Assembly: GCF_036227405.1 (NCBI RefSeq)
Contig: NZ_CP109473.1
Span: 744,001 to 808,000, forward strand
From: Streptomyces sp. NBC_01460
GTDB lineage: Bacteria > Actinomycetota > Actinomycetes > Streptomycetales > Streptomycetaceae
Direction: 5' to 3'
Length of the DNA: 64,000 nucleotides
Part shown: piece after piece, positions 1-64,000 of the stretch
Layout: each line of letters begins with the position of its first letter
How positions within the stretch are numbered: position 1 is the stretch's first letter
Program-made: the position numbers and the translations under genes
Notes under the pieces: generated by a model
Told to the model about the DNA's origin: nothing
Database searches by the model: none
What the model saw: only the letters and a program-made list of their open reading frames with translations

Positions 1-1
1 C

Positions 2-244
2 CCCTCCAACCTGCTGCAGTGGCGCATGCTGCTCGAAGCGCAGGCGCTGGGCGCCCACGTCTACGACATGCGCGGGGTACCCTCGACCCTCGATCCTGAC
101 GACCGTTCCCACGGGCTGCTGCGCTGGAAGCTCGGCACCGGAGGTGAGGTCGTCGAGACGCTGGGGGAATGGGAGAGACCGTTGGACGGCACGGCCAACC
201 ACGCGTTGTACCGCGCGTTCCAGGCGTACATGGCACGCCGGTGA
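2..244 (+). CDS. C-terminal part of a FemAB-family peptidoglycan bridge aminoacyltransferase (5' end outside window)
   Basis: Only the last 80 codons are present. The reading frame is open from base 2 and ends in TGA. The end resembles the C-terminus of FemA/FemB/FemX-like tRNA-dependent aminoacyltransferases of actinobacteria, with a conserved LQW segment, GLLRWKLG near the middle and the ending ALYRAFQAYMARR. Such enzymes add the first bridge residue (Gly in Streptomyces) to lipid II in the cytoplasm. The stop overlaps the GTG of murJ (GTGA), so the two are probably co-translated, which fits lipid II modification followed by flipping. Family membership rests on this fragment alone. Confidence 0.72.
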   Translation, partial: PSNLLQWRMLLEAQALGAHVYDMRGVPSTLDPDDRSHGLLRWKLGTGGEVVETLGEWERPLDGTANHALYRAFQAYMARR

Positions 245-1920
245 GCACGCCCGTGAGCGCGCCGGTCACCACGGCGCCCGCGTCCGACGGGACGGCGCCC
301 TCCCGCACGTCGTCGGTCCTGCGCAGCGGCGCGATCATGGCCGCGGGGTCGGTCGTCTCCCGGGCGACCGGGTTCCTGCGGTCCGCCGTGGTCGCCGCCG
401 CGCTCGGACTCGGGCTGACGGCGGACGGATACGCCGTCGGCAACTCCGTTCCCACCATCGTCTACATGCTGCTCCTCGGCGGCGCCCTCAACGCCGTCTT
501 CGTACCCGAACTCGTCAAGGCGGCCAAGCAGCACGAGGACGGCGGAGCGGCTTACACCGACCGGCTGCTCACCGTCTGCGTGCTCGCCCTGCTGGTGATC
601 ACCGGGGCAGCGGTGTGGGCCGCGCCGGCGATCGTCGGCGCGTACACCGACTACACGGGCGGGCAGGCCTCCATGACCGTCGCCTTCGCGCGCTACTGCC
701 TGCCCCAGATCTTCTTCCTCGGGCTGTTCACCCTGCTCGGCCAAGTGCTCAACGCACGAGGCCGGTTCGGGGCGATGATGTGGACGCCCGTCCTCAACAA
801 CGTCGTGGTCATCGCCGTCTTCGGCCTCTACCTCGCGTCCGGCGACGGCGGATCGCTCACCGCCGCCGAGACGGCACTGCTCGGCTGGGGCACCACCGCG
901 GGCATCGCCGTCCAGGCCCTGGCGCTGGTGCCCGCGCTGCGCGCGGCCCGCTTCGGCTTCCGTCCCCGCTTCGACTGGCGGGGCAGCGGGCTCACCCGCC
1001 CGCTGCGGTCAGCCGGCTGGCTGGTCCTGCTGGTGCTCACCAACCAGGCGGCCTACTGGGTCACGACCCGGCTGGCGACGGCGGCGGGGCTGCGCGCGCA
1101 GGCAACCGGCATCGACGGGGGCGCGGGTTTCAGCGCGTACAACAACGCCTATCTGCTGTGGGCCGTGCCGCACGGCATCATCACGGTGTCCCTGGTGACC
1201 GCGCTGATGCCCCGCATGAGCGCGGCGGCCGCCGACGCGGACATGCCGGGGGTGCGGCGCGACCTCTCGTACGCCCTGCGCACCAGCGCGGCAGCGGTCG
1301 TGCCGGCGGCGTGCGCCCTGTTCGCCCTGGCACAGCCGGTGATGGCGCTCGTCTTCCAGTACGGCGAGACCGACGCGCGTGACATCGCGGTCATGGCGGG
1401 CACCCTGATGGCGTTCGCCCCGGGACTGATCGCCTTCTCGGGGCAGTACGTCCTCAGCCGCACGTTCTACGCCCTGTCCGACACACGGACCCCCTTCCTC
1501 CTCAACCTGGTGATCGCCGGCCTGAACGCGGGGCTGTCCGTGACCGCGTACGTGCTGCTCCCGGCGCGCTGGGCGGTGACCGGCATCGCCGGGGCGTACT
1601 CCCTGGCGCTGTTCACGGGCTGGGCCGTCACCGCCTTCGCACTGAACCGCAGGCTCACGGCGCGGGACGCCCGGGCGTCCGGACTGTGGCGCTCCACCAC
1701 CGCCGCCGCGCAGGCCCGGCTGTTGCTGGCCGCCGTGCCCGCGACGCTGGTCGGCCACGTCACCGCGCGCTGGGCGGCCCCCGGCGGAGCGGCAGCGGCC
1801 ACCGGGGTGGGAGCGGCCTCCATCTGCGCCGTCTTCCTGCTGGTGGCCCACCCCCTGCGGCTGACCGAGATCACCGCGCTGGTCAGGGGCGCGGCCACGC
1901 GTCTGCGCCGCAGGCCCTGA
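241..1920 (+). CDS. murJ: MurJ/MviN-family lipid II flippase
   Basis: A 559-residue multi-pass membrane protein of the MOP superfamily, with about 14 hydrophobic segments spread over the whole length. Characteristic stretches are SVVSRATGFLRSAVVAAALG near the N-terminus, then NARGRFGAMMWTPVLNNVVV, and QYVLSRTFYALSDTRTP near residue 420. MurJ proteins move lipid-linked peptidoglycan precursors across the membrane. The GTG at 241 is chosen because it overlaps the FemAB stop as GTGA; an upstream in-frame ATG at 169 would sit inside the FemAB gene. The C-terminal tail is short, without the pseudokinase extension known from mycobacterial MviN. Streptomycetes often carry more than one MurJ-like protein, so this may be a paralogue. 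Confidence 0.88.
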   Translation: MSTPVSAPVTTAPASDGTAPSRTSSVLRSGAIMAAGSVVSRATGFLRSAVVAAALGLGLTADGYAVGNSVPTIVYMLLLGGALNAVFVPELVKAAKQHEDGGAAYTDRLLTVCVLALLVITGAAVWAAPAIVGAYTDYTGGQASMTVAFARYCLPQIFFLGLFTLLGQVLNARGRFGAMMWTPVLNNVVVIAVFGLYLASGDGGSLTAAETALLGWGTTAGIAVQALALVPALRAARFGFRPRFDWRGSGLTRPLRSAGWLVLLVLTNQAAYWVTTRLATAAGLRAQATGIDGGAGFSAYNNAYLLWAVPHGIITVSLVTALMPRMSAAAADADMPGVRRDLSYALRTSAAAVVPAACALFALAQPVMALVFQYGETDARDIAVMAGTLMAFAPGLIAFSGQYVLSRTFYALSDTRTPFLLNLVIAGLNAGLSVTAYVLLPARWAVTGIAGAYSLALFTGWAVTAFALNRRLTARDARASGLWRSTTAAAQARLLLAAVPATLVGHVTARWAAPGGAAAATGVGAASICAVFLLVAHPLRLTEITALVRGAATRLRRRP

Positions 1921-1966
1921 CCGTCATCACCACGCCCCGTCTCCGGCTTCCAGGGATGTTCTGCCC

Positions 1967-2650
1967 ATGCCACGCGTGCTCCTCATCGAAGACGACCCCT
2001 CCGTACGCGAGGGGGTCGAGCTCGGGCTGCGCCGCCGCGGCCACGAGGTGCGGACGGCGGCCACCGGCGAGGCCGGGCTCGTCGCTCTCGCCGAGTTCCG
2101 GCCCGACCTGCTCCTGCTCGATCTGATGCTCCCGGGCATGAACGGGGTGCAGGTCTGCCGCCAGGTCCGGGAGGACAGCCAGCTGCCGATCATCATGCTC
2201 ACCGCCCGCGGGGACGACTTCGATGTCGTCATCGGCCTGGAGGCAGGGGCCGACGACTACATCGTCAAACCCGCCCGCACCGAGGTCATCGAGGCCCGCA
2301 TCCGCGCCGTGCTGCGCAGGATCGAGGAGCCGGGCGGCGGTCGGCCCGCTGTGGAGTTCCACGGCGATCTCGCCGTCGACCGCGCCGGGCTCACCGTCAC
2401 CAAGCGAGGGGACCGTGTCGCGCTCGCGCCGTCCGAGATGAAGCTGCTCCTCCACCTGTCCGCCGCGCCCGAGCAGGTGTTCAGCCGTCAGCAACTGCTG
2501 GAACACGTATGGGAACACAGCTACCACGGCGACGCCCGCCTCGTGGACGCCTGCGTACGACGGCTGCGCAACAAGATCGAGGACGCACCGGGCACCCCCC
2601 GCTACATACAGACCCTGCGGGGCTTCGGCTACCGCTTCGGCCCGCTGTGA
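1967..2650 (+). CDS. OmpR/PhoB-type response regulator (AfsQ1-like)
   Basis: The 227 residues contain a receiver domain (about 1-120) and a winged-helix DNA-binding domain (about 130-227). The acidic pair is at E8-D9-D10, the phospho-acceptor is D52 in LLLLDLMLPG, the Thr lies in IIMLTARG and the Lys in YIVKPA. The C-terminal half has the recognition helix region DARLVDACVRRLRNKIED and the closing GFGYRFGPL. It starts 46 nt after murJ and overlaps the following kinase as GTGA, which marks a cognate pair. By remembered sequence it is nearer to AfsQ1 than to CseB, but I do not assign a symbol. Its targets are unknown. Confidence 0.9.
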   Translation: MPRVLLIEDDPSVREGVELGLRRRGHEVRTAATGEAGLVALAEFRPDLLLLDLMLPGMNGVQVCRQVREDSQLPIIMLTARGDDFDVVIGLEAGADDYIVKPARTEVIEARIRAVLRRIEEPGGGRPAVEFHGDLAVDRAGLTVTKRGDRVALAPSEMKLLLHLSAAPEQVFSRQQLLEHVWEHSYHGDARLVDACVRRLRNKIEDAPGTPRYIQTLRGFGYRFGPL

Positions 2651-4164
2651 CCGACGCCCGCCGGCCCGGCGCCGCGACCCGTGCTCCGCGCACCGGCCGT
2701 CCGCGCCGGGCCGCGCCCTTCGGACTGCGGACCCGCCTCGTCCTGGCGTTCCTCCTGGTCGCCGCGGTGAGCGCCGGGACGACCGCCGCGCTCACCTACC
2801 GCGAGGCGCGCAACGCCGTCCTCGCCGGGGCCCAGGACACGGCGGTGACGTCCTTCCGTGAGCAGGCCGAGACGCTCGCCCCCACGTTGCCGGTGGACCC
2901 CGACATGCTCCGGGAAACGCTCTTCGTCATCGCCGCCAAGGCCAAACCGCACCCCTGGATCGTCTTCGCCGAGTACGGGTCGCTGCGCGTGTCGTCGGGG
3001 ACCAGCCCCACCTCCTCGGTGGTCACCCCGGAGCTTCGCCACACCACCCTCTCCACACCGCACGGCGGCTTCCAGCGGGTCGTCAAGAACGGCATTCCCT
3101 ACCTCACGATCGGCATGCCGGTCGTCACCAGGACCAGCGCCGGCAGCAGCGTACCCACCGGGCTCCTCCTGTTCGCGGTGATGAGGATGACGGACGAACA
3201 GAGCGACGTCGACGCCCTGCTCACCGCGGCTCGCAACGGCGCGCTGCCCGCCCTCGCCATCGCGCTCGTACCCGCGCTGATCGCGGCGCGCAGTGTGCTG
3301 CGCCCCGTCCGCGCGTTGAACAGGGCGGCCCGTTCCATGGGCAGCGGCCGGCTCGACACCCGGATCCAGGTCCGTGGATCGGACGAACTCGCGGACCTGG
3401 CAAGCACGTTCAACGAGTCGGCCGGCCTGCTGGAACACTCCGTCGAGGCGCTCCAGCAGGCCGAGGCACGTGCCCGCCGGTTCGCCTCCGACGTCTCGCA
3501 CGAACTACGGACCCCTCTCGCCGGGATGCTGGCCGTCACCGAGGTCCTCGACGAGGACGCCGACGGCCTGGACCCCGACACCGCGCGGGCGGTGCGGCTG
3601 ATCAGCGCGGAGACCGGCAAGCTCGCCGTGCTCGTCGAGGACCTGATGGAGATCTCCCGCTTCGACGCCCGCGCCGCCGAGCTGAACACCGACGAGGTCG
3701 ACGCCGCGGAAACCGTCCGCAAGACGCTCGACCACCGGCACTGGGGCGATCGCGTCCGCACCGAACTGCGCGACGGCATCCGGATCCGCCTGGACCCGCG
3801 CCGCTTCGACCTCGTGGTCGCCAACCTGGTCGGCAACGCCCTGCGGCACGGCGGCGAGCCCGTCACCGTGCGGCTCGACAGAGGCACGACGGCGGAGGGA
3901 GCGGAGGTGCTGATCACCGAGGTCACCGACAACGGCCCCGGCATCCGGCCCGAGGTGCTGCCGCACATCTTCGACCGGTTCTACAAGGCGGACGCCGCTC
4001 GCGGCCGTTCGGCGGGCAGCGGTCTCGGGCTCGCGATCACCCAGGAGAACGTGCGGCTGCACGGCGGTACGGTCCGAGCCGCCAACGGGCCGCAGGGCGG
4101 CGCGGTGTTCACGGTCGAGCTGCCGCTGCACGACCGCCCCGGCACAGAGGAGGCCCAGGAATGA
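2647..4164 (+). CDS. Membrane sensor histidine kinase, partner of the preceding regulator
   Basis: A 505-residue kinase. GTG 2647 overlaps the regulator stop as GTGA; longer readings would run back into the regulator. It has a first membrane segment at about residues 32-52, an extracellular sensor region of about 130 residues, a second membrane segment near 195-215, a HAMP domain, a HisKA domain with DVSHELRTP (His about 285) and a HATPase domain with NLVGNALRHGG, DNGPGI and GSGLGLAI. It should phosphorylate the adjacent OmpR-type regulator in response to an envelope signal. The stop overlaps the lipoprotein gene, which suggests the lipoprotein tunes or reports the signal. Confidence 0.9.
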   Translation: MTDARRPGAATRAPRTGRPRRAAPFGLRTRLVLAFLLVAAVSAGTTAALTYREARNAVLAGAQDTAVTSFREQAETLAPTLPVDPDMLRETLFVIAAKAKPHPWIVFAEYGSLRVSSGTSPTSSVVTPELRHTTLSTPHGGFQRVVKNGIPYLTIGMPVVTRTSAGSSVPTGLLLFAVMRMTDEQSDVDALLTAARNGALPALAIALVPALIAARSVLRPVRALNRAARSMGSGRLDTRIQVRGSDELADLASTFNESAGLLEHSVEALQQAEARARRFASDVSHELRTPLAGMLAVTEVLDEDADGLDPDTARAVRLISAETGKLAVLVEDLMEISRFDARAAELNTDEVDAAETVRKTLDHRHWGDRVRTELRDGIRIRLDPRRFDLVVANLVGNALRHGGEPVTVRLDRGTTAEGAEVLITEVTDNGPGIRPEVLPHIFDRFYKADAARGRSAGSGLGLAITQENVRLHGGTVRAANGPQGGAVFTVELPLHDRPGTEEAQE

Positions 4165-4784
4165 GGACGTTCCTCCGTCCTGCCGCCGGAGTGGCCGCCC
4201 TGGCGGCGCTCACCGCGTGCGGCATCCAGGAGACGGATGTCATCGGGGCGAGCGGGCCCGCCACCATCGACGTGCTCCCGGCCCGGCAGGTCCGTATGCT
4301 GCTCTTCTTCCTCTCCCCCGACGGCACCCTGATGCCGGTGCCCCGGATCGTGAGCGGCGAGGACCCGGCGGGTTTCGGCGACGAGTACACCCGCCAGGCC
4401 GAGGACAAGGCAGGCTCGACGGACCCCTCCGCGCGCCCACCGACCGAGAAGACCCTCGCCGCGCTGGTGGCGGGTCCTCAGGGGGCGGAGCTCCGGGCCG
4501 GCTTGCGCAGCGATCCGTCCCTCCGTTCCCTGACCGCCCGCGCCCGCCTCTCCCGCAGCGGGGACACGGTGGACGTCGACGTGGCTGCCCCCGTGGGCGG
4601 GCTGACCGGGTCGGCACGACGTCAGCTCGTCTGCACCCTCGCGTACGCGGAGAGTGCGGACGGCGGGATCAAGGTGACGCTCCGGGGCACGGACGGTACG
4701 CAGGCACCCGAGCGCTGCGACTCCTGGCCGACGCCGGCACGGACGGGTACGTCGAGGACGCCGGCCGGGGGGAATCCGGGCTGA
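4161..4784 (+). CDS. Secreted lipoprotein with GerMN/LpqB-like fold, third gene of a kinase operon
   Basis: A 207-residue protein starting with a lipoprotein signal peptide and lipobox LTAC, so Cys20 would be lipidated. It begins inside the kinase stop (ATGA overlap). The body (MLLFFLSPDGTLMPVPRIV, then ALVAGPQ and a VDVDVAAPVGGLTG strand pair) resembles GerMN-type domains of LpqB-like lipoproteins, where small acidic and hydrophobic strands surround a conserved AL-x-AGP step. A regulator-kinase-lipoprotein order recalls MtrA-MtrB-LpqB and Cse systems, in which the lipoprotein modulates the kinase; that role is inferred here from context. The C-terminal 25 residues are Thr/Pro/Gly rich and probably disordered. 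Confidence 0.78.
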   Translation: MRTFLRPAAGVAALAALTACGIQETDVIGASGPATIDVLPARQVRMLLFFLSPDGTLMPVPRIVSGEDPAGFGDEYTRQAEDKAGSTDPSARPPTEKTLAALVAGPQGAELRAGLRSDPSLRSLTARARLSRSGDTVDVDVAAPVGGLTGSARRQLVCTLAYAESADGGIKVTLRGTDGTQAPERCDSWPTPARTGTSRTPAGGNPG

Positions 4785-4834
4785 CAGCCGCAGACCTGGC
4801 CGTCGGCCGCGGCGCCCGGTTCCCCGTCGGGCGG

Positions 4835-4855
4835 GGCCTCCGGTGGGCGGAGGCC
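4835..4855. terminator. Stem-loop after the lipoprotein gene
   Basis: Eight-base perfect arms GGCCTCCG and CGGAGGCC with a 5-nt loop, about 50 nt after the stop at 4784. No U-tract follows, as is usual in Streptomyces. Confidence 0.5.
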
Positions 4856-4940
4856 GCCGCCGGGCCGGTCACACACCCCGGGTACTGTCTGCTCGTTCGA
4901 AATGGGCCCCGGACCAGGGGCTCTGCGTGGGAGGGGTGTC

Positions 4941-5453
4941 ATGAGCGGAACAGGATCGGTCGACAGCGGATGGAAGTTGAGCTCTGCGGAGGGCGGGAGG
5001 CTCGCGGGCAGGTGGTGGAAGTGGGCCCTGTCCGCGCCCGAGGGCCGCAGCCCGGTCGAGGACACGACGGGCGAGCACGCCGCCTGGAACCAGCCTGACG
5101 ATCTGTGGTTCCTGGCGGGCACCTACGGCGGCCAGGTCGTACGCCGCTGCGCGGTGCCCTCGGCCCGGCCGCTGTTCTTCCCCGTTCTCAACATGCAGCA
5201 CACCCGCTCGTACTCGAGGGTGCCTCTGTCCATGTCGGTGGCGGAGGCCACGGCCTCGCTCAACGGCATCGCCCTGCCGCTCGAGGAGTTCACCGCGCCT
5301 TTCAGGACAGGGCTGACCCAGCGCTACGCGTGGGGCCTCTGGGGCGGCGTGGCCCCGCTGATTCCCGGCCAGTACGTACTGGAGATCAAGGCCAGGGCCA
5401 CGAACGGCTTCTGGGTCGACACGACGTACCACCTGGAGTCGAAGCCCTCCTGA
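4941..5453 (+). CDS. Conserved hypothetical protein, single gene
   Basis: A 170-residue soluble protein that I do not recognise. ATG 4941 is preceded by GGGAGGGG at a good distance; the longer in-frame start at 4902 lacks this and gives a low-complexity N-terminus. The sequence is rich in Trp (GRWWKW, AAWNQPDDLWF, YAWGLWGG) and reads like a beta-strand protein, with FFPVLNM followed by ASLNGIALPLEEF and a final GQYVLEIKARATNGFWVDTTY. No signal peptide or membrane segment is visible. It is flanked by stem-loops on both sides, so it is probably transcribed alone. Confidence 0.75.
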   Translation: MSGTGSVDSGWKLSSAEGGRLAGRWWKWALSAPEGRSPVEDTTGEHAAWNQPDDLWFLAGTYGGQVVRRCAVPSARPLFFPVLNMQHTRSYSRVPLSMSVAEATASLNGIALPLEEFTAPFRTGLTQRYAWGLWGGVAPLIPGQYVLEIKARATNGFWVDTTYHLESKPS

Positions 5454-5787
5454 CCGGGCACCGGGGCCGGACAGGATCCGCGGGACCACCACCGGGGGAT
5501 CTGCCCGGCCCGACGGACCCGGACCGCCCGTCCGTCAGGCCGGCCGCAGCGCGCTGCGGCCGGCCTGACGGCGTTCCATGGGCACACGGCAGACCTCGCG
5601 GCCTCGCTCGGCGGCCTCCCGGCCCGCCGGGCGAAGCGCGGCCGGTCCCGGAAACACCGTCCCGTAGCGCCCGCCCGCACACCGGCGGACCGAACTGTGG
5701 TGTCCCGCCACATACGCGCCCGACCTGCCCCTTCCTACCGTATGGCGACACGGAAACGTCCCCGCCAACTGTCCGGAAGTGGTACAC
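5454..5787. other. Intergenic region without a supported gene
   Basis: It holds the strong stem-loop at 5532-5571 and the leader of the transporter gene. Open frames here on both strands are continuations of antisense shadows, and I see no other credible gene or site. Confidence 0.5.
5532..5571. terminator. 18-bp perfect stem-loop, probable terminator
   Basis: Perfect inverted repeat with arms at 5532-5549 and 5554-5571 around a CGCG loop, 78 nt after the stop of the hypothetical gene. It is the strongest signal in this gap. Confidence 0.75.
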
Positions 5788-7176
5788 ATGGCCGCCCCAG
5801 CAACCGCTCCACCGCCGCCGTCCGACCTCCGCCGCATCGTCGCCGCGAGCCTCGTCGGCACCACCGTGGAGTGGTACGACTTCTTCCTCTACGGCTCCGC
5901 CGCCGCGCTGGTCTTCAACAAGCTGTTCTTCCCGGATTCCGACCCGCTCGTCGGCACCCTTCTCTCCTTCCTCACCTACGCCGTGGGCTTCGCCGCGCGA
6001 CCGGTCGGAGCCCTGGTCTTCGGGCACTACGGGGACCGGCTCGGCCGCAAGAAGCTGCTGGTGCTCAGCCTGTTGATGATGGGCGGAGCGACGTTCGCCA
6101 TCGGACTCCTTCCGACGCACGCCACCATCGGGTCCGCCGCGCCCGTCCTGCTCACGGTCCTGCGCCTGGTGCAGGGCTTCGCGCTCGGTGGCGAGTGGGG
6201 CGGCGCCGTGCTGCTCGTGTCGGAGCACGGCGACGCGGAACGGCGCGGGTTCTGGGCGTCCTGGCCCCAGACGGGGGCGCCCGCCGGTCAGTTGCTGGCG
6301 ACCGGGGTGCTCTCCGCCCTCACCGCGCTCATGTCCGACTCCGCGTTCGGGGCGTGGGGGTGGCGGATTCCCTTCCTCCTCTCCGGGGTCCTCGTGATCC
6401 TCGGCCTGTGGATTCGTCTCTCTGTCGATGAATCGCCTGTCTTCAAGGCGGCCCTGGCCCAGGCCGAGCAGCGCAAGGCCACCGACGCCCAGGCCGAGAA
6501 GATGCCGCTCGTCGCCGTCCTGCGGCATCACTGGCGCGACGTGCTGATCGCCATGGGCGCGCGGATGGCCGAGAACATCAGCTATTACGTGATCACCGCG
6601 TTCATCCTCGTGTACGCGACGACGTCGGCGGAGCTGAGCAAGCAGACGGCCCTCAACGCCGTACTCATCGCCTCCGCGGTGCACTTCGCCGTGATCCCGC
6701 TGTGGGGTGCGCTCTCCGACCGGGTGGGCCGCAGGCCCGTCTACCTGGTCGGCGCCATCGGTGTGGCGCTGTGGATGTTCCCGTTCTTCGCGCTGATCGA
6801 CACCAGCAGCTTCGGGAGCCTGCTGCTGGCCGTCACGGTCGGGCTGATCTTCCACGGCGCGATGTACGCGCCGCAGGCGGCCTTCTTCGCGGAGATGTTC
6901 GCGACGCGGATGCGCTACTCGGGGGCGTCGATCGGCGCGCAGTTCTCCTCGGTCGCCGCGGGCGCCCCGGCGCCCCTCATCGCCACGGCGCTGCTCGCCG
7001 ACTTCGGCAGCTCGACACCGATCTCCCTGTACGTGATCGCCGCCGCGCTCGTGACCGTGCTGGCGATCGTCTGCGCGAAGGAGACGCGGAGCCGGGACCT
7101 CGCGGACATCGAGCCGGACGCCGGCCGGCAGGGCGCCGATGCCGCGACGCCGCCCGTCGACGCCCGGAGCGTCTGA
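5788..7176 (+). CDS. MHS-family (metabolite:H+ symporter) MFS transporter
   Basis: A 462-residue major facilitator with 12 predicted membrane segments. It carries the MHS signature near the N-terminus (GTTVEWYDFFLYGSAAAL), the loop motif GHYGDRLGRKK between segments 2 and 3, RLVQGFALGGEWGGAVLL, and LSDRVGRRPVYLVG after segment 8. The family includes proline/betaine, shikimate, citrate and dicarboxylate symporters, and the substrate cannot be told from sequence. ATG 5788 is preferred over GTG 5779 because it has GGAAG at the right distance. It is a single gene; its 3' end faces the minus-strand stressosome operon. Confidence 0.92.
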   Translation: MAAPATAPPPPSDLRRIVAASLVGTTVEWYDFFLYGSAAALVFNKLFFPDSDPLVGTLLSFLTYAVGFAARPVGALVFGHYGDRLGRKKLLVLSLLMMGGATFAIGLLPTHATIGSAAPVLLTVLRLVQGFALGGEWGGAVLLVSEHGDAERRGFWASWPQTGAPAGQLLATGVLSALTALMSDSAFGAWGWRIPFLLSGVLVILGLWIRLSVDESPVFKAALAQAEQRKATDAQAEKMPLVAVLRHHWRDVLIAMGARMAENISYYVITAFILVYATTSAELSKQTALNAVLIASAVHFAVIPLWGALSDRVGRRPVYLVGAIGVALWMFPFFALIDTSSFGSLLLAVTVGLIFHGAMYAPQAAFFAEMFATRMRYSGASIGAQFSSVAAGAPAPLIATALLADFGSSTPISLYVIAAALVTVLAIVCAKETRSRDLADIEPDAGRQGADAATPPVDARSV

Positions 7177-7190
7177 CACTCCCCCAGGGC

Positions 7191-7214
7191 GGGCCGGGCA
7201 CCGGCTCCCGGCCC
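7191..7214. terminator. Stem-loop after the MHS transporter
   Basis: Arms GGGCCGGG and CCCGGCCC separated by 8 nt, 14 nt after the stop at 7176. Confidence 0.5.
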
Positions 7215-7320
7215 GTCGCCCCGCACGACGGAGAAGGACCTCGGCCACAGGGTGCTCCGTGGACGGGCGTGCGGGCACCCCGCGTCACGGGGCACGGGGG
7301 CCGTCACGTCACCTTCCGCC

Positions 7321-7351
7321 CGGGCTCCGGGCCGTCACCCGCCGGAGCCCG
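7321..7351. terminator. Inverted repeat spanning the end of the stressosome operon
   Basis: Ten-base perfect arms CGGGCTCCGG and CCGGAGCCCG, 11 nt apart, straddle the stop of the last minus-strand gene at 7335. It lies at the convergent junction with the transporter and could end transcription of the operon. Confidence 0.5.
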
Positions 7352-7760
7352 GCGCACGGTGGGGGTTCTTCTCCACGGCCAGCACCCTGTCGACGCCGGT
7401 GAGTTCGAGCAGATGGCCCAGTTCCCTGGACACGCCCACGAGCCGAACCGACGCCCCCGCCGTCCGGGCTCTGCGGTGGGCGAGGACGAGCTCCGTGAGC
7501 CCCACGGAGTCGCAGAACGCGAGCCGGGACATGTCGAGGACGAGCGGCGACTCCGCACGCAGGGGGATCTCCTCGACGGCCCTGCGGAAGCGGTCGGCGG
7601 TGAGGTGGTCGAGCTCTCCCGTGAGCCTCAGGACCACCTCGCCCGAAGGGCTGTGGTCCGCGGTGAGTTCCAGCGCGCGGTCAGGCAATCCCAGCACCCC
7701 GTCGGGACGGAGCGACGCCCTGGTCACGATGGGCCCGGGCCGGGGCGAGCAGGGTGTCAC
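7335..7760 (-). CDS. STAS-domain anti-anti-sigma factor, last gene of the stressosome operon
   Basis: The 141-residue STAS protein has the phosphorylatable Ser in FCDSVGL (Ser85) after LVLDMSRLA, the standard position for SpoIIAA/RsbV-type antagonists. Unphosphorylated STAS proteins of this kind bind an anti-sigma kinase and free its sigma factor. GTG 7760 overlaps the stop of the upstream phosphatase gene as GTGA, so it is probably made together with a PP2C enzyme able to dephosphorylate it. It carries an extra N-terminal extension of about 25 residues. The cognate anti-sigma factor is not in the window. Confidence 0.88.
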   Translation of the reverse strand: MTPCSPRPGPIVTRASLRPDGVLGLPDRALELTADHSPSGEVVLRLTGELDHLTADRFRRAVEEIPLRAESPLVLDMSRLAFCDSVGLTELVLAHRRARTAGASVRLVGVSRELGHLLELTGVDRVLAVEKNPHRAPGSGG

Positions 7761-9424
7761 AGGAGCCGGGCGGCCAGCAGCGCGATGTCATCCGTCTTCC
7801 CCTTTCCGAAGGTGTCCAGCAGGACGTCGCACAGCTTCCCCAGTTCCTGTGGCGCGCCGCGGAGCGTGCTGCTCAACGCCTCCATGCTGTCGTCCAGATC
7901 CTCCCCGGGGACCTCGATGAGCCCGTCGGTCAGCAGCAGGAGTGTGGAGCCCGCCCCCACGTCATGACTGGTGGCGGGAGGGTGCGGCAGCTGGAGACCC
8001 AGGAGCGGACCGTGTTCCGTCAGATAGCACGTGGACCCGTCGGGGCGTCTCAGCAGCGGCGGTATGTGTCCCGCGTTCGCGACGTGGATCCGCCGTCCGC
8101 CGGGCTCCACGAGGACGAGGCAGACCGTGACGGTGATGGAGGGACGCAGCCGCACCAGCAACGCGTCCAGGCGGTTCAGCAGCGTCCGGGGGTCGTGCCC
8201 CTCGATGGCGTAGGCACGCAGCGAATGGCGGACCTCACCCATGATCATGGCGGCCTGGAGGGAGTGCCCGGCCACGTCGCCGATGGCCAGCAACAGGCCG
8301 TCGGGCGTCTCTATGGCCTCGTAGAAGTCACCGCCGATCTCGGCGTGATCCGCCGCCGGCTCGTACCGCACCGCCATGTCCACACCGGCCGTTCGAGGGA
8401 GCCGGTCCGGCAGGAACGAGCGCTGCAGGGTGAGGACGAGGGCGTGCTCCTCGCTCTGGCTGCGGAGCGCCTCCAGGGCCAGGGCGCACGCCTGTGCCAG
8501 CTGGGACAGGAGTTCACCGTCGTCGTCTCCCGCCAGCGCGGTGGCGTCCACCGCCAGCGCCACGGGCGGGCGTCCGTGCTTCGTCCGGGCGAGGACCAGC
8601 CCGACCCGGCCCGGGAAGACGTCGGCCCGGCCGGACGCGTCCCTCGAGATGAGGGCTCTCCACTGCTCACCTGACAGCAGCACCGTGTCCGTCCCGATGC
8701 CGTCCCCGAGAGCCGTCTCGCAGAGACTGTCCATGACATGCAGGTCCGTCTGCCAGGCGGGTTCCGTCGGCTGCTCGGGAACTCCCGCCGTCCCCGCCGG
8801 ACCGGACAGGACCGGTGGGGACGTGGCGAGAAGGAGTGCGCGGTTGTCGAGGCTCTGAGAGAGCGCCACGGCGGGGGAGGACATCAGCGCGGCCGCCCCC
8901 GTGGCGGCGGCGGTGGTGAAGGCCTCACCGTTCCGCGCGCCGTACACGGCGAGGGTGCTGCTGTTCAGCGCGGCCACGCGCCTGGCGAGCCGTTCGGCAC
9001 GTCGGCGGGCACGGGCGTAGCGCAGCGCCGCCGTGACCGTGGCCAGCAGCTCGTCGGGCGCGATCGGCTCGGTCAGGTAGGCGTCGGCTCCACGGTGCAG
9101 CCCTTGGGCGCGGTCGCTCACTTCGACGGCCGTCGCGGATACGTGGATGACGGGCAGGGAGGCGGTGCGCGGGTCCGCCTTGATCTGTTCGCACACCTCG
9201 AATCCGCTCATGTCCGGCAGGCGCACGTCCACGACGGCCAGTTCCGGCAGTTCCTCTTCGGACGCCCCGGCCAGCAGGGCGAGCCCCTCGGCCCCGTCGG
9301 CGGCCTCCACCACCGTGTGACCGGCACGTCGCAGCCAGCTGCTCACGATGTAGCGCTTCGTGTCGTTGTCGTCGAGCACCATGACCGTCGCGACGGCGCT
9401 GTCGGTATGCGCGTGGGTACTCAC
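7757..9424 (-). CDS. Receiver-(GAF-like)-PP2C phosphatase, RsbU-type output of the stressosome operon
   Basis: This 555-residue protein has a receiver domain (about 13-130, phospho-acceptor Asp66 in VVDVRLPDMSG), a middle region of about 180 residues that may be GAF-like, and a C-terminal SpoIIE/PP2C domain (about 340-555) with GGDFYEA, IGDVAGHS, TDGLIEVPG and KTDDIALL carrying the metal-binding Asp residues. It should dephosphorylate a STAS protein, most simply the overlapping downstream one. The usual receiver Lys is Glu119 (LTEP), so signalling through phosphorylation may be altered. GTG 9424 overlaps the hybrid kinase stop, which makes the kinase the natural phosphodonor. Confidence 0.9.
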   Translation of the reverse strand: MSTHAHTDSAVATVMVLDDNDTKRYIVSSWLRRAGHTVVEAADGAEGLALLAGASEEELPELAVVDVRLPDMSGFEVCEQIKADPRTASLPVIHVSATAVEVSDRAQGLHRGADAYLTEPIAPDELLATVTAALRYARARRRAERLARRVAALNSSTLAVYGARNGEAFTTAAATGAAALMSSPAVALSQSLDNRALLLATSPPVLSGPAGTAGVPEQPTEPAWQTDLHVMDSLCETALGDGIGTDTVLLSGEQWRALISRDASGRADVFPGRVGLVLARTKHGRPPVALAVDATALAGDDDGELLSQLAQACALALEALRSQSEEHALVLTLQRSFLPDRLPRTAGVDMAVRYEPAADHAEIGGDFYEAIETPDGLLLAIGDVAGHSLQAAMIMGEVRHSLRAYAIEGHDPRTLLNRLDALLVRLRPSITVTVCLVLVEPGGRRIHVANAGHIPPLLRRPDGSTCYLTEHGPLLGLQLPHPPATSHDVGAGSTLLLLTDGLIEVPGEDLDDSMEALSSTLRGAPQELGKLCDVLLDTFGKGKTDDIALLAARLL

Positions 9425-11202
9425 GGTCCGCCGTCCTCTCCGGCTGTGCGAGGGCTGTTCACGTCTCCGAAGGCGGAGACCAGTTGCGCGAGGGTGAGCG
9501 TGGACTTGTCGAGGACGGCTCGCGCGTGCGCCAGTCGTTCCCTGTCCAGCGATCCGGCGGGGGCCGAGGTGACGACCACGACCGGTGTGCCGTGCAGTTC
9601 GGGATCGGCGGCGAGTCCGGCCAGGACCGCGTAGCCGTCCATGTCCGGCATGTGCAGGTCGAGGAGGACGGCGTCGGGCCGTTCGGTGCGGACGGTGGCG
9701 ACCGCAAGGCCGCCTTCTCCGACCTCGACCACCTGGGCGGCCAGCTGGGCCAGGGCGGGACGGATGGCGCTTCGGAACACCTCGTCGTCGTCCACGGTGA
9801 CCAGCGTCGCGAGGACCGGGCTGTGCGGGGCCGGAGCGACGCCCGCGTCCCCGGGCTCCGGTCCGGCGGGCAGTCTCACGGTGACCCGGGTACCCGAACC
9901 CGGCCCGCTCGTGAGGACCAGGCTGCCGCCGAGGAGTTCCGTGAGGCGGCGCGCGTAGGGCAGGCCGAGGCCGGTTCCCGAACGCCCGCGCTGGTGCGGC
10001 CCGCGCACCTGGTAGAACTCCTCGAAGATCTGCTGCTGCTCCTCCTGCGGGATGCCGATCCCCGTGTCCGTCACCGTGAAGACCACGTGGCGGCCGTCGG
10101 GACCGTCGTCGGACGCGACGTCGAGGCTCACGGTGCCGTGCTCCGTGAACTTGAGCGCGTTGGACAGGAGGTTGCGCAGGATCCGGGTGAGCATCACCTC
10201 GTCGGTGACGAGCGGAAGACCGGAGGTGGCGACCGACAGCTCCACCTCGCCCTGCGCGCCGTACCCCTTCAGCGTTCCGCGCAGCTGGCCGAGTACGGCC
10301 CGCAGGTCGACCTGTGCCATGTGCGGTTCGAGCCTGCCCGACTCGGCCTTGGCGACGTCCAGGAGCTCGTCGACGAGCGCGAGCAGCGTGGCGCCGGAGG
10401 CGGAGATCAGGGAGACCTGCCTGCGCTGCTCCTCCTCGAGCCCGCCGGTGCGGTCGTCGAGGAGGAGCCGGGCGAGGCCCACCACGGAGTTCACCGGCGT
10501 ACGCAGTTCATGGCTCACGTTCGCCCAGAACCGTGTCTTCGCCTCGCTGGCTTCCCTCAGCTGTCGCGACTTCTCGTCCAGTTCCGCGTACAGGGCGACG
10601 ACCCCCCTGTTGGTCTCCTCCAGCTCCTCGGACAACTCGGAGTAGAGGGCGACCACTCCCCGGTTGGTCTCCTCCAGCTCCTCGTTGAGGCGGCGGAGTT
10701 CCTCCCTCTGCGCCCGCGACTCCTCCAGGGCGGCTATCAGGTCGCTGGTCTGGGCCCGGGCATCCTCGAGAACGCTGCCGCCGTTGTGCTGCACGAGAAG
10801 GTCCCGCGCTCTCTGCACGCTTTCGGCGGTCTGTGCGCCCGCGGTGAGCTGCTGCTCGATCAGCAGCGTCCGGCTCCGGTCCTCGTGCTGCACCTGGACC
10901 AGTCGGGAGGCGGCCTGCAAGGACTCGTCGCCGGGGCCCGGCCCGTCTCCCCAGAGGAGGACGGCGCGCAGCACGGGCTGGGTTCCCTGTCCCGTGCTCA
11001 GGGCGACCCTCAGACCGGACGAGCCGAGCAGATCCCGGCCGAGCTCGCTCAGCGCGGTGGCCAGACGTATCTGGTCCTGCCTCTCCGCACCGAGGGCCTC
11101 GGCCGCCGCCTTGCCGCTGCGGCGAAGAGCGAAGAGGTCCTGTTCTGTGGTGATGGCGATCGTCACCAGGTGGATGGTGCCGTCGGCCGCGGTGGAACTC
11201 AC
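9421..11202 (-). CDS. Cytoplasmic hybrid histidine kinase with C-terminal receiver
   Basis: This 593-residue protein has no membrane segment. The N-terminus (RLATALSELGRDLLG) looks like a residual RsbT/HATPase-type unit. It is followed by a long coiled coil with an 18-residue duplication (EELEETNRGVVALY twice), a HisKA domain with WANVSHELRTPVNS, a HATPase domain with NLLSNALKF, DTGIGIP and GTGLGLPYARRL, and a receiver domain with LLDLHMPDMDG and LDKSTL. GTG 11202 overlaps the upstream stop as GTGA. The link from stressosome proteins into a two-component phosphorelay is inferred from gene order. Confidence 0.9.
   Translation of the reverse strand: MSSTAADGTIHLVTIAITTEQDLFALRRSGKAAAEALGAERQDQIRLATALSELGRDLLGSSGLRVALSTGQGTQPVLRAVLLWGDGPGPGDESLQAASRLVQVQHEDRSRTLLIEQQLTAGAQTAESVQRARDLLVQHNGGSVLEDARAQTSDLIAALEESRAQREELRRLNEELEETNRGVVALYSELSEELEETNRGVVALYAELDEKSRQLREASEAKTRFWANVSHELRTPVNSVVGLARLLLDDRTGGLEEEQRRQVSLISASGATLLALVDELLDVAKAESGRLEPHMAQVDLRAVLGQLRGTLKGYGAQGEVELSVATSGLPLVTDEVMLTRILRNLLSNALKFTEHGTVSLDVASDDGPDGRHVVFTVTDTGIGIPQEEQQQIFEEFYQVRGPHQRGRSGTGLGLPYARRLTELLGGSLVLTSGPGSGTRVTVRLPAGPEPGDAGVAPAPHSPVLATLVTVDDDEVFRSAIRPALAQLAAQVVEVGEGGLAVATVRTERPDAVLLDLHMPDMDGYAVLAGLAADPELHGTPVVVVTSAPAGSLDRERLAHARAVLDKSTLTLAQLVSAFGDVNSPRTAGEDGGP
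10576..10683 (-). repeat. Two tandem 54-bp units inside the hybrid kinase gene
   Basis: The units 10576-10629 and 10630-10683 encode two 18-residue copies of the coiled-coil segment before the HisKA domain. The copies differ at several third positions, so the duplication is not very recent. Confidence 0.85.
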
Positions 11203-12404
11203 CAGCTTCCCTTCAGTACGGCGACGCCCGCGTCGTCCTTGCGTATCCCTGCCTCACGGAGCAGTTGTGCAGCGGCCACCAGCGGGGTGTGCTCCAGGAA
11301 GCCGGGCAGGGCGGCCGGCTGCCATCGCTCGGTGAGTCCGTCGGAGTGCATGACCACGCCGCCGTGGCGCGGGAGTTCCTGACGCACGGGACGAAGCGTC
11401 GGGAGCTGGTGGCCCACGATCCCGGGCGCCGAGAGGAGTGAACGCCTGGTCTCGGTGTCCGAGTCGACGACGAAGGTGCTCACGTTGCCCACGCCGCAGA
11501 AGTACAGGCTCCGCGTCAGTGTCTCGACGCGCACCACGGCGACGGCTCCCCCACGGCTTCCGCGGAGGGCCCTGTGCAGGTCGGCGAGGACGCCTTCGGG
11601 AGTCTCCGACCGGCTGTCGCGGAACGCCGTCACGGCGGTCTGGGCGGCACGGTGCGCGAGAGGACCATGACCGAGTCCGTCACAGAACATCAGCAACAGG
11701 GCAGGGACCCCGGTGCCGCTCGTACGCACCTGTGCGGTTCTCTCCAGCCGGGCTCGGTCCGGCTCCGGCCGGAATCCGGTCAGCGCCGCCCAGCCGAGCG
11801 GCTCGTCGGAGGACGCCCGTCCCGTCACCTGCCGTGCGGCTGTGGGCTCCGGTCGGTGCTCACCGCCGCCGACGGCGCGCGCGGCCCAGGTGTCCCCGCA
11901 CACGGTCTCGCCGGTGATGGGCCGGGTGAGTCCGGCGACGACGGGCTCTCCCAGCGCGGTGGAACGGCCTGCGGCGTCCTTCGTCCAGAACCGGGCGGAC
12001 ATGACCGTGCCCTTGCCCGGCAGTGAATGCACGTCAAAGGTGTCGGCGAGGCGGACGATCGCCCCGAGGCCTATCCCCAGCGTGCCCGCCGAGGACGAAC
12101 CGTCCACCAGCCACCTGTCGACGTCGGCCATGCCGGGGCCCTCGTCCGTCGTGACGAACTCGACGCCGGCGTCGTGCTCCGTACGCACGATCCGCAGCAG
12201 CAGCGCTCCGTCGACGGCGTGCTTGCGCAGGTTGGAGGCGGCCTCGCTCACGGCGAGAGCGACTTCGGCGCAGCGTGTCGCGTCGAACCCGAGGCGCCTG
12301 GCGAGCGCGGCGGCGGCCCCCCTCGCCGACGCGGGGAGCGACTCGTCGTCACGGAACCAGGCGATGTCCTCGGATTCCAGCAGGGGCGGGGTCAGCGAGC
12401 CCAT
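11199..12404 (-). CDS. HATPase plus SpoIIE/PP2C-like phosphatase (RsbX-type)
   Basis: The 401-residue protein starts with an anti-sigma-type HATPase domain (about 1-140: EVALAVSEAASNLRKHA, DEGPGMADV, GTLGIGLGAI), followed by a phosphatase-like domain (about 190-401) with FCDGLGHGPLAHRAA, AVVRVETLTRSLYFCGVGN and MHSDGLTE. Stand-alone RsbX dephosphorylates RsbS/RsbR and resets the stressosome; here that activity is fused to an RsbT-like ATPase. ATG 12404 is chosen because its sequence begins the conserved domain. The longer frame lies inside rsbT and is a shadow. The 13-nt overlap with rsbT indicates coupling. Confidence 0.85.
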   Translation of the reverse strand: MGSLTPPLLESEDIAWFRDDESLPASARGAAAALARRLGFDATRCAEVALAVSEAASNLRKHAVDGALLLRIVRTEHDAGVEFVTTDEGPGMADVDRWLVDGSSSAGTLGIGLGAIVRLADTFDVHSLPGKGTVMSARFWTKDAAGRSTALGEPVVAGLTRPITGETVCGDTWAARAVGGGEHRPEPTAARQVTGRASSDEPLGWAALTGFRPEPDRARLERTAQVRTSGTGVPALLLMFCDGLGHGPLAHRAAQTAVTAFRDSRSETPEGVLADLHRALRGSRGGAVAVVRVETLTRSLYFCGVGNVSTFVVDSDTETRRSLLSAPGIVGHQLPTLRPVRQELPRHGGVVMHSDGLTERWQPAALPGFLEHTPLVAAAQLLREAGIRKDDAGVAVLKGSW

Positions 12405-12817
12405 TTGGTCACCGCGACCTGCGTGCCCTGGCCGACCTCGGTGTCCAGGGTGAAGTCGTCCACGAGCCTCCGGGCTCCGCTGAGGCCCAGGCCGAGGCCG
12501 CCGCCGGACGTCCAGCCGTCGGTCAGGGCCAGGTCCAGGTCCGGGATGCCGGGGCCGGAGTCCTCGAAGACGGCCGTGACCCCCACCCGGCTGTCCTGGC
12601 GGACGAGTCCGGTGCGCATGACGCCTCCGCCTCCGTACACCAGGGTGTTGCGCGCGAGTTCGCTGGCGGCGGTGACGAGCTTGGTCTGGTCGACGAGGGA
12701 GAGCTTGCACCGCTGGGCCAGGGTGCGCACCAGCTGGCGGGCTCGGACCACGTCGTCGTTCGAGTCGATGGTGATCGTCTCGTGATCGGCGTCGGGGACG
12801 GGCCGCGACCCGCTCAC
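12392..12817 (-). CDS. rsbT: RsbT-type switch kinase
   Basis: A 141-residue GHKL ATPase of the RsbT family. The N-box is VTAASELARNTLVYG (Asn57), the G1 box is DSGPGIPD and the G2 region is GGLGLGLSGARRL. In Bacillus, RsbT phosphorylates RsbS and RsbR, leaves the stressosome and activates RsbU. Here the partner phosphatase is encoded three genes downstream. GTG 12817 overlaps the rsbS stop as GTGA. Compared with RsbW-type kinases, the short length and the position right after an RsbS favour the RsbT assignment. Confidence 0.92.
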   Translation of the reverse strand: MSGSRPVPDADHETITIDSNDDVVRARQLVRTLAQRCKLSLVDQTKLVTAASELARNTLVYGGGGVMRTGLVRQDSRVGVTAVFEDSGPGIPDLDLALTDGWTSGGGLGLGLSGARRLVDDFTLDTEVGQGTQVAVTKWAR

Positions 12818-13191
12818 GTCGTCGCCGGAGGACGGCTGTCGGGCCGGGCCAGCATGTCGAGCCCCTTCTCCAGGGTGAGAGCCGTGCGGACGCCGCCGAG
12901 CGAGAGGCCCAGCTCCACGAGCGTGATGGCGACGGCGGGCCGCATGCCGACCACGACGGTCTCGGCGTCCAGCATGCGCGAGATGGCCGCCGTCGTCGCG
13001 AGCATGCGCCCGACGAACGAGTCGACGATCTCCACCGCGGTGATGTCGATGACGACGCCGGACGCCCCGGTCGCCACGATCCGCGCCGCGAGATCGTCCT
13101 GCAGGTCGAGGACGGTCTGGTCCTCGAGGTCGACCTGGATCGAGACCAGCAGGACGTCGCCGATCTTCAGCACGGGCACACGCTCGGTCAC
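12814..13191 (-). CDS. rsbS: RsbS-type STAS scaffold protein
   Basis: A 125-residue single STAS domain. It has the RsbS hallmark start PVLKIGDVLLVSIQVDLED and the conserved Ser in IVDSFVGRML (Ser58, equivalent to the RsbT target in Bacillus RsbS). RsbS and RsbR co-assemble into the stressosome core that holds RsbT inactive. GTG 13191 overlaps the rsbR stop as GTGA. The order rsbR-rsbS-rsbT is the classical arrangement. Confidence 0.93.
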   Translation of the reverse strand: MTERVPVLKIGDVLLVSIQVDLEDQTVLDLQDDLAARIVATGASGVVIDITAVEIVDSFVGRMLATTAAISRMLDAETVVVGMRPAVAITLVELGLSLGGVRTALTLEKGLDMLARPDSRPPATT

Positions 13192-14063
13192 GCTCGTCCT
13201 CCGGGCAGGTTCAGCTCGACGCTGTTACGCCGCAGAGCGTGCTTGAGCGCGTCGGCGAGCGTCGCCTTGGTGACGATGTCACCGAACTGGATACCGAGCG
13301 CCACGATCGTCTGGGCGATCTGGGGCCGGATGCCCGAGATCGTGCACTCGGCGCCCATCAGCCGGGCGGCGACCACGGTCTTGAGCAGGTGCTGGGCGAC
13401 CTCGGTGTCGACGGCGGGAACGCCGGTGATGTCGATGATCGCCTGGTCGGATCCGGTGTCCACGAGGGTCTGGAGGAGCTTCTCCATCACGACCTGCGTG
13501 CGCGCCGAGTCGAGGGTGCCCACCAGGGGAACGGCGACGACGCCCTCCCACAGCTTCACGACCGGGGTGGACAGTTCCATCAACTGCTCGGACTGGGCGC
13601 TGATGATCTCCTCACGCGCCTTCGCGTACACCTCGATGGTGTGGAGCCCGAGGGCGTCCATGAGACGGCTGAAGCGGAGGTAGGCGTGGATGTCCTCGGC
13701 CGATGTCGCGGTCGTCGGTTCGAGGATCTCCTTGCCGGCGAGCACGCTGATCGCCGTCTCGGTCGGCGTGAAACCCTGCCGCGCCCGGTTCCGGGACAGT
13801 TCACCGAGGAGGGCGCGGACTTCGGCGTACTTGTCGCCCTGCCAGTCGAATCCGCCCGCCCCGAGGCTCTCCACCAGCGCCGAGTACAGCTCCCGCAGCT
13901 CACGGTCCAGCTCCACCAGGGAGATGCGCCCGCGCAGGGTGCGCGAGACCGTCTGTACCCACGCCGCTTCGAGCGACTCCCGCTGCTCCGTGAGCAGCGT
14001 CACCAGGCGGGTGGATATCTCTTGCTCTGCCACCGAGGTGACCCCTTCTCTCATGCTCGTCAT
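13188..14063 (-). CDS. rsbR: RsbR-type stressosome sensor protein
   Basis: A 291-residue protein with an N-terminal helical sensor domain (about 1-150, RsbRD-like rather than a haem globin as far as can be judged) and a C-terminal STAS domain (about 165-285). The STAS phospho-acceptor is Thr220 in GVPAVDTEVAQHL, where RsbR proteins have Thr and RsbS has Ser. ATG 14063 is favoured; an alternative ATG lies at 14054, and the longer reading to 14192 has no ribosome site and odd composition. It is the first gene of the operon, about 250 nt from a candidate small ORF on the same strand. Confidence 0.9.
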   Translation of the reverse strand: MTSMREGVTSVAEQEISTRLVTLLTEQRESLEAAWVQTVSRTLRGRISLVELDRELRELYSALVESLGAGGFDWQGDKYAEVRALLGELSRNRARQGFTPTETAISVLAGKEILEPTTATSAEDIHAYLRFSRLMDALGLHTIEVYAKAREEIISAQSEQLMELSTPVVKLWEGVVAVPLVGTLDSARTQVVMEKLLQTLVDTGSDQAIIDITGVPAVDTEVAQHLLKTVVAARLMGAECTISGIRPQIAQTIVALGIQFGDIVTKATLADALKHALRRNSVELNLPGGRA

Positions 14064-14308
14064 CACAGTTTCTTCGCAGCGTATGTCATCGCCGTGACGC
14101 CTCGGACTGCGTCCAGCCTGCCATGGGGGGCACGGGACCGACACCATGCCCGGCGGAGGGCCTCCGGTCCACGGACGGGCACCGGGCAGCACCTCGCCCG
14201 ACTACGGCAGCGACCGTGCGCACGCCCGCCACCAGGGCATTCCCGCCCTGACGGGCCGGAGCGGCGCGATGACCGGAGGGGGACGGCGAGCGCCGTGGCC
14301 GTGATTCA

Positions 14309-14410
14309 TCACACCTCCTCCAGCGCGAAGCCTGCGCAGAGGAGGACAAGGCCGAGGAGGAACACGAGGATGACGGGAAGCACCAGCACCGCGTACCCCT
14401 TCACACGCAC
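14309..14410 (-). CDS. Candidate 33-residue single-span membrane peptide
   Basis: This small ORF starts at GTG 14410 (or GTG 14404) and ends at TGA 14309-14311. The product is almost one hydrophobic helix (LVLPVILVFLLGLVLLCAGF) with basic residues before it and two Glu after it. Codon third positions are nearly all G or C, as in real genes here. GAGCAGG lies upstream at a plausible distance. It is upstream of and co-directional with rsbR. No homologue is claimed, and it may not be expressed. Confidence 0.42.
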   Translation of the reverse strand: MRVKGYAVLVLPVILVFLLGLVLLCAGFALEEV

Positions 14411-14593
14411 TTCACACCTGCTCGGGAGGGGTTCTCACCGTGGGGGGCGTACGGAGGACGACGCGCTTCCGGCCGGGCGCCGTGAGAGGTCGAACCGGTC
14501 CCGGCCGCTCCCTAGGACTCCTCAGGTTTGCGCGCTCGTTTCCGGGTGAAACGGACCTGCGGTCAGCCAGGACGCGCAAGCTCCGGAGGACAC
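14411..14593. other. Intergenic stretch with one weak promoter-like pair
   Basis: Between the small ORF and the Nudix terminator I see only GTTT (14526-14529), 14 nt, then GGGTGA (14544-14549) on the plus strand. This loosely resembles SigB-type promoters, but no plus-strand gene follows. CGTTTC and GAAACG form a short inverted repeat at 14537-14553. I assign no function. Confidence 0.25.
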
Positions 14594-14650
14594 GCACGGG
14601 AAGCGACCGTTCCGCGCCTGGGGAGGTCAACGGAACGCCGCTTCCCGTGC
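14594..14650 (-). terminator. Long two-part stem-loop after the Nudix gene
   Basis: The outer arms are 12 perfect bases (14594-14605 and 14639-14650) and the inner arms are CGTTCCG and CGGAACG. It lies directly past the stop of the minus-strand Nudix gene at 14665. Confidence 0.7.
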
Positions 14651-14664
14651 CCAGGAACCGAACG

Positions 14665-15144
14665 TCAGGCCTCGGGGGTGCGCGCGAACCAGGTGGGGCC
14701 GTCGGTGAGGGACTGCTTGATCCGGAACAACGAGAACTCGCTCAGCGGCGGCAGCGCGTCGACGTCGAACCAAGCGACTTCCAGCGACTCGTCGTCGTTC
14801 ACCCGCGCCTCGCCGCCGGTGGCCCGGCAGCGGAAGGTGATGTCGACGTACTGGCACCGGTCACCGTTGGCGTACTGCACCGGCTTCAGCGCCTGGGTGA
14901 GCACGACGCGCTCCGCGACGCAGCGCACGGCCGTCTCCTCGTACACCTCACGCTCGGCGGTCAGCGCCGGCTCCTCGCCGGGCTCCCCGATGCCCCCGAT
15001 GACCGACCACTTGCCGGTGTCGGACCGCCGGCCGAGCAGCACCCTGCCCGCGTCGTCGAAGACGATCGCGGTGACTCCCGGCAGCAGAAGCAGCTGGTGG
15101 CCGGCGGTGGCGCGGATGTCGCGGATGAAGTCAGGAGTAGCCAT
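14665..15144 (-). CDS. Nudix hydrolase
   Basis: This 159-residue single-domain enzyme has a clear Nudix box, GGIGEPGEE followed by EREVYEET, at about residues 49-71. These motifs bind the divalent metals that hydrolyse nucleoside diphosphate-X compounds. The N-terminal HQLLLLPGVTAIVFDDAGRV strand and the final DDESLEVAWFDVDALPPLSE are typical of ADP-ribose or NADH-type Nudix enzymes of actinobacteria. The substrate is not predictable. The gene starts 9 nt after the stop of lnt, so the two are probably one transcript; a strong terminator follows. Confidence 0.92.
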   Translation of the reverse strand: MATPDFIRDIRATAGHQLLLLPGVTAIVFDDAGRVLLGRRSDTGKWSVIGGIGEPGEEPALTAEREVYEETAVRCVAERVVLTQALKPVQYANGDRCQYVDITFRCRATGGEARVNDDESLEVAWFDVDALPPLSEFSLFRIKQSLTDGPTWFARTPEA

Positions 15145-15153
15145 GCGAGGAGC

Positions 15154-16785
15154 CTACGTTGCGGCCCGGGCGTCCTGCGGGCCGGCCGTGGGGCCCTTCC
15201 GTACCTTCCTCCGACGCACCGAGCGGGTCGTCGCCCAGCCGAGTCCGGCCACGGCGAGCAGCGCCAGGATGCCCTCCGGGAGGGTTCCGAGCCGGGTGGC
15301 GGGGGTGAGCGAGGAACGCAGGGGCACCTCGTCGACCAGGGCGTCCGGGGTGAACATCTTGGTCTTCTCGACGATCGTGCCGTCCGGCCGGATCACCGCG
15401 CTGACACCGCTGGTGACGGGCACGACGACGGAACGCCCGTGCTCGACCGCGCGCACCTGGCTCATCGCCAGCTGCTGGTAGGTCATCTCGCTGCGCCCGA
15501 AGGTCGCGTTGTTGCTGGGTACGGCGATCAGCTGACCGCCGTCCTTGACCGTGTCGCGCACGGCGTCGTCGAACGCGGCCTCGTAGCAGGTCACGAACCC
15601 GACCTTCGTGCCCGCCAGGTCGAACACGCCGACCTTGGTCCCGGAGCCGAAGTCCCGCTGCACCCGGTCGACGTCCTTGCTGAAGATCCGTGCGACGGAG
15701 CGCATCGGCATGTACTCGCCGAACGGCTGGATGTGCCGCTTGTCGTAGGTGTCCACGGGACCGCTCTTCGGGTCCCACTGGATCAGGGTGTTGCGGAGCG
15801 GTCCGGTGTCCGGGGTGAGGACGGCGCCGATGACTGTGGGGGCGCCGATGGCCCGGACGGCACGGTCGATGGCCTCGCGGGCGTCGGCGTTGCGGTACGG
15901 ATCGAGGTCGGAGGAGTTCTCCGGCCACAGGACGAAGTCGGGCTGGGCCACCTTCCCGGCTGCGACGTCCCGGGCGAGCTGTTCGGTGCGCTCCGCGTGG
16001 TTGTCCAGCACGGCCCTGCGCTGGGAGTTGAAGTCGAGCCCCAGGCGCGGCACGTTGCCCTGGACCGCCGCCACCGTGGCGGTGCCGTCCTCGGGCGAAT
16101 CGTCCACGAGGGGGAGGGCGGCCAGCGCCGCGGCCACGGGGGCGGCGACGGTGACGGCCGCCGCGATCACGGCGGAGCGGGGCACGGTGCCGGTGGCGCG
16201 GTACCGGCGGGCCTGCCGGACGGCTTCCAGGAGCCCGAAGCCGCACAGCACCACGGCGAAGGAGAGCAGGGGGGTTCCGCCGAGCGCGGCGAGCGGCAGG
16301 AACGCGCTGTCGGCCTGGCCGAAGGCGATCTTGCCCCAGGGGAAGCCGCCGAACGGGACACGGGCCCGGAGCGCCTCGTCGAGGGTCCAGACGGCCGCCG
16401 CCCAGACGGGCCAGTACGGGAGCCGGGAGACCGCGGCGACGCCGACGCAGCCGACGGCGATGAAGAGGGCTTCGGCGAGCGCGAGGGCCAGCCAGGGGAC
16501 GGGGCCGACCTCCTCGCCCGTCCAGTGCAGCAGCGGGAGCATGAAGCCGAGGCCCGCGAGGAGGCCGAGACCCAGCGCCGCGCGTGCCCTGCGCGCGGTC
16601 AGGACCCAGCCCAGCAGGGCGAAGCCGGGCAGCACCAGCCACCACAGGGGCCGGGGCGGGAAGCTCGCGTAGAGCAGCACACCGGACAGGACGGCTGCGG
16701 CCGGCCGGACGAGCCGCGGCCACAGCGTGCGGCTGCGGGACACGGGGGCGGGCGGCGGTTCGGCGGTGGTGATGGTGGCGCTCAC
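15154..16785 (-). CDS. lnt: Apolipoprotein N-acyltransferase
   Basis: The 543-residue membrane enzyme has about six N-terminal membrane segments (residues 20-215), a nitrilase-type catalytic domain facing outward (about 235-490) and one C-terminal membrane segment (about 500-520). The catalytic triad is visible as Glu in LWPENSSDL, Lys in YDKRHIQPFGEYMP and Cys in VTCYEAAF. It transfers an acyl chain to the N-terminal Cys of lipoproteins, so it would modify products such as the two lipoproteins in this window. GTG 16785 is the start. Streptomycetes often carry two Lnt paralogues. Confidence 0.93.
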   Translation of the reverse strand: MSATITTAEPPPAPVSRSRTLWPRLVRPAAAVLSGVLLYASFPPRPLWWLVLPGFALLGWVLTARRARAALGLGLLAGLGFMLPLLHWTGEEVGPVPWLALALAEALFIAVGCVGVAAVSRLPYWPVWAAAVWTLDEALRARVPFGGFPWGKIAFGQADSAFLPLAALGGTPLLSFAVVLCGFGLLEAVRQARRYRATGTVPRSAVIAAAVTVAAPVAAALAALPLVDDSPEDGTATVAAVQGNVPRLGLDFNSQRRAVLDNHAERTEQLARDVAAGKVAQPDFVLWPENSSDLDPYRNADAREAIDRAVRAIGAPTVIGAVLTPDTGPLRNTLIQWDPKSGPVDTYDKRHIQPFGEYMPMRSVARIFSKDVDRVQRDFGSGTKVGVFDLAGTKVGFVTCYEAAFDDAVRDTVKDGGQLIAVPSNNATFGRSEMTYQQLAMSQVRAVEHGRSVVVPVTSGVSAVIRPDGTIVEKTKMFTPDALVDEVPLRSSLTPATRLGTLPEGILALLAVAGLGWATTRSVRRRKVRKGPTAGPQDARAAT

Positions 16786-16933
16786 CTGCCGGAGTCTACG
16801 GTGAGCGGCTGTGAGGACGTCAGCCGCGCCGGACGGCGGTCCCGGTCCGGCCCGGAGACGTGCGGCCGGGGCCCGGATCCGGCGGGGCTGAGGTCAAGGG
16901 GCCCGCGGGGCCCAGGGACCGGCAGGGGCCGGG

Positions 16934-17500
16934 TCAGGCCGGGCCCGCGGCCTTCCCGGTGGCCGGGAGGTGCAGCCGGTCGCGGATGAAGCGTACGGCG
17001 GCCTCCGCGTCGTCCACCGTGACGGTGAAGGTCCTGCCGTCCCCCAGCAGGAGCACCAGCCCCTCCCCCCGGCGTACGACCACGGCCGTGCCCTGGTCGG
17101 GACGCCAGCGGTAGCCCCAGCCGCCCCAGTGGCGCGGGGTGACCTTGGGGGCGAAGTCCGCGCCCACCACGTGGGTGAGCAGGATCCGGCGCCTGGGCAG
17201 TCCGGCGTGACCGCAGCGCACCTCGAGGGCGTCGCCGTCCACCTTCACTGCGACGTGGACGAAGGCGAGGGTCCCGAAGAGGATCAGGAGTCCGGCGGCG
17301 ACACAGCCGATGACGGACATGAGCAGGGGGGCGATCCCGGCGCTCCAGGCCGAGTCGACGGCGAGCTCGATCCCGAGCGCCAGGCAGCCCGCCCCCACAG
17401 CGGCGAGCAGCCACTGGAAGCGGTTGGTGGCCCGGCCCGTCCAGACCGTGCTCGGGGCCTGGCTCGAACCGTGCCGCGTGTCACCGGGGTGGTCCGTCAT
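16934..17500 (-). CDS. Two-span membrane protein with PH-like domain
   Basis: The 188-residue protein has two adjacent membrane helices (about 30-50 and 55-82) and a cytoplasmic domain beginning HVAVKVDGDALEVRCG that resembles bacterial PH-like (bPH2) domains. It includes PRHWGGWGYRW and ends in a helix with EAAVRFIRDRL. The function is unknown; such proteins are widespread beside cell-envelope genes in actinobacteria. ATG 17500 is a clear start. It lies 148 nt upstream of lnt on the same strand, so co-transcription is possible but not evident. Confidence 0.78.
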   Translation of the reverse strand: MTDHPGDTRHGSSQAPSTVWTGRATNRFQWLLAAVGAGCLALGIELAVDSAWSAGIAPLLMSVIGCVAAGLLILFGTLAFVHVAVKVDGDALEVRCGHAGLPRRRILLTHVVGADFAPKVTPRHWGGWGYRWRPDQGTAVVVRRGEGLVLLLGDGRTFTVTVDDAEAAVRFIRDRLHLPATGKAAGPA

Positions 17501-17570
17501 GCCAAGCAGCGTACCCAGGTTCCCGCCCGTGGGGCGGGGTGCGCGGCCCCGGCGAGGCGCCGGACGGGGG

Positions 17571-18362
17571 TCAGACCGCGGGGCTGACGGCCTTGAGCAG
17601 CAGGCCCTCGGCGTAGGCCAGAGCGGGTTCCGTGAGATCCGAGGCGTGTCCGCCGAGGAGCACGGTGAGGGTGCCGGACGGTTCGGCCGACGGAGCGGGC
17701 TGCGCCCCGAACCGGCGCAGTGCCTGGGCGGCCACCGCGTCGGCCGAGCCGTGGAGCACGAGCGGCGCCCGGCCGGGGCGGTCGCCCTCGACGGCGGCGC
17801 GGATACGTTCCGCCACCAGCTCGTAGTGGGTGCAGCCGAGGACGACGTCCGTCACCCCGGCCGGGGTGAGCGCGGCCGCGGCGGCCACGGCCCGGTCGAT
17901 CGCGTCCTCGTCGGCGTGCTCGACGGCGTCGGCGAGCCCCGGGCAGGGCACCTCGGTCACGTCCACCGAGCGGGCGAAGTCGTGGATCAGCCCCCGCTGG
18001 TACGGGCTCCCGGTGGTCGCCGGCGTCGCCCAGATGGCGAAGGGGCCGCCGCCCGCGGCGGCGGGCTTGATCGCCGGCACCGTGCCGATGACCGGCAGCG
18101 CGGGCTCCAGTGCGGCGCGCAGCGCGGGCAGGGCGTGGACGGAGGCGGTGTTGCAGGCGACGATCAGGGCGTCCGGCCGGTGGTCCGCCGCCGCACGCGC
18201 CACGGCGAGCGCCAGCCGGGTCACGTCCTCGGGCGTGCGGGGCCCCCAGGGCATCGAGCCGGGGTCCGACGACAGCACCAGGTCGGCGTCGGGCCGCAGC
18301 CGGCGTACCGCGGCCGCTGCCGCGAGCAGGCCGATTCCCGAGTCCATGAGTGCGATCTTCAC
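17571..18362 (-). CDS. Aspartate/glutamate racemase family protein (MurI-like)
   Basis: The 263-residue enzyme has the two-Cys racemase signature: VACNTAS (about residue 77) and GCTHYE (about residue 178). The N-terminal ALMDSGIGLLA holds the Asp-Ser pair that recruits substrate. MurI makes D-Glu for peptidoglycan from L-Glu. It could equally be a broad aspartate/glutamate racemase, since the loop after ACNTAS differs from standard MurI as I remember it. GTG 18362 begins exactly at the conserved KIALMDSG strand; the upstream ATG 18410 adds an unrelated tail. It is divergent from the glycosyltransferase gene, with a 58-nt gap. Confidence 0.82.
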   Translation of the reverse strand: MKIALMDSGIGLLAAAAAVRRLRPDADLVLSSDPGSMPWGPRTPEDVTRLALAVARAAADHRPDALIVACNTASVHALPALRAALEPALPVIGTVPAIKPAAAGGGPFAIWATPATTGSPYQRGLIHDFARSVDVTEVPCPGLADAVEHADEDAIDRAVAAAAALTPAGVTDVVLGCTHYELVAERIRAAVEGDRPGRAPLVLHGSADAVAAQALRRFGAQPAPSAEPSGTLTVLLGGHASDLTEPALAYAEGLLLKAVSPAV

Positions 18363-18420
18363 CCGGTCACCATAGTCGACAGCCCTTGCGGCACCGTCGG
18401 AGTGGGGCACACTTCGACGG

Positions 18421-19602
18421 ATGAGCGCCCTTGCCTGGATCGCCGTGGGTTCACTGACCGTGTGGGTGTGGCTGCTGCTGGGCCAGGGGTTCTTCTGGCG
18501 GACCGACCAACGGCTTCCCGCACGCGGGGAACCGGCGCGCTGGCCCTCGGTGGCCGTGGTCGTCCCCGCGAGGGACGAGGCGGACGTCCTGCCCCTGAGC
18601 CTGCCGTCCCTCCTCGCCCAGGACTATCCGGGTGACGCCGAGGTCTTCCTGGTCGACGACTGCAGCGGTGACGGCACGGGCGAGCTCGCCCTGACGCTCT
18701 CCGACCGGTGCGGGGGGTTGCCGCTCACGGTGGTCACCCCCGGTGAGCCGGAGCCGGGCTGGACGGGCAAACTCTGGGCGCTGCGGCACGGGATGGCACT
18801 GGCAGGGCAGCGGAAGCCCGAGTTCCTGCTCCTGACGGACGCCGACATCGCCCATGAACCGGACAGCCTGCGGGAGCTCGTCGCGGCGGCCGGGACCGAG
18901 GGGGCGGGCGGGTTCGACCTGGTCTCGCAGATGGCGAGGCTACGGGTGACGAGCACGTGGGAGCGCCTGGTCGTGCCGGCCTTCGTCTACTTCTTCGGGC
19001 AGCTCTACCCCTTCCGCCGGGTGAACGCGGCGAGGTCGCGGACCACTGCGGCGGCGGGCGGCTGTGTGCTGCTGCGCGCCGGGGCGGCGGAGCGGGCACG
19101 GATCCCTGAGTCCATCCGCCAGGCGGTCATCGACGACGTGTCGCTGGCGCGTGCGGTGCGCCGCTCCGGCGGCCGCATCTGGCTGGGGCTCGCCGACCGG
19201 GTGGACAGCGTGCGCCCGTACCCCTGCCTCACCGACCTGTGGCGGATGGTCTCGCGCAGCGCGTACGCACAGCTGCGGCACAGCCCCGTGCTGCTGGCCG
19301 GCACGGTCCTGGGGCTCGGCCTCGTCTACGTCGCCCCGCCCGTCACCCTGTTCGCCGGTCTGGCCGCGGGGGACCCGGTGGCCGCGTCGGCGGGCGGGGC
19401 GGCCTGGGCGGTGATGGCGGGGACGTACATGCCCATGCTCGGGTACTACCGGCAGTCGCTGTGGCTGGCGCCCTTGCTGCCCTTCACCGCGGTCCTCTAC
19501 CTCCTGATGACGGTCGATTCGGCGGTGCGGCACCACCGGGGGCGCGGTGCGGCCTGGAAGGGGCGTACGTACGCCCGCCCCGAGGCCGCACCGGAGGCCT
19601 GA
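18421..19602 (+). CDS. GT2 glycosyltransferase, hopanoid-associated HpnB type
   Basis: The 393-residue protein has one N-terminal membrane anchor, a GT-A domain and three C-terminal membrane helices. Motifs are VVVPARDEADVLPLSLPSLL, the nucleotide-binding VDDCSGDGT, metal-binding LLTDADIAHEPDSL and an acceptor region DDVSLARAVRRSGG. The layout and the unusually long C-terminal membrane part match the HpnB family found near squalene/hopene genes. No other hopanoid gene is in the window, so the acceptor may be another lipid. ATG 18421 follows a GGCACACTTCG leader with weak ribosome binding. Confidence 0.85.
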   Translation: MSALAWIAVGSLTVWVWLLLGQGFFWRTDQRLPARGEPARWPSVAVVVPARDEADVLPLSLPSLLAQDYPGDAEVFLVDDCSGDGTGELALTLSDRCGGLPLTVVTPGEPEPGWTGKLWALRHGMALAGQRKPEFLLLTDADIAHEPDSLRELVAAAGTEGAGGFDLVSQMARLRVTSTWERLVVPAFVYFFGQLYPFRRVNAARSRTTAAAGGCVLLRAGAAERARIPESIRQAVIDDVSLARAVRRSGGRIWLGLADRVDSVRPYPCLTDLWRMVSRSAYAQLRHSPVLLAGTVLGLGLVYVAPPVTLFAGLAAGDPVAASAGGAAWAVMAGTYMPMLGYYRQSLWLAPLLPFTAVLYLLMTVDSAVRHHRGRGAAWKGRTYARPEAAPEA

Positions 19603-19623
19603 GCCCGGCCGCGGCCGGGCTCA
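19600..19623. terminator. 24-bp perfect palindrome containing both stop codons of two convergent genes
   Basis: The palindrome starts with the TGA of the glycosyltransferase gene and ends with the TCA that is the stop of the TerD gene on the other strand. Each half is TGAGCCCGGCCG or its complement. A tight hairpin could end transcription from both sides. Confidence 0.7.
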
Positions 19624-20910
19624 CTTGCGCCCGGGGGTCCAGTTCATGCCCCACCCGTAGGCGGCGTCGATGGTCCGCTGGGGGCTGACCCCCCGCTGGG
19701 GGACGAGGTAGCGCGCCTCGCGCTGCACGGTGAGGTCTCCCCCGTTGCTCGTGATCAGCGCGAGCGCGCAGACCGTGGACGGCACGGTGCACTCGTCGAG
19801 CGAGAAGTCGATTGCCGCGCCGTTCTGCGGCTGGAGCGTGACCGTGGCATGCAGGTCGGCGAAGCTCCGGGCACCTTCGTAGATGGTGACGAAGATCAGG
19901 ACGCGGCGCAGCCGGTCCTTGTGGTCGAGGTTGACCGTGAGGTTCTCACCGCTGGAGACCGCGCCCGTGCGGTCGTCCCCGTCGAGGTGGATGTACGGCG
20001 GCTGCCGCAGGGAACCGAAGGCGTTCCCGAGGGCCTGCACGACCCCCTTGCTCCCGTCGGTGAGTTCGTACAGGGCGCAGAGATCGAGATCCAGGTCGCC
20101 GTGCACGGCGACGGCCCTGCCGAGCTTCGCGCCCCAGCCCTTGAACTGCTTGCGCACTTCCCAGTTGAGGTTGACGCGGAGCGCCCCGGACGTTCCGCCC
20201 TGCTTCGAGAGCGATACCGAGGGCGCCTCCTTCGTCAGGGTCACCTTGGTCAGCCTGACGGCCTGCACGACGGGGGGCGCGGGCGGGGGCGCCGGTGCGG
20301 CCTGGGGCGCGGCCGGGCGCGCCGGGGGCTGGGGAGCCCTCACCGGCTGCGGGGCCGGTGGCTGCGGGGCCGCCGGCGCCTGCTGCGGCTCGTCGACGGA
20401 GATACCGAAATCTGTCGCGAGGCCCTCGAGTCCGGTGTCGTAGCCCTGTCCCACCGCCCTGAACTTCCAGGCGCCCTGGCGCAGGTACAGCTCGCCGAGG
20501 ATGAACGCGGTCTCGACCGTCGCGTCCGCGCTCTCGAAGCGCGCGATCTCGGAGCCGCCGGCCGCGTCGACGATCCTCACGTAGAGGCCGTTCACCCGCC
20601 CGAAGGTGCCGCCGTCCGCCGAGGCGGCCACCACGACGCGGTCGATCGCCGGCTCCATCCGCGCGAAGTCGACGACGAGACTGTCCGTGACGGCGCCCCC
20701 GTCGGTGCGCTTGCCCTCGTGGCGCACCGCGCCGGATCCGTGGGCCGGCTGGTTGTAGAAGACGAAGTCCGCGTCGCTGCGCACCTTTCCCGACACCAGG
20801 AGGAGCGCCGAGGCATCCACGTCGGGTGTCCCGGGAGAAGCCCGCCAGCCCAGTTCGACCCGCACGGCCCGCGCCGGCACCGCGACGTTGGTTCCCTTTT
20901 GCATGGTCAT
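19621..20910 (-). CDS. Double TerD-domain protein
   Basis: The 429 residues contain two TerD-type domains. The first (about 1-180) has the Ca-binding style loops of the family ([30 protein letters not shown]) and ends [17 protein letters not shown]. The second (about 220-429) has [26 protein letters not shown] and [10 protein letters not shown] Pro/Ala/Gln linker of about 40 residues joins them. TerD proteins are linked to tellurite, phage and stress responses and to chemical-damage signalling, with unclear biochemistry. ATG 20910 has a GGGGGCGAG ribosome site; the longer frame to 21201 is not credible. Confidence 0.88.
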
Positions 20911-21263
20911 GCTCGCCCCCATCACGCGTCCGGCTTCCCGGAGAGTTTCCCGCCAACCTAATCCCCGGTCCACCGGGGAGCCCACCGTCTCGACGGGACA
21001 GGTGCCGTCGATCCGCCGGCGCCCCGTCCGCTCGCTCTCCGCACGATCAAAGCACCGCTCCGTGCCCCGTCCCGCACGTTCGCTCAGATTCGGGGACCAG
21101 GGTTCCCCACGACGCGTGGACCGGCCGCAACGGTCGGCGGGCCACCGCGAGGGCCCGCGGATGCGCCGGTTCCGGTCACCGCACCGCCTGAGTACGATCA
21201 CCTACTCCGGTCCGAGTACGTGAGCGGGTGCCCGCCCCGTGCGGCGCTCGGAAAGGTGGACAC
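20911..21263. other. Divergent intergenic region between the TerD and lipoprotein genes
   Basis: No gene is supported here. It contains a hairpin in the TerD leader (CCCCGGT / ACCGGGG, 20963-20978) and a GAGTA...TACTC repeat near the lipoprotein gene, listed separately. No clear -35/-10 pair was found. Confidence 0.4.
21190..21207. promoter_or_regulatory. GAGTA-N8-TACTC inverted repeat upstream of a lipoprotein gene
   Basis: The perfect 5-bp arms lie 57 nt before ATG 21264, and another GAGTACG follows at about 21214. A similar TGAGTA/TACTCA palindrome occurs at 42823. Possible operator, identity unknown. Confidence 0.35.
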
Positions 21264-21998
21264 ATGCGCCGACTGCTGCTGCTCGCACCCCTGTTGCTGT
21301 TCACCGCCGGCTGCGGCCTGGTGCAGTCCTCCGACGACGAGGCGACGGATACCGCACGGGAGGTGGCCGGGAGGGCGGGCCGGCTGCTCCACAGCCAGCG
21401 TCCTCGCACGGCGGAGGAGGTCGGGCGCTCGGCCTCCGGCATCGACGGGGTCGAGGTCATGCGGCTGACGGGTACGTCGACACACGACGGGGACGGCGTC
21501 GACGTGGTCGTCCGCACCACCGGCTCGGCGTACAACGGATGGATCGACGTCGAAGAGGTCACCGTGCGGCGCTGCTTCACGGTACGCGTGTCGCCGAAGG
21601 CGGAGTGGGACGAGGCCCCCCGCGACGTGGACTGCCCGGACGGCCCTCCGCTGACCTTCGCCCCGCCGCCCGAACCGCCCCGGCTGCCCTACGAGGAGCT
21701 CCGCGCGCGACTTCCCCAGGTGCCGGAGGGCGGCCGGGCGGACGAGGCCGGGGTGCGCCGTACGCTGGCCTCCCTGGACCTGGACCCGGCGATCCGTACC
21801 GAGGTGAAGGCGGAGGGCGGCCGGGTCGGCGTCCTCATGTCGGTGCCGGGCAACGGATTCGACCCGCAGGACTGTCTCGTCGCCCGCGTGAGCCCCGGCG
21901 AGACAAGGGTGTGGGTGCCGTCCCGGATCCAGCGGATGCCCGGAGAGGGCGGCTGCAGCATCGGCAACGCCCTGAACCCGCAGCCCGCACCGCACTGA
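21264..21998 (+). CDS. Secreted lipoprotein of unknown function
   Basis: The 244-residue protein has a signal peptide and lipobox FTAGC (Cys17 lipidated). ATG 21264 follows GGAAAGGTGG at a good distance. The mature part has helical (TAREVAGRAGRLLHSQ) and strand regions (GVDVVVRTTGS, VRRCFTVRVS) and four Cys residues that may form disulfides (RRCFTV, DVDCPDG, PQDCLV, GGCSIG). I do not recognise a family. It is a single gene, convergent with the GNAT gene after 39 nt. Confidence 0.8.
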   Translation: MRRLLLLAPLLLFTAGCGLVQSSDDEATDTAREVAGRAGRLLHSQRPRTAEEVGRSASGIDGVEVMRLTGTSTHDGDGVDVVVRTTGSAYNGWIDVEEVTVRRCFTVRVSPKAEWDEAPRDVDCPDGPPLTFAPPPEPPRLPYEELRARLPQVPEGGRADEAGVRRTLASLDLDPAIRTEVKAEGGRVGVLMSVPGNGFDPQDCLVARVSPGETRVWVPSRIQRMPGEGGCSIGNALNPQPAPH

Positions 21999-22037
21999 GC
22001 GGGGCATCCGGCAGCGGACCGGTCACGAGCCTGCTCC

Positions 22038-22565
22038 TCAGTCGCCGAGGATCCGCTCCCACAGCAGCCCGTCCCGCCAGCTCCCGTCGAGCAGGATCGA
22101 GGAGTGCGCGACGCCGTACGGGCTGAACCCGTTGCGGCGCAGCACCCGTTGCGACGGCAGGTTCTCCAGGTTCGTGGACGCCTCGGCGCGGTGCAGCCCG
22201 AGTTCGTCCGTCATGACCCGGAGTGCGAGCCCGACGGCGCGACCGGCGTGCCCCTGGTTCTGGGCGACGCTCGCGATCCAGTAGCCGACGGAGCCCCGGC
22301 GCAGGTGCGGCTGCGGCAGGATGCCTCCTACGGTGACCTGCCCGATCACCTGGTCGTCGGCGAGCACCGCGCCCGGCCAGACCGCGCCGGCACGGTGCCC
22401 GGCGAGCAGCCCGTCGATCCGCTCCGCCTGGCCCTCCGGGGTGAAGAAGTCGGCCGGCTGGGCCGGCTCCCACCGCCGGAAGGCCTCGACGTCCCGTACC
22501 CGGTGCGCGGCGATCGGGGCGGCGTCGGTGCGCTGGATCAGGCGGATCCTGGTGGTGCTGGGCAT
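22038..22565 (-). CDS. GNAT-family N-acetyltransferase (RimJ/RimL type)
   Basis: The 175-residue enzyme has the GNAT core. A strand DDQVIGQVTVGG and SVGYWIASVAQNQGHAGRAVGLALRV contain the acetyl-CoA pyrophosphate loop, here QNQGHAGRA in place of Q/RxxGxG/A. HRAEASTNLENLPSQRVLRRNGF is the RimJ/L hallmark (only part of it quoted). Substrates of this group include protein N-termini, aminoglycosides and polyamines, and cannot be chosen here. ATG 22565 has GAGGA upstream. Confidence 0.88.
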   Translation of the reverse strand: MPSTTRIRLIQRTDAAPIAAHRVRDVEAFRRWEPAQPADFFTPEGQAERIDGLLAGHRAGAVWPGAVLADDQVIGQVTVGGILPQPHLRRGSVGYWIASVAQNQGHAGRAVGLALRVMTDELGLHRAEASTNLENLPSQRVLRRNGFSPYGVAHSSILLDGSWRDGLLWERILGD

Positions 22566-22697
22566 GGCTGATCCTCGTCGCGGTGCGTCGGATGGAACGG
22601 CCAAGTATGGCCGGGAGCCCGCGCCGCCACGCCCTGCCCCCTGTGCCTGCCGGAGGACCGGGGCGTGCCGGCCGGAGGACTGGGCTTCCCTGAGCGA

Positions 22698-23513
22698 TCA
22701 TGCCTTCGCCCCGTCACCCGCCCCGTCGGACACGGCGTAGTCGAAAGCGGCCCGGTGCTCGTGATGGCTCTCGCGGCCGTCCCGTGCGCGCAGGGAGAGG
22801 TCCGATCCGAGTCTTCGCGCCAGCTCCCGGGCCTGCCGGCTCGGTGCCGCTCCCTCGACGTACTCCAGGAACCGCACCAGGGACTCGACTTCTCCCGTGT
22901 GCAGCGCCACGTCGACGATGCCCTGCTTCGGCGCGGTGAGGGCGTCGAGGACGCGTCGCTGGTAGGCGTCGGTCCTCACGCTCGCGAATCGACGTTCGAA
23001 GAACCGCTCCTCTGCGGCGGCTTCGCCGTCGTCGAGTCCGTGGAGCCGGTCGAGCAGTGCCGTGGGTCCACTGCGCGGGGCACGGTAGAACGGCCGCTCG
23101 TCGCTGCCCGCGGTCGACGGATCGAGTCGCGCCGTGGAGAGGAACGCGGCGACCCGGGCCGGCGTCGGCAGCAGACCGGCGCCCATCCAGCGGGCCGAGT
23201 CCATGAGTACCTGACCGGATCCCTGCGGCGTGCGGAAGAGGCACCAGCCGGAAACGCCGCACCAGAGAAGACCTGCGCCGCCGTCCTGGCCGGACAGGCT
23301 CTGTTGAAACGCCTGCGTGAATTCCACGCTGCCCTCGACATCACCGTCGAATTCCGCCTGACCCGGATCGTCGTACGCGCCGAATGCGGAAATGCCGGCC
23401 ACCGGCAGTCCCTCGTCGAGGAGTTTGGCCGCCACCGCCACCATGTAGTGGCCTATCGCGTCCTCGAGCTCTCCTCGGAGCTGCTCGGCCTCATCCTGAT
23501 CGTACGTCACCAT
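22698..23513 (-). CDS. DUF6292-like protein
   Basis: This 271-residue soluble protein begins MVTYDQDEAEQLRGELED, with GGAGA upstream of ATG 23513. The region LEDAIGHYMVAVAAKLLDEG, then GLLWCGVSGWCLF and ARWMGAGLLPTPARVAAFL, matches my memory of DUF6292 proteins, a Streptomyces family of unknown function. The rest (FFERRFASVRTDAYQRRVL, DVALHTGEVESLVRFLEYV) is helical and acidic. It is divergent from the ECF sigma gene across 283 nt. The domain name is a tentative recognition. Confidence 0.72.
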   Translation of the reverse strand: MVTYDQDEAEQLRGELEDAIGHYMVAVAAKLLDEGLPVAGISAFGAYDDPGQAEFDGDVEGSVEFTQAFQQSLSGQDGGAGLLWCGVSGWCLFRTPQGSGQVLMDSARWMGAGLLPTPARVAAFLSTARLDPSTAGSDERPFYRAPRSGPTALLDRLHGLDDGEAAAEERFFERRFASVRTDAYQRRVLDALTAPKQGIVDVALHTGEVESLVRFLEYVEGAAPSRQARELARRLGSDLSLRARDGRESHHEHRAAFDYAVSDGAGDGAKA

Positions 23514-23796
23514 GTTCTCCGAATCCGGGCACGTAGCGTGCTCACCCTTCGTCAGACTTCCCGGAAGTCGCCTGCTCACACGGGCCCCGGGAGGCACGCC
23601 GGGCGGTCGGCCCGGACAGCGCCCGGAGGCGGGCGCGGCGCGGATTCCGGGAACGGCCTCCTGGCGGGACGGCCCCGCGGACAGCACCTCCGCGCGACCG
23701 CGGCACTCCCCGTGCTTCCATCGACCGCCCCTCTGCGGTCAGTTGATCGATAAGGTCGCACCGGGCGGGCGAGAAGCGGGACGAGGGGGCGGAGGC

Positions 23797-24831
23797 ATGG
23801 GGGCGGTGACGACGCGTGCCGAGGGGGCGGCCGACGAGCGGCCCCGACTGATCAACGTCGCCTACCGGCTGCTCGGTTCCCTGGCCGAGGCCGAGGACGC
23901 CGTGCAGGAGGCCTACGCACGCTGGTACGCGTTGCCACGCGGCCGGCAGGAGGAGATCGTGTCCCCCGGCGCCTGGCTGACGACGGTGACCGGCCGCATC
24001 TGCCTCGACGTCCTCGGCTCGGCGCGGGTCCGGCGTGAACGCTACGTCGGCGCGTGGCTGCCCGAACCACTGCCCGACCGTGCCGAGCGGCATGGCGGTC
24101 ACGGGACCGATCCGGCCGACCGGATGGTCCTGGACGAATCGGTGACCATGGCATTCCTCGTCGTCATGGAGTCCATGACGCCCGCCGAGCGGGTGGCGTT
24201 CGTCCTGCACGACGTCTTCCGTTACCCCTTCGCCGAGATCGCCGGGATCCTGGACCGCACGCCCGCCGCCTGCAAACAGCTGGCGGCCTCCGCCCGGCGC
24301 CGGGTGGGCGCCCCACGCGCACCCGTGACGACGGCCGGGCAGGCCGACACGGTGCGACAGGTCAAGGAAGCCTGGGAGGCGACCGACATCGCGGCCCTCG
24401 TCGACCTCCTCGACCCCGCCGCCGTGATGACCGCCGACGGCGGCGGCATGGTCGGCACCGTCCTGCGTCCGGTCGAGGGCGGCCCGCGCATCGCCCGGTA
24501 CATGGTCGCCCTCGCCGACAGGGCCCCGGGACTCGAACTCCTGGAGCGGTCGGTCAACGGGGCACCGGGCCTGGTGGCCCGTCGCGCGGGCGTCGTGACG
24601 ACCGTGGCCTCGTTCGACGTCACCGACGGCCTCGTCACCCGGATCTGGGTCGTACGCAATCCTGAGAAGCTGCGGCCCTGGGCGTGGGACGACAAGGCCG
24701 TGCACCGGGATGCGGCCGGTCGCCGACAGGGCGGAGCTCCTGTGCAGGCGGCCCCCGGCATTCGGCACGCTCCTCGACACGACGGAGTCGAACCACCCCT
24801 CCCGCACGAGGCAGCAGTTGACGGGCAATAG
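23797..24831 (+). CDS. ECF41-type sigma factor with SnoaL-like C-terminal domain
   Basis: The 344-residue protein has sigma-2 (about 15-80; NVAYRLLGSLAEAEDAVQEA), a linker with the ECF41 hallmark WLPEPL (Trp87), sigma-4 (about 120-175; FRYPFAEIAGILDRTPAACK) and a C-terminal SnoaL-like regulatory domain with DGGG (near 213) and NPEKL (near 288). In ECF41 factors this C-terminal domain both helps and limits activity, replacing a classical anti-sigma factor. A tail of about 50 residues, rich in His, Pro and Arg, follows NPEKL and is unusual. ATG 23797 has GAGGGGG upstream. No typical COE partner gene is adjacent. Confidence 0.9.
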   Translation: MGAVTTRAEGAADERPRLINVAYRLLGSLAEAEDAVQEAYARWYALPRGRQEEIVSPGAWLTTVTGRICLDVLGSARVRRERYVGAWLPEPLPDRAERHGGHGTDPADRMVLDESVTMAFLVVMESMTPAERVAFVLHDVFRYPFAEIAGILDRTPAACKQLAASARRRVGAPRAPVTTAGQADTVRQVKEAWEATDIAALVDLLDPAAVMTADGGGMVGTVLRPVEGGPRIARYMVALADRAPGLELLERSVNGAPGLVARRAGVVTTVASFDVTDGLVTRIWVVRNPEKLRPWAWDDKAVHRDAAGRRQGGAPVQAAPGIRHAPRHDGVEPPLPHEAAVDGQ

Positions 24832-24936
24832 CCGGCTCCGACACGACAGACGGGGCGTCGCCCTTTGTAGTGCATTCGAAACCTACTGTCATCCATCGGG
24901 CCATCCGGCGAAAATTCCCCCGCCGCCAAGAGGAGT

Positions 24937-24961
24937 CTTGACGATGTTTTGCCAGGTCAAG
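24937..24961. promoter_or_regulatory. CTTGAC-N13-GTCAAG inverted repeat in an AT-rich leader
   Basis: The perfect 6-bp arms lie about 80-105 nt before the Q/P-rich gene, in DNA clearly richer in A/T than its surroundings. It overlaps a small ORF and may be an operator or an RNA hairpin. Confidence 0.35.
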
Positions 24962-24979
24962 CAGACAGAACCAGCATAA
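24944..24979 (+). CDS. Candidate 11-codon leader ORF
   Basis: ATG 24944 follows AGGAG at 8-9 nt and encodes MFCQVKQTEPA before TAA. It lies between the sigma-factor gene and the Q/P-rich gene. Its codons are unlike the local high-GC pattern, so it may be only a chance ORF within a regulatory leader. Confidence 0.25.
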   Translation: MFCQVKQTEPA

Positions 24980-25040
24980 AAAGGATGACCCGAAGATTGG
25001 GTCTCCCCAACCGGCACATCGTGGGCTTAACTTATGTGTC

Positions 25041-25532
25041 ATGACCTCCCCCCGCTCCACCTACGGCAGCGGCTACTACGCCGCGCCGTCGTTCCCCGAC
25101 ACCCCGATCTACGACTCCCTGGTCGCCGAGCGGGGGACCCCTCAGATCGCGCCGATCCGGGTCCCTGCCGCCTACGACACCGGGAACAGCTATCTGCCGG
25201 CTCTGCCGTCGGCGCTCCCGGCCCTGCCCGCGGCCCCGTCGCAGCACACCGGGTCCTACGGCTACCCGCAGCAGGCGGCCCAGCCGCAGTACCAGAACGC
25301 CGGGATGCAGCAGGCGCCGATGATGCAGCCCGCACAGCTGCAGCACGCGCCGGCGCCCTACATCCCGCAGCAGCCGTCCGCGCCCCGCGGCTACCAGCAG
25401 CAGGCGCAGCAGCAGCGGCCCGGCACCGGGTACGAGGCGATGCGTCCCGCGTCGCCCCGGCCCGCACCCGCGCCCGCGCAGTCGCCGTACGAGGATCCGT
25501 ACAACCGCCCGTACCAGAGCCGGGGGTACTGA
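25041..25532 (+). CDS. Low-complexity Q/P/A/Y-rich protein (DUF6643-like)
   Basis: The 163-residue protein has an ordered-looking N-terminus (YYAAPSFPDTPIYDSLVAER, GTPQIAPIRVPAAYD) and then a long disordered part with runs such as YGYPQQAAQPQYQ and GYQQQAQQQRPG. I recall this N-terminus as conserved in streptomycetes (DUF6643), with no known function. ATG 25041 has no visible ribosome site, and TAACTT sits 8 nt upstream, which suggests a leaderless transcript starting near the ATG. The Tyr/Gln-rich composition could support self-association; that is conjecture. Confidence 0.78.
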   Translation: MTSPRSTYGSGYYAAPSFPDTPIYDSLVAERGTPQIAPIRVPAAYDTGNSYLPALPSALPALPAAPSQHTGSYGYPQQAAQPQYQNAGMQQAPMMQPAQLQHAPAPYIPQQPSAPRGYQQQAQQQRPGTGYEAMRPASPRPAPAPAQSPYEDPYNRPYQSRGY

Positions 25533-25577
25533 CCGGCGCTGCCGCGCACTGTCAGTGACGGCTGGCAGGATGAGGGC

Positions 25578-26402
25578 ATGCTTTCTCCCTCACTCGGTGC
25601 CGTGTACGTCCACCCGGTCAAGTCGCTGGCCGCCCGCGCGGCGGACGAGGCCGTCGTCGAGCCATGGGGACTCGATGGCGACCGTCGCTGGATGCTGATC
25701 GACGACGGGAGCAGGGTCGTCACCCAGCGTCAGCAGCCCCGCATGGCAGGGCTGTCCGCCGAGCCGCTGCCCGGTGGCGGGTTGTCGATGTCGGCACCCG
25801 GGGGTGCGTCGCTCACGGTGGAGGTGCCCGATCCGGCCCGCACCGTCACCGCCGAGCTCCACCGGAGCAAGGTCGAGGTGGTGGTGGCCTCCGATGACGC
25901 ACACACCTGGTTCAGCGCGCGCCTCGGTGCGGAGGTCCGGCTCGTCCATCTCGACGCGCCGTCGCATCGAAGGCCCGTCGATCCGGAGTTCGGCCGCCCG
26001 GGCGAGACCGTGTCCCTGGCCGACGGCTTTCCGCTGCTCCTCACCGCACGGTCCTCGCTGGACGCGCTCAACGCGCTGGTGGCGCAGGGGAATCACCCGG
26101 AGGAGGGGCCGCTGCCGATGAACCGTTTCCGGCCGAACGTGGTCGTGGAGGGGACGGCGCCCTGGGCCGAGGACGGCTGGAAGCGGATCGCGATCGGGGA
26201 GGTCGCCTTCCGCGTCGTGAAGCCGTGCGGCAGGTGTGTCATCACGACCACGGACCAGCGGACGGCCGAGCGGGGCAAGGAGCCGCTCCACACACTCGCC
26301 CGGCACCGCCGCGACGGGAAGCACCTCCTCTTCGGCCAGAACATGATTCCGGAGGGCACCGGCGTGATCCGGGTGGGGGACCCGGTGCGGGTGCTCGACT
26401 GA
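25578..26402 (+). CDS. MOSC-domain protein (YcbX/mARC-like)
   Basis: This 274-residue protein has an N-terminal beta-barrel (about 1-110; YVHPVKSLAARAADEAVVEP, GDRRWMLIDD, VVTQRQQPRMAGL) and a C-terminal MOSC domain (about 120-270). The Mo-ligand Cys is in VKPCGRCVITTTD, and RFRPNVVVEG is the second signature. These proteins bind a sulfurated molybdenum cofactor and reduce N-hydroxylated compounds, usually with an electron-transfer partner. No such partner or moco gene is adjacent. ATG 25578 has GGCAGGATGAGGGC before it. Confidence 0.9.
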   Translation: MLSPSLGAVYVHPVKSLAARAADEAVVEPWGLDGDRRWMLIDDGSRVVTQRQQPRMAGLSAEPLPGGGLSMSAPGGASLTVEVPDPARTVTAELHRSKVEVVVASDDAHTWFSARLGAEVRLVHLDAPSHRRPVDPEFGRPGETVSLADGFPLLLTARSSLDALNALVAQGNHPEEGPLPMNRFRPNVVVEGTAPWAEDGWKRIAIGEVAFRVVKPCGRCVITTTDQRTAERGKEPLHTLARHRRDGKHLLFGQNMIPEGTGVIRVGDPVRVLD

Positions 26403-26541
26403 CCGTGCGTGGATGCACGGGGCCCTCCGAGGGAACCCGGAGGGACAAGGGGGGCGTTGGTGGCGTGAGGTTGCTCTCTCTTCACCGGATCCGGACGCAG
26501 TCGCCACCCTGTCGGGTTATCACGGGTAGGGAAGGGGGTGC

Positions 26542-27162
26542 ATGACTGTGCGAGCGGTTCTGGGAATCCGGCGGTGGCGGCACAATCCCGTGTGCCGGCG
26601 CACCGACCGTCACGAGGCGTGGGTGGGGCTGTCCGCCCTGCTGTTGATGCTGCTGGTCGCCCCGGTGTTCGGCTGGAAGGTCGGTTCACTGACGGACGAC
26701 GCGCTCCGTCGGACGGTGCGGGCCCAGCACGAGCACCTCCACCCCACCGCGGCCGTCGTGGTCCGCGTGCCCTCGGGCACGACGTCCCGTTTCGCCCAGG
26801 ACCCCGAGGCGGCCGTCGCCGAGGGTTCCATGCGTACGTCGGTGGTGGCCGGCTGGCGCGCCCCGGACGGTACGGCACGTACGGGCACCGTGTCGACGGC
26901 GGCGACGAGGACCGCGCCCGGCACCCCGATCCGGATCTGGACGGACGGCTCGGGGAATGCGGCGCCGCGCCCCATGGACACCTCCACGGCGCACACCCAC
27001 GCGGCGCTCGCGGGTCTGGGCGCCGCGCTTGCCGCGGGCGGTCTGACCGAAATCGCCCGCAGGGTCGTCGTATGGCGCATGATGCAACGGCGGTACGCCC
27101 GGCTCGACCGCGCCTGGGCCGAAGTCGGTCCCGACTGGGGCAGAACGGGGACGGGCAGCTGA
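26542..27162 (+). CDS. Rv1733c-like two-span membrane protein
   Basis: The 206-residue protein has a basic N-terminus (RRWRHNPVCRRTDRHEAWVG), one membrane helix (about 30-50), an extracellular Thr/Ala-rich loop of about 100 residues and a second helix (about 153-175), then a basic tail. The start RRWRxNPxRRxxDxxExW is shared with Rv1733c-type proteins of mycobacteria and streptomycetes, whose function is unknown. ATG 26542 has GAAGGGGG upstream. A hairpin follows the stop. Confidence 0.85.
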   Translation: MTVRAVLGIRRWRHNPVCRRTDRHEAWVGLSALLLMLLVAPVFGWKVGSLTDDALRRTVRAQHEHLHPTAAVVVRVPSGTTSRFAQDPEAAVAEGSMRTSVVAGWRAPDGTARTGTVSTAATRTAPGTPIRIWTDGSGNAAPRPMDTSTAHTHAALAGLGAALAAGGLTEIARRVVVWRMMQRRYARLDRAWAEVGPDWGRTGTGS

Positions 27163-27165
27163 GCC

Positions 27166-27184
27166 CGGGGGGCAGTTCCCCCCG
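27166..27184. terminator. 7-bp GC hairpin after the Rv1733c-like gene
   Basis: Arms CGGGGGG and CCCCCCG around CAGTT, 4 nt after the stop. A second hairpin (9-bp arms, 27256-27286) lies in the leader of the next gene. Confidence 0.55.
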
Positions 27185-27367
27185 TGCACGGCCGAGCAGG
27201 GCCTCTCAGCAGCCGACTTCGTCAACTCGCGCCCGTCACGCGCGCTACGGTGGAGCGGCCCGCCCGACTCCTCGGCAGGCGGGCCGGAGGGCTGCCGGTG
27301 GACCGGTGGCCCGGACGGACAGGCACGAGGCAGCGCACACGGCACGAGGTGGGGGCTCAGCAGCACC

Positions 27368-29803
27368 ATGGCACAGGGCACGGTCCAGGTGACGCACACC
27401 GGCACATCGCGATGGCGGCGCCGCACGGGCGAATACGCTTCCCTCACCGCAGCCCTGGAGGCCGCAGCGGACGGTGACGTCCTCACCATCGCCCCCGGCA
27501 CCTACCGGGAGAATCTCGTCGTCCACCGCGCGGTGACCCTGCGCGGTCCCGAGGGTTCCGCCGGCTCGGTCCGGATCGCGCCGGCCGACGGAGTCCCGTT
27601 GACCGTCCGCGCCTCCGCCGTCCTCCAGGACCTCCACGTCGAGGGCCAGGACTCCGCCGCCCCCGCACTGCTGGTCGAGGAGGGCGCTCCCGAGCTGTCG
27701 GACCTGCGCATCGTGACCAGGTCGGCCGCCGGCCTGGAGGTGCGGGGCTCGGCCAGGCCGACCGTGCGCCGCTGCACCGTCGACAATCCGGCGGGCGTGG
27801 GCATCGCCGTACTCGACGGTGCCGGGGGCGTGTTCGAGGAGTGCGAGATCGTCTCCGCCGGCCAGTCCGGTGTCTCCGTACGGGACGGCGCGCACCCACG
27901 GCTCGAACGCTGCCGCGTGCACCACGCGTCGGGCGCCGGTCTGAGCGTGACCGGGGAGGGCAGCGGACTGGAGGCGGTGGGCTGCGAGGTGTACGAGATC
28001 AAGGGCAGCGGGGTGCAGGTCGCCTCCCGCGGGACCGCGCACCTCACGGACTGCACCGTGCACCGCACGTCCTCCGACGGCGTCACCCTGGACACCGACG
28101 CCGTCGTCACGCTGGCCGACTGCGACATCCACGACATCCCGGAGAACGCGGTCGATCTGCGGTCCCGCTCGGTGCTCACCCTGACCCGCTCCACCGTCCG
28201 CAGATTCGGCCGCAACGGCCTCTCGGTCTGGGATCCGGGCACCCGCGTCGACGCCAACCAGTGCGAGATCCACGACAGTACGGGCGACTACCCGGCGGTC
28301 TGGGTCAGTGACGGCGCCACGGTGATACTCGACTCGTGCCGCGTCCACGACGTGCCGGACGCCCTCTTCGTCCTCGACCGGGGCTCGCGCGCCGACGTCG
28401 TGGACAGCGATCTGTCCCAGATCCGCAACACGGCGGTCTCGGTGAGCGACGGGGCCACGGCCCAGCTCGACGACTGCCGGATCCGCGAGGCGTCCACCGG
28501 GGCGTGGTTCCGCGACCACGGCAGCGGCGGCACGCTGAACAACTGCACCATCGACGCGGCGCAGACCGGGGTCATCGTGACCAAGGGCGCCGACCCGACG
28601 ATCGAGAGGTGCACGGTCACCTCACCCGCGGAGGCCGGCTTCTACGTCTCCGCCGAGGGCCGCGGCACCTTCGACAGCTGCCGGGTCACGGGGAGCGAGG
28701 GCTACGGCTTCCACGTGATGGACGGCTGCCGCTCCACGCTGACGCGGTGCCGCACCGAGCGGTGCGCACGCGGCGGCTACGAGTTCGCCGAGGGCTCCGG
28801 CGACGGGCACACCGCCGGCCCGGTGGCACAGGACTGCACCAGCGACGAGAGCGGACTGCGCGGCGCCACTCCCCCGGCCCCCGCGGTGCTGACGGCGACG
28901 CAGACCACACCCGGGCTGCTCGGCGCGATGCCCGGACAGCGGACCTCCGAGCCGGCCGCACCCGCGGCCGCACCCGCCCCGGCCGAGCCCGCGCGCGACT
29001 CCGACGCCGTCCTCGGCGAGCTCGACGCGCTGGTGGGACTGGACAGCGTGAAGCGTGAGGTGCGGGCGCTGACCGACATGATCGAGGTGGGGCGGCGCCG
29101 CCGGCTGGCCGGTCTGAAGGCTGCGTCGGTGCGCCGGCACCTGGTCTTCACGGGCTCGCCCGGCACGGGCAAGACGACGGTGGCCCGGCTGTACGGCGAG
29201 ATCCTGGCCTCGCTCGGTGTGCTGGAGCACGGCCATCTCGTGGAGGTCTCGCGCGTCGATCTGGTCGGCGAGCACATCGGGTCGACCGCCATCCGTACCC
29301 AGGAGGCCTTCGACCGGGCGCGCGGCGGTGTCCTGTTCGTCGACGAGGCCTACGCGCTGTCGCCCGAGGACTCCGGCCGCGACTTCGGCCGCGAGGCCAT
29401 CGACACACTGGTGAAGCTGATGGAGGACCACCGCGACGCGGTGGTGGTGATCGTCGCCGGGTACACGCACGAGATGGAGCGCTTCCTCACCGTCAACCCC
29501 GGTGTGGCGTCGCGCTTCTCGCGGACGATCACCTTCAGCGACTACGAGCCCGAGGAGCTGCTGCGGATCGTCGAGCAGCAGACCCAGGAGCACGAGTACA
29601 GCCTGGCGGACGGGACGGGGGAAGCACTGGTCAAGTACTTCACCGTGCTTCCCAAGGGCCCCGCGTTCGGTAACGGCCGGACGGCTCGTCAGACCTTCGA
29701 GTCGATGGTGGAGCGGCACGCGGGCCGGGTCGCCCAGCTCGCCGATCCGAGCACGGACGACCTGACCATGCTCTATCCGGAGGACCTCCCGGCGCTCCCC
29801 TGA
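27368..29803 (+). CDS. Right-handed parallel beta-helix fused to a CbxX/SpoVK/EccA-type AAA+ ATPase
   Basis: This 811-residue two-part protein has a beta-helix at about residues 20-500 made of about 20 short repeats (for example DCTVHRTSSDGVTLD and SCRVHDVPDALFVLD), a Pro/Ala linker (about 500-545) and an AAA+ domain (about 545-811). The AAA+ domain has Walker A TGSPGTGKTTVA near 593, Walker B GVLFVDEAYAL, sensor-1 region VVVIVAGYTHEM and the Arg-finger segment NPGVASRFSRTI. The ATPase resembles CbxX/CfqX, SpoVK and the EccA ATPases of type VII secretion, where the N-terminal half binds substrates. The role here is unknown. ATG 27368 has GGTGGGGG upstream. Confidence 0.93.
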   Translation: MAQGTVQVTHTGTSRWRRRTGEYASLTAALEAAADGDVLTIAPGTYRENLVVHRAVTLRGPEGSAGSVRIAPADGVPLTVRASAVLQDLHVEGQDSAAPALLVEEGAPELSDLRIVTRSAAGLEVRGSARPTVRRCTVDNPAGVGIAVLDGAGGVFEECEIVSAGQSGVSVRDGAHPRLERCRVHHASGAGLSVTGEGSGLEAVGCEVYEIKGSGVQVASRGTAHLTDCTVHRTSSDGVTLDTDAVVTLADCDIHDIPENAVDLRSRSVLTLTRSTVRRFGRNGLSVWDPGTRVDANQCEIHDSTGDYPAVWVSDGATVILDSCRVHDVPDALFVLDRGSRADVVDSDLSQIRNTAVSVSDGATAQLDDCRIREASTGAWFRDHGSGGTLNNCTIDAAQTGVIVTKGADPTIERCTVTSPAEAGFYVSAEGRGTFDSCRVTGSEGYGFHVMDGCRSTLTRCRTERCARGGYEFAEGSGDGHTAGPVAQDCTSDESGLRGATPPAPAVLTATQTTPGLLGAMPGQRTSEPAAPAAAPAPAEPARDSDAVLGELDALVGLDSVKREVRALTDMIEVGRRRRLAGLKAASVRRHLVFTGSPGTGKTTVARLYGEILASLGVLEHGHLVEVSRVDLVGEHIGSTAIRTQEAFDRARGGVLFVDEAYALSPEDSGRDFGREAIDTLVKLMEDHRDAVVVIVAGYTHEMERFLTVNPGVASRFSRTITFSDYEPEELLRIVEQQTQEHEYSLADGTGEALVKYFTVLPKGPAFGNGRTARQTFESMVERHAGRVAQLADPSTDDLTMLYPEDLPALP

Positions 29804-32340
29804 TCGGTGCCGGTCCGGGCGGTGCCGTCCGGTGCGCCACCGCCCTGGGCACCCGCGCCGGCCTGCTGCTGGGGCAGGACGGGTCCGAGCCGTTCCAGAA
29901 GGGCGGCGCGCTCCACCGCGAAGACCGGGTCGGCCTGGTAGTCCGAGTGCCCCAGGACCGGTTCGGGGAGCGGGTGTTCGGCGGTACGGCCGTAGACCAG
30001 CGGGTCCTTCAGCGGGCCCCGGTCCACCTCGTGGCCGCCCCGCCCCTCGTCGATGCGGACCGGGCCGCCGATCGGGTCGGTGGCACGCCAGAGGTTGCGC
30101 CAGCAGTGCACGGACCGCTGCAGCCCCTCCAGGGGGACGCGGCCGAAGTAGGCGGGGAACCAGCGCCCGTACAGCCGCTCGATCGGAGAGCCGTACGTGA
30201 GCAGTGCGACCCGGCGCCGGGCGGAGTCGGGGAGCTGCCACACCGCTGCCGCGGCGAGCACGCTGCCCTGGGAGTGGCCGGAGATGACGAGCCTGCCGCG
30301 GGTGCGCCCCGTCCAGGCGCACATCCGGGACGAGAGGTCCGGTACGGCCCGCTCGGCGTAGCAGGGCGGCGCGAAGGGGTGGGCCGCACGCGGCCAGAAC
30401 GTGCCCACGTCCCAGAGGATGCCGATGGTGCGGCGTGCGGAGACGTCGCGGTAGGCGCGCCGACCCCACGTGACGAACAGTATGGCGCCGAATCCGGTCA
30501 GCCAGGAGCCGGTCGACTGGGCCGTCTCGGCGAGCGATTCGACGAACGGGCCCGTTCCGTCCATGGCGAGGCCGGGGACCTCGCCCGCGAGCCAGGAACC
30601 GGTGACCGCCCCCGTGCCGAGGAGCAGGGTGGCCCCGGAGAGCAGTCCGAGGATCCCGGGCGCGGAGTCGGTGAGCGCGGCGGTGGCCCTGGTCCGGGCG
30701 ATCCTCCGGGTGCGTCCCGGCTCCGGGCGCTTCTCCTCGTACTCCGCCTCGATCGCGGGTCCCAGCCGACGCGCGCGCCGCATGGTGCGGACCGCGAGCC
30801 AGAGGAGGGGCAGGAGCAGGAGCAGGAGCAGGACGGGGATGACGGAGGCCTGCCAGCTGAGGAGCACGGGCGGTCCCGGTATGTCGGCTCCCGCCCCCAT
30901 GCCGGGGGTGCCGGGGCCGTCGAGCCAGTCGGCGACGCGCTGGGCGATCCCGCCGGTCATCACCCCGCCGAGGGCGCAGGCGAGCATGGCCACGGCGGGG
31001 CCGCCGAGGCCGTGGAGGGTGGTGCGCGGCTCGGGTGCGCGCCGGTACAGGCTCAGCGCCACCACGGCGAGCAGGACGACGAGCAGGCCCTGGCCCAGGG
31101 CGAGTGCGCGGAAGACGGTCTCCCCGGGGAGGGTTCCCGAGGAGACCCAGCCGGGACGCGACCAGCCGGCGTACACCACCGAGCAGAGCAGCAGGCCGAG
31201 CGCGGCACCGGGCAGGAACGTGGTGACCGCCCGGTCGACCCGGTTGTCCAGGCGCCGCTCGCTGCGTCCGCGGTGGCAGACCACCGCGAGGACGACGAGG
31301 GCGCACAGGACGAGAGCGGTCTCGAACAGGGCACCGGCCGTCGCGGGGACGGGGCTGCCGGCGTCACGGTCGTACTGTGCGGCGGTGGAGCCGACCGCGG
31401 CGGCGACGGTGAGGAATCCGGCCGCGGTGTGCGCCGCGCGCAGCCGGGCCACCAGCCGGCGTCCGTACCAGAACCCGGGCCTGCCGAGGGCGGGACGGAT
31501 CCGGCGCGGGCCGGACTCCGCCACCACGTCGGTGTCCGGGTCCTCGTCCGTCTCCGTGCTGTCCGGTTCGTCCCAGGTCAGCGGTCGCTGCGACTCGTAG
31601 GCGCTCCAGGTGCGGTTGGACAGGTACCAGAGCAGTCCGACCAGGGCGGCGGGCACGAGCGCGGCGACGGCGAGGCGTCGTCCGGGCTGGGCGAACCACC
31701 CGTCCTGGTGGGTGGAGAGGAAGCCCAGCCAGGAGCGCTGGGCGGAGCACTCGGGAGTGCCGGCGCACTGCCAGGCCACCAGGTCGAGGGCCACCTCGCA
31801 GGCGGCGGCGGTCAGCAGCACGGTGAGGGTGAGGGCGACGAGCCGCACCAGCACGCCGTACAGGCGCACGGCCCGGGTGCGTCCTCGGGCGCTGGGACGC
31901 ATCCAGTGGGCGAGGTTGACGACCATGAAGGGGAGCAGGAGCAGCCAGAGGGCCCGGGAGCCGTTGCCCGAGGTCAGGTTGGACCAGCAGTAGGCCTCGG
32001 CGACGGGGCCGTCCCGGTGACGTTCCGGGTGCTGCTCGGCACCCACGTCCTCGGTGCGCCGGTAGACGGCCGCCGTGGCGTCACCGGTGATCCTGGTGAT
32101 CCGCGGGTCGCCGAGCATCTCCTGCGGGGTGGTGCCGCCGACACCGTGGACGAGCAGTTCCAGTGCGGCGCCGCGGCTCTGCGCGGCCTCGGCCTGGTGG
32201 GCAGGGGGCAATGTCGGTGACTCGCTCTCTGGTCCGTCCGGTGGGGACCGGCGGGATGGGGCCGGCAGGGGGTGGGCTGGTGCGCGGGACCGAGCTGATG
32301 CGCAGTCACCACCATCCCGGACGCGGGGCACTCGACGCAC
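29773..32340 (-). CDS. Large multi-pass membrane protein with a split alpha/beta-hydrolase domain
   Basis: This 855-residue protein opens with LELLVHGVGGTTPQEMLGD, which looks like the first strand and oxyanion region of an alpha/beta hydrolase. It is followed by about 11 membrane segments (about residues 110-630) and then the nucleophile elbow RLVISGHSQGSVLAAA with Ser near 687, and YGSPIERLYGRWFPAYFG. The catalytic module therefore seems interrupted by the membrane part. An acidic cytoplasmic loop (PDSTETDEDPDTD) lies between spans. GTG 32340 is the longest start and is uncertain; the first 50 residues look unstructured. Its 3' end overlaps the convergent AAA+ gene by 31 nt. Confidence 0.82.
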   Translation of the reverse strand: MRRVPRVRDGGDCASARSRAPAHPLPAPSRRSPPDGPESESPTLPPAHQAEAAQSRGAALELLVHGVGGTTPQEMLGDPRITRITGDATAAVYRRTEDVGAEQHPERHRDGPVAEAYCWSNLTSGNGSRALWLLLLPFMVVNLAHWMRPSARGRTRAVRLYGVLVRLVALTLTVLLTAAACEVALDLVAWQCAGTPECSAQRSWLGFLSTHQDGWFAQPGRRLAVAALVPAALVGLLWYLSNRTWSAYESQRPLTWDEPDSTETDEDPDTDVVAESGPRRIRPALGRPGFWYGRRLVARLRAAHTAAGFLTVAAAVGSTAAQYDRDAGSPVPATAGALFETALVLCALVVLAVVCHRGRSERRLDNRVDRAVTTFLPGAALGLLLCSVVYAGWSRPGWVSSGTLPGETVFRALALGQGLLVVLLAVVALSLYRRAPEPRTTLHGLGGPAVAMLACALGGVMTGGIAQRVADWLDGPGTPGMGAGADIPGPPVLLSWQASVIPVLLLLLLLPLLWLAVRTMRRARRLGPAIEAEYEEKRPEPGRTRRIARTRATAALTDSAPGILGLLSGATLLLGTGAVTGSWLAGEVPGLAMDGTGPFVESLAETAQSTGSWLTGFGAILFVTWGRRAYRDVSARRTIGILWDVGTFWPRAAHPFAPPCYAERAVPDLSSRMCAWTGRTRGRLVISGHSQGSVLAAAAVWQLPDSARRRVALLTYGSPIERLYGRWFPAYFGRVPLEGLQRSVHCWRNLWRATDPIGGPVRIDEGRGGHEVDRGPLKDPLVYGRTAEHPLPEPVLGHSDYQADPVFAVERAALLERLGPVLPQQQAGAGAQGGGAPDGTARTGTDQGSAGRSSG

Positions 32341-32455
32341 CCGCTCTCACGGAATCTCCCCAGTGGGACGGCGGGCGTGCGTGCGTGAAAGGATGAGGCC
32401 GTCCGCAGGACCGCTGCCGGACCGTGCGGACAGACGGAAGGACCGGGGCCCGGCG

Positions 32456-33286
32456 TTGAGCGAGAACCAGAATCTGCTCGCGGAACAGCGGCGCGCGCTC
32501 ATCCTCGACGATGTGCGCAAGCGCGGTGGGGTCAGGGTGAACGAGCTGACCCGCAAGCTGAGCGTCTCCGACATGACCATCCGCCGCGATCTGGACGCCT
32601 TGGCGCGCCAGGGCGTCATCGAGAAGGTGCACGGCGGAGCCGTCCCGGTCGTCGAGGCGAGCACGCACGAGCCCGGTTTCGAGGCCAAGTCGACGCTGGA
32701 GCTCAGCGCCAAGGAGGACATCGCCCGCACGGCCGCCGCGATGGTCGTGCCCGGCAGCGCCATCGCGCTCTCGGGCGGCACGACGACGTTCGCGCTGGCC
32801 CGGCATCTCCTCGAGGTGCCGGGGCTGACGGTCGTGACGAATTCGGGGCGGGTCGCCGACGTGTTCCACGGCGCGCAGCGTCCGACGTCGTCGGGCGGCG
32901 CGCGGGCCGGGGCCGCGACGGTGGTGCTGACCGGCGGTGTCCGTACGCCGTCGGACTCGCTCGTCGGCCCGGTCGCGGACCGCGCGATCGACTCGCTCCA
33001 CTTCGACGTCCTCTTCCTCGGGGTGCACGGCATCTCGGTCGAGGCCGGTCTCTCCACGCCGAATCTGGCGGAGGCCGAGACGAACCGGCGCCTCGTCCGG
33101 GCGGCCCGCCGGGTCGTCGTGGTCGCCGACCACACCAAGTGGGGCACCGTGGGGCTGAGTTCCTTCGCCACGCTCGACGAGGTGGACACCTTCGTGACGG
33201 ACGCCGGGCTTCCGGACGGCGCCCGGCAGGAGATCGAGGAACATCTGCCGGGCCTGGTGGTGGCGGGCCGGGCGTCGGACGAGTAG
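32456..33286 (+). CDS. DeoR/GlpR-family sugar-phosphate-responsive repressor
   Basis: The 276-residue regulator has a winged-helix at 1-60 (RRALILDDVRKRGGVRVNEL, LSVSDMTIRRDLDALARQGV, KVHGGAV) and a DeoRC sensor domain (IALSGGTTTFALARHL, VVTNSGRVADVF, DVLFLGVHGIS, VVVVADHTKWG). Such proteins respond to sugar phosphates. TTG 32456 is taken because it gives the family-typical start SENQNLLAEQRR; ATG 32393 is the alternative. No sugar genes are adjacent, so the target is unknown. Confidence 0.9.
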   Translation: MSENQNLLAEQRRALILDDVRKRGGVRVNELTRKLSVSDMTIRRDLDALARQGVIEKVHGGAVPVVEASTHEPGFEAKSTLELSAKEDIARTAAAMVVPGSAIALSGGTTTFALARHLLEVPGLTVVTNSGRVADVFHGAQRPTSSGGARAGAATVVLTGGVRTPSDSLVGPVADRAIDSLHFDVLFLGVHGISVEAGLSTPNLAEAETNRRLVRAARRVVVVADHTKWGTVGLSSFATLDEVDTFVTDAGLPDGARQEIEEHLPGLVVAGRASDE

Positions 33287-33353
33287 TCCGCCGCGCGCCG
33301 CCCGCGTGTTCCGTTCCCCGGCCCGCGGGCGCCGGACGTCCTAGGATCGGCCT

Positions 33354-33788
33354 GTGGCCGTATTCCGCATCGAGCGCTTCTCCCCCCTTCCCGCCGCCGA
33401 GGCGTGGCGACGGGTGACCGACTGGGACCGGCACGGCGGGACGGTTCCGTTCACCTCGGTCACCGTCACGACGGGCCTGCCCACCCGCACCGGTACGGTC
33501 TTCGTGGCCAGGACCGGTCTGGGGCCGCTGGGCTTCGACGATCCGATGGAAGTGGTGCGGTGGACCCCGCCCACCGCGGGCCGGGCGGGGCTGTGCGCGC
33601 TGGAGAAGCGGGGTTCGGTGGTGCGCGGCCGGGCGTCGATCGACGTCCGGCCGACCGATTCGGGTTCGCATGTCATCTGGGTCGAGGAGCTGCGGGTGCG
33701 GCTGCTGCCCCGCTGGGCCGATCCGCTGCTGGCCACCGCGGGCCGACGGGTCTTCTCCCGCGAGCTCGGCGTCCTGCTGGAGGACTGA
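33354..33788 (+). CDS. SRPBCC-fold (polyketide cyclase-like) small protein
   Basis: The 144-residue protein has an opening strand and helix FRIERFSPLPAAEAWRRVTDW, followed by curved strands (VTVTTGLPTRTGTVFVARTG, MEVVRWTPP) and a long C-terminal helix (ADPLLATAGRRVFSRELGVLL). This pattern is typical of SRPBCC/START-like ligand-binding proteins with no defined reaction. GTG 33354 begins at the conserved strand. It follows the DeoR gene by 67 nt on the same strand. Confidence 0.82.
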   Translation: MAVFRIERFSPLPAAEAWRRVTDWDRHGGTVPFTSVTVTTGLPTRTGTVFVARTGLGPLGFDDPMEVVRWTPPTAGRAGLCALEKRGSVVRGRASIDVRPTDSGSHVIWVEELRVRLLPRWADPLLATAGRRVFSRELGVLLED

Positions 33789-33849
33789 GGGAGCGCGGCA
33801 CGGCGGGCGGGTCTCGGACGTCCGCCCAGAAGGGGCGGCGGCCGGACGG

Positions 33850-35001
33850 GTGCGGTATCCCGGACTCATGGGTCACCGGCGAGGGCACGAGGGGACGCGG
33901 GACGGCACCCGGCCGGGCCCGGCGCTCCTCGTGGCGCCGTTCGCACTCATCGCCGTCGTGACCGTGATCGACATCAACGTGCCGCCCGAGGTGCACCTCG
34001 GGCCCTTTCTCGTGGCGGCACCGGCGCTCACCGCGTCGTTCGCCGGTCCCCGCATGACCGCCGTCGTCGGCGTGGTCGCGGTACTGGCCCAGGCCGCCGT
34101 GGCGCTGGCGCGCTCCAGCATCACCGACCTCAATCACATGTACCAGATCGTCGCCCTGTTCCTGATCTCGGCGATCGTGACGTTCTTCGCCCGCCTGCGG
34201 GAGCGCAACGCGGCGGAGATGGTGCAGTTGCGCACGGTGGCCGAGGCCGCCCAGCGCAGCGTTCTCCGCCCCCTGCCCGTGCGCAGCGGGCCCCTGCACC
34301 TCGCCTCGCTCTACCTGGCGGCCGAGGAGGGCGCGCAGCTGGGCGGCGACCTGTTCGCTGCGGCGCGGACGGCGGAGGGGACCCGCGTGATCATCGGGGA
34401 TGTCCGCGGCAAGGGCCTGGACGCCATCAGCGGCGCCGCCGGGGTCCTGGGCGCCTTCCGCGCACTGGCCCGCCAGGAGGGGCGTCTCCCAGCTCTCGTG
34501 ACACGGCTGGACACGAGCGTGGCCGCGCACCGGATCGACTCGCTGAACGAGAGTGGCGGGCGGTCCGACGACCCCGGGCTCGTCGAGGCCTTCGTCACCG
34601 CTGCCGTGCTGGACCTGCCGGACGCGGCTCCGGAGCTCCGGCTGGTCAGCTGTGGGCATCCGCCGCCCCTGCTGCTGCGGGCCGGCCGGGTGCACACGCT
34701 GGACGCCACGGAACCGGGCCCGCCCCTGGGGGTGGGGCCCCTGTCGGGGGCCCCACCCACCGAGGACAAGTTCGCCTTCCGGGCCGGTGACGTGCTGCTG
34801 CTGTACACCGACGGGGTCACCGAGGCGCGGGACCGCGCGGGGCGCTTCTACCCGCTGGCCGAGCGGGCGGCGTCATGGACCGGCCTGGGGCCGGAGCGGC
34901 TGCTGGAGGAGGCGTGCGCCGATCTCCTGCGGCACGCGGGGGGCCGCCTGGGCGACGACGCGGCCCTGGTCGCGGTGGAGAGGCTCCCGGACCCGGCCTG
35001 A
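33850..35001 (+). CDS. Membrane-anchored SpoIIE/PP2C phosphatase
   Basis: The 383-residue enzyme has four hydrophobic segments in the first 120 residues, a short linker with FFARLRERNAAEMVQLRTVAE, and a PP2C domain (about 150-380). Metal-binding motifs are LGGDLFAAARTAEG, IGDVRGKGLDAISG, LYTDGVTEARD and GDDAALVAVE. Such enzymes dephosphorylate STAS anti-anti-sigma factors or similar targets. GTG 33850 follows GGACGG; ATG 33868 is an alternative. No STAS gene is adjacent. Confidence 0.9.
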   Translation: MRYPGLMGHRRGHEGTRDGTRPGPALLVAPFALIAVVTVIDINVPPEVHLGPFLVAAPALTASFAGPRMTAVVGVVAVLAQAAVALARSSITDLNHMYQIVALFLISAIVTFFARLRERNAAEMVQLRTVAEAAQRSVLRPLPVRSGPLHLASLYLAAEEGAQLGGDLFAAARTAEGTRVIIGDVRGKGLDAISGAAGVLGAFRALARQEGRLPALVTRLDTSVAAHRIDSLNESGGRSDDPGLVEAFVTAAVLDLPDAAPELRLVSCGHPPPLLLRAGRVHTLDATEPGPPLGVGPLSGAPPTEDKFAFRAGDVLLLYTDGVTEARDRAGRFYPLAERAASWTGLGPERLLEEACADLLRHAGGRLGDDAALVAVERLPDPA

Positions 35002-35002
35002 T

Positions 35003-35031
35003 CCGCGCGCCGTCCCGGAGCCGGTGCGCGG
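35003..35031. terminator. Stem-loop between convergent phosphatase and PLP-enzyme genes
   Basis: Nine-base arms CCGCGCGCC and GGTGCGCGG, with one G-T pair and an 11-nt loop, fill most of the 36-nt gap between stops at 35001 and 35038. Confidence 0.5.
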
Positions 35032-35037
35032 GCCGTC

Positions 35038-36171
35038 TCAGGCGGGCCAGGTGCCGGTGGCCAGGAAGTGGTCGATCGTCTCGGTGTACGGCCGGATGTC
35101 CAGGCCCTGCGCGCGCAGCCAGTCGTCGGAGTAGTACTTGTCCAGGTAGCGGTCGCCCGGGTCGCAGAACAGCGTGACGACGCTTCCGGTGCTCCCCCTC
35201 CCGACCATCTCGGACACCAGCTTGAAGGCGCTCCACAGCCCGGTGCCGGTCGAGCCGCCCGCCTTCCGGCCGATGGAGCGCTCCAGCACCCGGACGGCGG
35301 CGACACTGGCCGCGTCGGGCACCTTCATCATCCGGTCGATGGCTCCGGGCACGAAGCTCGGCTCCATCCGGGGTCTGCCGATGCCTTCGATGCGGGAGCC
35401 GCAGTCGCTGGTCGCCTGCGGATCGTGCCGGGTCCACCCGTCGAAGAAGCAGGAGTTCTCCGGGTCGGGTACGCAGATCCGCGTGTCGTGCTGCATGTAG
35501 CGCACGTAGCGTCCGATGGTCGCGGAGGTGCCGCCGGTGCCCGCGGTGGCGACGATCCAGGCGGGCTCGGGATACCGCTCCAGCCTCAGCTGCTGGTAGA
35601 TGGACTCGGCGATGTTGTTGTTGCCCCGCCAGTCGGTGGCGCGCTCGGCGTAGGTGAACTGGTCCATGTAGTGCCCGCCGGTCTCGGCCGCGAGGGCCGC
35701 CGACTTTTCGTACAGCCGGCGGGAGTCGTCGACGAAATGGCACTGCCCGCCGTGGAATTCGATCAGACGGCACTTCTCGGGGCTGGTGGTCCGGGGCATC
35801 ACCGCGACGAACGGCACACCGATCAGCTTCGCGAAGTACGCCTCCGAGACGGCCGTCGAGCCGCTGGACGCCTCGATGACCGGCTTGCCGCGGCGGATCC
35901 AGCCGTTGCAGAGCCCGTAGAGGAAGAGCGAACGGGCCAGCCGGTGCTTGAGGCTGCCCGTGGGGTGCGTCGACTCGTCCTTGAGATAGAGGTCGATGCC
36001 CCAGTGCTCCGGCAGGGGGAAGCGCAGGAGATGGGTGTCCGCCGAACGGTTCGCGTCCGCCTGGACCTTGCGCACCGCCTCTTTCAGCCAGTCCCGGTAG
36101 ACAGGGTCGCTCCGGTCGATGTCCACGGTCTCCATGACGCCACCGCCGGGTGTGTGCTCACCGGTGTCCAT
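35038..36171 (-). CDS. PLP-dependent cysteine synthase/desulfhydrase family enzyme (Cds1-like)
   Basis: A 377-residue fold-type II PLP enzyme. The PLP Lys lies in [15 protein letters not shown] (about residue 74) and the phosphate loop is [19 protein letters not shown] second Gly-rich loop is [17 protein letters not shown], and [15 protein letters not shown] closes the fold. The sequence pattern matches my memory of mycobacterial Cds1 (Rv3684), an H2S-producing cysteine desulfhydrase, more than CysK or CysM. ATG 36171 has GAAGGAGAG upstream; ATG 36135 is possible. It is divergent from the small 36397 gene. Confidence 0.88.
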
Positions 36172-36396
36172 CAGCGCTCTCCTTCGGGGATGACAGCGGT
36201 ACTCCGTGGGGCCCACGATATTCTCCCCACCTGCACAAACGTTCACTTTGACGATCCATAGCCCTCCCTTGGCCCAGGTGTCCCCGTCCTCCGCACCCGC
36301 GCGGTGCCGGCCGCGATCGGTCGTGACGGACCCTGGTGCAGGAACCCCGTCCGCGGGCAGACTTGCAGAAGCCGGTACAAGGGGGGCGAAGTAACC

Positions 36397-36759
36397 ATGG
36401 CCGAGACAGAGTTCAGCGCTGCGGATTTCGGCACGCCGGATTTCGGCACGGTGGAGTTCAGAGCGAGCGACGTCAGGATCCAGCGGTGGGCGAGGTCGCT
36501 GACCAGAGCCGGCCAAGTGATCGTCAAGGACGGCCGGATCGCCCTGCTCACGAGCAACGGCCGGGAGATCGCCAGCGCTCCGGTGACGGCGGTGAGCGCC
36601 GGAAGACCGTGGTTCCCGGCCGCCGACGCGGCGGTCGCCCGCATCAACGGGGTGCGGTACCGGCTGACCATGGGCCAGCGCAATCGCAGGCCCGGCGGAG
36701 CCGCCCCGGTGCGAAGATTCCTGGAGGCGCTGCGGAATGCCGCGGGACGGCACATCTGA
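36397..36759 (+). CDS. Small conserved hypothetical protein
   Basis: The 120-residue basic protein starts at ATG 36397 after AAGGGGGGCG. The N-terminus has a short repeat ([16 protein letters not shown]), then a strand-rich core with [23 protein letters not shown] and [19 protein letters not shown]. It could be a small PH-like or DNA-repair-type barrel, but I recognise no family. It lies 213 nt upstream of the HATPase gene on the same strand. Confidence 0.72.
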
Positions 36760-36972
36760 CGCTACGGTCCGGTGCGGACACCGCGAGTTGCGGACCCCAA
36801 CCCCCTGAGTCACGCTGGTCACACGTCACTGATGGTGCACCGGCGGTGACAGCGCAAGCCGCCTCGCCGGGAGCCACGCAGGGCGGACCACGCATGACCA
36901 GAAACAGCAGCCAGCCATCTGCTGGATCCGTTCCTTCGTCTTCTTCCGGACCTCATTCGGGGAGTCGCAGCC

Positions 36973-37497
36973 GTGATCAGCGAGCCAAGCAGGCACTGCG
37001 CGGTGGAGCTCCAGGCCCTGCCGTCGCGGATCGGTCAGGTCCGCAGAATCATCTCGGCGCAACTGCGCTACTGGCATCTCGATCCTCTGATCGACCATGC
37101 GGCGCTCGGCGTCACCGAACTGCTGACCAACGTCCACCGGCACGCACAGCCGGACAAATCATGCACCGTCGAGGTCGAGCTGCTGCTCGACCGGCTGACG
37201 GTCTCCGTCCACGACCACGACCCCCGGCTGCCGACCGTGTGCGACGCCGATTTCTCCGCCACCTCCGGGCGCGGGCTGGCGATGATCGCCGCGGTCAGCG
37301 AGAGCTGGGGCGTACGACCGAGCGACGACGCGGGAAAGGTCATCTGGTTCACCCTGCTCGCGCCGACGTTCACCACCGCCCTGCCCCCTCTCCCGGTGTA
37401 CGGGTCGACGACCGACGGCCCGTTCGGCTCGGACGTCGCGGGGTTCATGGAGACGACCGCGGCACGGACGCGGGTCCGGTCCGCCGTCGTCGGCTGA
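36973..37497 (+). CDS. Anti-sigma-type HATPase (RsbW-like serine kinase family)
   Basis: The 174-residue GHKL ATPase has VRRIISAQLRYWHLDPLI, the N-box GVTELLTNVHRHA, a G1-like region HDHDPRLPTV (not the usual DxGxG) and SGRGLAMIAAVSESWGV. Many streptomycete proteins of this type lack sigma partners nearby and are orphan regulators. GTG 36973 is the start. A C-terminal extension of about 40 residues (FTTALPPLPVYGSTTDG) is not part of the fold. It could act on STAS proteins elsewhere, including that of the stressosome operon, but this is only possible. Confidence 0.85.
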   Translation: MISEPSRHCAVELQALPSRIGQVRRIISAQLRYWHLDPLIDHAALGVTELLTNVHRHAQPDKSCTVEVELLLDRLTVSVHDHDPRLPTVCDADFSATSGRGLAMIAAVSESWGVRPSDDAGKVIWFTLLAPTFTTALPPLPVYGSTTDGPFGSDVAGFMETTAARTRVRSAVVG

Positions 37498-37515
37498 CCG
37501 GGCCCGCCCCGCACC

Positions 37516-37553
37516 ACGGACCGCGGCGATCCTCCTGGATCGCCGCGCTCCGT
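37516..37553. terminator. Strong bidirectional stem-loop
   Basis: Eleven perfect base pairs around a TCCT loop, extended by five further pairs after one mismatch. It lies between convergent genes ending at 37497 and 37589. Confidence 0.7.
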
Positions 37554-37588
37554 GCGCCGTGCGCCCGGTCCTCGGCCGGCGCACGCGG

Positions 37589-37882
37589 TCAGGACGGCAC
37601 GTCCTTGTAGCGGCCGTAGGGCTCGTCCAGGACGGAGAGCCTGCGCCAGTACTCGTCCTCGTCGATCTCCCCGGCGGCGAAGCGCCGGCCCAGGAGGCCG
37701 ATCGGCGAGTGCTCGCCCGCGGGACCGCCCTGCCGGAGGCCGTGCGGCTGCCACGGGCCGCGGCGTCCGCGCAGGACGGTCCGCCGCAGCAGTGTGACGA
37801 CGCCGATGACGACAGCGGCCCAGATGAGTGGGAGGAAGAGGATCCAGGGTCCGGGTCCTCCGGAGTTCGCCAGGGTGTCCAT
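37589..37882 (-). CDS. SHOCT-domain small membrane protein
   Basis: The 97-residue protein has one membrane helix (about 11-32; WILFLPLIWAAVVIGVVTLL), a basic linker and the short C-terminal SHOCT motif LLGRRFAAGEIDEDEYWRRL. SHOCT proteins often occur as short membrane proteins with unknown function in oligomerisation. ATG 37882 is a clear start. Confidence 0.85.
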   Translation of the reverse strand: MDTLANSGGPGPWILFLPLIWAAVVIGVVTLLRRTVLRGRRGPWQPHGLRQGGPAGEHSPIGLLGRRFAAGEIDEDEYWRRLSVLDEPYGRYKDVPS

Positions 37883-38050
37883 CTCGGTCAGCTCCTCGGT
37901 CAGGGGTTCAGCCGTGCGTTCCTGTCACCCACGAGCCTGTCTCCCCGAGGGGCCGTGCGCGTCGTACGGGTGGCGGCCGTCCCTGTACGGCGAGGAAAGT
38001 ACGCCGGGGCCCGTGGCCTGCTTCCGTGGATCCACCGAACGGCGTGGATT

Positions 38051-38072
38051 CTGTACCTACTGGTATGTACAG
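38051..38072. promoter_or_regulatory. Operator-like inverted repeat at the TetR promoter
   Basis: CTGTAC and GTACAG arms (with three more matching inner pairs and one mismatch) end 8 nt before ATG 38080. TATGTA (38064-38069) inside it could be the -10 of a nearly leaderless transcript. The position fits autoregulation by the TetR protein. Confidence 0.6.
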
Positions 38073-38079
38073 TGAGTTC

Positions 38080-38658
38080 ATGAGCACTCCGGAGAGGTTG
38101 ATCGAGGCCACCCAGGAGCTCCTGTGGGAGCGCGGTTACGTGGGCACCAGCCCCAAGGCGATCCAGCAGCGGGCGGGGGCCGGCCAGGGCAGCATGTACC
38201 ACCACTTCGCGGGCAAGCCCGATCTGGCGCTCGCCGCCGTGCTCCGCACGTCGGCCGAGATGCGGGAGACGGCGGCCCGGCTGCTGGACGGCCCGGGATC
38301 CGCCTACGAGCGGATCTCGGCCTACCTGCTGCGCGAGCGGGAGGTGCTGCGGGGCTGCCCGGTGGGCCGGCTGACGATGGATCCCGACGTGGTGGCGAGC
38401 GACGCGCTGCGGGCCCCGGTGGACGAGACCATCGGCTGGCTGCGGGGCCGTCTCGCCGAGATCCTCCAGGAAGGCCTGGACAGGGGGGAGTTCTCCCCCG
38501 GCATCGAGCCCCGGGAGGTCGCGGCCGCCGTCGTGGCGACGGTCCAGGGCGGCTATGTCCTGGCCCGCGCGTCCGGGTCGTCGGCCGCGTTCGACTCGGC
38601 CGTCCGGGGGCTGCTCTCCCTGCTCGCCCCGCAGATCACGTCGTCCCGTCAGGCCTGA
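38080..38658 (+). CDS. TetR-family regulator
   Basis: The 192-residue regulator has an N-terminal HTH (TPERLIEATQELLWERGY, TSPKAIQQRAGAGQGSMYHHF) followed by a ligand domain with LRGCPVGRLTMDPDVV. The sequence around CPVGRL recalls the YxaF/LmrA group of TetR proteins. ATG 38080 is preferred; ATG 38065 would lie inside the operator. It is the first gene of a three-gene operon with DUF4865 and a phosphotriesterase-like enzyme. Confidence 0.9.
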   Translation: MSTPERLIEATQELLWERGYVGTSPKAIQQRAGAGQGSMYHHFAGKPDLALAAVLRTSAEMRETAARLLDGPGSAYERISAYLLREREVLRGCPVGRLTMDPDVVASDALRAPVDETIGWLRGRLAEILQEGLDRGEFSPGIEPREVAAAVVATVQGGYVLARASGSSAAFDSAVRGLLSLLAPQITSSRQA

Positions 38659-38667
38659 GGAGTTCCG

Positions 38668-39252
38668 ATGTACGCCATGCAGTACGAGCTGACGCTGCCG
38701 GCCGACTACGACATGGAGATCATCCGCAGGCGGGTCGCGACCAGGGGCCACCTCCTCGACGACTTCCCCGGCCTGGGCCTCAAGGCCTATCTGATCCGCG
38801 AACGCGGTGAGACCTCTCCGGTGAACCAGTACGCCCCGCTCTACCTGTGGACGTCCGCCGAGGGCATGAACGCCTTCCTCTGGGGCCCCGGATTCCAGGG
38901 GATCGTCGACGACTTCGGCCGTCCCGAGGTGCAGCACTGGACCGGACTCCTCCACCTGGAGGGAGCGGCTCCGGAGGCACTCCCCCGCACCGCGCTCCGC
39001 CACCGCGAGCGGATACCGGACAGCGTGCGGCCCGCCACAGCGGTGGAGTCCGCGCTGGCGGAGAGCCGTCGGCTGGCCACGCTGTCCGGCGTCGTCGCCA
39101 CGGCGCTGGCCGTCGACCCCCTCCACTGGGAGCTGCTCCGCTTCACCCTCTGGGAGGGAGAGCCGCGGTCCGGGATCCCCGGCGACCGCTTCGAGGTGCT
39201 GCACCTCTCGGCACCGGAGCGTGACCTGCTCGGCCGGGGGAAGCAGTGGTGA
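38668..39252 (+). CDS. DUF4865 family protein
   Basis: The 194-residue protein begins MYAMQYELTLPADYDMEII, with RRRVATRGHLLDDFPGLGLK next, the recognisable start of DUF4865. WTSAEGMNAFLWGPGFQGIV and FGRPEVQHWT are typical of the family, which has a ferredoxin-like (monooxygenase-type) appearance and is often found beside TetR genes. It starts 9 nt after the regulator stop, with GAGGAG upstream. The function is unknown. Confidence 0.88.
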   Translation: MYAMQYELTLPADYDMEIIRRRVATRGHLLDDFPGLGLKAYLIRERGETSPVNQYAPLYLWTSAEGMNAFLWGPGFQGIVDDFGRPEVQHWTGLLHLEGAAPEALPRTALRHRERIPDSVRPATAVESALAESRRLATLSGVVATALAVDPLHWELLRFTLWEGEPRSGIPGDRFEVLHLSAPERDLLGRGKQW

Positions 39253-40139
39253 CCCGGGTCCGCACGGTCCTCGGGGACGTCCCTGCCGGGGAGCTCGGCG
39301 TCTGCGACGCGCACGACCACCTCTTCATCCGCACACCCTTGCTGCCCGGGCTGGAGCTGGACGACCTCGCAGAGGCCCGGGAGCGGCTGCGGGACTTCCG
39401 CGAGCTGGGCGGGACAGCCGTCGTCCAGTGGACTCCGTACGGCATGGGCCGGCGTACCGAGGAGCTGGTGGCCCTGTCACGGGAAGCCGGGGTGCGGGTC
39501 GTCGCCGCCACCGGACTGCACCAGGCGGCCCACTACGCACCCGAGTTGCTCGGCCGGATCATGCCGGTGCTGGAGGACCTGTTCGTCTCGGAGATCGCGG
39601 ACGGGATCGGCGCCACAGGGGTGCGGGCGGGCCTGATCAAGGTGGCCGGGGCGTTCCACGGCGTCGACGAGCATGCCAGGCGCACCATGACGGCTGCCGC
39701 CGGAGCGCATCACCGTACGGGCGCTCCGATCGCCGTCCACCTGGAACTGGGCACGGGTGCGCGGGACGTGCTGGATCTGCTGTGCGGGAAGCTGGGGGTG
39801 GAACCACGGCGGGTGGTCCTCGGGCACCTGGGCAGGTTCCCCGACGGCGTCGCTCAGCTCGACGCCGCGCGGGCGGGCGCGTTCCTGGCGTTCGACGGCC
39901 CCTCGCGGGCCCACCACGCGACGGACTGGCGACTGCCCGACCAACTGGCCGAACTCGCGGAGGCCGGGTTCGGCGGGCAGCTGCTGCTCGGCGGCGACAC
40001 CACGGTGCCCGGGACCCCGGGCATGCCGTACCTGCTGCGGCGGCTGCGCCCGCGGCTGGAGCGGTCGCTGGGCCAGGAACTGCTGGGTGCGGTGCTCGTG
40101 GAGAACCCGGCGCGGGCCTTCGCCCTGGCCACGGTCTGA
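39249..40139 (+). CDS. Phosphotriesterase-family metal hydrolase
   Basis: The 296-residue amidohydrolase-type TIM barrel has the metal ligands of the family: CDAHDHLF, Lys in LIKVAG (carbamylated in relatives), His in IAVHLELG, His in VVLGHLGR and a final Asp in LLGGDTT. Members are mostly lactonases or of unknown substrate rather than true phosphotriesterases. GTG 39249 overlaps the DUF4865 stop as GTGA; GTG 39246 is one codon earlier. It is the last gene of the TetR operon and followed by a 28-bp repeat array. Confidence 0.87.
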   Translation: MTRVRTVLGDVPAGELGVCDAHDHLFIRTPLLPGLELDDLAEARERLRDFRELGGTAVVQWTPYGMGRRTEELVALSREAGVRVVAATGLHQAAHYAPELLGRIMPVLEDLFVSEIADGIGATGVRAGLIKVAGAFHGVDEHARRTMTAAAGAHHRTGAPIAVHLELGTGARDVLDLLCGKLGVEPRRVVLGHLGRFPDGVAQLDAARAGAFLAFDGPSRAHHATDWRLPDQLAELAEAGFGGQLLLGGDTTVPGTPGMPYLLRRLRPRLERSLGQELLGAVLVENPARAFALATV

Positions 40140-40144
40140 GCGGT

Positions 40145-40228
40145 CCGGACGGCGCGGACGCGGGACCGGCACCCGGACGGCGCGGACAGGGGCCCGGCAC
40201 CCGGACGGCGCGGACGCGGGACCGGTCG
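40145..40228. repeat. Three tandem copies of a 28-bp unit between convergent genes
   Basis: Units start at 40145, 40173 and 40201. Each begins CCGGACGGCGCGGAC and the first two end CCGGCAC; the third diverges at its end. They fill nearly the whole space between the stops at 40139 and 40230. Confidence 0.88.
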
Positions 40229-40229
40229 G

Positions 40230-41444
40230 TCAGGCCAGTGCGGCCAGCGGGTCGTCGAGCACGGGCTGCCAGGCCAGTTCCGCCGCGCCCACCAGGCTGT
40301 TGTGGTCCAGGGTGCAGGCCAGGATCGGCACGCTCCCGCTGCGGCCCCACAGGCTGCGGTCGGCCACCACGGCCCGCAGCCGTTCGGGGTCGGCCTCCAG
40401 GAGGTCGCGGTGCAGCCCGCCCAGGATGATCCGGTCCGGGTTGAGGATGTTGACCAGCCCGGCGAGGCCGAGGCCCAGCCGGTCGATCAGCTCCTCGGCG
40501 GCGGCCCGCACCTGGGGGTCGCCGTACTCCGTGCGCAACAGGTCGCCGGACTGCTTGAGCAGCGACTCCTCGGGGCCTGGCTCCCGGCGGGCGGCGGTGA
40601 GGAAGGCGAGCGGGTCCGTCTCGACGTCGAGGCAGCCCCGCCCGCCGCAGTGGCAGGGGCGGCCCTCGGGATTCACCGTCAGATGCCCCACTTCGAGGGC
40701 GAGTCCCGAACTCCCGCTGTGCAGGCGGCCGTCGAGGACGAGGGCACCGCCCACCCCCCGGTGGCCGGTCGCGACACAGAGCAGGTGCTGGGCTCCGCGC
40801 CCGGCGCCGTGCCGGTGCTCGGCGAGGGCGGCGAGATTGACGTCGTTGCCGGTGAACGCGGGACCGGTGATCCCCGCGGCCCGGACACAGGCGGAGAAGA
40901 TCTCCCGGACGGGCGCCCCGGCCGGCCAGGCGATGTGCAGCGGGTTGAGCGCCGTACCGTCGGGCTCGGCCACGGCGGAGGGCACGGCGAGCCCCGCGCC
41001 GACACAGCGCAGCCCGCTCTCGCGCAGGAGCCGGGCGCCGGCCTCGACCACCTCGCCGAGGACCTGGGCGGGATCGGCCATGACAGCGACGCAGCCGGGC
41101 GCGGTGGCGACGATCCTGCCCCCGAGCCCCACCAGCGCCGCACGGAAACCGTCGGAGTGGACCTGGGCGGCGAGGGTCACGGGGCCGCTGTCGCGTACGG
41201 ACAACCGGTGCGAGGGGCGCCCCTGCGAACCGGCGGCGGATCCGGGGCTGGAGTCGACCTTGATGAGCCCGAGCGCCTCGAGCTCCGCGGCCACCGCGCC
41301 GGCGGTGGCACGGGTGACGCCGAGCTCGGAGGTCAGCACGGCGCGGGTGGGGGCGCGTCCGGTGTGCACGAGCTCCAGGGCGGGCCCGAGCGCGCTGCGG
41401 CCCCTCTCCAACTTCGTCCGCGTGGTGGTCGACTTGCCGTTCAT
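40230..41444 (-). CDS. ROK-family transcriptional repressor
   Basis: The 404-residue regulator has an N-terminal winged helix (about 10-75; LELVHTGRAPTRAVLTSELG, TRATAGAVAAELEALGLI) and a ROK domain with VGAGLAVPS, FTGNDVNLAALAEH, the zinc motif CHCGGRGCLDVET and NILNPDRIILGGL. NagC/XylR-type members bind DNA until a sugar or its phosphate is present. ATG 41444 is taken as start. It is divergent from an MFS transporter, with a palindrome at that promoter, which makes the transporter the likely target. Confidence 0.9.
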   Translation of the reverse strand: MNGKSTTTRTKLERGRSALGPALELVHTGRAPTRAVLTSELGVTRATAGAVAAELEALGLIKVDSSPGSAAGSQGRPSHRLSVRDSGPVTLAAQVHSDGFRAALVGLGGRIVATAPGCVAVMADPAQVLGEVVEAGARLLRESGLRCVGAGLAVPSAVAEPDGTALNPLHIAWPAGAPVREIFSACVRAAGITGPAFTGNDVNLAALAEHRHGAGRGAQHLLCVATGHRGVGGALVLDGRLHSGSSGLALEVGHLTVNPEGRPCHCGGRGCLDVETDPLAFLTAARREPGPEESLLKQSGDLLRTEYGDPQVRAAAEELIDRLGLGLAGLVNILNPDRIILGGLHRDLLEADPERLRAVVADRSLWGRSGSVPILACTLDHNSLVGAAELAWQPVLDDPLAALA

Positions 41445-41530
41445 GGGGGCGAGTCTCCCATGATCCCGGGCCGTTGCCGACGCCTCGGCATCCCGCCCCG
41501 TCCACCGGGCGGTCGCTGCGGCACCCCGTC

Positions 41531-41560
41531 TTGCGTACGTCGTCGGGGCCACCCTATGCT
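41531..41560 (+). promoter_or_regulatory. Sigma-70-like promoter for a leaderless MFS gene
   Basis: TTGCGT (41531-41536), 18 nt, then TATGCT (41555-41560). The expected start point is 41566-41567, at the GTG of the MFS gene, which has no ribosome site. Confidence 0.55.
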
Positions 41561-41561
41561 C

Positions 41562-41586
41562 ACTTTGTGCCGCAAGTAAACAAACT
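41562..41586. promoter_or_regulatory. ACTTTGT-N11-ACAAACT inverted repeat, possible ROK operator
   Basis: The 7-bp arms carry one mismatch and cover the transcription start and first codons of the MFS gene. The A/T-rich arms separated by one helical turn resemble NagC/Mlc-type sites. The divergent gene encodes a ROK repressor. Confidence 0.5.
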
Positions 41587-42817
41587 GCGGACGGCCCTGT
41601 CGGGGGGAATCGGCGGAGACACCGCCCCTCCCTCGTCGGCCCGCCTCCGTACCGCGCTGACCGTGTTCTTCGCCCTCGACGGGTTCCTGTTCGCCGGCTG
41701 GGTGGTCCGCATCCCGGCCATCAAGCACCAGACCGGAGCCACGCCCTCCACCCTCGGGCTCGCCCTGCTCGGCGTCTCCGCCGGTGCGGTGATCACCATG
41801 ATGCTCACCGGCAGGCTCTGCCGGCGCTACGGGAGCCACGCGGTCACCGTGGTCTGCGGTGTGCTGCTGTCGCTGAGCATCGCCCTCCCGGCACAGACGG
41901 GTTCGGCCCTCTCCCTCGGCCTCGTGCTCCTGCTCTTCGGCGCCGCGTACGGCGGCATGAACGTGGCGATGAACAGCGCAGCCGTCGATCTGGTCGCCGC
42001 GATGCGCCGGCCGGTGATGCCGAGCTTCCACGCCGCGTTCAGCTTCGGCGGCATGGCCGGCGCCGGGCTCGGAGGACTGGTCGCCGGCAGCCTCTCGCCC
42101 GCGACGCACCTCCTCGCCCTCACGGGGGTCGGCCTCCTCGTCACCGCGGTCACCGGCCCCGTGCTCCTGCGCGCCGGATCGGCCGCCGCCCCGCCCGCGG
42201 AGGAGCGGGTGGCGCGTACGTCCGGGCGGGAGGGCGCGGACCGTCCGGAGCAGCCGGGGAGGATGAGCGCCCGCGCGCGCCGGATCGTGATCCTCTTCGG
42301 CGTGATCGCCCTCTGCACCGCGTACGGGGAAGGCGCCCTGGCCGAGTGGGGCGCCCTGCACCTCAGCCAGGACCTGGGGGCCGAGCCCGGTCTCGCCGCC
42401 GCCGGGTACTCCGTGTTCGCGCTGACGATGGCCGTCGGCAGGCTCAGCGGCACCGCGCTCCTCGAACGGTTCGGGCAGACCCGGACCCTGGTGGCGGGCG
42501 GGGTGACGGCCGCGGCGGGGATGCTGCTCGGCGCGCTGGCCCCGGCCCTGTGGCTCGCCCTGGCCGGTTTCGCCGTGGCCGGCCTCGGACTGGCCAACAT
42601 CTTTCCCGTCGCGGTCGGCCGGGCAGGCGCGCTGGCCGGTCCGAGCGGCGTGGCGGCCGCGTCGACCCTCGGCTACGGCGGGATGCTCCTCGGCCCGCCG
42701 GTCATCGGCTTCCTCGCCGACTGGTTCTCCCTTCCGGTGGCCCTCGTCACGGTGACGCTGCTCGCCGCCACGGCGGCGGTCCTGGGCTACGCGGCCCGCA
42801 ACGCGGCGAACACCTGA
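41567..42817 (+). CDS. MFS transporter (YbjJ/fucose-permease-like)
   Basis: The 416-residue transporter has 12 predicted membrane segments. VFFALDGFLFAGWVVRIPAI opens segment 1, GRLCRRYGSHAV is the cytoplasmic loop 2-3, and GGMNVAMNSAAVDL with FHAAFSFGGMAGAGLGG is typical of YbjJ-like sugar or small-molecule permeases. GTG 41567 coincides with the predicted transcription start. The upstream ATG 41474 would overlap the ROK promoter region. It is probably regulated by the ROK repressor; the substrate is unknown. Confidence 0.9.
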   Translation: MPQVNKLRTALSGGIGGDTAPPSSARLRTALTVFFALDGFLFAGWVVRIPAIKHQTGATPSTLGLALLGVSAGAVITMMLTGRLCRRYGSHAVTVVCGVLLSLSIALPAQTGSALSLGLVLLLFGAAYGGMNVAMNSAAVDLVAAMRRPVMPSFHAAFSFGGMAGAGLGGLVAGSLSPATHLLALTGVGLLVTAVTGPVLLRAGSAAAPPAEERVARTSGREGADRPEQPGRMSARARRIVILFGVIALCTAYGEGALAEWGALHLSQDLGAEPGLAAAGYSVFALTMAVGRLSGTALLERFGQTRTLVAGGVTAAAGMLLGALAPALWLALAGFAVAGLGLANIFPVAVGRAGALAGPSGVAAASTLGYGGMLLGPPVIGFLADWFSLPVALVTVTLLAATAAVLGYAARNAANT

Positions 42818-42822
42818 GCGGT

Positions 42823-42838
42823 TGAGTAGGCGTACTCA
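42823..42838. promoter_or_regulatory. Perfect TGAGTA-GGCG-TACTCA palindrome
   Basis: It lies 5 nt after the MFS stop and 59 nt before the next start. A similar GAGTA/TACTC element occurs at 21190-21207. Candidate operator of unknown regulator. Confidence 0.45.
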
Positions 42839-42897
42839 GGCGCGGAACACTCCCCCGGCGCACGATGGAGGCATCAGCCATCCACGGGGAGTGGGAC

Positions 42898-43266
42898 ATG
42901 AACCACCAGGTGACGATCGCTCGGCAACTGCGCGCACTGGCGCGACTGACATACGGCAACACGGCTTCGCGGGTCTATCTCGGCCTCGTGCTGGCGGTCT
43001 CGGTGTTCGTCGCGGTGGACACCCTGTTCGTGTCCACCGACGACGCGTCGTTCGCCGGTGTCTGGGTCTTCCTCCTCGCCGCGCCGACCGTCTTCCTCTT
43101 CCTCCTGGGCAGCTCCGTGGCAGGTGCGGACGCCGGAGGGCCCGCCTGGTTCGTCTATCTCGCGCTGGTGGTGTCGGTGCTCGTCCAGGCCTGTGCGCTG
43201 GGCTGGTTCGCCGGGCTGCTCCGGGGCACCCGCCGGAGCAGCCCGGCACACCCCCATGGCGCCTGA
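42898..43266 (+). CDS. Small four-helix membrane protein
   Basis: This 122-residue protein has three to four hydrophobic segments (VYLGLVLAVSVFVAVDTLF, GVWVFLLAAPTVFLFLLG, WFVYLALVVSVLVQACALGW) and a basic C-terminus. ATG 42898 follows GGGGAG at 6 nt. I recognise only a general similarity to small SCO4225-like membrane proteins of streptomycetes. The longer frame from 42865 lacks a ribosome site. Confidence 0.75.
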   Translation: MNHQVTIARQLRALARLTYGNTASRVYLGLVLAVSVFVAVDTLFVSTDDASFAGVWVFLLAAPTVFLFLLGSSVAGADAGGPAWFVYLALVVSVLVQACALGWFAGLLRGTRRSSPAHPHGA

Positions 43267-43290
43267 TCCCGCTCTGGCACAATCGCCGCC

Positions 43291-44037
43291 GTGGAGACCT
43301 CCGAACACCTGACCGCCCTTGTCGCCGAAGGCGACGCGCTCGCCTCCGCCGCCCGTGAGGCGGGCACGGACGCCGCCGTGCCGACCTGCCCCGGGTGGCG
43401 GGTACGCGACCTCCTCCGGCACACGTCCGCGATCCACCGCTGGGCCACCGCGTTCGTCGTCGAGGGACACCTGACCTACCGTCCGGACGGCGGGGAGCCC
43501 GACCTCGACGGGGAGGCGCTCCTGGACCACTACACCGAGGGCCACCGCACGCTGGTCGACGCGCTCCGGGCCGCTCCAGCCGGCCTGGATTGCTGGACCT
43601 TCCTTCCCGCGGCGTCACCGCTCGCCTTCTGGACACGCCGTCAGGCGCACGAGACCAGGGTCCACCGGGTGGACGCCGAGTCCGCGCGCGGCGGCCCGCT
43701 GACGGCGGTCTCCCCGCCGCACGCGGTCGACGGCATCGACGAACTGCTGGCCGGCTTCCACGCCCGCGCCAGGAGCCGCGTCCGCACGGACTCCCCGCGC
43801 ACCCTGCGGATACGGGCCGTGGACACCGACGCGGTGTGGACGGTGCGGCTGTCGGCCGACCCGCCCCACACCGTACGCGGGGCCGCCGCCCTGGACACGC
43901 CCGCCGACTGCACGCTGAACGGCACGGCCGAGGACCTCTTCCTGACGCTCTGGAATCGCCTTCCGCTCTCGTCCGTCGATGTGTCGGGTGACCGCGAGGT
44001 GGCCGGACTGTGGGAGAGGAACTCCGCGGTCGTCTGA
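43291..44037 (+). CDS. Maleylpyruvate-isomerase (DinB-like) mycothiol-dependent family protein
   Basis: The 248-residue protein has an N-terminal DinB-type four-helix metal domain (CPGWRVRDLLRHTSAIHRW; RRQAHETRVHRVDAE supplies the other His ligands) and a C-terminal MDMPI_C-like domain (TDAVWTVRLSADPPHTVRG, CTLNGTAEDLFLTLWNRL). The family uses mycothiol as cofactor; most members have unknown substrates. GTG 43291 is the start. Gap to the previous gene is only 24 nt. Confidence 0.87.
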   Translation: METSEHLTALVAEGDALASAAREAGTDAAVPTCPGWRVRDLLRHTSAIHRWATAFVVEGHLTYRPDGGEPDLDGEALLDHYTEGHRTLVDALRAAPAGLDCWTFLPAASPLAFWTRRQAHETRVHRVDAESARGGPLTAVSPPHAVDGIDELLAGFHARARSRVRTDSPRTLRIRAVDTDAVWTVRLSADPPHTVRGAAALDTPADCTLNGTAEDLFLTLWNRLPLSSVDVSGDREVAGLWERNSAVV

Positions 44038-44196
44038 TCGTGCGCCGGATCCGGATCCAGGTCCGGGTCCGGACGTCCTGGGACGGGGCCCTGCAGCGTG
44101 GCGCCACATGCCCCGGACCCGGAGGCGGAGGCGGTTCCGGGCGCGACGCGGAGGGACGTCCTTGTCGCCGGTCACGGCCCCTGTGACACTCAGGAC

Positions 44197-44493
44197 ATGT
44201 CACGACGCACGCAGGCGGAGCGGGACGCGATGACCGTCGAGATCGGCTACGCGCTCGTGAGCGGTGCCGTGGTGGCCGCGGTCACCTTCGCCGGGGTGTT
44301 CCTCCCCGCCGTGTTCCTCCAGCTGCCGGGCGGCGCCGAACACCTGCTGTCCCGGGCGGGCACCGTGCTCGGCGCGCTGGTGTTCGTCCTCCGGGTCGTG
44401 CACGTGCTGTGGCGTTTCCCCCGTGCGGCGGAGAAGCGCCGGCTGCGGCCCGCTCAGCCGAGCCAGCCGGGGCGCACGAGCCCCGACTCGTAG
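44197..44493 (+). CDS. DUF6332 family two-span membrane protein
   Basis: The 98-residue protein begins MSRRTQAERDAMTVEIGYAL, the pattern I remember for DUF6332. Two membrane helices follow (about 20-48 and 55-75), then a basic tail. ATG 44197 has only a weak ribosome site (CAGGAC). The last 40 nt overlap the convergent response-regulator gene, so the two 3' ends share coding DNA. Confidence 0.8.
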   Translation: MSRRTQAERDAMTVEIGYALVSGAVVAAVTFAGVFLPAVFLQLPGGAEHLLSRAGTVLGALVFVLRVVHVLWRFPRAAEKRRLRPAQPSQPGRTSPDS

Positions 44494-45119
44494 GCCAGCA
44501 CGACGAGCTGGGCCCTGTCCCGGGCGCCCAGCTTCACCATGGCGCGGCTGACGTGGGTCTTCGCGGTGAGCGGGCTGACGACGAGTCTGCGGGCGATCTC
44601 CTCGTTGGTGAGCCCGATGCCGACCAGGGCCATGACCTCCCGCTCCCGCTCGGTCAGCTGGTCGAGGACGGTCGCCGCTGCGGGTTCCTTGGAGCGCGCC
44701 GCGAACTCGGCGATCAGCCGGCGCGTCACTCCCGGCGACAGCAGCGCGTCGCCGCCCACCACCGCACGCACCGCCCGCAGCAGCTCGTCCGGTTCGGTGT
44801 CCTTGACCAGGAAGCCGGAGGCGCCCGAGCGGATCGCCTCGAAGACGTACTCGTCGAGTTCGAACGTGGTGAGCATGACCACCTTCACCTCGTGGAGCGC
44901 GGGGTCACCGGTGATCGCACGGGTCGCGGCCAGACCGTCCAGGGTCGGCATCCGGATGTCCATGAGCACGGCGTCGGGGCGCAGTTCACGCACCAGGCCT
45001 ACGGCCTCCGCACCGTCGGAGGCCTCGCCGGCCACCTCGATGTCGGGCTGGGCGTCCAGAAGTGCCCGGAACCCGGCCCGGACCAGCAGCTGGTCGTCGG
45101 CCAGCAGTACGCGGATCAC
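44454..45119 (-). CDS. NarL/LuxR-type response regulator
   Basis: The 221-residue regulator has a receiver domain (Asp in AVLMDIRMPTLDG, Lys in FLVKDTEPDEL) and a LuxR-type HTH (LTEREREVMALVGIGLTNEE, SPLTAKTHVSRAMVKLGARD). GTG 45119 overlaps the kinase stop as GTGA. The pair is a typical actinobacterial NarL-type two-component system of unknown signal. Confidence 0.92.
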   Translation of the reverse strand: MIRVLLADDQLLVRAGFRALLDAQPDIEVAGEASDGAEAVGLVRELRPDAVLMDIRMPTLDGLAATRAITGDPALHEVKVVMLTTFELDEYVFEAIRSGASGFLVKDTEPDELLRAVRAVVGGDALLSPGVTRRLIAEFAARSKEPAAATVLDQLTEREREVMALVGIGLTNEEIARRLVVSPLTAKTHVSRAMVKLGARDRAQLVVLAYESGLVRPGWLG

Positions 45120-46414
45120 GACGCGCCCTCCGACCCCGCCGCGTCCGGTGCGGCGCCCCGGCCGGGCTTCAGCGGGAGTTCCGCCGTCACCCGGAAACCG
45201 CCGTCGGGCCGTGGGCCGGCGGCGACCGTGCCCCCCAGAGCGGCGGCGCGCTCCCGCATCCCGATGAGTCCGTTGCCGCTGCCTCCCGCGTCGCCGCCGG
45301 TCGCCGGCCCCTCGTCGTCGACGACGAGCCCGAGGTGCTCCTCCCCGTACGTGACGCGGACGTGAGCGGTACGCGATCCGGAGTGACGCACCACGTTGGT
45401 CAGGGCCTCCTGCACGACGCGGAAGGCGGCGAGGTCGGCGCCGGGCGGGACCGGGCCGCGGTCTCCGTCGGTCTCGACCGTGACGGCGAGCCCTGCCCCC
45501 GCGGCCTGGTCGACCAGTTCGGGCAGCCGGTCGAGTCCGGGGGCGGGGGCGCGGGGGGCGTCACCCGGCGCCCGGAGGTTCTCCAGCACCTGGCGCACCT
45601 CGCCGAGCGCCTCCTTGCTGGCCGACTTGATCGTGGTGAGGGCCGTACGCGCCTGCTCGGGGTCGACGTCGAGCAGCGCCAGCCCGACCCCGGCCTGGAC
45701 GTTGATGACGGAGATGCTGTGGGCCAGGACGTCGTGGAGTTCCCGGGCCATGCGCAGCCGTTCCTCGTCGGCCCGCCGCTTCTCCGCGGCAGCCCGCTCC
45801 GCCCTGGCCGCCGCCCACTGCTCACGGCGCACCCGGAGGAGCTCCGCCGCGGCGACGACCGCCACGGCCCAGGCCGTCACGAACGCTTCCTGGCTCCAGG
45901 GGGCCGGGCCGTCGCCGTCCGGCGGCAGCCATCGGTACAGCCAGTGCGCGGCCAGCAGATGCCCCGCCCAGAGTCCGCCCAGCGACCACCACGCGGCCGT
46001 GCGGTGCCCCGACACGATCGCGCTGAAGCAGCCGACGGCGACGGCGAGGAGGACGGGTCCGTACGGATACCCCAGCGCGAGATGGACGAGCGTCGCGGCG
46101 GACGTTCCGGCCACGGCGACGACGGGGTGACGGTGGCGCACGAGCAGCACCGCGACGGCCGCGAGCAGCAGCAGCCGCGCGACGAGGCCCAGCGGTTCGC
46201 GGCCCTGGCCGTGCGCCGCGACGCTGGTGCCGCCCATCACGATCACGCCGACCACGACCGTCGAGAGCCACGGGAGGCGGTCGCCCCGCGCTCCCGGACC
46301 GCCGGAGGGCCCGCCGCCGGCCGGCCGGCCGCGCCACGGTGGTCCGTGGACGGGCCACCGGCCGTCCGGGGCCGGGCGGGGGCCGGCGCCCGGGTGCGCT
46401 CGCTGCTGGTCCAT
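45116..46414 (-). CDS. NarL-type sensor histidine kinase
   Basis: This 432-residue kinase has a Pro/Gly-rich N-terminus, four to five membrane segments (about 45-185), a coiled linker, HisKA_3 with ERLRMARELHDVLAHSISVI and a HATPase domain with VVQEALTNVVRHS, VVDDEGPATGG and GNGLIGMRERAAALGG. ATG 46414 is chosen; GTG 46423 is nearly equivalent. The partner regulator overlaps downstream. Confidence 0.9.
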   Translation of the reverse strand: MDQQRAHPGAGPRPAPDGRWPVHGPPWRGRPAGGGPSGGPGARGDRLPWLSTVVVGVIVMGGTSVAAHGQGREPLGLVARLLLLAAVAVLLVRHRHPVVAVAGTSAATLVHLALGYPYGPVLLAVAVGCFSAIVSGHRTAAWWSLGGLWAGHLLAAHWLYRWLPPDGDGPAPWSQEAFVTAWAVAVVAAAELLRVRREQWAAARAERAAAEKRRADEERLRMARELHDVLAHSISVINVQAGVGLALLDVDPEQARTALTTIKSASKEALGEVRQVLENLRAPGDAPRAPAPGLDRLPELVDQAAGAGLAVTVETDGDRGPVPPGADLAAFRVVQEALTNVVRHSGSRTAHVRVTYGEEHLGLVVDDEGPATGGDAGGSGNGLIGMRERAAALGGTVAAGPRPDGGFRVTAELPLKPGRGAAPDAAGSEGAS

Positions 46415-46531
46415 ACCGGCCACGCTAGACGCGCGGGCCGCCGGTGCACGTCAGCCGGGCGTGGTGGTCGCCCGTACTCCCTGTGGAGTACCCGTCCGGT
46501 CGGACGGCCCCGGTCCCGGCGCCTCCCTGCG

Positions 46532-47263
46532 TCAGGCTCCCGGGCCGTCGGCGCCGGTCGGAGCGCGGCCCTCCAGCAGTCCCACCGAGCGGCCGATCTC
46601 GTGCGCCGCGTGGCGGAAGAGCTGTTCGCGTGCCTCGACGACCCGGTTGAACTGGCCGAAGAGCTCGAAGGAGATCAGCCCGAAGAGCTGGGCCCATGCT
46701 GCGACGAGGGCGGCCACGACGGCCGGCGGGAGATCGGGGGCCAGATCGGCCGCCAGGCGTGCGGCCTCGGGACGCAGCCCGGGGTCCAGCGACGGAACGG
46801 CGAGGCCCTCGGCACGGTGGGCGTCGCGCACGACGCCGATGAGGACCAGGCCCACGCGGGACGCGGGACCGACCGTGTCCTGCGGGGCGGTGTAGCCGGG
46901 GACGGGCGAGCCGTAGATCAGCGCGTACTCGTGGGGGTGGGCGAGCGCCCACTCCCGTACGGCGCAGGCGACCGCCGTCCAGCGGGCGGCGTCGGGGCCG
47001 GGCCGGCCGTCGCCCTTCGCCCCGGCCGCCTCCGCGACCTCACCCACCGCGTCGTACGCGTCGACGATGAGAGCCGTCAGGAGGTCGTCGCGGCTCGGGA
47101 AGTAGCGGTAGAGGGCGGAGGACACCATGCCCAGCTCACGGGCCACCGCGCGCAGGGAGAGCTTCGCGGCGCCCTCGGCGGCGAGCTGTTTCCTGGCCTC
47201 GTCCTTGATCGCCGCGGTGACTTCGATGCGGGCGCGTTCCCTGGCCCCTCTGATGGTGCTCAT
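46532..47263 (-). CDS. TetR-family regulator, TetR_C_33-like
   Basis: The 243-residue regulator has an HTH (LRAVARELGMVSSALYRYFP) and a ligand domain with REWALAHPHEYALIYGSPVPG, typical of a large actinobacterial TetR group. ATG 47263 is preceded by GGAG. It is divergent from the deazaflavin-type gene, and the 130-nt gap holds two near-identical palindromes, so it probably represses both genes. Confidence 0.92.
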   Translation of the reverse strand: MSTIRGARERARIEVTAAIKDEARKQLAAEGAAKLSLRAVARELGMVSSALYRYFPSRDDLLTALIVDAYDAVGEVAEAAGAKGDGRPGPDAARWTAVACAVREWALAHPHEYALIYGSPVPGYTAPQDTVGPASRVGLVLIGVVRDAHRAEGLAVPSLDPGLRPEAARLAADLAPDLPPAVVAALVAAWAQLFGLISFELFGQFNRVVEAREQLFRHAAHEIGRSVGLLEGRAPTGADGPGA

Positions 47264-47303
47264 GGGCTCCAGTGTGCCATGCGATCGGAGCGCCGAACAC
47301 AAA

Positions 47304-47318
47304 CGAGAGCACCGCTCT
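47304..47318. promoter_or_regulatory. TetR operator copy 1
   Basis: CGAGAGCACCGCTCT; the core AGAGC-ACC-GCTCT is a perfect palindrome. It is located 41 nt from the TetR start. Confidence 0.72.
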
Positions 47319-47356
47319 TGCTTTTGAGTGCCGCTTCCGTGCACACTGATCTCAAG

Positions 47357-47371
47357 CGAGAGCACCGCTCT
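47357..47371. promoter_or_regulatory. TetR operator copy 2
   Basis: The same 15 bases as copy 1, repeated 53 bp away (five helical turns), with arms extended to six by a following C. It ends 22 nt before ATG 47394. Confidence 0.72.
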
Positions 47372-47393
47372 CCCGGTGGAGCAGGAGTCACCC

Positions 47394-47849
47394 ATGTCGC
47401 AGCAGCCGTACTACCTCCAGGCCAACGCCTTCGCCCAGCGGATGAACAACGTCGTCGGGTGGCTCGCCCGCCACGGCGTCAGCCTCCTCGGCTCCGCCGA
47501 GCTGTCGGTGCGGGGCCGCAAGAGCGGCCGGATGCAGCGCATCCCCGTGAACCCCCACCCCTACGAGGGCGCCCAGTACCTGATCTCCGCCCGCGGCCAC
47601 TCCCAGTGGGTGCGCAACATGCGCGTGGCCGGGGGCGGAGAGCTGAAGGTGGGCCGGAAGGTCAGTGCCTTCACCGCCGTGGAGATCGCGGACGACGAGC
47701 AGAAGGCACGGATCGTCCGGGCCTACCTGAAGCGCTGGGGCTGGGAGGTCAACCAGTACTTCCAGGGCATCACCGTGAAGTCGACCGACGCCGAACTCCT
47801 CGCCGCCTGCCCCGACCACCCCGTCTTCCGGATCACGGTCGGGAGCTGA
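47394..47849 (+). CDS. Deazaflavin (F420)-dependent nitroreductase family protein
   Basis: The 151-residue protein has the Ddn-like split-barrel pattern: SLLGSAELSVRGRKSGRMQ, RIPVNPHPYEGAQYLISARG, HSQWVRNMRVAGGGELKVG. These proteins bind F420 or similar cofactors and reduce various compounds. ATG 47394 has GGAG at 7 nt; ORF extension to 47328 would cover the operator. The gene is likely repressed by the divergent TetR protein. The stop region overlaps the convergent reductase gene by 17 nt. Confidence 0.88.
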   Translation: MSQQPYYLQANAFAQRMNNVVGWLARHGVSLLGSAELSVRGRKSGRMQRIPVNPHPYEGAQYLISARGHSQWVRNMRVAGGGELKVGRKVSAFTAVEIADDEQKARIVRAYLKRWGWEVNQYFQGITVKSTDAELLAACPDHPVFRITVGS

Positions 47850-49098
47850 CCCCGTCCGCTCCCCGGCGGTCCATCACATGGAGCGCCCGCTGGGCCAGCG
47901 GATGCGAACGGACGAGCTCGGCGAGCGAGGTCGTCCCCCGGGTGATCCCCGCGAAGGCGTTCCAGGCGGGGCGGAAGCCGGTCAGCACGGCGTGCAGGAG
48001 ACCGGGGCGCCGCTCGAACAGCTTGAGCATGCGCCGCCCGACGCTCATCTCCACACCGAGTCCGGCCTTGATCGCGAACGCGTAGTTGAGCGCCTGCCGC
48101 CGGGCGTCGACCGCGTCGTGGGACTCCGCGATCCGCACCGCCCATTCACCGGCGAGCCGCCCGGAGCGCAGAGCGAAGGAGATGCCCTCCCTGGTCCAGG
48201 GTTCCAACAGGCCCGCCGCGTCACCGCAGACCACCACCCGTCCGCGGGAGAGCGGCGAGTCGTCGCTCCGGCACCGGGTGAGATGGCCGGAGGAGACCGT
48301 GGGCTCGAATCCGGCGAGACCGAGCCGGCCGACGAAGTCCTCCAGATAGCGCTTCGTCCCCGCTCCGTCGCCGCGCGCCGAGATCACCCCGACGGTGAGC
48401 GTGTCGCCCTTGGGGAAGACCCAGCCGTAACTCCCCGGCATCGGCCCCCAGTCGATGAGCACCCGGCCCGCCCAGTCCTCGGCGACCGTCTCCGGAACGG
48501 GGATCTCCACCTCGAGACCGAGGTCCACCTGGTCGAGCTTCACGCCGACATGAGCTCCTATGCGGCCCGCGCTGCCGTCCGCGCCGACGACGGCCCGGGC
48601 GAGCACCGTCTCACCGCCGGCGAGCACGACCGCGACCGTGCGCCGGTCGGGGACGGCGGGGCCGTGCTGCTCGACCCGTGTCACCGCCACACCCGTCCGC
48701 AGCTCGGCCCCCGCCTTCTGGGCCTCCTCCACCAGTCCGGCGTCGAACTCCGGACGGTTGATCAGCCCGAAGAGCATGCGCTTGGACCTGCGGGTGCGGG
48801 AGAGCTTCCCGTTGAGCGAGAAGGTGACCGCGTGGATCCGGTCCTTCAGGGGCAGTTCGAATCCGGGCGGCAGGGAGTCCCGCGAGAACCCGATGATTCC
48901 CCCGCCGCACGTCTTGTACCGGGGGATCTCCGCCTTCTCCAGCAACAGCACCCTGCGGCCCGCCACGGCTGCCGCGTACGCCGCGGACGCTCCGGCCGGG
49001 CCCGCGCCGACCACGACGACATCCCAGACCGAGGACTCCTGCGGTACCGACGACGACTCTTCCGGCTCACGTCCGGCGTCTGCGTTCTCGCTGCTCAC
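47833..49098 (-). CDS. Geranylgeranyl reductase family FAD oxidoreductase
   Basis: The 421-residue flavoprotein has a Rossmann start WDVVVVGAGPAGASAAYAAA near residue 25, TCGGGIIGFSRDSLP, ARAVVGADGSAGRIG and VVVCGDAAGLLEPWTREGIS, all typical of the geranylgeranyl reductase subgroup of the PHBH fold. Family members reduce isoprenoid chains of quinones, lipids or carotenoids. GTG 49098 gives an acidic, disordered N-terminus of 20 residues. It is divergent from the peptidase gene. Confidence 0.9.
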   Translation of the reverse strand: MSSENADAGREPEESSSVPQESSVWDVVVVGAGPAGASAAYAAAVAGRRVLLLEKAEIPRYKTCGGGIIGFSRDSLPPGFELPLKDRIHAVTFSLNGKLSRTRRSKRMLFGLINRPEFDAGLVEEAQKAGAELRTGVAVTRVEQHGPAVPDRRTVAVVLAGGETVLARAVVGADGSAGRIGAHVGVKLDQVDLGLEVEIPVPETVAEDWAGRVLIDWGPMPGSYGWVFPKGDTLTVGVISARGDGAGTKRYLEDFVGRLGLAGFEPTVSSGHLTRCRSDDSPLSRGRVVVCGDAAGLLEPWTREGISFALRSGRLAGEWAVRIAESHDAVDARRQALNYAFAIKAGLGVEMSVGRRMLKLFERRPGLLHAVLTGFRPAWNAFAGITRGTTSLAELVRSHPLAQRALHVMDRRGADGVSSRP

Positions 49099-49191
49099 GA
49101 TGTGCTTCTGCTCCCGATCCGACCTGTGGCCCCAGTGCTCACGGCATCCTACGGCGCGTCGCGGCCGAACTCCGCTGTGGGAGGATCAGCC

Positions 49192-49266
49192 ATGAATTCG
49201 TTGTACACGCAACGTCGCGTCCACGGCGTCGCCCCCGGCCGCGTACACACCGCGCCACAGTCCTAA
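49192..49266 (+). CDS. Candidate 24-codon leader ORF upstream of the M20 peptidase
   Basis: ATG 49192 follows GGGAGGATCAGCC, one of the best ribosome sites in the window, and the frame runs to TAA 49264-49266. The product is basic and begins MNSLYTQRRVHG. The peptidase starts 26 nt later, so the ORF could attenuate or couple translation, or may be fortuitous. CGTTG/CAACG arms (49199-49214) lie inside it. Confidence 0.32.
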   Translation: MNSLYTQRRVHGVAPGRVHTAPQS

Positions 49267-49291
49267 CGTCGCACCCACGAGGAGCGTGCCC

Positions 49292-50656
49292 ATGACCGCC
49301 CGTCCGATTTCCGAGTCCGTCTCCTCGCTGATGCCCCGTGCGAAGACGGAGCTGGCCGAGCTGGTGGCCTTCCGGTCGGTCGCGGACCCCGCGCAGTTCC
49401 CCAGGAGCGAGTGCGAGGCGGCGGCCGGATGGGTCGCCGACGCGCTGCGCGCCGAGGACTTCCAGGACGTCGCCGTGCTCGACACCCCCGACGGCACCCA
49501 GTCGGTCTACGGCTACCTCCCCGGCCCGGCCGGCGCGCCCACGGTGCTGCTCTACGCGCACTACGACGTGCAGCCGCCGCTGGACGAGTCCGCGTGGCTC
49601 TCCCCGCCGTTCGAGCTGACGGAGCGGGACGGCCGCTGGTTCGGGCGTGGCGCCGCGGACTGCAAGGGCGGATTCATCATGCACCTGCTCGCGCTGCGCG
49701 CCCTCAAGGCGAACGGCGGAGTCCCGGTCTCGGTCAAGGTCATCGCGGAGGGCTCCGAGGAGCAGGGCACCGGCGGCCTCGAACAGTACGCCGAGGCGCA
49801 CCCGGAGCTGCTGGCCGCCGACACGATCGTCATCGGTGACACCGGCAACTTCCGCGTCGGGCTGCCCACCGTCACCGCGACGCTGCGGGGCATGACCATG
49901 CTGCGCGTGACGCTGGACACCCTCGAAGGGAACCTGCACTCGGGGCAGTTCGGCGGCGCGGCCCCGGACGCCCTGGCGGCGATGATCCAGCTCCTGGCGT
50001 CGCTGCGGTCCGAGGACGGCACGACCACGGTCGACGGGCTCACGACCGACGCGGAGTGGGAGGGGCTCCAGTACCCGGAGGACGAGTTCCGCAAGGACGC
50101 CAAGGTGCTCGACGGCGTGGAGCTCATCGGGGCGGGCACGGTCGCCGACCGCATCTGGGCCCGGCCCGCGGTCACCGTCATCGGCATCGACTGCCCGCCG
50201 GTCGTCGGCGCCACCCCGTCGCTGCAGGCGAGCGCCCGGGCACAGGTCAGCCTGCGGGTGCCGCCCGGCCAGGACGCCGCCGAGGCCACGAAGCTGCTGA
50301 CCGCCCACCTCGAGTCGCACGCCCCCTGGGGTGCCCGGGTCTCCGTCGAACAGGTCGGCCAGGGGCAGCCGTTCCGCGCCGACATCACCAGCCCGGCGTA
50401 CACGTCGATGGCCGAGGCCATGCGGCAGGCCTATCCGGGTGAGGAGATGCAGGCCTCCGGCATGGGCGGCTCCATCCCGCTCTGCAACACCCTCGCCGCG
50501 CTCTACCCGCAGGCGGAGATCCTGCTCATCGGGCTGAGCGAGCCGGAGGCGCAGATCCACGCGGTGAACGAGAGCGTCTCCCCCCAGGAGCTCGAGCGGC
50601 TCTCGGTCGCCGAGGCACTGTTCCTGCGCACCTACGCGGAGTCCAAGAAGGGCTGA
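49292..50656 (+). CDS. M20-family dipeptidase/carboxypeptidase
   Basis: The 454-residue metallopeptidase has zinc-binding segments LLYAHYDVQPP (His and Asp), GRGAADCKGGFIMHLLAL (bridging Asp), the catalytic EGSEEQGTGG and a C-terminal His region QIHAVNES. The dimerisation insert occupies about residues 190-340. It belongs to the cytosolic dipeptidase group (CNDP/PepV-like) that splits small peptides. ATG 49292 with GAGGAG upstream is preferred over GTG 49286. A strong terminator follows. Confidence 0.92.
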   Translation: MTARPISESVSSLMPRAKTELAELVAFRSVADPAQFPRSECEAAAGWVADALRAEDFQDVAVLDTPDGTQSVYGYLPGPAGAPTVLLYAHYDVQPPLDESAWLSPPFELTERDGRWFGRGAADCKGGFIMHLLALRALKANGGVPVSVKVIAEGSEEQGTGGLEQYAEAHPELLAADTIVIGDTGNFRVGLPTVTATLRGMTMLRVTLDTLEGNLHSGQFGGAAPDALAAMIQLLASLRSEDGTTTVDGLTTDAEWEGLQYPEDEFRKDAKVLDGVELIGAGTVADRIWARPAVTVIGIDCPPVVGATPSLQASARAQVSLRVPPGQDAAEATKLLTAHLESHAPWGARVSVEQVGQGQPFRADITSPAYTSMAEAMRQAYPGEEMQASGMGGSIPLCNTLAALYPQAEILLIGLSEPEAQIHAVNESVSPQELERLSVAEALFLRTYAESKKG

Positions 50657-50700
50657 GGACACACCGGCCTCGGCGGTACGCGCCCAGCAGTACGCGCTCA

Positions 50701-50739
50701 GCGGCCGTCGCCCGGAGCAGAATTCCGGGCGACGGCCGC
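50701..50739. terminator. 15-bp perfect stem-loop after the peptidase gene
   Basis: Arms GCGGCCGTCGCCCGG and CCGGGCGACGGCCGC with a 9-nt loop. A second hairpin with 8-bp arms (GTCCGTAC / GTACGGAC) lies at 50745-50767. Confidence 0.75.
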
Positions 50740-50762
50740 CGGCCGTCCGTACGTTCGCCGTA

Positions 50763-51059
50763 CGGACACCGTCGAGGTACTCCACAACTGCACATGCTCA
50801 GCTTCCCGATCGGTCAGGCCTCCCCCGGCGGCACGGCGCGGAGATCCCGGCCCACCGGGCGGACGCCCCGTACGTCCGGAGCAAGGAGCCTGTCCCCGAT
50901 CCTGTACCGCACGACTGGGAACGGCCCCCGTACGCGCGTGCGCTGACGGTCCTCAAGTCGCCGCCCACCCGGGTCGACCGCCCCACCGTCACCTGCTTCG
51001 GGCACGGTGACCCGCTCACCGTCGACGCGCCGGCCGTCCTGCGGGCCGCCACCCGGTGA
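50763..51059 (+). pseudogene. Possible remnant of a metallo-beta-lactamase-fold gene
   Basis: In one plus frame this stretch ends with HDWERPPYARALTVLKSPP, VDRPTVTCFGHGDPLTVDAP and AVLRAATR before a TGA at 51057. The FGHGDPLTVDA ending resembles the C-termini of MBL-fold hydrolases, where the HG pair lies near the metal site. No start codon or N-terminal domain is present, and upstream sequence in this frame looks random. It may instead be chance coding-like sequence. Outside this and the terminators, the 50657-51077 gap holds nothing I can support. Confidence 0.35.
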
Positions 51060-51077
51060 ACGGCGGCACCCGGGCGG

Positions 51078-52121
51078 CTACCGGCCGCCCACGGGCACCC
51101 CCGCCTCCAGATTCAGCACGGTGGACCGCTCCCGGGCGCGCAGCGCCCAGCGGAGCCGCTCGAAGCGGGTCGGCGGGAGCATCCCGGCTGCCTCCTGCTC
51201 GGTGACGAACCGCCAGTCGCGCAGCTCCGAGCCCGGCAGCAGCAGCTGTGCGGCCTCGTCGCCGCGCAGCCGGCCGCCGTCGAACAGGAAACGCAGTCCT
51301 CCGTACGCCGGCGGCTTCGGCGCCTCCCAGTCGACGACGAGGAGCTTCGGAACCGTCTCCAGACGAAGCCCGAGCTCCTCCGCGACCTCCCGGATCCCCG
51401 CTTGCGCCGGGGCCTCTCCCGCCTCCACCACGCCGCCGGGGAACTCCCAGCCCGGCTTGTAAGTGGGATCGACGAGCAGCACCCGGTCCTGCTCGTCGAA
51501 GAGCAGCACCCCGGACGCGACGGTCTCCGCACGCGGCTCGGGGGTCTGGACGATCCCGCACTCCCCGGCCTCACCGGTGCGCAGCGCCTCGGCGATCCGC
51601 TCGGCCGTCTCGTACGGGGTGAGCGCGCTGGTGTCGATCGTGTGGGCGTCGGCCCTGATCCACCCGAGCGCCGCCCGGTAGGGCTCGATGTGCTCGTAGG
51701 CCCACTGCCGGATCCGCTCGCTGCGCCCGGGGTCGTCGGCGCATTCCTCGCGCGCGGCGATCCGTCTGCGCAGGATCGTTTCCTCCGGTGAGAGCAGCAC
51801 GTGGCACACCGGTATGCGCCGGGCGGCCAGTCCGCCGAATATCTCGTCGCGGTAGTCCTGCCTCAGCAGGGTCATCGGCACCACCAGTACCCCCGGGAGT
51901 TCCGCGAGAAGGGCTGCGGCCGTGTCGACCACCAGGCGCCGCCATATCGGCAGGTCCTGGAAGTCGTTCACTTCCGCGAGCTTCTTCTGCGGCAGCAGCC
52001 GGCTGAGCGCCCCGCCTGTCAGTTCGGGGTCGTAGAAAGTGCTGTTCGGGATCAGATCGATCAGTTCGCACGCGGCGCTGGTCTTGCCCGCACTGAACGC
52101 ACCGTTGATCCAGACGATCAC
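51078..52121 (-). CDS. TmrB-like P-loop kinase fused to a Nudix hydrolase
   Basis: The 347-residue protein starts at GTG 52121 after GAGGGGGAACC. The N-terminal half (about 1-180) opens VIVWINGAFSAGKTSAA, the Walker A of TmrB-like and small-molecule kinase folds, followed by FYDPELTGGALSRLLP. The C-terminal half (about 195-335) is a Nudix domain with WEFPGGVVEAGEAPAQ and REVAEELGLRLE. TmrB itself gives tunicamycin resistance, but many relatives have unknown substrates. The kinase and Nudix halves might phosphorylate and clear one metabolite; that is inference. Confidence 0.9.
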   Translation of the reverse strand: MIVWINGAFSAGKTSAACELIDLIPNSTFYDPELTGGALSRLLPQKKLAEVNDFQDLPIWRRLVVDTAAALLAELPGVLVVPMTLLRQDYRDEIFGGLAARRIPVCHVLLSPEETILRRRIAAREECADDPGRSERIRQWAYEHIEPYRAALGWIRADAHTIDTSALTPYETAERIAEALRTGEAGECGIVQTPEPRAETVASGVLLFDEQDRVLLVDPTYKPGWEFPGGVVEAGEAPAQAGIREVAEELGLRLETVPKLLVVDWEAPKPPAYGGLRFLFDGGRLRGDEAAQLLLPGSELRDWRFVTEQEAAGMLPPTRFERLRWALRARERSTVLNLEAGVPVGGR

Positions 52122-52317
52122 GGTTCCCCCTCTTCCGTAGCCCCCTGTGGCTTGCCCGCATCACCCCGCTCCGGAAACCCACCGGGGGAATGCGGTTGCG
52201 CCGGCGCGGCCGCCGGGGGCGTCACGCGGTGGAGGTCCGGACGCTCGCGCCGCCGTAACGGGTGGCGGCGGGACGTCGTTGGAACGGTCAGTCACTGGAA
52301 CCACGAGGGGATGCGCG

Positions 52318-52494
52318 GTGCGTCGCACGGTACTTGAGCAGTTTCCCGCGGGAGGACCGCGGGGCAGCCGGCCGGCGGAGGAGTTCGCGGCGGCCCGCCG
52401 CGGTGAGGGCATGGCCGCCGAAGTCGTGATGGACCTCGAACGGGACGCCTTCCTCGTGGTGGTGCCCCAGCAGCCGGCGGACCGGAGCCGCTGA
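52318..52494 (+). CDS. Candidate 58-residue hypothetical protein
   Basis: GTG 52318 follows GAGGGG at 7 nt and encodes a short Arg- and Glu-rich helix (RPAEEFAAARRGEGMAAEVV) and a strand (MDLERDAFLVVVPQQ). Codon usage is like the neighbours. No family is recognised. It lies convergent to the ROK kinase gene, 38 nt away. Confidence 0.5.
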   Translation: MRRTVLEQFPAGGPRGSRPAEEFAAARRGEGMAAEVVMDLERDAFLVVVPQQPADRSR

Positions 52495-52532
52495 CTCAGA
52501 GGGCCCGGCCCCGCCCGCGGCGCGTACGGGGA

Positions 52533-53513
52533 CTACGGCGCGACGACCGCCCGCACACCGTTCGCGGAGCCGGAGCCGGAGCCGGACCGGATGGCCGAAG
52601 CCGCGGCGGCGGCGCCGACCAGCCCCGCGTCGGTGCCCATGACCGCGGAGGTCACGGTGAGGCCCTGGACGAAGGAGAGGGTCGCGTAGTCGCGCAGGGA
52701 CCTGCGCAGCGGCGCGAAGAGCACCTCGCCGGCGCCGGCGACTCCCCCGCCGATCACGGCGATGTCGATGTCGGTCAGGGTGGCGGTGGCGGCGATCCCG
52801 GCGGCGAGCGCCTGGGCGGCCCTCTCGAAGGACGCGGCCGCGACGGGGTCTCCGGCGTGCGCGGCGGCGGCCACCGCGGCCGCGGTGGCATCGCCGTCCG
52901 GGCCGGGGCGCCAGCCGTTCTCCAGGGCGCGCCGGGCGATGTTCGGTCCGCTGGCGAGGCGCTCCACGCAGCCGCGCGCGCCGCAAGGGCAGAGGTCGCC
53001 GTCCAGGTCGACACTGATGTGGCCGATGTGCCCGGCGTTGCCCGAGGGTCCGGGGTGCAGCTTCCCTCCGAGCACGAGGCCACCACCGACGCCGGTGGAG
53101 ACGACCAGGCACAGTGCGTTGTCGTAACCGCGGGCGGCGCCCAGCCAGTGCTCGGCCGCCGTCATCGCGACCCCGTCGCCGACGAGCGTGACCGGGAGGC
53201 CTCCGGTTGCCGCCGCCACCCGGTCGACCAGCGGGAAGCCCCGCCAGCCGGGGACGTTGACCGGGCTGACCGTGCCGGCCGAGGCGTCCACGGGCCCGGC
53301 GGAACCGATGCCGACCGCGCCGGCCCGGTGCCACAGCGGGGATGCCGTCAGCTCCGCCAGGACGTCGCCCACGGCGCCCATCACGGCTTCCGCGCCGTCA
53401 CGGGCGGGGGTCGGGCGTTGCGCCCGGACGAGAAGGGATCCGCCTCCGTCCACCAACGCACCGGCGATCTTGGTACCGCCGATGTCGAGCGCGGCGACGA
53501 GGTCGGTAAGCAT
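52533..53513 (-). CDS. ROK-family sugar kinase (glucokinase-like)
   Basis: The 326-residue kinase has ATP-binding AALDIGGTKIAGALVDG, VGIGSAGPVD, PVTLVGDGVAMTAAEHW with the catalytic Asp, and the ROK zinc motif CPCGARGCVERLASG. There is no N-terminal HTH, so it is an enzyme rather than a repressor. Glucose, N-acetylmannosamine or another hexose could be the substrate. ATG 53513 has GGAG upstream. The C-terminal Ser-Gly repeat (SGSGSGS) comes from a GGAGCC-type microsatellite near 52570. It is divergent from a LacI regulator. Confidence 0.9.
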   Translation of the reverse strand: MLTDLVAALDIGGTKIAGALVDGGGSLLVRAQRPTPARDGAEAVMGAVGDVLAELTASPLWHRAGAVGIGSAGPVDASAGTVSPVNVPGWRGFPLVDRVAAATGGLPVTLVGDGVAMTAAEHWLGAARGYDNALCLVVSTGVGGGLVLGGKLHPGPSGNAGHIGHISVDLDGDLCPCGARGCVERLASGPNIARRALENGWRPGPDGDATAAAVAAAAHAGDPVAAASFERAAQALAAGIAATATLTDIDIAVIGGGVAGAGEVLFAPLRRSLRDYATLSFVQGLTVTSAVMGTDAGLVGAAAAASAIRSGSGSGSANGVRAVVAP

Positions 53514-53588
53514 CGGTGTGGACTCTCCGGAGGGGTGAGGCGCAGGACCTGCGACTTCAGTCAGATGGTCCACCCAGTCTCCATTCTC

Positions 53589-53615
53589 TTGACAACGTTG
53601 TCCAGGGCCTATGCT
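53589..53615. promoter_or_regulatory. LacI operator over a promoter of the LacI gene
   Basis: A perfect 12-bp palindrome GACAACGTTGTC (53591-53602), with the central CG typical of LacI sites, overlaps a consensus -35 TTGACA (53589-53594). TATGCT follows at 53610-53615; the 15-nt spacing is short. It lies between the divergent ROK kinase and LacI genes. Confidence 0.62.
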
Positions 53616-53695
53616 CGACGCCACACCCTCCGGACCTCCCCGGCACCACCCGCGGAGCCCGGAATCACCCGTTCCCGACGACAGGACAGCGCACC

Positions 53696-54724
53696 GTGGC
53701 CGAGACCGCCCGCCATTCCGAGTCCCGCTACGGCAACAGGCCGACCATGAAGGACGTGGCAGCCCGCGCCGGAGTAGGCCTCAAGACGGTCTCCCGCGTG
53801 GTGAACAGCGAGCCCGGGGTCACCCCCGACACCGAGCGCCGCGTCCAGGAGGCCATCGAGGCGCTCGGCTTCCGCCGCAACGACAGCGCGCGCGTCCTGC
53901 GCAAGGGGCGCACCGCCTCCATCGGTCTCGTCCTGGAAGACCTGGCCGACCCCTTCTACGGCCCGTTGAGCCGCGCCGTGGAGGAAGTGGCCCGCGCGCA
54001 CGGCGCCCTGCTGATCAACGGCTCCAGCGCCGAGGACCCCGAGCGCGAGCAGGAACTCGTCCTCGCGCTCTGCGCCCGCCGGGTGGACGGGCTCATCGTG
54101 ATCCCGGCCGGTGACGACCACCGCTACCTCGAACCCGAGATGAAGGCGGGCATCGCGACCGTGTTCGTCGACCGCCCTGCGGGCCGGGTGGACGCGGACA
54201 TGGTCCTCTCGGACAGCTTCGGCGGCGCACGCGCGGGAGTCGCCCACCTCATCGCGCACGGGCACCGCAGGATCGGCTTCATCGGCGACCAGCCGCGTAT
54301 CCACACCGCGACGGAACGCCTGCGCGGGTACCATGCGGCACTGGCCGATGCCGGGATAGAGGTCGAGGATTCCTGGGTCTCCCTCGGCCCGACCGACCCG
54401 GCCCGTGTCCGGGCTGCCGCCGAGGCCATGCTGGGCGGCCCCGGGCCGGTGACCGCCCTCTTCGCGGGCAACAACCGCGTGACGGTCACCGCGGTCCGCG
54501 TCCTGGCCGAGTGCGACCGCAGGATCGCCCTGGTCGGCTTCGACGACATCGAGCTGGCCGACCTGCTCGGCATCACCGTGATCTCGCAGGACGCGGCGGC
54601 GGTCGGCCGCACCGCGGCGGAACACCTGTTCCGCCGCCTCGACGGCGCCGCGCACGCCCCGGCCCGGGTGGAGCTCCCCACCCGGCTCATCCCCCGCGGT
54701 TCGGGAGAGCTGCCACCGGCCTGA
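53696..54724 (+). CDS. LacI-family transcriptional regulator
   Basis: The 342-residue regulator has an N-terminal HTH (TMKDVAARAGVGLKTVSRVV, preceded by a 15-residue polar stretch) with the hinge helix RRNDSARVLRKGRT, and a periplasmic-binding-type sensor domain (SIGLVLEDLADPFYG, LINGSSAEDPERE, VDGLIVIPAG, LVGFDDIELADLLGI). GTG 53696 with AGGA upstream is the likely start. The operator at its own promoter suggests autoregulation, and the divergent ROK kinase is a probable target. Confidence 0.9.
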   Translation: MAETARHSESRYGNRPTMKDVAARAGVGLKTVSRVVNSEPGVTPDTERRVQEAIEALGFRRNDSARVLRKGRTASIGLVLEDLADPFYGPLSRAVEEVARAHGALLINGSSAEDPEREQELVLALCARRVDGLIVIPAGDDHRYLEPEMKAGIATVFVDRPAGRVDADMVLSDSFGGARAGVAHLIAHGHRRIGFIGDQPRIHTATERLRGYHAALADAGIEVEDSWVSLGPTDPARVRAAAEAMLGGPGPVTALFAGNNRVTVTAVRVLAECDRRIALVGFDDIELADLLGITVISQDAAAVGRTAAEHLFRRLDGAAHAPARVELPTRLIPRGSGELPPA

Positions 54725-54732
54725 GGCAGTCC

Positions 54733-54803
54733 ACGGCGCCGTCACCGCCCGGGAGGGGGTACGGCGCCGTCACCGCCGGAGGGGTCCTACGGCGCCGTCA
54801 CGG
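54733..54803. repeat. 28-bp-period repeat array between convergent LacI and aldolase genes
   Basis: Two full units (54733-54760, 54761-54788) and a partial third (54789-54803). Each begins with the palindrome ACGGCGCCGT followed by CAC. The third covers the last codons of the minus-strand gene. Confidence 0.85.
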
Positions 54804-56085
54804 TCAGCCCGCCGCGGCGGGGCGAGGCGAAGCCGTCCAGGTCCGCGCGGGTCAGCCCCGTGAGGCCGGTGACCTCGTCGGTGTCCAGGGCCCCGCAGTC
54901 GATGCCGCGCAGCAGGTAGCCGCTGAGCGCCTTCGCGGTGGCGGGCTCGTCCATGACGTCCCCGCCGGCCTTGGCGACATAGGCGGCGAGCCGGGAGGCG
55001 GCCTGGCCGAGGCCCTCCCGGTAGAAGGTGTAGACGGCGGCGTAACGGGTGGGCAGGTGCCCCGGGTGCATGTCCCAGCCCTGGTAGTAGGCGCGGGCCA
55101 GGGCGCGGCGGGTGAGGCCGTGATGCAGGCGCCAGGCGTCGTGGACCTGCGCGGTGGGCCCGACCGGGAGGACGTTCGTGGAACCGTCGCAGACCCGCAC
55201 GCCGGTGCCCGCCGCGGCGACCTGCATGACCGCCTTGGCGTGGTCCGCGGCGGGATGGTCGCTGGCCTGGTAGGCAGGACTGACGCCCACGCACGCGCTG
55301 TAGTCGAAGGTCCCGTAGTGCAGGCCGGTCGCCCGTCCCCGCGCGGCGTCGATCATGCGGGCCACTGCGGCGGTGCCGTCGGCGGCGAGGATCGACTGGC
55401 TGGTCTCGATCTGGATCTCGAACCCGAGGCGTCCGGCCGGCAGGCCGTGGGTCTCCTCGAAGGCCTCCAGGAGGCGCACGAAGGCCGTGACCTGTTCGGG
55501 GTACGTCACCTTGGGCAGCGTCAGCACGAGCCCCTCGGGGAGGCCTCCGGCGCGCATCAGGCCGGTGAGGAAGATGTCGGTGGTACGGATGCCCCGGTCG
55601 CGCACGGCGGCTTCCATGCACTTCATCCGGATACCCATGTACGGGGCCGCGGTCCCGTCGGCGTACGCCTCGGCGACCAGGCGCGCCGCGCGGGCGGCGG
55701 CCTCGTCCTCCTCGGCGTCCGGGCGCGGTCCGTAGCCGTCCTCGAAGTCGATGCGCAGGTCCTCGACCGGCTCACGCTCCAGCTTGGCGCGCACCCGGTC
55801 GTGGACGGGTACGGCGAGCTCCTGGGGGATGCCGAGCACCTCGGCGAACGCGGAGGCGTCGGGGGCGTGCTCGTCGAGCGCCGCCAGCGCCTGGTCGCCC
55901 CACGTGCGCAGGGTGGTGGCGGTGAAGGCGTCGGCGGGGACGTAGACGGTATGGACGGGCTGGCGTGTGCCGGGGTCCCCCGGGTAGCGGCGGGCGAGTT
56001 CGGCGTCCACCGCCGTGAGGGAGGCGCTGATGTCCTGACCGACCGTGCCGGCGAGGCTCGTTGCCACCTTCTCCTGCTGACCCAT
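54787..56085 (-). CDS. HpcH/HpaI aldolase/citrate-lyase-like protein (DUF6986-like)
   Basis: The 432-residue TIM-barrel enzyme has DLRIDFEDGYGPRPDAEED (metal-binding acidic residues), APYMGIRMKCMEAAVRD, LTLPKVTYPEQVTAFVRLL and GRLGFEIQIETSQSILA as in HpcH/HpaI and citrate-lyase-beta folds. The later GLHYGTFDYSACVGVSPAYQ and WDMHPGHLPTRYAAVYTF are special to a streptomycete group often annotated aldolase. It probably cleaves or forms a C-C bond in a keto acid or acyl-CoA; the substrate is not known. ATG 56085 has GGAGGG upstream. The leader up to 56160 is A/T-rich (GAAATTTC at 56107-56114). Confidence 0.85.
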   Translation of the reverse strand: MGQQEKVATSLAGTVGQDISASLTAVDAELARRYPGDPGTRQPVHTVYVPADAFTATTLRTWGDQALAALDEHAPDASAFAEVLGIPQELAVPVHDRVRAKLEREPVEDLRIDFEDGYGPRPDAEEDEAAARAARLVAEAYADGTAAPYMGIRMKCMEAAVRDRGIRTTDIFLTGLMRAGGLPEGLVLTLPKVTYPEQVTAFVRLLEAFEETHGLPAGRLGFEIQIETSQSILAADGTAAVARMIDAARGRATGLHYGTFDYSACVGVSPAYQASDHPAADHAKAVMQVAAAGTGVRVCDGSTNVLPVGPTAQVHDAWRLHHGLTRRALARAYYQGWDMHPGHLPTRYAAVYTFYREGLGQAASRLAAYVAKAGGDVMDEPATAKALSGYLLRGIDCGALDTDEVTGLTGLTRADLDGFASPRRGGLTVTAP

Positions 56086-56186
56086 GAACGTACCCTCCAC
56101 GTGTTCAGAAATTTCCACTTCCCGGAATCTTTCATCCGCATAGTGAAGTTATAAGTCTCCAGGTCATGCGTCAATGGTGATCGGAA

Positions 56187-56232
56187 ACGGCCCGGGGCCG
56201 CGCGGTGAGAACACCACGCGGCCCCGGGCCGT
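56187..56232 (-). terminator. 16-bp perfect stem-loop after etfA
   Basis: Arms at 56187-56202 and 56217-56232, with a GGTG/CACC inner pairing in the loop. It begins 25 nt after the etfA stop. Confidence 0.75.
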
Positions 56233-56256
56233 CGTACGGGCGGAGCTCCGGCCGGG

Positions 56257-57219
56257 TCAGCCCTTGCGGGTCTTGACCTCGTCGGTGAGCTGGGGGACGA
56301 CGTCGAAGAGGTCGCCGACGACGCCGTAGTCGACGAGGTCGAAGATCGGGGCCTCGGCGTCCTTGTTGACCGCGACGATGGTCTTCGAGGTCTGCATGCC
56401 GGCCCGGTGCTGGATCGCGCCGGAGATGCCGGAGGCGATGTACAGCTGCGGGGAGACCGACTTGCCGGTCTGGCCGACCTGGTTGGTGTGCGGGTACCAG
56501 CCGGCGTCCACCGCGGCACGCGAGGCACCGACAGCGGCACCGAGGGAGTCCGCGAGCGCCTCGATGATCCCGAAGTTCTCGGCGCCGTTGACGCCACGGC
56601 CACCGGAGACGACGATCGCGGCCTCGGTCAGCTCCGGGCGCCCGGTCGACTCGCGCGGGGTGCGGGAGAGGACCTTGGTGCCGGTGGCCGTCGCGGAGAA
56701 GGAGACCGTGAGGGCCTCGACGGCACCCGCGGCCGGGGCGGCCTCGACGGCGACCGAGTTCGGCTTGACCGTGATGACCGGAGTGCCCTTGGAGACACGG
56801 GATTTGGTGGTGTACGAGGCGGCGAACGCCGACTGCGTCGCGACCGGGCCCGAGTCACCGGCCTCCAGGTCGACGGCGTCGGTGATGATGCCGGAACCGA
56901 TGCGCAGCGCGAGGCGGGCCGCGATCTCCTTGGCCTCGGCCGAGGAGGGCAGCAGCACCGCGGCCGGGGACACCGCGTCGTAGGCGGCCTGCAGGGCGTC
57001 GACCTTGGGGACGACGAGGTAGTCGGCGAACTCCGGCGCGTCGGCGGTCAGGACCTTGACCGCGCCGTGCTCGGCGAGCGCGGCGGCGGTGTCGGCGGCA
57101 CCGTTGCCCAGGGCGAGCGCGACGGGCTCGCCGATGCGGCGGGCGAGCGTCAGCAGCTCCAGGGTGGGCTTGCGGACGGCACCGTCCACGTGGTCGACAT
57201 AGACGAGAACTTCAGCCAT
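56257..57219 (-). CDS. etfA: Electron transfer flavoprotein, alpha subunit
   Basis: The 320-residue subunit has an N-terminal ETF domain ([40 protein letters not shown]) and the C-terminal FAD-binding domain ([51 protein letters not shown]). EtfAB passes electrons from acyl-CoA dehydrogenases to ETF-quinone oxidoreductase. It starts 60 nt after etfB on the same strand, the normal order, and is followed by a strong terminator. Confidence 0.97.
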
Positions 57220-57279
57220 GGGACTTCAATCTCCTGCGTGCGAAAGAGGCGGGGCGGCGATGGAGGGAACGACCGGGGC

Positions 57280-58065
57280 TCAGATGAACTTCTGGCCCGC
57301 GAGGAACTCGGCCAGCTGCTTGCCGCCCTCGCCCTCGTCCTTGACGATCGTGCCCGCCGTGCGGGCGGGACGCTCGGCCGCGGAGTCCACCGCGGTCCAG
57401 GAGCCGCCCAGGCCGACCTCGTCCGCCTCGATCTCCAGGTCCTCCAGGTCCAGGGACTCCACCGGCTTCTTCTTCGCCGCCATGATGCCCTTGAACGACG
57501 GGTAGCGGGCCTCGCCCGACTGGTCGGTCACCGAGACCACGGCCGGCAGCGACGCCTCCAGCTGCTCGGACGCGGAGTCGCCGTCACGGCGGCCCTTGAC
57601 CGTGCCGCCGTCGACCGACACCTCGGAGAGCAGCGTGACCTGCGGGACGCCGAGACGCTCCGCGAGCAGCGCCGGGAGCACACCCATCGTGCCGTCGGTG
57701 GACGCCATGCCGGCGATGACCAGGTCGTAACCGGTCTTCTCGATCGCCTTGGCCAGGACCAGGGACGTACCGATGACGTCGGTGCCGTGCAGGTCGTCGT
57801 CCTCGACGTGGACGGCCTTGTCGGCGCCCATCGACAGCGCCTTGCGCAGCGCGTCCTTGGCGTCCTCGGGACCCACCGTGAGCACGGTGATCTCCGCGTC
57901 GTCCGCCTCGCCGGCGATCTGCAGCGCCTGCTCGACCGCGTACTCGTCGAGCTCCGACAGCAGACCGTCGACGTCGTCACGGTCCAGGGTCAGGTCATCG
58001 GCGAAGTGCCGGTCGCCGGTGGCGTCGGGCACGTACTTCACACAGACAACGATCCTCAAGCTCAC
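57280..58065 (-). CDS. etfB: Electron transfer flavoprotein, beta subunit
   Basis: This 261-residue subunit begins VSLRIVVCVKYVPDATGDR and contains LSELDEYAVEQALQI, the AMP-binding region LVIAGMASTDGTMG, VTDQSGEARYPSFKGIMAAK and the recognition loop following it, all standard for EtfB. GTG 58065 has GGAGAG upstream. The promoter region contains two palindromes (58174-58185 and 58208-58217). A -10-like TATGCT occurs on the minus strand at 58114-58119 without a clear -35. Confidence 0.97.
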   Translation of the reverse strand: MSLRIVVCVKYVPDATGDRHFADDLTLDRDDVDGLLSELDEYAVEQALQIAGEADDAEITVLTVGPEDAKDALRKALSMGADKAVHVEDDDLHGTDVIGTSLVLAKAIEKTGYDLVIAGMASTDGTMGVLPALLAERLGVPQVTLLSEVSVDGGTVKGRRDGDSASEQLEASLPAVVSVTDQSGEARYPSFKGIMAAKKKPVESLDLEDLEIEADEVGLGGSWTAVDSAAERPARTAGTIVKDEGEGGKQLAEFLAGQKFI

Positions 58066-58173
58066 GCCGGCTCTCCTACTGCATCGTCATTTCTGGGCTG
58101 CCTTGTTGCACGCAGCATAGGCGCCTTATCGGGCGGTTTCCGGTCGGGGCGACCGTGCCCCCGGCTGAAATAT

Positions 58174-58185
58174 TACTCGCCAGTA
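58174..58185. promoter_or_regulatory. TACT-CGCC-AGTA palindrome upstream of etfB
   Basis: The perfect 4-bp arms, 109 nt before the etfB start, resemble short TetR-type fatty-acid regulator sites. A second AGTACG follows 10 bases on. Confidence 0.4.
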
Positions 58186-58207
58186 CACCCAGTACGTTAC
58201 CCATAAG

Positions 58208-58217
58208 CAAGCGCTTG
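58208..58217. promoter_or_regulatory. CAAGCGCTTG palindrome upstream of etfB
   Basis: A perfect 10-bp palindrome 143 nt before etfB and 50 nt past the stop of the flavin reductase gene. Possible operator. Confidence 0.4.
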
Positions 58218-58266
58218 GAACTGTGACGTAGCCAACGGCCTGGCCCCGGTGCCGCCTTGCCCGCCC

Positions 58267-58773
58267 TCAGTCTCGCAGAGCGGTGAACCGGCCTTGGTGG
58301 TAGACCAGCGGCCGGCCCCCTCCGGAGGAGTCCCCGGCCTCCACCCGGGCGATCACGATGCGGTGGTCACCTGCCGGGATCCGGGCCACCACCCGGCAGA
58401 CCAGCCAGGCCACCACTCCCCCGAGGAGCGGCACCCCCTCCGGGCCGGTGCGCCAGTCGGTGGACGGGCCGAACCGGTCGGCCCCGCTGCGCGCGAACGT
58501 CGCGGCCAGCTCCGGCTGTTCCTCGCCGAGTATGTGCACGCCGATGTGCTCCGCCTCCGCGACCACGGGCCAGCTGGAGGACGAGGTGCCCACGCCGAAG
58601 GAGACGAGCGGGGGCTCGGCGGCGACGGAGTTGAGCGAGGTCGCGGTGAACCCGACCGGGCCGGCGCCCGCCGCGGTGATCACGGCGACCCCGGCGGCGT
58701 GCTGCCGGAAGACGGAGCGGAGGAGTTCGGGGGCAGCTGTCCGGGAGGTGCCGAGATCGGGGGAGGCCGTCAT
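58267..58773 (-). CDS. Flavin reductase domain protein
   Basis: This 168-residue FMN-binding split barrel has FRQHAAGVAVITAAGAGPVG, FTATSLNSVAAEPPLVSFGV and DHRIVIARVEAG, the motifs of HpaC-like flavin reductases that supply FMNH2 to two-component monooxygenases. ATG 58773 has AAGGA upstream; a longer frame to 58824 lacks a site. No monooxygenase is adjacent. Confidence 0.9.
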   Translation of the reverse strand: MTASPDLGTSRTAAPELLRSVFRQHAAGVAVITAAGAGPVGFTATSLNSVAAEPPLVSFGVGTSSSSWPVVAEAEHIGVHILGEEQPELAATFARSGADRFGPSTDWRTGPEGVPLLGGVVAWLVCRVVARIPAGDHRIVIARVEAGDSSGGGRPLVYHQGRFTALRD

Positions 58774-58969
58774 GGAGAGATCCTTCTGCGAGGAGGCGTA
58801 CGGGGCCGTGGGGTCTTCAGGCACCCGGACAGCGCGCGCTCGCGTGGCGCACCAGGTCGACGTGGACCCGGCCGAAGAGAAGGAGTTCTGGCGGCATAGC
58901 GTCAGAGTGACGATGCGTGGTGTGCACAGTCAAGTGTGTCCCGCCATGTGGGAGATGCGTCACGGTCCG

Positions 58970-59296
58970 TCACATCGCCTGTCCCAGAGCGGCGACGACA
59001 TCCGCCGTGCGGGGCTGCCCCACCGCCCGGCGCACCACCCTGCCCGCCGCGTCGAGCACCAGGACCGTGGGGGTCCGGGTGATGCCGAGAGCGCGTACGA
59101 GCGTGAGATGCGCCTCGGCGTCGATCTCGACGTGGGCGACGCCCTCGACCATGCCCGACACCTCCGCGAGCGTGCGCCGGGTGGCGCGGCACGGCTGGCA
59201 GAACGCGGTCGAGAACTGCACCAGAGTGGCCCGAGCCCCCAGTTCCGTGCCGAGTTGAGCCGCGTCCAGCGTGTCGACAGCCGCCTGCCCGTCCAT
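58970..59296 (-). CDS. Thioredoxin-like protein with CQPC motif
   Basis: The 108-residue thioredoxin fold carries the redox motif FCQPCRATRRTL in place of WCGPC, and the cis-Pro in ITRTPTVLVLD. It lacks the usual N-terminal beta-alpha extension. ATG 59296 has GGAGG upstream. It is a probable redox partner of unknown clients. Confidence 0.9.
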   Translation of the reverse strand: MDGQAAVDTLDAAQLGTELGARATLVQFSTAFCQPCRATRRTLAEVSGMVEGVAHVEIDAEAHLTLVRALGITRTPTVLVLDAAGRVVRRAVGQPRTADVVAALGQAM

Positions 59297-59452
59297 CCCT
59301 GCCTCCCTCTCGGATCTCTGCGCAGAGCGTCAGCACCGTGCGACCGCATTACATTCCCGGAGGATTCACGTGACGAGAATCTCTCGCCCCGGGGCCTTTG
59401 GGGCTGGCCACGGCGTCGGACATGGGGCACGATCGCCACAATGCCGAAAACC

Positions 59453-59464
59453 TACGGCTGCGTA
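59453..59464. promoter_or_regulatory. TACG-GCTG-CGTA element upstream of plsC-like gene
   Basis: Short perfect palindrome 52 nt before the start. It overlaps a TAACTT that could be a -10. Possible lipid-gene operator. Confidence 0.35.
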
Positions 59465-59515
59465 ACTTCCGCCGGGAGAACCCTCCCCAGGCATTGAAGA
59501 AGGGTCTTCATCCAG

Positions 59516-60238
59516 ATGGCAGAACTCGTCTATCGGCCGGTCATCGGCGCCGCTCGCACCCTGTTCAAGGCGCTCGACCTGAAGATCGACACCCAGGGTT
59601 CGGAGCACATCCCGAAGACCGGTGGCGCGGTTCTGGTCAGCAACCACATCAGCTATCTCGACTTCATCTTCACCGGCCTCGGCGCCCTGCCCCAGAAGCG
59701 GCTCGTCCGCTTCATGGCGAAGGAGTCGGTGTTCCGGCACAAGGTGTCCGGTCCCCTGATGCGCGGCATGAAGCACATCCCCGTCGACCGCAACCAGGGC
59801 GAGGACGCCTACGCGCACGCGCTCGCGTCCCTGCGCTCGGGCGAGATCGTCGGCGTCTTCCCCGAGGCGACCATCTCGCAGTCCTTCACCTTGAAGAGCT
59901 TCAAGTCGGGCGCCGCACGGCTGGCCCAGGAAGCCGGCGTCCCGCTGATCCCGATGGCGCTGTGGGGCACCCAGCGGCTGTGGACCAAGGGGCGCCCGCG
60001 CAACTTCCGGCGCAGCCACACCCCGATCACGATCCGCGTGGGCGAGCCCCTGGAGGCACCCACCGACCAGTACGCCGGGGCGATCACCCGTCGGCTGCGC
60101 GAACGCGTCCAGGAGCTGCTCGAAGCGGCGCAGCGGGCCTATCCGGTGCGGCCCAAGGACGCGGCCGACACCTGGTGGGTCCCGGCGCACCTCGGCGGTA
60201 CGGCTCCGACGCCCGCAGAGGTGCGCGAGCACGGCTGA
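59516..60238 (+). CDS. plsC: PlsC-type 1-acylglycerol-3-phosphate acyltransferase
   Basis: The 240-residue enzyme has the HX4D motif in SNHISYLDF, block II GMKHIPVDRNQGED, block III GVFPEATIS and block IV VPLIPMALWGTQ. It acylates lysophosphatidic acid to phosphatidic acid at the membrane. Streptomycetes have several PlsC paralogues. ATG 59516 has AAGAAGGG upstream. Confidence 0.9.
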   Translation: MAELVYRPVIGAARTLFKALDLKIDTQGSEHIPKTGGAVLVSNHISYLDFIFTGLGALPQKRLVRFMAKESVFRHKVSGPLMRGMKHIPVDRNQGEDAYAHALASLRSGEIVGVFPEATISQSFTLKSFKSGAARLAQEAGVPLIPMALWGTQRLWTKGRPRNFRRSHTPITIRVGEPLEAPTDQYAGAITRRLRERVQELLEAAQRAYPVRPKDAADTWWVPAHLGGTAPTPAEVREHG

Positions 60239-60273
60239 CCGGCCGCCCGGCGGAGGAAACGTCACGCCGGGCC

Positions 60274-60329
60274 GCGGAACGCGTGGAGGGCCGGTCAGGA
60301 GCTCCTGACCGGCCCTCCACGCGTTCCGC
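60274..60329. terminator. 56-bp perfect palindrome, bidirectional terminator
   Basis: Two 28-nt arms meet at GAGCTC with no spacer (60274-60301 and 60302-60329). It fills the space between the stop of plsC (60238) and the last base of the minus-strand aldolase gene. Confidence 0.85.
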
Positions 60330-61411
60330 TACTGCCGTGCCATCTCTTCCTTGAGCGCCAGCAGGAAGGCGTCGACATCGTCCTCGCGGGTGTCGAAGGC
60401 GCACATCCAGCGGACGTCGCCCGCCTTCTCGTCCCAGAAGTAGAACCGGAACCGCTTCTGCAGCCGTTCGGTCACCGCGTGCGGCAGCCGCGCGAAGACG
60501 GCGTTGGCCTGGACCGGGTGGAGGATCTCCACGCCGTCGACCGCCCGGACCCCCTCGGCGAGCCGCTGGGCCATGGCGTTGGCGTGGCGCGCGTTGCGCA
60601 GCCAGAGGTCCTTCGCGAGGAGCGCCTCGAGCTGCACCGAGACGAAACGCATCTTGGAGGCGAGCTGCATCGACAGCTTGCGCAGGTGCTTCATGGCCCG
60701 GACGGAGTCCGGGTCCAGCACGACGACGGCCTCCCCGAAGAGCGCGCCGTTCTTGGTGCCGCCGAACGAGAGGACGTCGACACCCACCGTGTTGGTGAAC
60801 GTACGCATCGGCACGTCCAGCGACGCGGCGGCGTTGGCTATGCGGGCGCCGTCGAGGTGCACCTTCATGCCCCGCTCGTGGGCGTGGTCGCAGACGGCGC
60901 GGATCTCGTCGGGCGTGTAGACGGTGCCGAGCTCGGTGTTCTGGGTGATCGAGACGACCTGTGGCATGGCCCGGTGCTCGTCGTCCCAGCCGTACGCCTG
61001 CTGGTCGATGAGCTCCGGTGTCAGCTTGCCGTCCGGCGTCGGCACAGTGAGCAGCTTCAGTCCGCCCATCCGCTCCGGCGCCCCGCCCTCGTCGACGTTG
61101 ATGTGGGCCGACTCGGCGCAGATCACCGCGCCCCAGCGGTCGGTCAGCGCCTGGAGGGCGAGGACGTTGGCCCCGGTGCCGTTGAAGACCGGGAAGGCCT
61201 CGGCGGTGGGGCCGAAGTGGCTGTGCATGACGCGCTGGAGGTGCTCGGTGTAGTCGTCCTCGCCGTAGGCGACCTGATGGCCTCCGTTGGCGAGGGCGAG
61301 GGCGGCGAGGACCTCCGGGTGCGCTCCGGCGTAGTTGTCACTGGCGAAACCGCGCACCTGCGGGTCGTGATGACGTCGCGCGTCGGTCCTTACGGTTGCG
61401 GGGTCAGCCAC
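60329..61411 (-). CDS. Low-specificity L-threonine aldolase / beta-eliminating lyase family PLP enzyme
   Basis: This 360-residue fold-type I PLP enzyme has FASDNYAGAHPEVLAALALA, VFNGTGANVLALQ (cofactor ring), HLDGARIANAAASL (Asp for PLP) and the Schiff-base Lys in LSFGGTKNGALFGEAVVV. L-threonine aldolases make glycine and acetaldehyde. GTG 61411 lies 22 nt inside the SDR gene end, so translation is coupled. The upstream part of the longer frame is a shadow. Confidence 0.9.
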   Translation of the reverse strand: MADPATVRTDARRHHDPQVRGFASDNYAGAHPEVLAALALANGGHQVAYGEDDYTEHLQRVMHSHFGPTAEAFPVFNGTGANVLALQALTDRWGAVICAESAHINVDEGGAPERMGGLKLLTVPTPDGKLTPELIDQQAYGWDDEHRAMPQVVSITQNTELGTVYTPDEIRAVCDHAHERGMKVHLDGARIANAAASLDVPMRTFTNTVGVDVLSFGGTKNGALFGEAVVVLDPDSVRAMKHLRKLSMQLASKMRFVSVQLEALLAKDLWLRNARHANAMAQRLAEGVRAVDGVEILHPVQANAVFARLPHAVTERLQKRFRFYFWDEKAGDVRWMCAFDTREDDVDAFLLALKEEMARQ

Positions 61412-62154
61412 AGACGCTTTCCGTTCACTTCTCCGGCGGGCACGTCCCAGACACCGGCGATGGCCTCGGCCAGCTCCGTGACGTCCGTGAAGCCCGCGAA
61501 CTTCGCATTCGGGCGCTCGGCGCGCATCGCGTCGTGCACCAGTGCCTTGACCACCAGGATCGCAGCCGCCGATGTGGGGCCCGCGTCGCCCCCCGCCTTG
61601 CGGAAGGCGTCGGCGAGGGCGAGCGTCCAGGCCTCGGCCGCCGCCTTGGACGCGGAGTAGGCCGCGTTGCCGGCGGTGGGGCTGCTCGCTCCGGCCGCGC
61701 TGATCAGCACGTACCGGCCACGGTCGCTCCGCTGGAGGACCTCCTGGAAGGCCAGCGAGGTGGACTGGACGGTACGGATCAGCAGTTTCTCGAGGAAATC
61801 CCAGTCGGCGAGACTGGTGTCCGTGAGGCCCGAGCCGCCGCGCCAGCCGCCGACGAGGTGGACCAGGCCGTCGACGCGCCCGAATTCCTTCTCCGTCTTG
61901 AGGGCCCACTCCCGCGCCGCCGCAGGGTCGAGAAGATCGACCGTGTCGCCGGTGACGGTCGCCCCGCCGTGGGCGTAGCGCGCGGCGTCGACCGCCTCCA
62001 CGAGCCGTTCGGGATTCGCGTCGGAGGCGACCACGGTCGCTCCCGCCTCGGCGAGCCTGAGCAGCGTCGCCCGGCCCGCCGGACCCGCCGCCCCGGCCAC
62101 CGCGATCACCGCGCCCTCGAGCACACCGCTGTCGGCCCCGACTGTTCCGTTCAT
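61390..62154 (-). CDS. Short-chain dehydrogenase/reductase
   Basis: The 254-residue SDR has the cofactor motif VIAVAGAAGPAGRATLLRLA (GxxGxxGR-type), VDLLDPAAAREW, and the catalytic VLISAAGASSPTAGNAAYSA followed by SKAAAEAW (Ser, Tyr, Lys). ATG 62154 is chosen for its GAGGAGGCGG site; GTG 62184 would instead give a GTGA overlap with the DUF6421 gene and is equally possible. It is the middle gene of three. Confidence 0.9.
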   Translation of the reverse strand: MNGTVGADSGVLEGAVIAVAGAAGPAGRATLLRLAEAGATVVASDANPERLVEAVDAARYAHGGATVTGDTVDLLDPAAAREWALKTEKEFGRVDGLVHLVGGWRGGSGLTDTSLADWDFLEKLLIRTVQSTSLAFQEVLQRSDRGRYVLISAAGASSPTAGNAAYSASKAAAEAWTLALADAFRKAGGDAGPTSAAAILVVKALVHDAMRAERPNAKFAGFTDVTELAEAIAGVWDVPAGEVNGKRLWLTPQP

Positions 62155-62180
62155 GGCCACCGCCTCCTCAGAACCCGCGC

Positions 62181-63578
62181 TCACGCAGCTGCCCGCCCGG
62201 CGTCCGCCGCAGTGATCCCCTTGGTCGAGGCGATCACGTGCTTCAGCTTCTTGGAGAGCGCCTCATAGAACATGCTCAGGGGAAACTCGTCAGGAAGCAC
62301 GTCGTCGACGAGCTTCCGAGGAGGCTGATCGAGGTCCAGGGCGTCCGGTCCCTTGGCCCAGCGGGATCCCGGATGCGGTGCGAGATAGGCCGAGACCAGG
62401 TCGTAGGCCGCGAACCAGTGCACCAGCTTCGGGCGGTCGATGCCGTCGCGGTAGAGCTGCTCGATCTCGCCGCAGAGCTGGTTGGTGACCTGCGGGGCGC
62501 GCGCCCAGTCGATCTTGAGGGTGTTGTCGGTCCAGCGGACGACGTCGTGCTTGTGGAGGTAGGCGAAGAGGAGCTGACCGCCGAGACCGTCGTAGTTGCG
62601 CACGCGCTCACCGGTGACGGGGAAGCGGAACATCCGGTCGAAGAGCACGGCGAACTGCACGTCACGCCCCTGCCCGAAGCCGTCGGCCTCCAGCTTCACG
62701 GCCTCCCGGAAGGCGGTGAGGTCGCAGCGCAGCTCCTCCAGGCCGTACATCCAGAACGGCTGGCGCTGCTTGATCATGAAGGGGTCGAACGGAAGGTCGC
62801 CGTGGCTGTGCGTACGGTCGTGGACCATGTCCCAGAGCACGAAGGCCTGCTCGCAGCGCTTCTGGTCGCCGAGCATCTCGCGGATGTCGTCGGGCAGCTC
62901 CAGGCCCAGCAGGCCGACCGACGCCTCGGTCACGCGGCGGAAGCGCGCGGCCTCGCGGTCGCAGAAGATGCCGCCCCAGCTGAAGCGCTCCGGCGCCTCG
63001 CGCACGGCGATGGTCTCGGGGAAGAGCACGGCCGAGTTGGTGTCGTAGCCCGAGGTGAAGTCCTCGAAGGTGATGCCGCAGAACAGCGGGTTGTCGTAGC
63101 GCGTGGCCTCGAGGTCGGCGAGCCACTCGGGCCACACCATCCGCAGCACGACGGCTTCGAGATTGCGGTCCGGGTTGCCGTTCTGCGTGTACATCGCGAA
63201 CACGACCAGGTGCTGGAGGCCGTCGGCGCGGTCCCTGGCGGGCTGGAAGGCCAGCAGCGAGTCGAGGAAGTCCGGGACGTCGAAGCCACCCGCGGCCCAC
63301 CGGCGGAGGTCGGTGACCAGTGCGCGGTGGTAGGCGTCGTCGTGCGGGAGCAGCGGGGAGAGCCGCTCGACCGCGGCGACCACGCGCTCGACGACGGCCC
63401 CGGCCGCCTCGGGGGACGGAGCGCCGTCCGCCGCGAAGTCGATGGAACCGTCCTTGGCCTGCCAGGGGCGGAGCTCCTCCACGGCACTCTTGAGCGCGGG
63501 CCAGGCCGGGTGCTCCACGACCCGCTGGGCGGCAGCTGTCCCGTCTATGGCGGGGGCTTGCTCAAGAATTTCCGTCAT
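62181..63578 (-). CDS. DUF6421 family protein
   Basis: This 465-residue soluble protein has no membrane segment. The conserved central part has TRYDNPLFCGITFEDFTSGY, FSWGGIFCDREAARFRRVTE, LWDMVHDRTHSHGDLPFDPF and MIKQRQPFWMYGLEELRCDL. The HDRTHSHGD run has several His and Asp residues that could bind a metal. I recall this family as DUF6421, with unknown function. ATG 63578 has GAAGGAAG upstream. The 247-nt leader before it is fairly A/T-rich and holds a CACACC-TC-GGTGTG palindrome. It leads the operon with SDR and threonine aldolase. Confidence 0.88.
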   Translation of the reverse strand: MTEILEQAPAIDGTAAAQRVVEHPAWPALKSAVEELRPWQAKDGSIDFAADGAPSPEAAGAVVERVVAAVERLSPLLPHDDAYHRALVTDLRRWAAGGFDVPDFLDSLLAFQPARDRADGLQHLVVFAMYTQNGNPDRNLEAVVLRMVWPEWLADLEATRYDNPLFCGITFEDFTSGYDTNSAVLFPETIAVREAPERFSWGGIFCDREAARFRRVTEASVGLLGLELPDDIREMLGDQKRCEQAFVLWDMVHDRTHSHGDLPFDPFMIKQRQPFWMYGLEELRCDLTAFREAVKLEADGFGQGRDVQFAVLFDRMFRFPVTGERVRNYDGLGGQLLFAYLHKHDVVRWTDNTLKIDWARAPQVTNQLCGEIEQLYRDGIDRPKLVHWFAAYDLVSAYLAPHPGSRWAKGPDALDLDQPPRKLVDDVLPDEFPLSMFYEALSKKLKHVIASTKGITAADAGRAAA

Positions 63579-63698
63579 GACACTTCCTTCACGGGAGAAC
63601 CTCGCGTCAAGCAACCGTATCCATGTTCGGTTCCTTCGGACAAGTGGAGGGCAGAAGATTATCCTGCCGACCCCCATCATCACCGTTATTTTTCCTGC

Positions 63699-63712
63699 CA
63701 CACCTCGGTGTG
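63699..63712. promoter_or_regulatory. CACACC-TC-GGTGTG palindrome upstream of the DUF6421 operon
   Basis: The perfect 6-bp arms lie 121 nt before ATG 63578, next to A/T-rich sequence. Candidate operator for the three-gene operon. Confidence 0.45.
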
Positions 63713-63824
63713 ACAACTTCTTCCGCCCGACCGACCGGGCAGAGGCCGTCCGCACGCGAGAACTGGTCCCCTGCGGGGTAGGAGCCGCACGCGGGGCGAA
63801 CACACGGACGGAAGCGGGAGTGCC

Positions 63825-64000
63825 TTGACTTTTCTCACCATCGGTCATCGCGGGGTCATGGGCGTCGAACCGGAGAACACACTCCGGTCGTTCGCGCACG
63901 CGGAGCAGGCGGGCATGGACGCCGTCGAGCTGGATCTCCATCTCAGCAAGGACGGCGCGCTCGCCGTGATGCACGACGCCGCCGTGGACCGCACGACGGA
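63825..64000 (+). CDS. Glycerophosphodiester phosphodiesterase, N-terminal part (runs off the window)
   Basis: TTG 63825 follows GGGAG and opens a frame reading LTFLTIGHRGVMGVEPENT, with ELDLHLSKDGALAVMHDA next. HRG, PENT, E-x-D and MHD are the catalytic GDPD motifs that bind the metal and split glycerophosphodiesters into glycerol-3-phosphate and an alcohol. Only the first 58 residues are in the window. No signal peptide is seen, so it would be cytosolic. Confidence 0.88.
   Translation, partial: MTFLTIGHRGVMGVEPENTLRSFAHAEQAGMDAVELDLHLSKDGALAVMHDAAVDRTT

Follow-up and report, generated by a model that had tools for sequence, protein, structure and literature searches.

Organization of the locus

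The window, that is, the whole stretch of DNA analysed here, spans 64,000 nt of the Streptomyces sp. NBC_01460 genome (GCF_036227405.1, NZ_CP109473.1, positions 744,001-808,000, forward strand). Seven open reading frames on the minus strand, at positions 7335-14063, encode RsbR, RsbS, RsbT, an RsbX-like protein (hereafter X), a hybrid histidine kinase, a receiver-PP2C phosphatase (hereafter P) and a STAS protein (Table 1). The Pfam domains, in gene order, are RsbRD_N and STAS; STAS; HATPase_c; HATPase_c_2 and SpoIIE; HisKA, HATPase_c and REC; REC and SpoIIE; and STAS. The originally predicted stressosome operon that includes a kinase and a receiver-PP2C phosphatase on the same gene string is thus real. 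All six junctions overlap, five of them as GTGA (R/S, S/T, X/kinase, kinase/P and P/STAS), just as had been predicted; these overlaps suggest that the seven genes are co-transcribed.

Table 1. Features of the operon and of its surroundings in the window
Feature	Positions	Strand	Evidence and remarks
RsbR (RsbRD_N + STAS)	13188-14033	-	PF14361 3.3e-22; STAS 1.3e-13
RsbS (STAS)	12814-13191	-	Pfam STAS 7.7e-9; Ser58 in 77/77
RsbT serine kinase, N-box and glycine boxes intact	12392-12817	-	Pfam HATPase_c 9.4e-11
T/X overlap (RsbT stop, X start)	12392-12404	-	13 bases; -13 spacing also in 60/76 relatives
X, RsbT-like ATPase (N-box intact) fused to PP2C, RsbX-like	11199-12404	-	HATPase_c_2 2.5e-14; SpoIIE 1.5e-9; motif columns
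Hybrid histidine kinase, whole gene	9421-11202	-	HisKA 5.7e-17; HATPase_c 2.4e-29; REC 6.7e-15
Eroded RsbT-derived domain, putative input domain (kinase residues 1-118)	10849-11202	-	hhalign; hmmsearch; AlphaFold2 and fold search; motif counts
Helical linker of the kinase, two 18-residue repeats (EELEETNRGVVALYxEL type)	10582-10689	-	related linker in PP2C fusions
C-terminal receiver of the kinase, Asp515	9493-9804	-	Pfam REC; Asp515 in 63/81; absent from some relatives
P, REC-GAF-PP2C phosphatase, Asp66	7757-9424	-	REC 9.7e-19; SpoIIE 7.3e-43
STAS anti-anti-sigma-like protein with DS(V)GL serine	7335-7760	-	STAS 1.9e-17; TIGR00377 above cut-off
HATPase_c_2 gene	36973-37497	+	roughly 20-23 kb from operon
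PP2C gene	33670-35001	+	roughly 20-23 kb from operon

The three proteins of the stressosome core are encoded together: RsbR with its sensor and STAS domains and Thr sites, RsbS with its STAS domain and Ser site, and the RsbT kinase. The phosphorylation sites singled out in the original prediction (RsbR Thr220 and RsbS Ser58) and the RsbT N-box are all conserved in 77/77 aligned sequences, as is each of the RsbT residues N57, D86, G88, G90, G107, G109 and G111. A second RsbR threonine, Thr183, which had not been named before, is likewise present in 77/77. Both RsbR positions are counted from the ATG at 14063; the GTG at 14033, where most of the displayed relatives begin, is the more likely start codon, in which case the two sites become Thr210 and Thr173. 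Upstream of rsbR, at a distance of ~330-380 bases, there is a sequence resembling a SigB-type promoter (GTGTGA-N13-GGGTAC, positions 14393-14417). Given that the loose pattern occurs in 6 of 77 upstream regions (1.9 expected) with a control maximum of 6, and that none is found upstream of rsbR in the closest relative, we make no claim for this candidate.

Next to rsbRST, X contains a PP2C domain with the metal-binding Asp residues, as befits an RsbX feedback phosphatase. The kinase has the HisKA-HATPase-REC architecture of RsbK, with His231 conserved in 81/81 kinases. No Pfam match to a CHASE3, GAF or any other sensor domain and no membrane-helix-like stretch were detected in it (the highest 19-residue hydropathy is 1.61; values above 1.8 are found in 5/81 kinases). 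Its C-terminal receiver is missing from some relatives, and 17 of the 81 kinases are shorter than 520 aa. P combines a receiver with the phospho-acceptor Asp66 (79/80) and the PP2C catalytic motif columns, as in RsbY and RsfR, and its middle domain, an addition to the original description, is GAF-like. The RsbU_N domain (PF08673), with which RsbU-type phosphatases bind RsbT at their N-terminus, was found neither in P (E 0.1) nor anywhere in the genome (E 0.001).

Conservation of the operon

Among 80 related loci, the order R-S-T-X-kinase-P is found in 75, the remaining five being cut by contig ends; all 75 loci that hold the six genes show the same order. A broken gene order in relatives, which the original prediction had named as evidence against itself, was thus not encountered for these six genes. 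The prediction of a seven-gene unit fares differently: a STAS gene directly follows P in only 6/80 loci (L001 and L016-L020), so the seventh gene is lineage-specific and the conserved unit consists of six genes. The pairwise distances of the six proteins are correlated (r 0.71-0.94, 76 sequences), but lacking a species-tree control, these values are not used here as evidence of co-inheritance.

An eroded RsbT relative at the N-terminus of the kinase

Residues 1-118 of the kinase (hereafter the N-domain) are homologous in both sequence and fold to RsbT, RsbW and SpoIIAB, as indicated by hhalign, hmmsearch and a fold search; AlphaFold2 predicts with high confidence that the region folds. None of the Pfam HATPase families matches it in 65 members. 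The intact N-box and glycine boxes that mark active RsbT-family kinases are not found in this domain: Asn57 of the ATP-binding N-box is lost in 80/81 kinases in one count and in 111/111 in another. Because of this loss, the N-domain is best regarded as a derived, probably inactive member of the RsbT family and not as an RsbT kinase; judging from the residues, it would no longer bind ATP. The domain is intact in the kinases of Deinococcus stressosome operons and also in Herbaspirillum, Acidobacteria and Verrucomicrobia proteins, and eroded in actinobacteria.

Other features of the domain are retained. Arg27, Arg46 and Thr49 are invariant in 65 sequences, and the AlphaFold2 model keeps strand 1 and helix 1, which form the dimer face of RsbW. 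Four of the five RsbW positions that contact the STAS partner are among the 8 most conserved of the 118 columns (hypergeometric 4.4e-5), an enrichment that is only suggestive because the test is post hoc, a sixth RsbW contact (Tyr118), which no fixed offset could place, was omitted, and the packing of helices is a confounding factor.

The N-domain occurs on two kinds of output enzymes: in four other genomes, it is fused directly to PP2C, skipping the kinase, and a five-gene form of the operon with this fusion is found at three loci (L133, L134 and L136). In the phage collection, five records match the kinase query from residue 198 on, and none reaches the N-domain. Our literature search, whose coverage did not extend to subscription papers (e.g. 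Lee 2004), Pane-Farre 2005 and de Been 2011, yielded no RsbT-like input domain of a kinase; we describe here such a domain, which is invisible to Pfam.

Comparison with known systems

The closest parallels are the RSTX-D1-D2 module of Vibrio vulnificus and similar RSTX modules of other Proteobacteria, in which rsbRSTX is followed directly by kinase and receiver genes, as in the present operon, with neither RsbU nor a sigma factor gene (PMC9237108). According to the accessible text of that study, RsbX is a single-domain protein, whereas X carries an additional RsbT-like ATPase domain, and the last gene is unlike the REC-GAF-PP2C gene seen here. The same text assigns RsbU_N to some downstream proteins, with most lacking it, describes no RsbT-like input domain, reports no positive interaction of RsbT with the downstream two-component protein, and leaves open how stressosomes without RsbU signal (PMC9237108).

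Hybrid kinases paired with receiver-PP2C phosphatases are known from Bacillus cereus, where, as far as the available descriptions go, RsbK-RsbY acts on RsbV and the environmental-stress route of SigB activation is absent. In these descriptions, RsbK is a membrane protein that contains CHASE3 and GAF domains, in contrast to the soluble kinase analysed here, with its RsbT-derived domain and its place in a stressosome operon. Hybrid kinases in SigB modules were reportedly also treated by de Been in 2011. In the actinobacterium Mycobacterium smegmatis, RsfS-RsfR is likewise a kinase and receiver-PP2C pair that controls an anti-anti-sigma protein, but RsfS is a CHASE3 kinase and the part of the source available to us names no stressosome genes in this unit (PMC10950880). 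Slow-growing mycobacteria encode an rsbR-S-T-X-rsbUW set, that is, actinobacterial stressosome genes with rsbX, which feeds the SigB-type sigma factor SigF; unlike the present operon, the output named in the accessible text is rsbUW, with no kinase/receiver pair mentioned (PMC8115616). In Bacillus subtilis, the stressosome drives the PP2C phosphatase RsbU by way of a helical linker and a partner domain at the N-terminus, similar to what we propose below, the partner domain being RsbU_N in that case and RsbT-like in ours; the same source, in its available part, presents an exchangeable-linker model and mentions kinases with RsbU_N in stressosome operons (PMC12143880).

The rsb genes SCO7320-SCO7325 of Streptomyces coelicolor fit the five-gene fusion form, whereas the window contains the kinase form; SCO7320 would then be an N-domain-PP2C fusion. 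In the partial descriptions at hand, SCO7324 heads a five-gene operon and is related to RsbR/RsbS, SCO7323 bears the label of an antagonist and SCO7322 that of an anti-sigma factor, SCO7325 is RsbV acting on SigB, and SCO7327 is a hybrid kinase with an unclear cascade. The S. coelicolor gene order was reportedly given by Lee in 2004 as rsbV-R-S-T-U1-U.

A possible route from the stressosome to P

The original prediction held that RsbT, the kinase, or both drive P. This can now be sharpened: given that searches of P and of the genome detected no RsbU_N, and that the kinase bears an eroded RsbT domain which elsewhere is fused to PP2C, signalling from the stressosome through the input domain of the kinase to P appears likely. 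For the complete route, in which the N-domain conveys the influence of the stressosome to the kinase, and the kinase and P relay the signal to a STAS protein and to a sigma factor encoded at a distance, we estimate a probability of about 0.5.

In the chain that we infer, from its binding steps and the sign of every effect to the sigma factor targeted, RsbR, RsbS, RsbT and the feedback phosphatase X would constitute the stressosome, with a two-component relay as the output. The N-domain, with its ATP site apparently lost and the helix face that touches the STAS partner in RsbW retained, would probably dock at the site of RsbT on the RsbS/RsbR STAS shell, as suggested by its RsbT ancestry and by the preserved contact face, or on RsbT itself. 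Under stress, RsbT would phosphorylate RsbR and RsbS, altering the contact with the N-domain, and this change would be transmitted along the helical linker to the core of the kinase, which would set the phosphorylation of Asp66 in P. P would then dephosphorylate a STAS anti-anti-sigma protein (here, the product of the seventh gene; in other genomes, perhaps that of an upstream STAS gene or one acting in trans), which would free a SigB-type sigma factor whose gene lies at a distant locus, and X would reset RsbR and RsbS.

A different, rather less probable role for the N-domain is that of a receptor for free RsbT, with which it would pair through the helix-1/strand-1 dimer face of this family, serving the kinase as the N-terminal domain of RsbU serves RsbU. 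RsbW and SpoIIAB do form homodimers, the face in question is kept in the model, and with no RsbU_N detected in the genome, released RsbT needs another target; the residues retained are, however, also those that contact STAS. We consider it unlikely that the inputs are parallel, with RsbT acting on some other protein in trans, the kinase alone driving P in response to a signal of its own, and the operon securing only co-expression. Such independence would agree with the V. vulnificus study, in whose accessible text binding of RsbT to the downstream protein is not demonstrated (PMC9237108), and with the available accounts of RsfSR and RsbK-RsbY, which include no stressosome input, but the only sensor-like region of the kinase by Pfam and homology searches is a relative of RsbT, and four genomes dispense with the kinase and place this very domain on PP2C. 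The latter fusion, which joins the N-domain as a whole to another kind of output enzyme, also argues against a worn-out remnant that merely helps the kinase dimerise, as do the high-confidence predicted fold and the three invariant residues. Long helical linkers dimerise such kinases and the ATP-site residues are indeed lost, yet a purely structural role seems quite improbable.

Along the lines of the preferred route, we tentatively entertain a broader possibility, namely, that a catalytically dead copy of RsbT became a portable input domain that connects the stressosome directly to other outputs, either a histidine kinase or a PP2C phosphatase, with the kinases mimicking RsbT on the stressosome shell and competing with it. 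If so, a single complex would gate partner switching and a phosphorelay simultaneously, which would explain onward signalling for a large class of stressosomes that lack RsbU. An RsbT-derived domain on the downstream enzyme offers a concrete, testable answer for one class of such stressosomes.

Sigma factors and possible partners

In agreement with the prediction that no sigma factor gene is near, no match to the SigB/F/G sigma model was found in the window, and of the seven matches above the cut-off elsewhere in the genome, the nearest is ~195 kb away. The window does contain a HATPase_c_2 gene and a PP2C gene, neither of them adjacent to the operon (Table 1). The closest paralogues of the STAS protein in the genome show 41% (C1:3517033) and 40% (C1:3446421) identity. 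As a lead to the partner of the STAS protein, not an assignment, we point to the neighbourhood of C1:3446421, which adjoins a SigB/F/G-type sigma factor gene and a HATPase_c_2 gene.

A common RsbT-derived domain in front of two outputs

The N-terminal 118 residues of the hybrid kinase, an eroded RsbT-derived input domain (N-domain) backed by a helical linker, also occur joined to a phosphatase. The fusion protein P0105 of Streptomyces subrutilus consists of the N-domain and linker (47% over 184 residues against the kinase) and a PP2C domain of the type found in P, the REC-GAF-PP2C phosphatase (58% over 231 residues). In four Streptomyces genomes, such a fusion gene follows RsbR, RsbS, RsbT and X, the RsbX-like ATPase-PP2C (fusion form); in one of these operons (L135), an additional STAS gene lies upstream of rsbR. 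A fifth fusion copy (L137), in what looks like a broken frame, is located behind a fragment of X only, and no RsbR, RsbS or RsbT gene was seen beside it; the same genome has the kinase form, R-S-T-X-kinase-P, elsewhere (L097). A set of 30 loci, including that in the window, comprises 28 of the kinase form and 2 of the fusion form. The fusion form agrees with the five-gene operon headed by SCO7324 in S. coelicolor (PMC7244524), next to SCO7325, that is, RsbV, which acts on SigB (PMC8346170); SCO7320 is probably the domain-PP2C fusion protein.

Since both output forms share the N-domain, which in each stands just behind R-S-T-X, it is most economically read as the part that would receive the stressosome signal, the kinase-P relay having been either added to or lost from the route that leads to one and the same PP2C; the domain might dock on RsbS/RsbR or pair with RsbT. 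Hybrid kinases in SigB modules were reportedly described by de Been in 2011. It is already known that two-component genes can follow stressosome modules (PMC9237108), and input-domain exchange via helical linkers has been proposed (PMC12143880). We found no RsbT-derived domain as the input of a downstream kinase or phosphatase in the open-access literature searched, and by that measure this arrangement appears to be what is new compared to the known systems; its value lies in the direct test that it allows.

The linker core motif matches twice, once or not at all in 23, 30 and 28 of the 81 kinases, respectively. The kinase in the window carries a tandem repeat in the linker (see table), the unit length of which (18 = 11 + 7) would fit a coiled coil without a shift in its register.

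Erosion of the ATP site and retained residues

On plasmid pMP1 of Deinococcus radiodurans (L183:2590-8395), where R-S-T-X-kinase is followed by a receiver protein/second kinase, the first kinase starts with a complete RsbT domain (hhalign E-value 8.5e-29, 36% identity) that includes the N-box and both glycine boxes; Deinococcus sp. KNUC1210 resembles this case. The annotation of the pMP1 operon names STAS, anti-sigma and ATP-binding proteins only. A search with the intact Deinococcus domain retrieved 39 proteins, among them those of Herbaspirillum, Candidatus Koribacter, Pyrinomonadaceae and Verrucomicrobiaceae, all 39 with Pfam HATPase_c_2, HisKA and HATPase_c. Together with the query (n=40), this set has R27 in 39 sequences and E53, the N-box N57, D86 and five glycines in all 40. 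The actinobacterial kinases (n=111, one PP2C protein left out) have R27 in 111, E53 in 110 and N57 in none; for the PP2C fusions (100 of 120 listed, out of 493 found), the counts are 98, 99 and 0.

In RsbW, Arg23, Asp42, Lys44/Ser48, Glu49 and Tyr118 form hydrogen bonds to RsbV (PMC7340262). Transferred via the RsbT-SpoIIAB alignment, with an assumed SpoIIAB-to-RsbW offset of 3 (our reading of the catalytic Glu), this numbering places R27 and R46 (both invariant) and S52 and E53 (both near-invariant) at predicted partner-contact positions. Thus mapped, the partner-contact positions are kept in the N-domain, whereas the ATP-site residues are lost. Position 46 is basic in RsbT as well (Lys in 77/77) and is Asp in RsbW.

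The RsbR Thr sites, RsbS Ser58 and the N-box and glycine boxes of RsbT are invariant (n=77 sequences), and the ATPase and PP2C motifs of X are retained in nearly all sequences. The ATPase domain of X is RsbT-like too and intact (R/E pair in 76/76 sequences with letters there), so that one operon encodes three RsbT-type domains. His231 of the kinase is present in 81/81 sequences; the inner receiver appears dispensable, given that Asp515 is found in 63/81 and that 17/81 kinases are shorter than 520 residues, and the simpler route would be direct transfer from His231 to Asp66 of P. This Asp66 is conserved in 79/80 sequences; each PP2C Asp residue of P is kept in 79/80 or 80/80. Phosphorylation activates RsbY and inhibits RsfR (PMC10950880); given these opposite responses, the Asp66 switch could go either way.

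Operon layout, conservation and distribution

Features in the window
Feature	Position	Strand	Content
Operon	7335-14063	-	Seven ORFs: RsbR / RsbS / RsbT / X / hybrid histidine kinase / P / STAS protein
X	11199-12404	-	HATPase_c_2 + SpoIIE PP2C
P		-	REC + SpoIIE PP2C
Linker repeat	10582-10689	-	18-residue tandem repeat
Rejected promoter	14393-14417	-	GTGTGA-N13-GGGTAC, upstream of rsbR
PP2C gene	33670-35001	+	SpoIIE type
ATPase gene	36973-37497	+	HATPase_c_2

The original observation of overlapping junctions, five of them GTGA, holds, the T/X overlap being 13 bases. With the kinase as the query, 284 loci were confirmed, of which we compared the best 80, all named. Its relatives mark the organism as a Streptomyces; among the genomes searched, [Kitasatospora] papulosa is the closest named one (kinase 88%). 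The gene order expected in relatives was recovered: R-S-T-X-kinase-P lies on one strand in 75 of these 80 loci, with X or the kinase split into pieces in a few (e.g. L033, L041, L058), and the other five (L011, L045, L048, L073, L074) are interrupted by contig ends. Among the same best 80 of 284, the overlap is -4 for R/S in 71/76, S/T in 74/76, X/kinase in 60/80 and kinase/P in 70/79, and -13 for T/X in 60/76. The seventh gene, STAS, directly follows P in at least 6 of the 80 loci (BLAST, E 1e-4), namely L001 and five Kitasatospora loci, a lower bound, with a few loci ending within or shortly past P; in several others, a STAS-like gene is located upstream of rsbR.

The operon unit is patchy in distribution. 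The following genome counts, scored on the top candidates per genome, are lower bounds. The kinase query (1e-60) matches at least 10/61 genomes: the window's own, at least 2/36 of the same genus, one of which (G033) has a different kinase without the N-domain, and at least 7/15 of the same order. The N-domain and linker of P0105 (1e-15) match at least 36/384 Streptomyces genomes, one (G292) in the linker part only. The N-domain profile (1e-10) matches at least 5/396 sampled genomes of the phylum, and two of these matches, frames of ~150 residues, may be RsbT rather than the N-domain.

The operon is flanked by a Nudix gene and an Lnt-like gene upstream and a convergent transporter gene downstream. 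A SigB-like promoter candidate was rejected, such matches being at chance level across relatives. No target sigma gene was detected within the window with the SigB/F/G model; seven genes elsewhere in the genome score above its cut-off. The PP2C and ATPase genes ~20-23 kb from the operon are perhaps a separate partner-switching pair.
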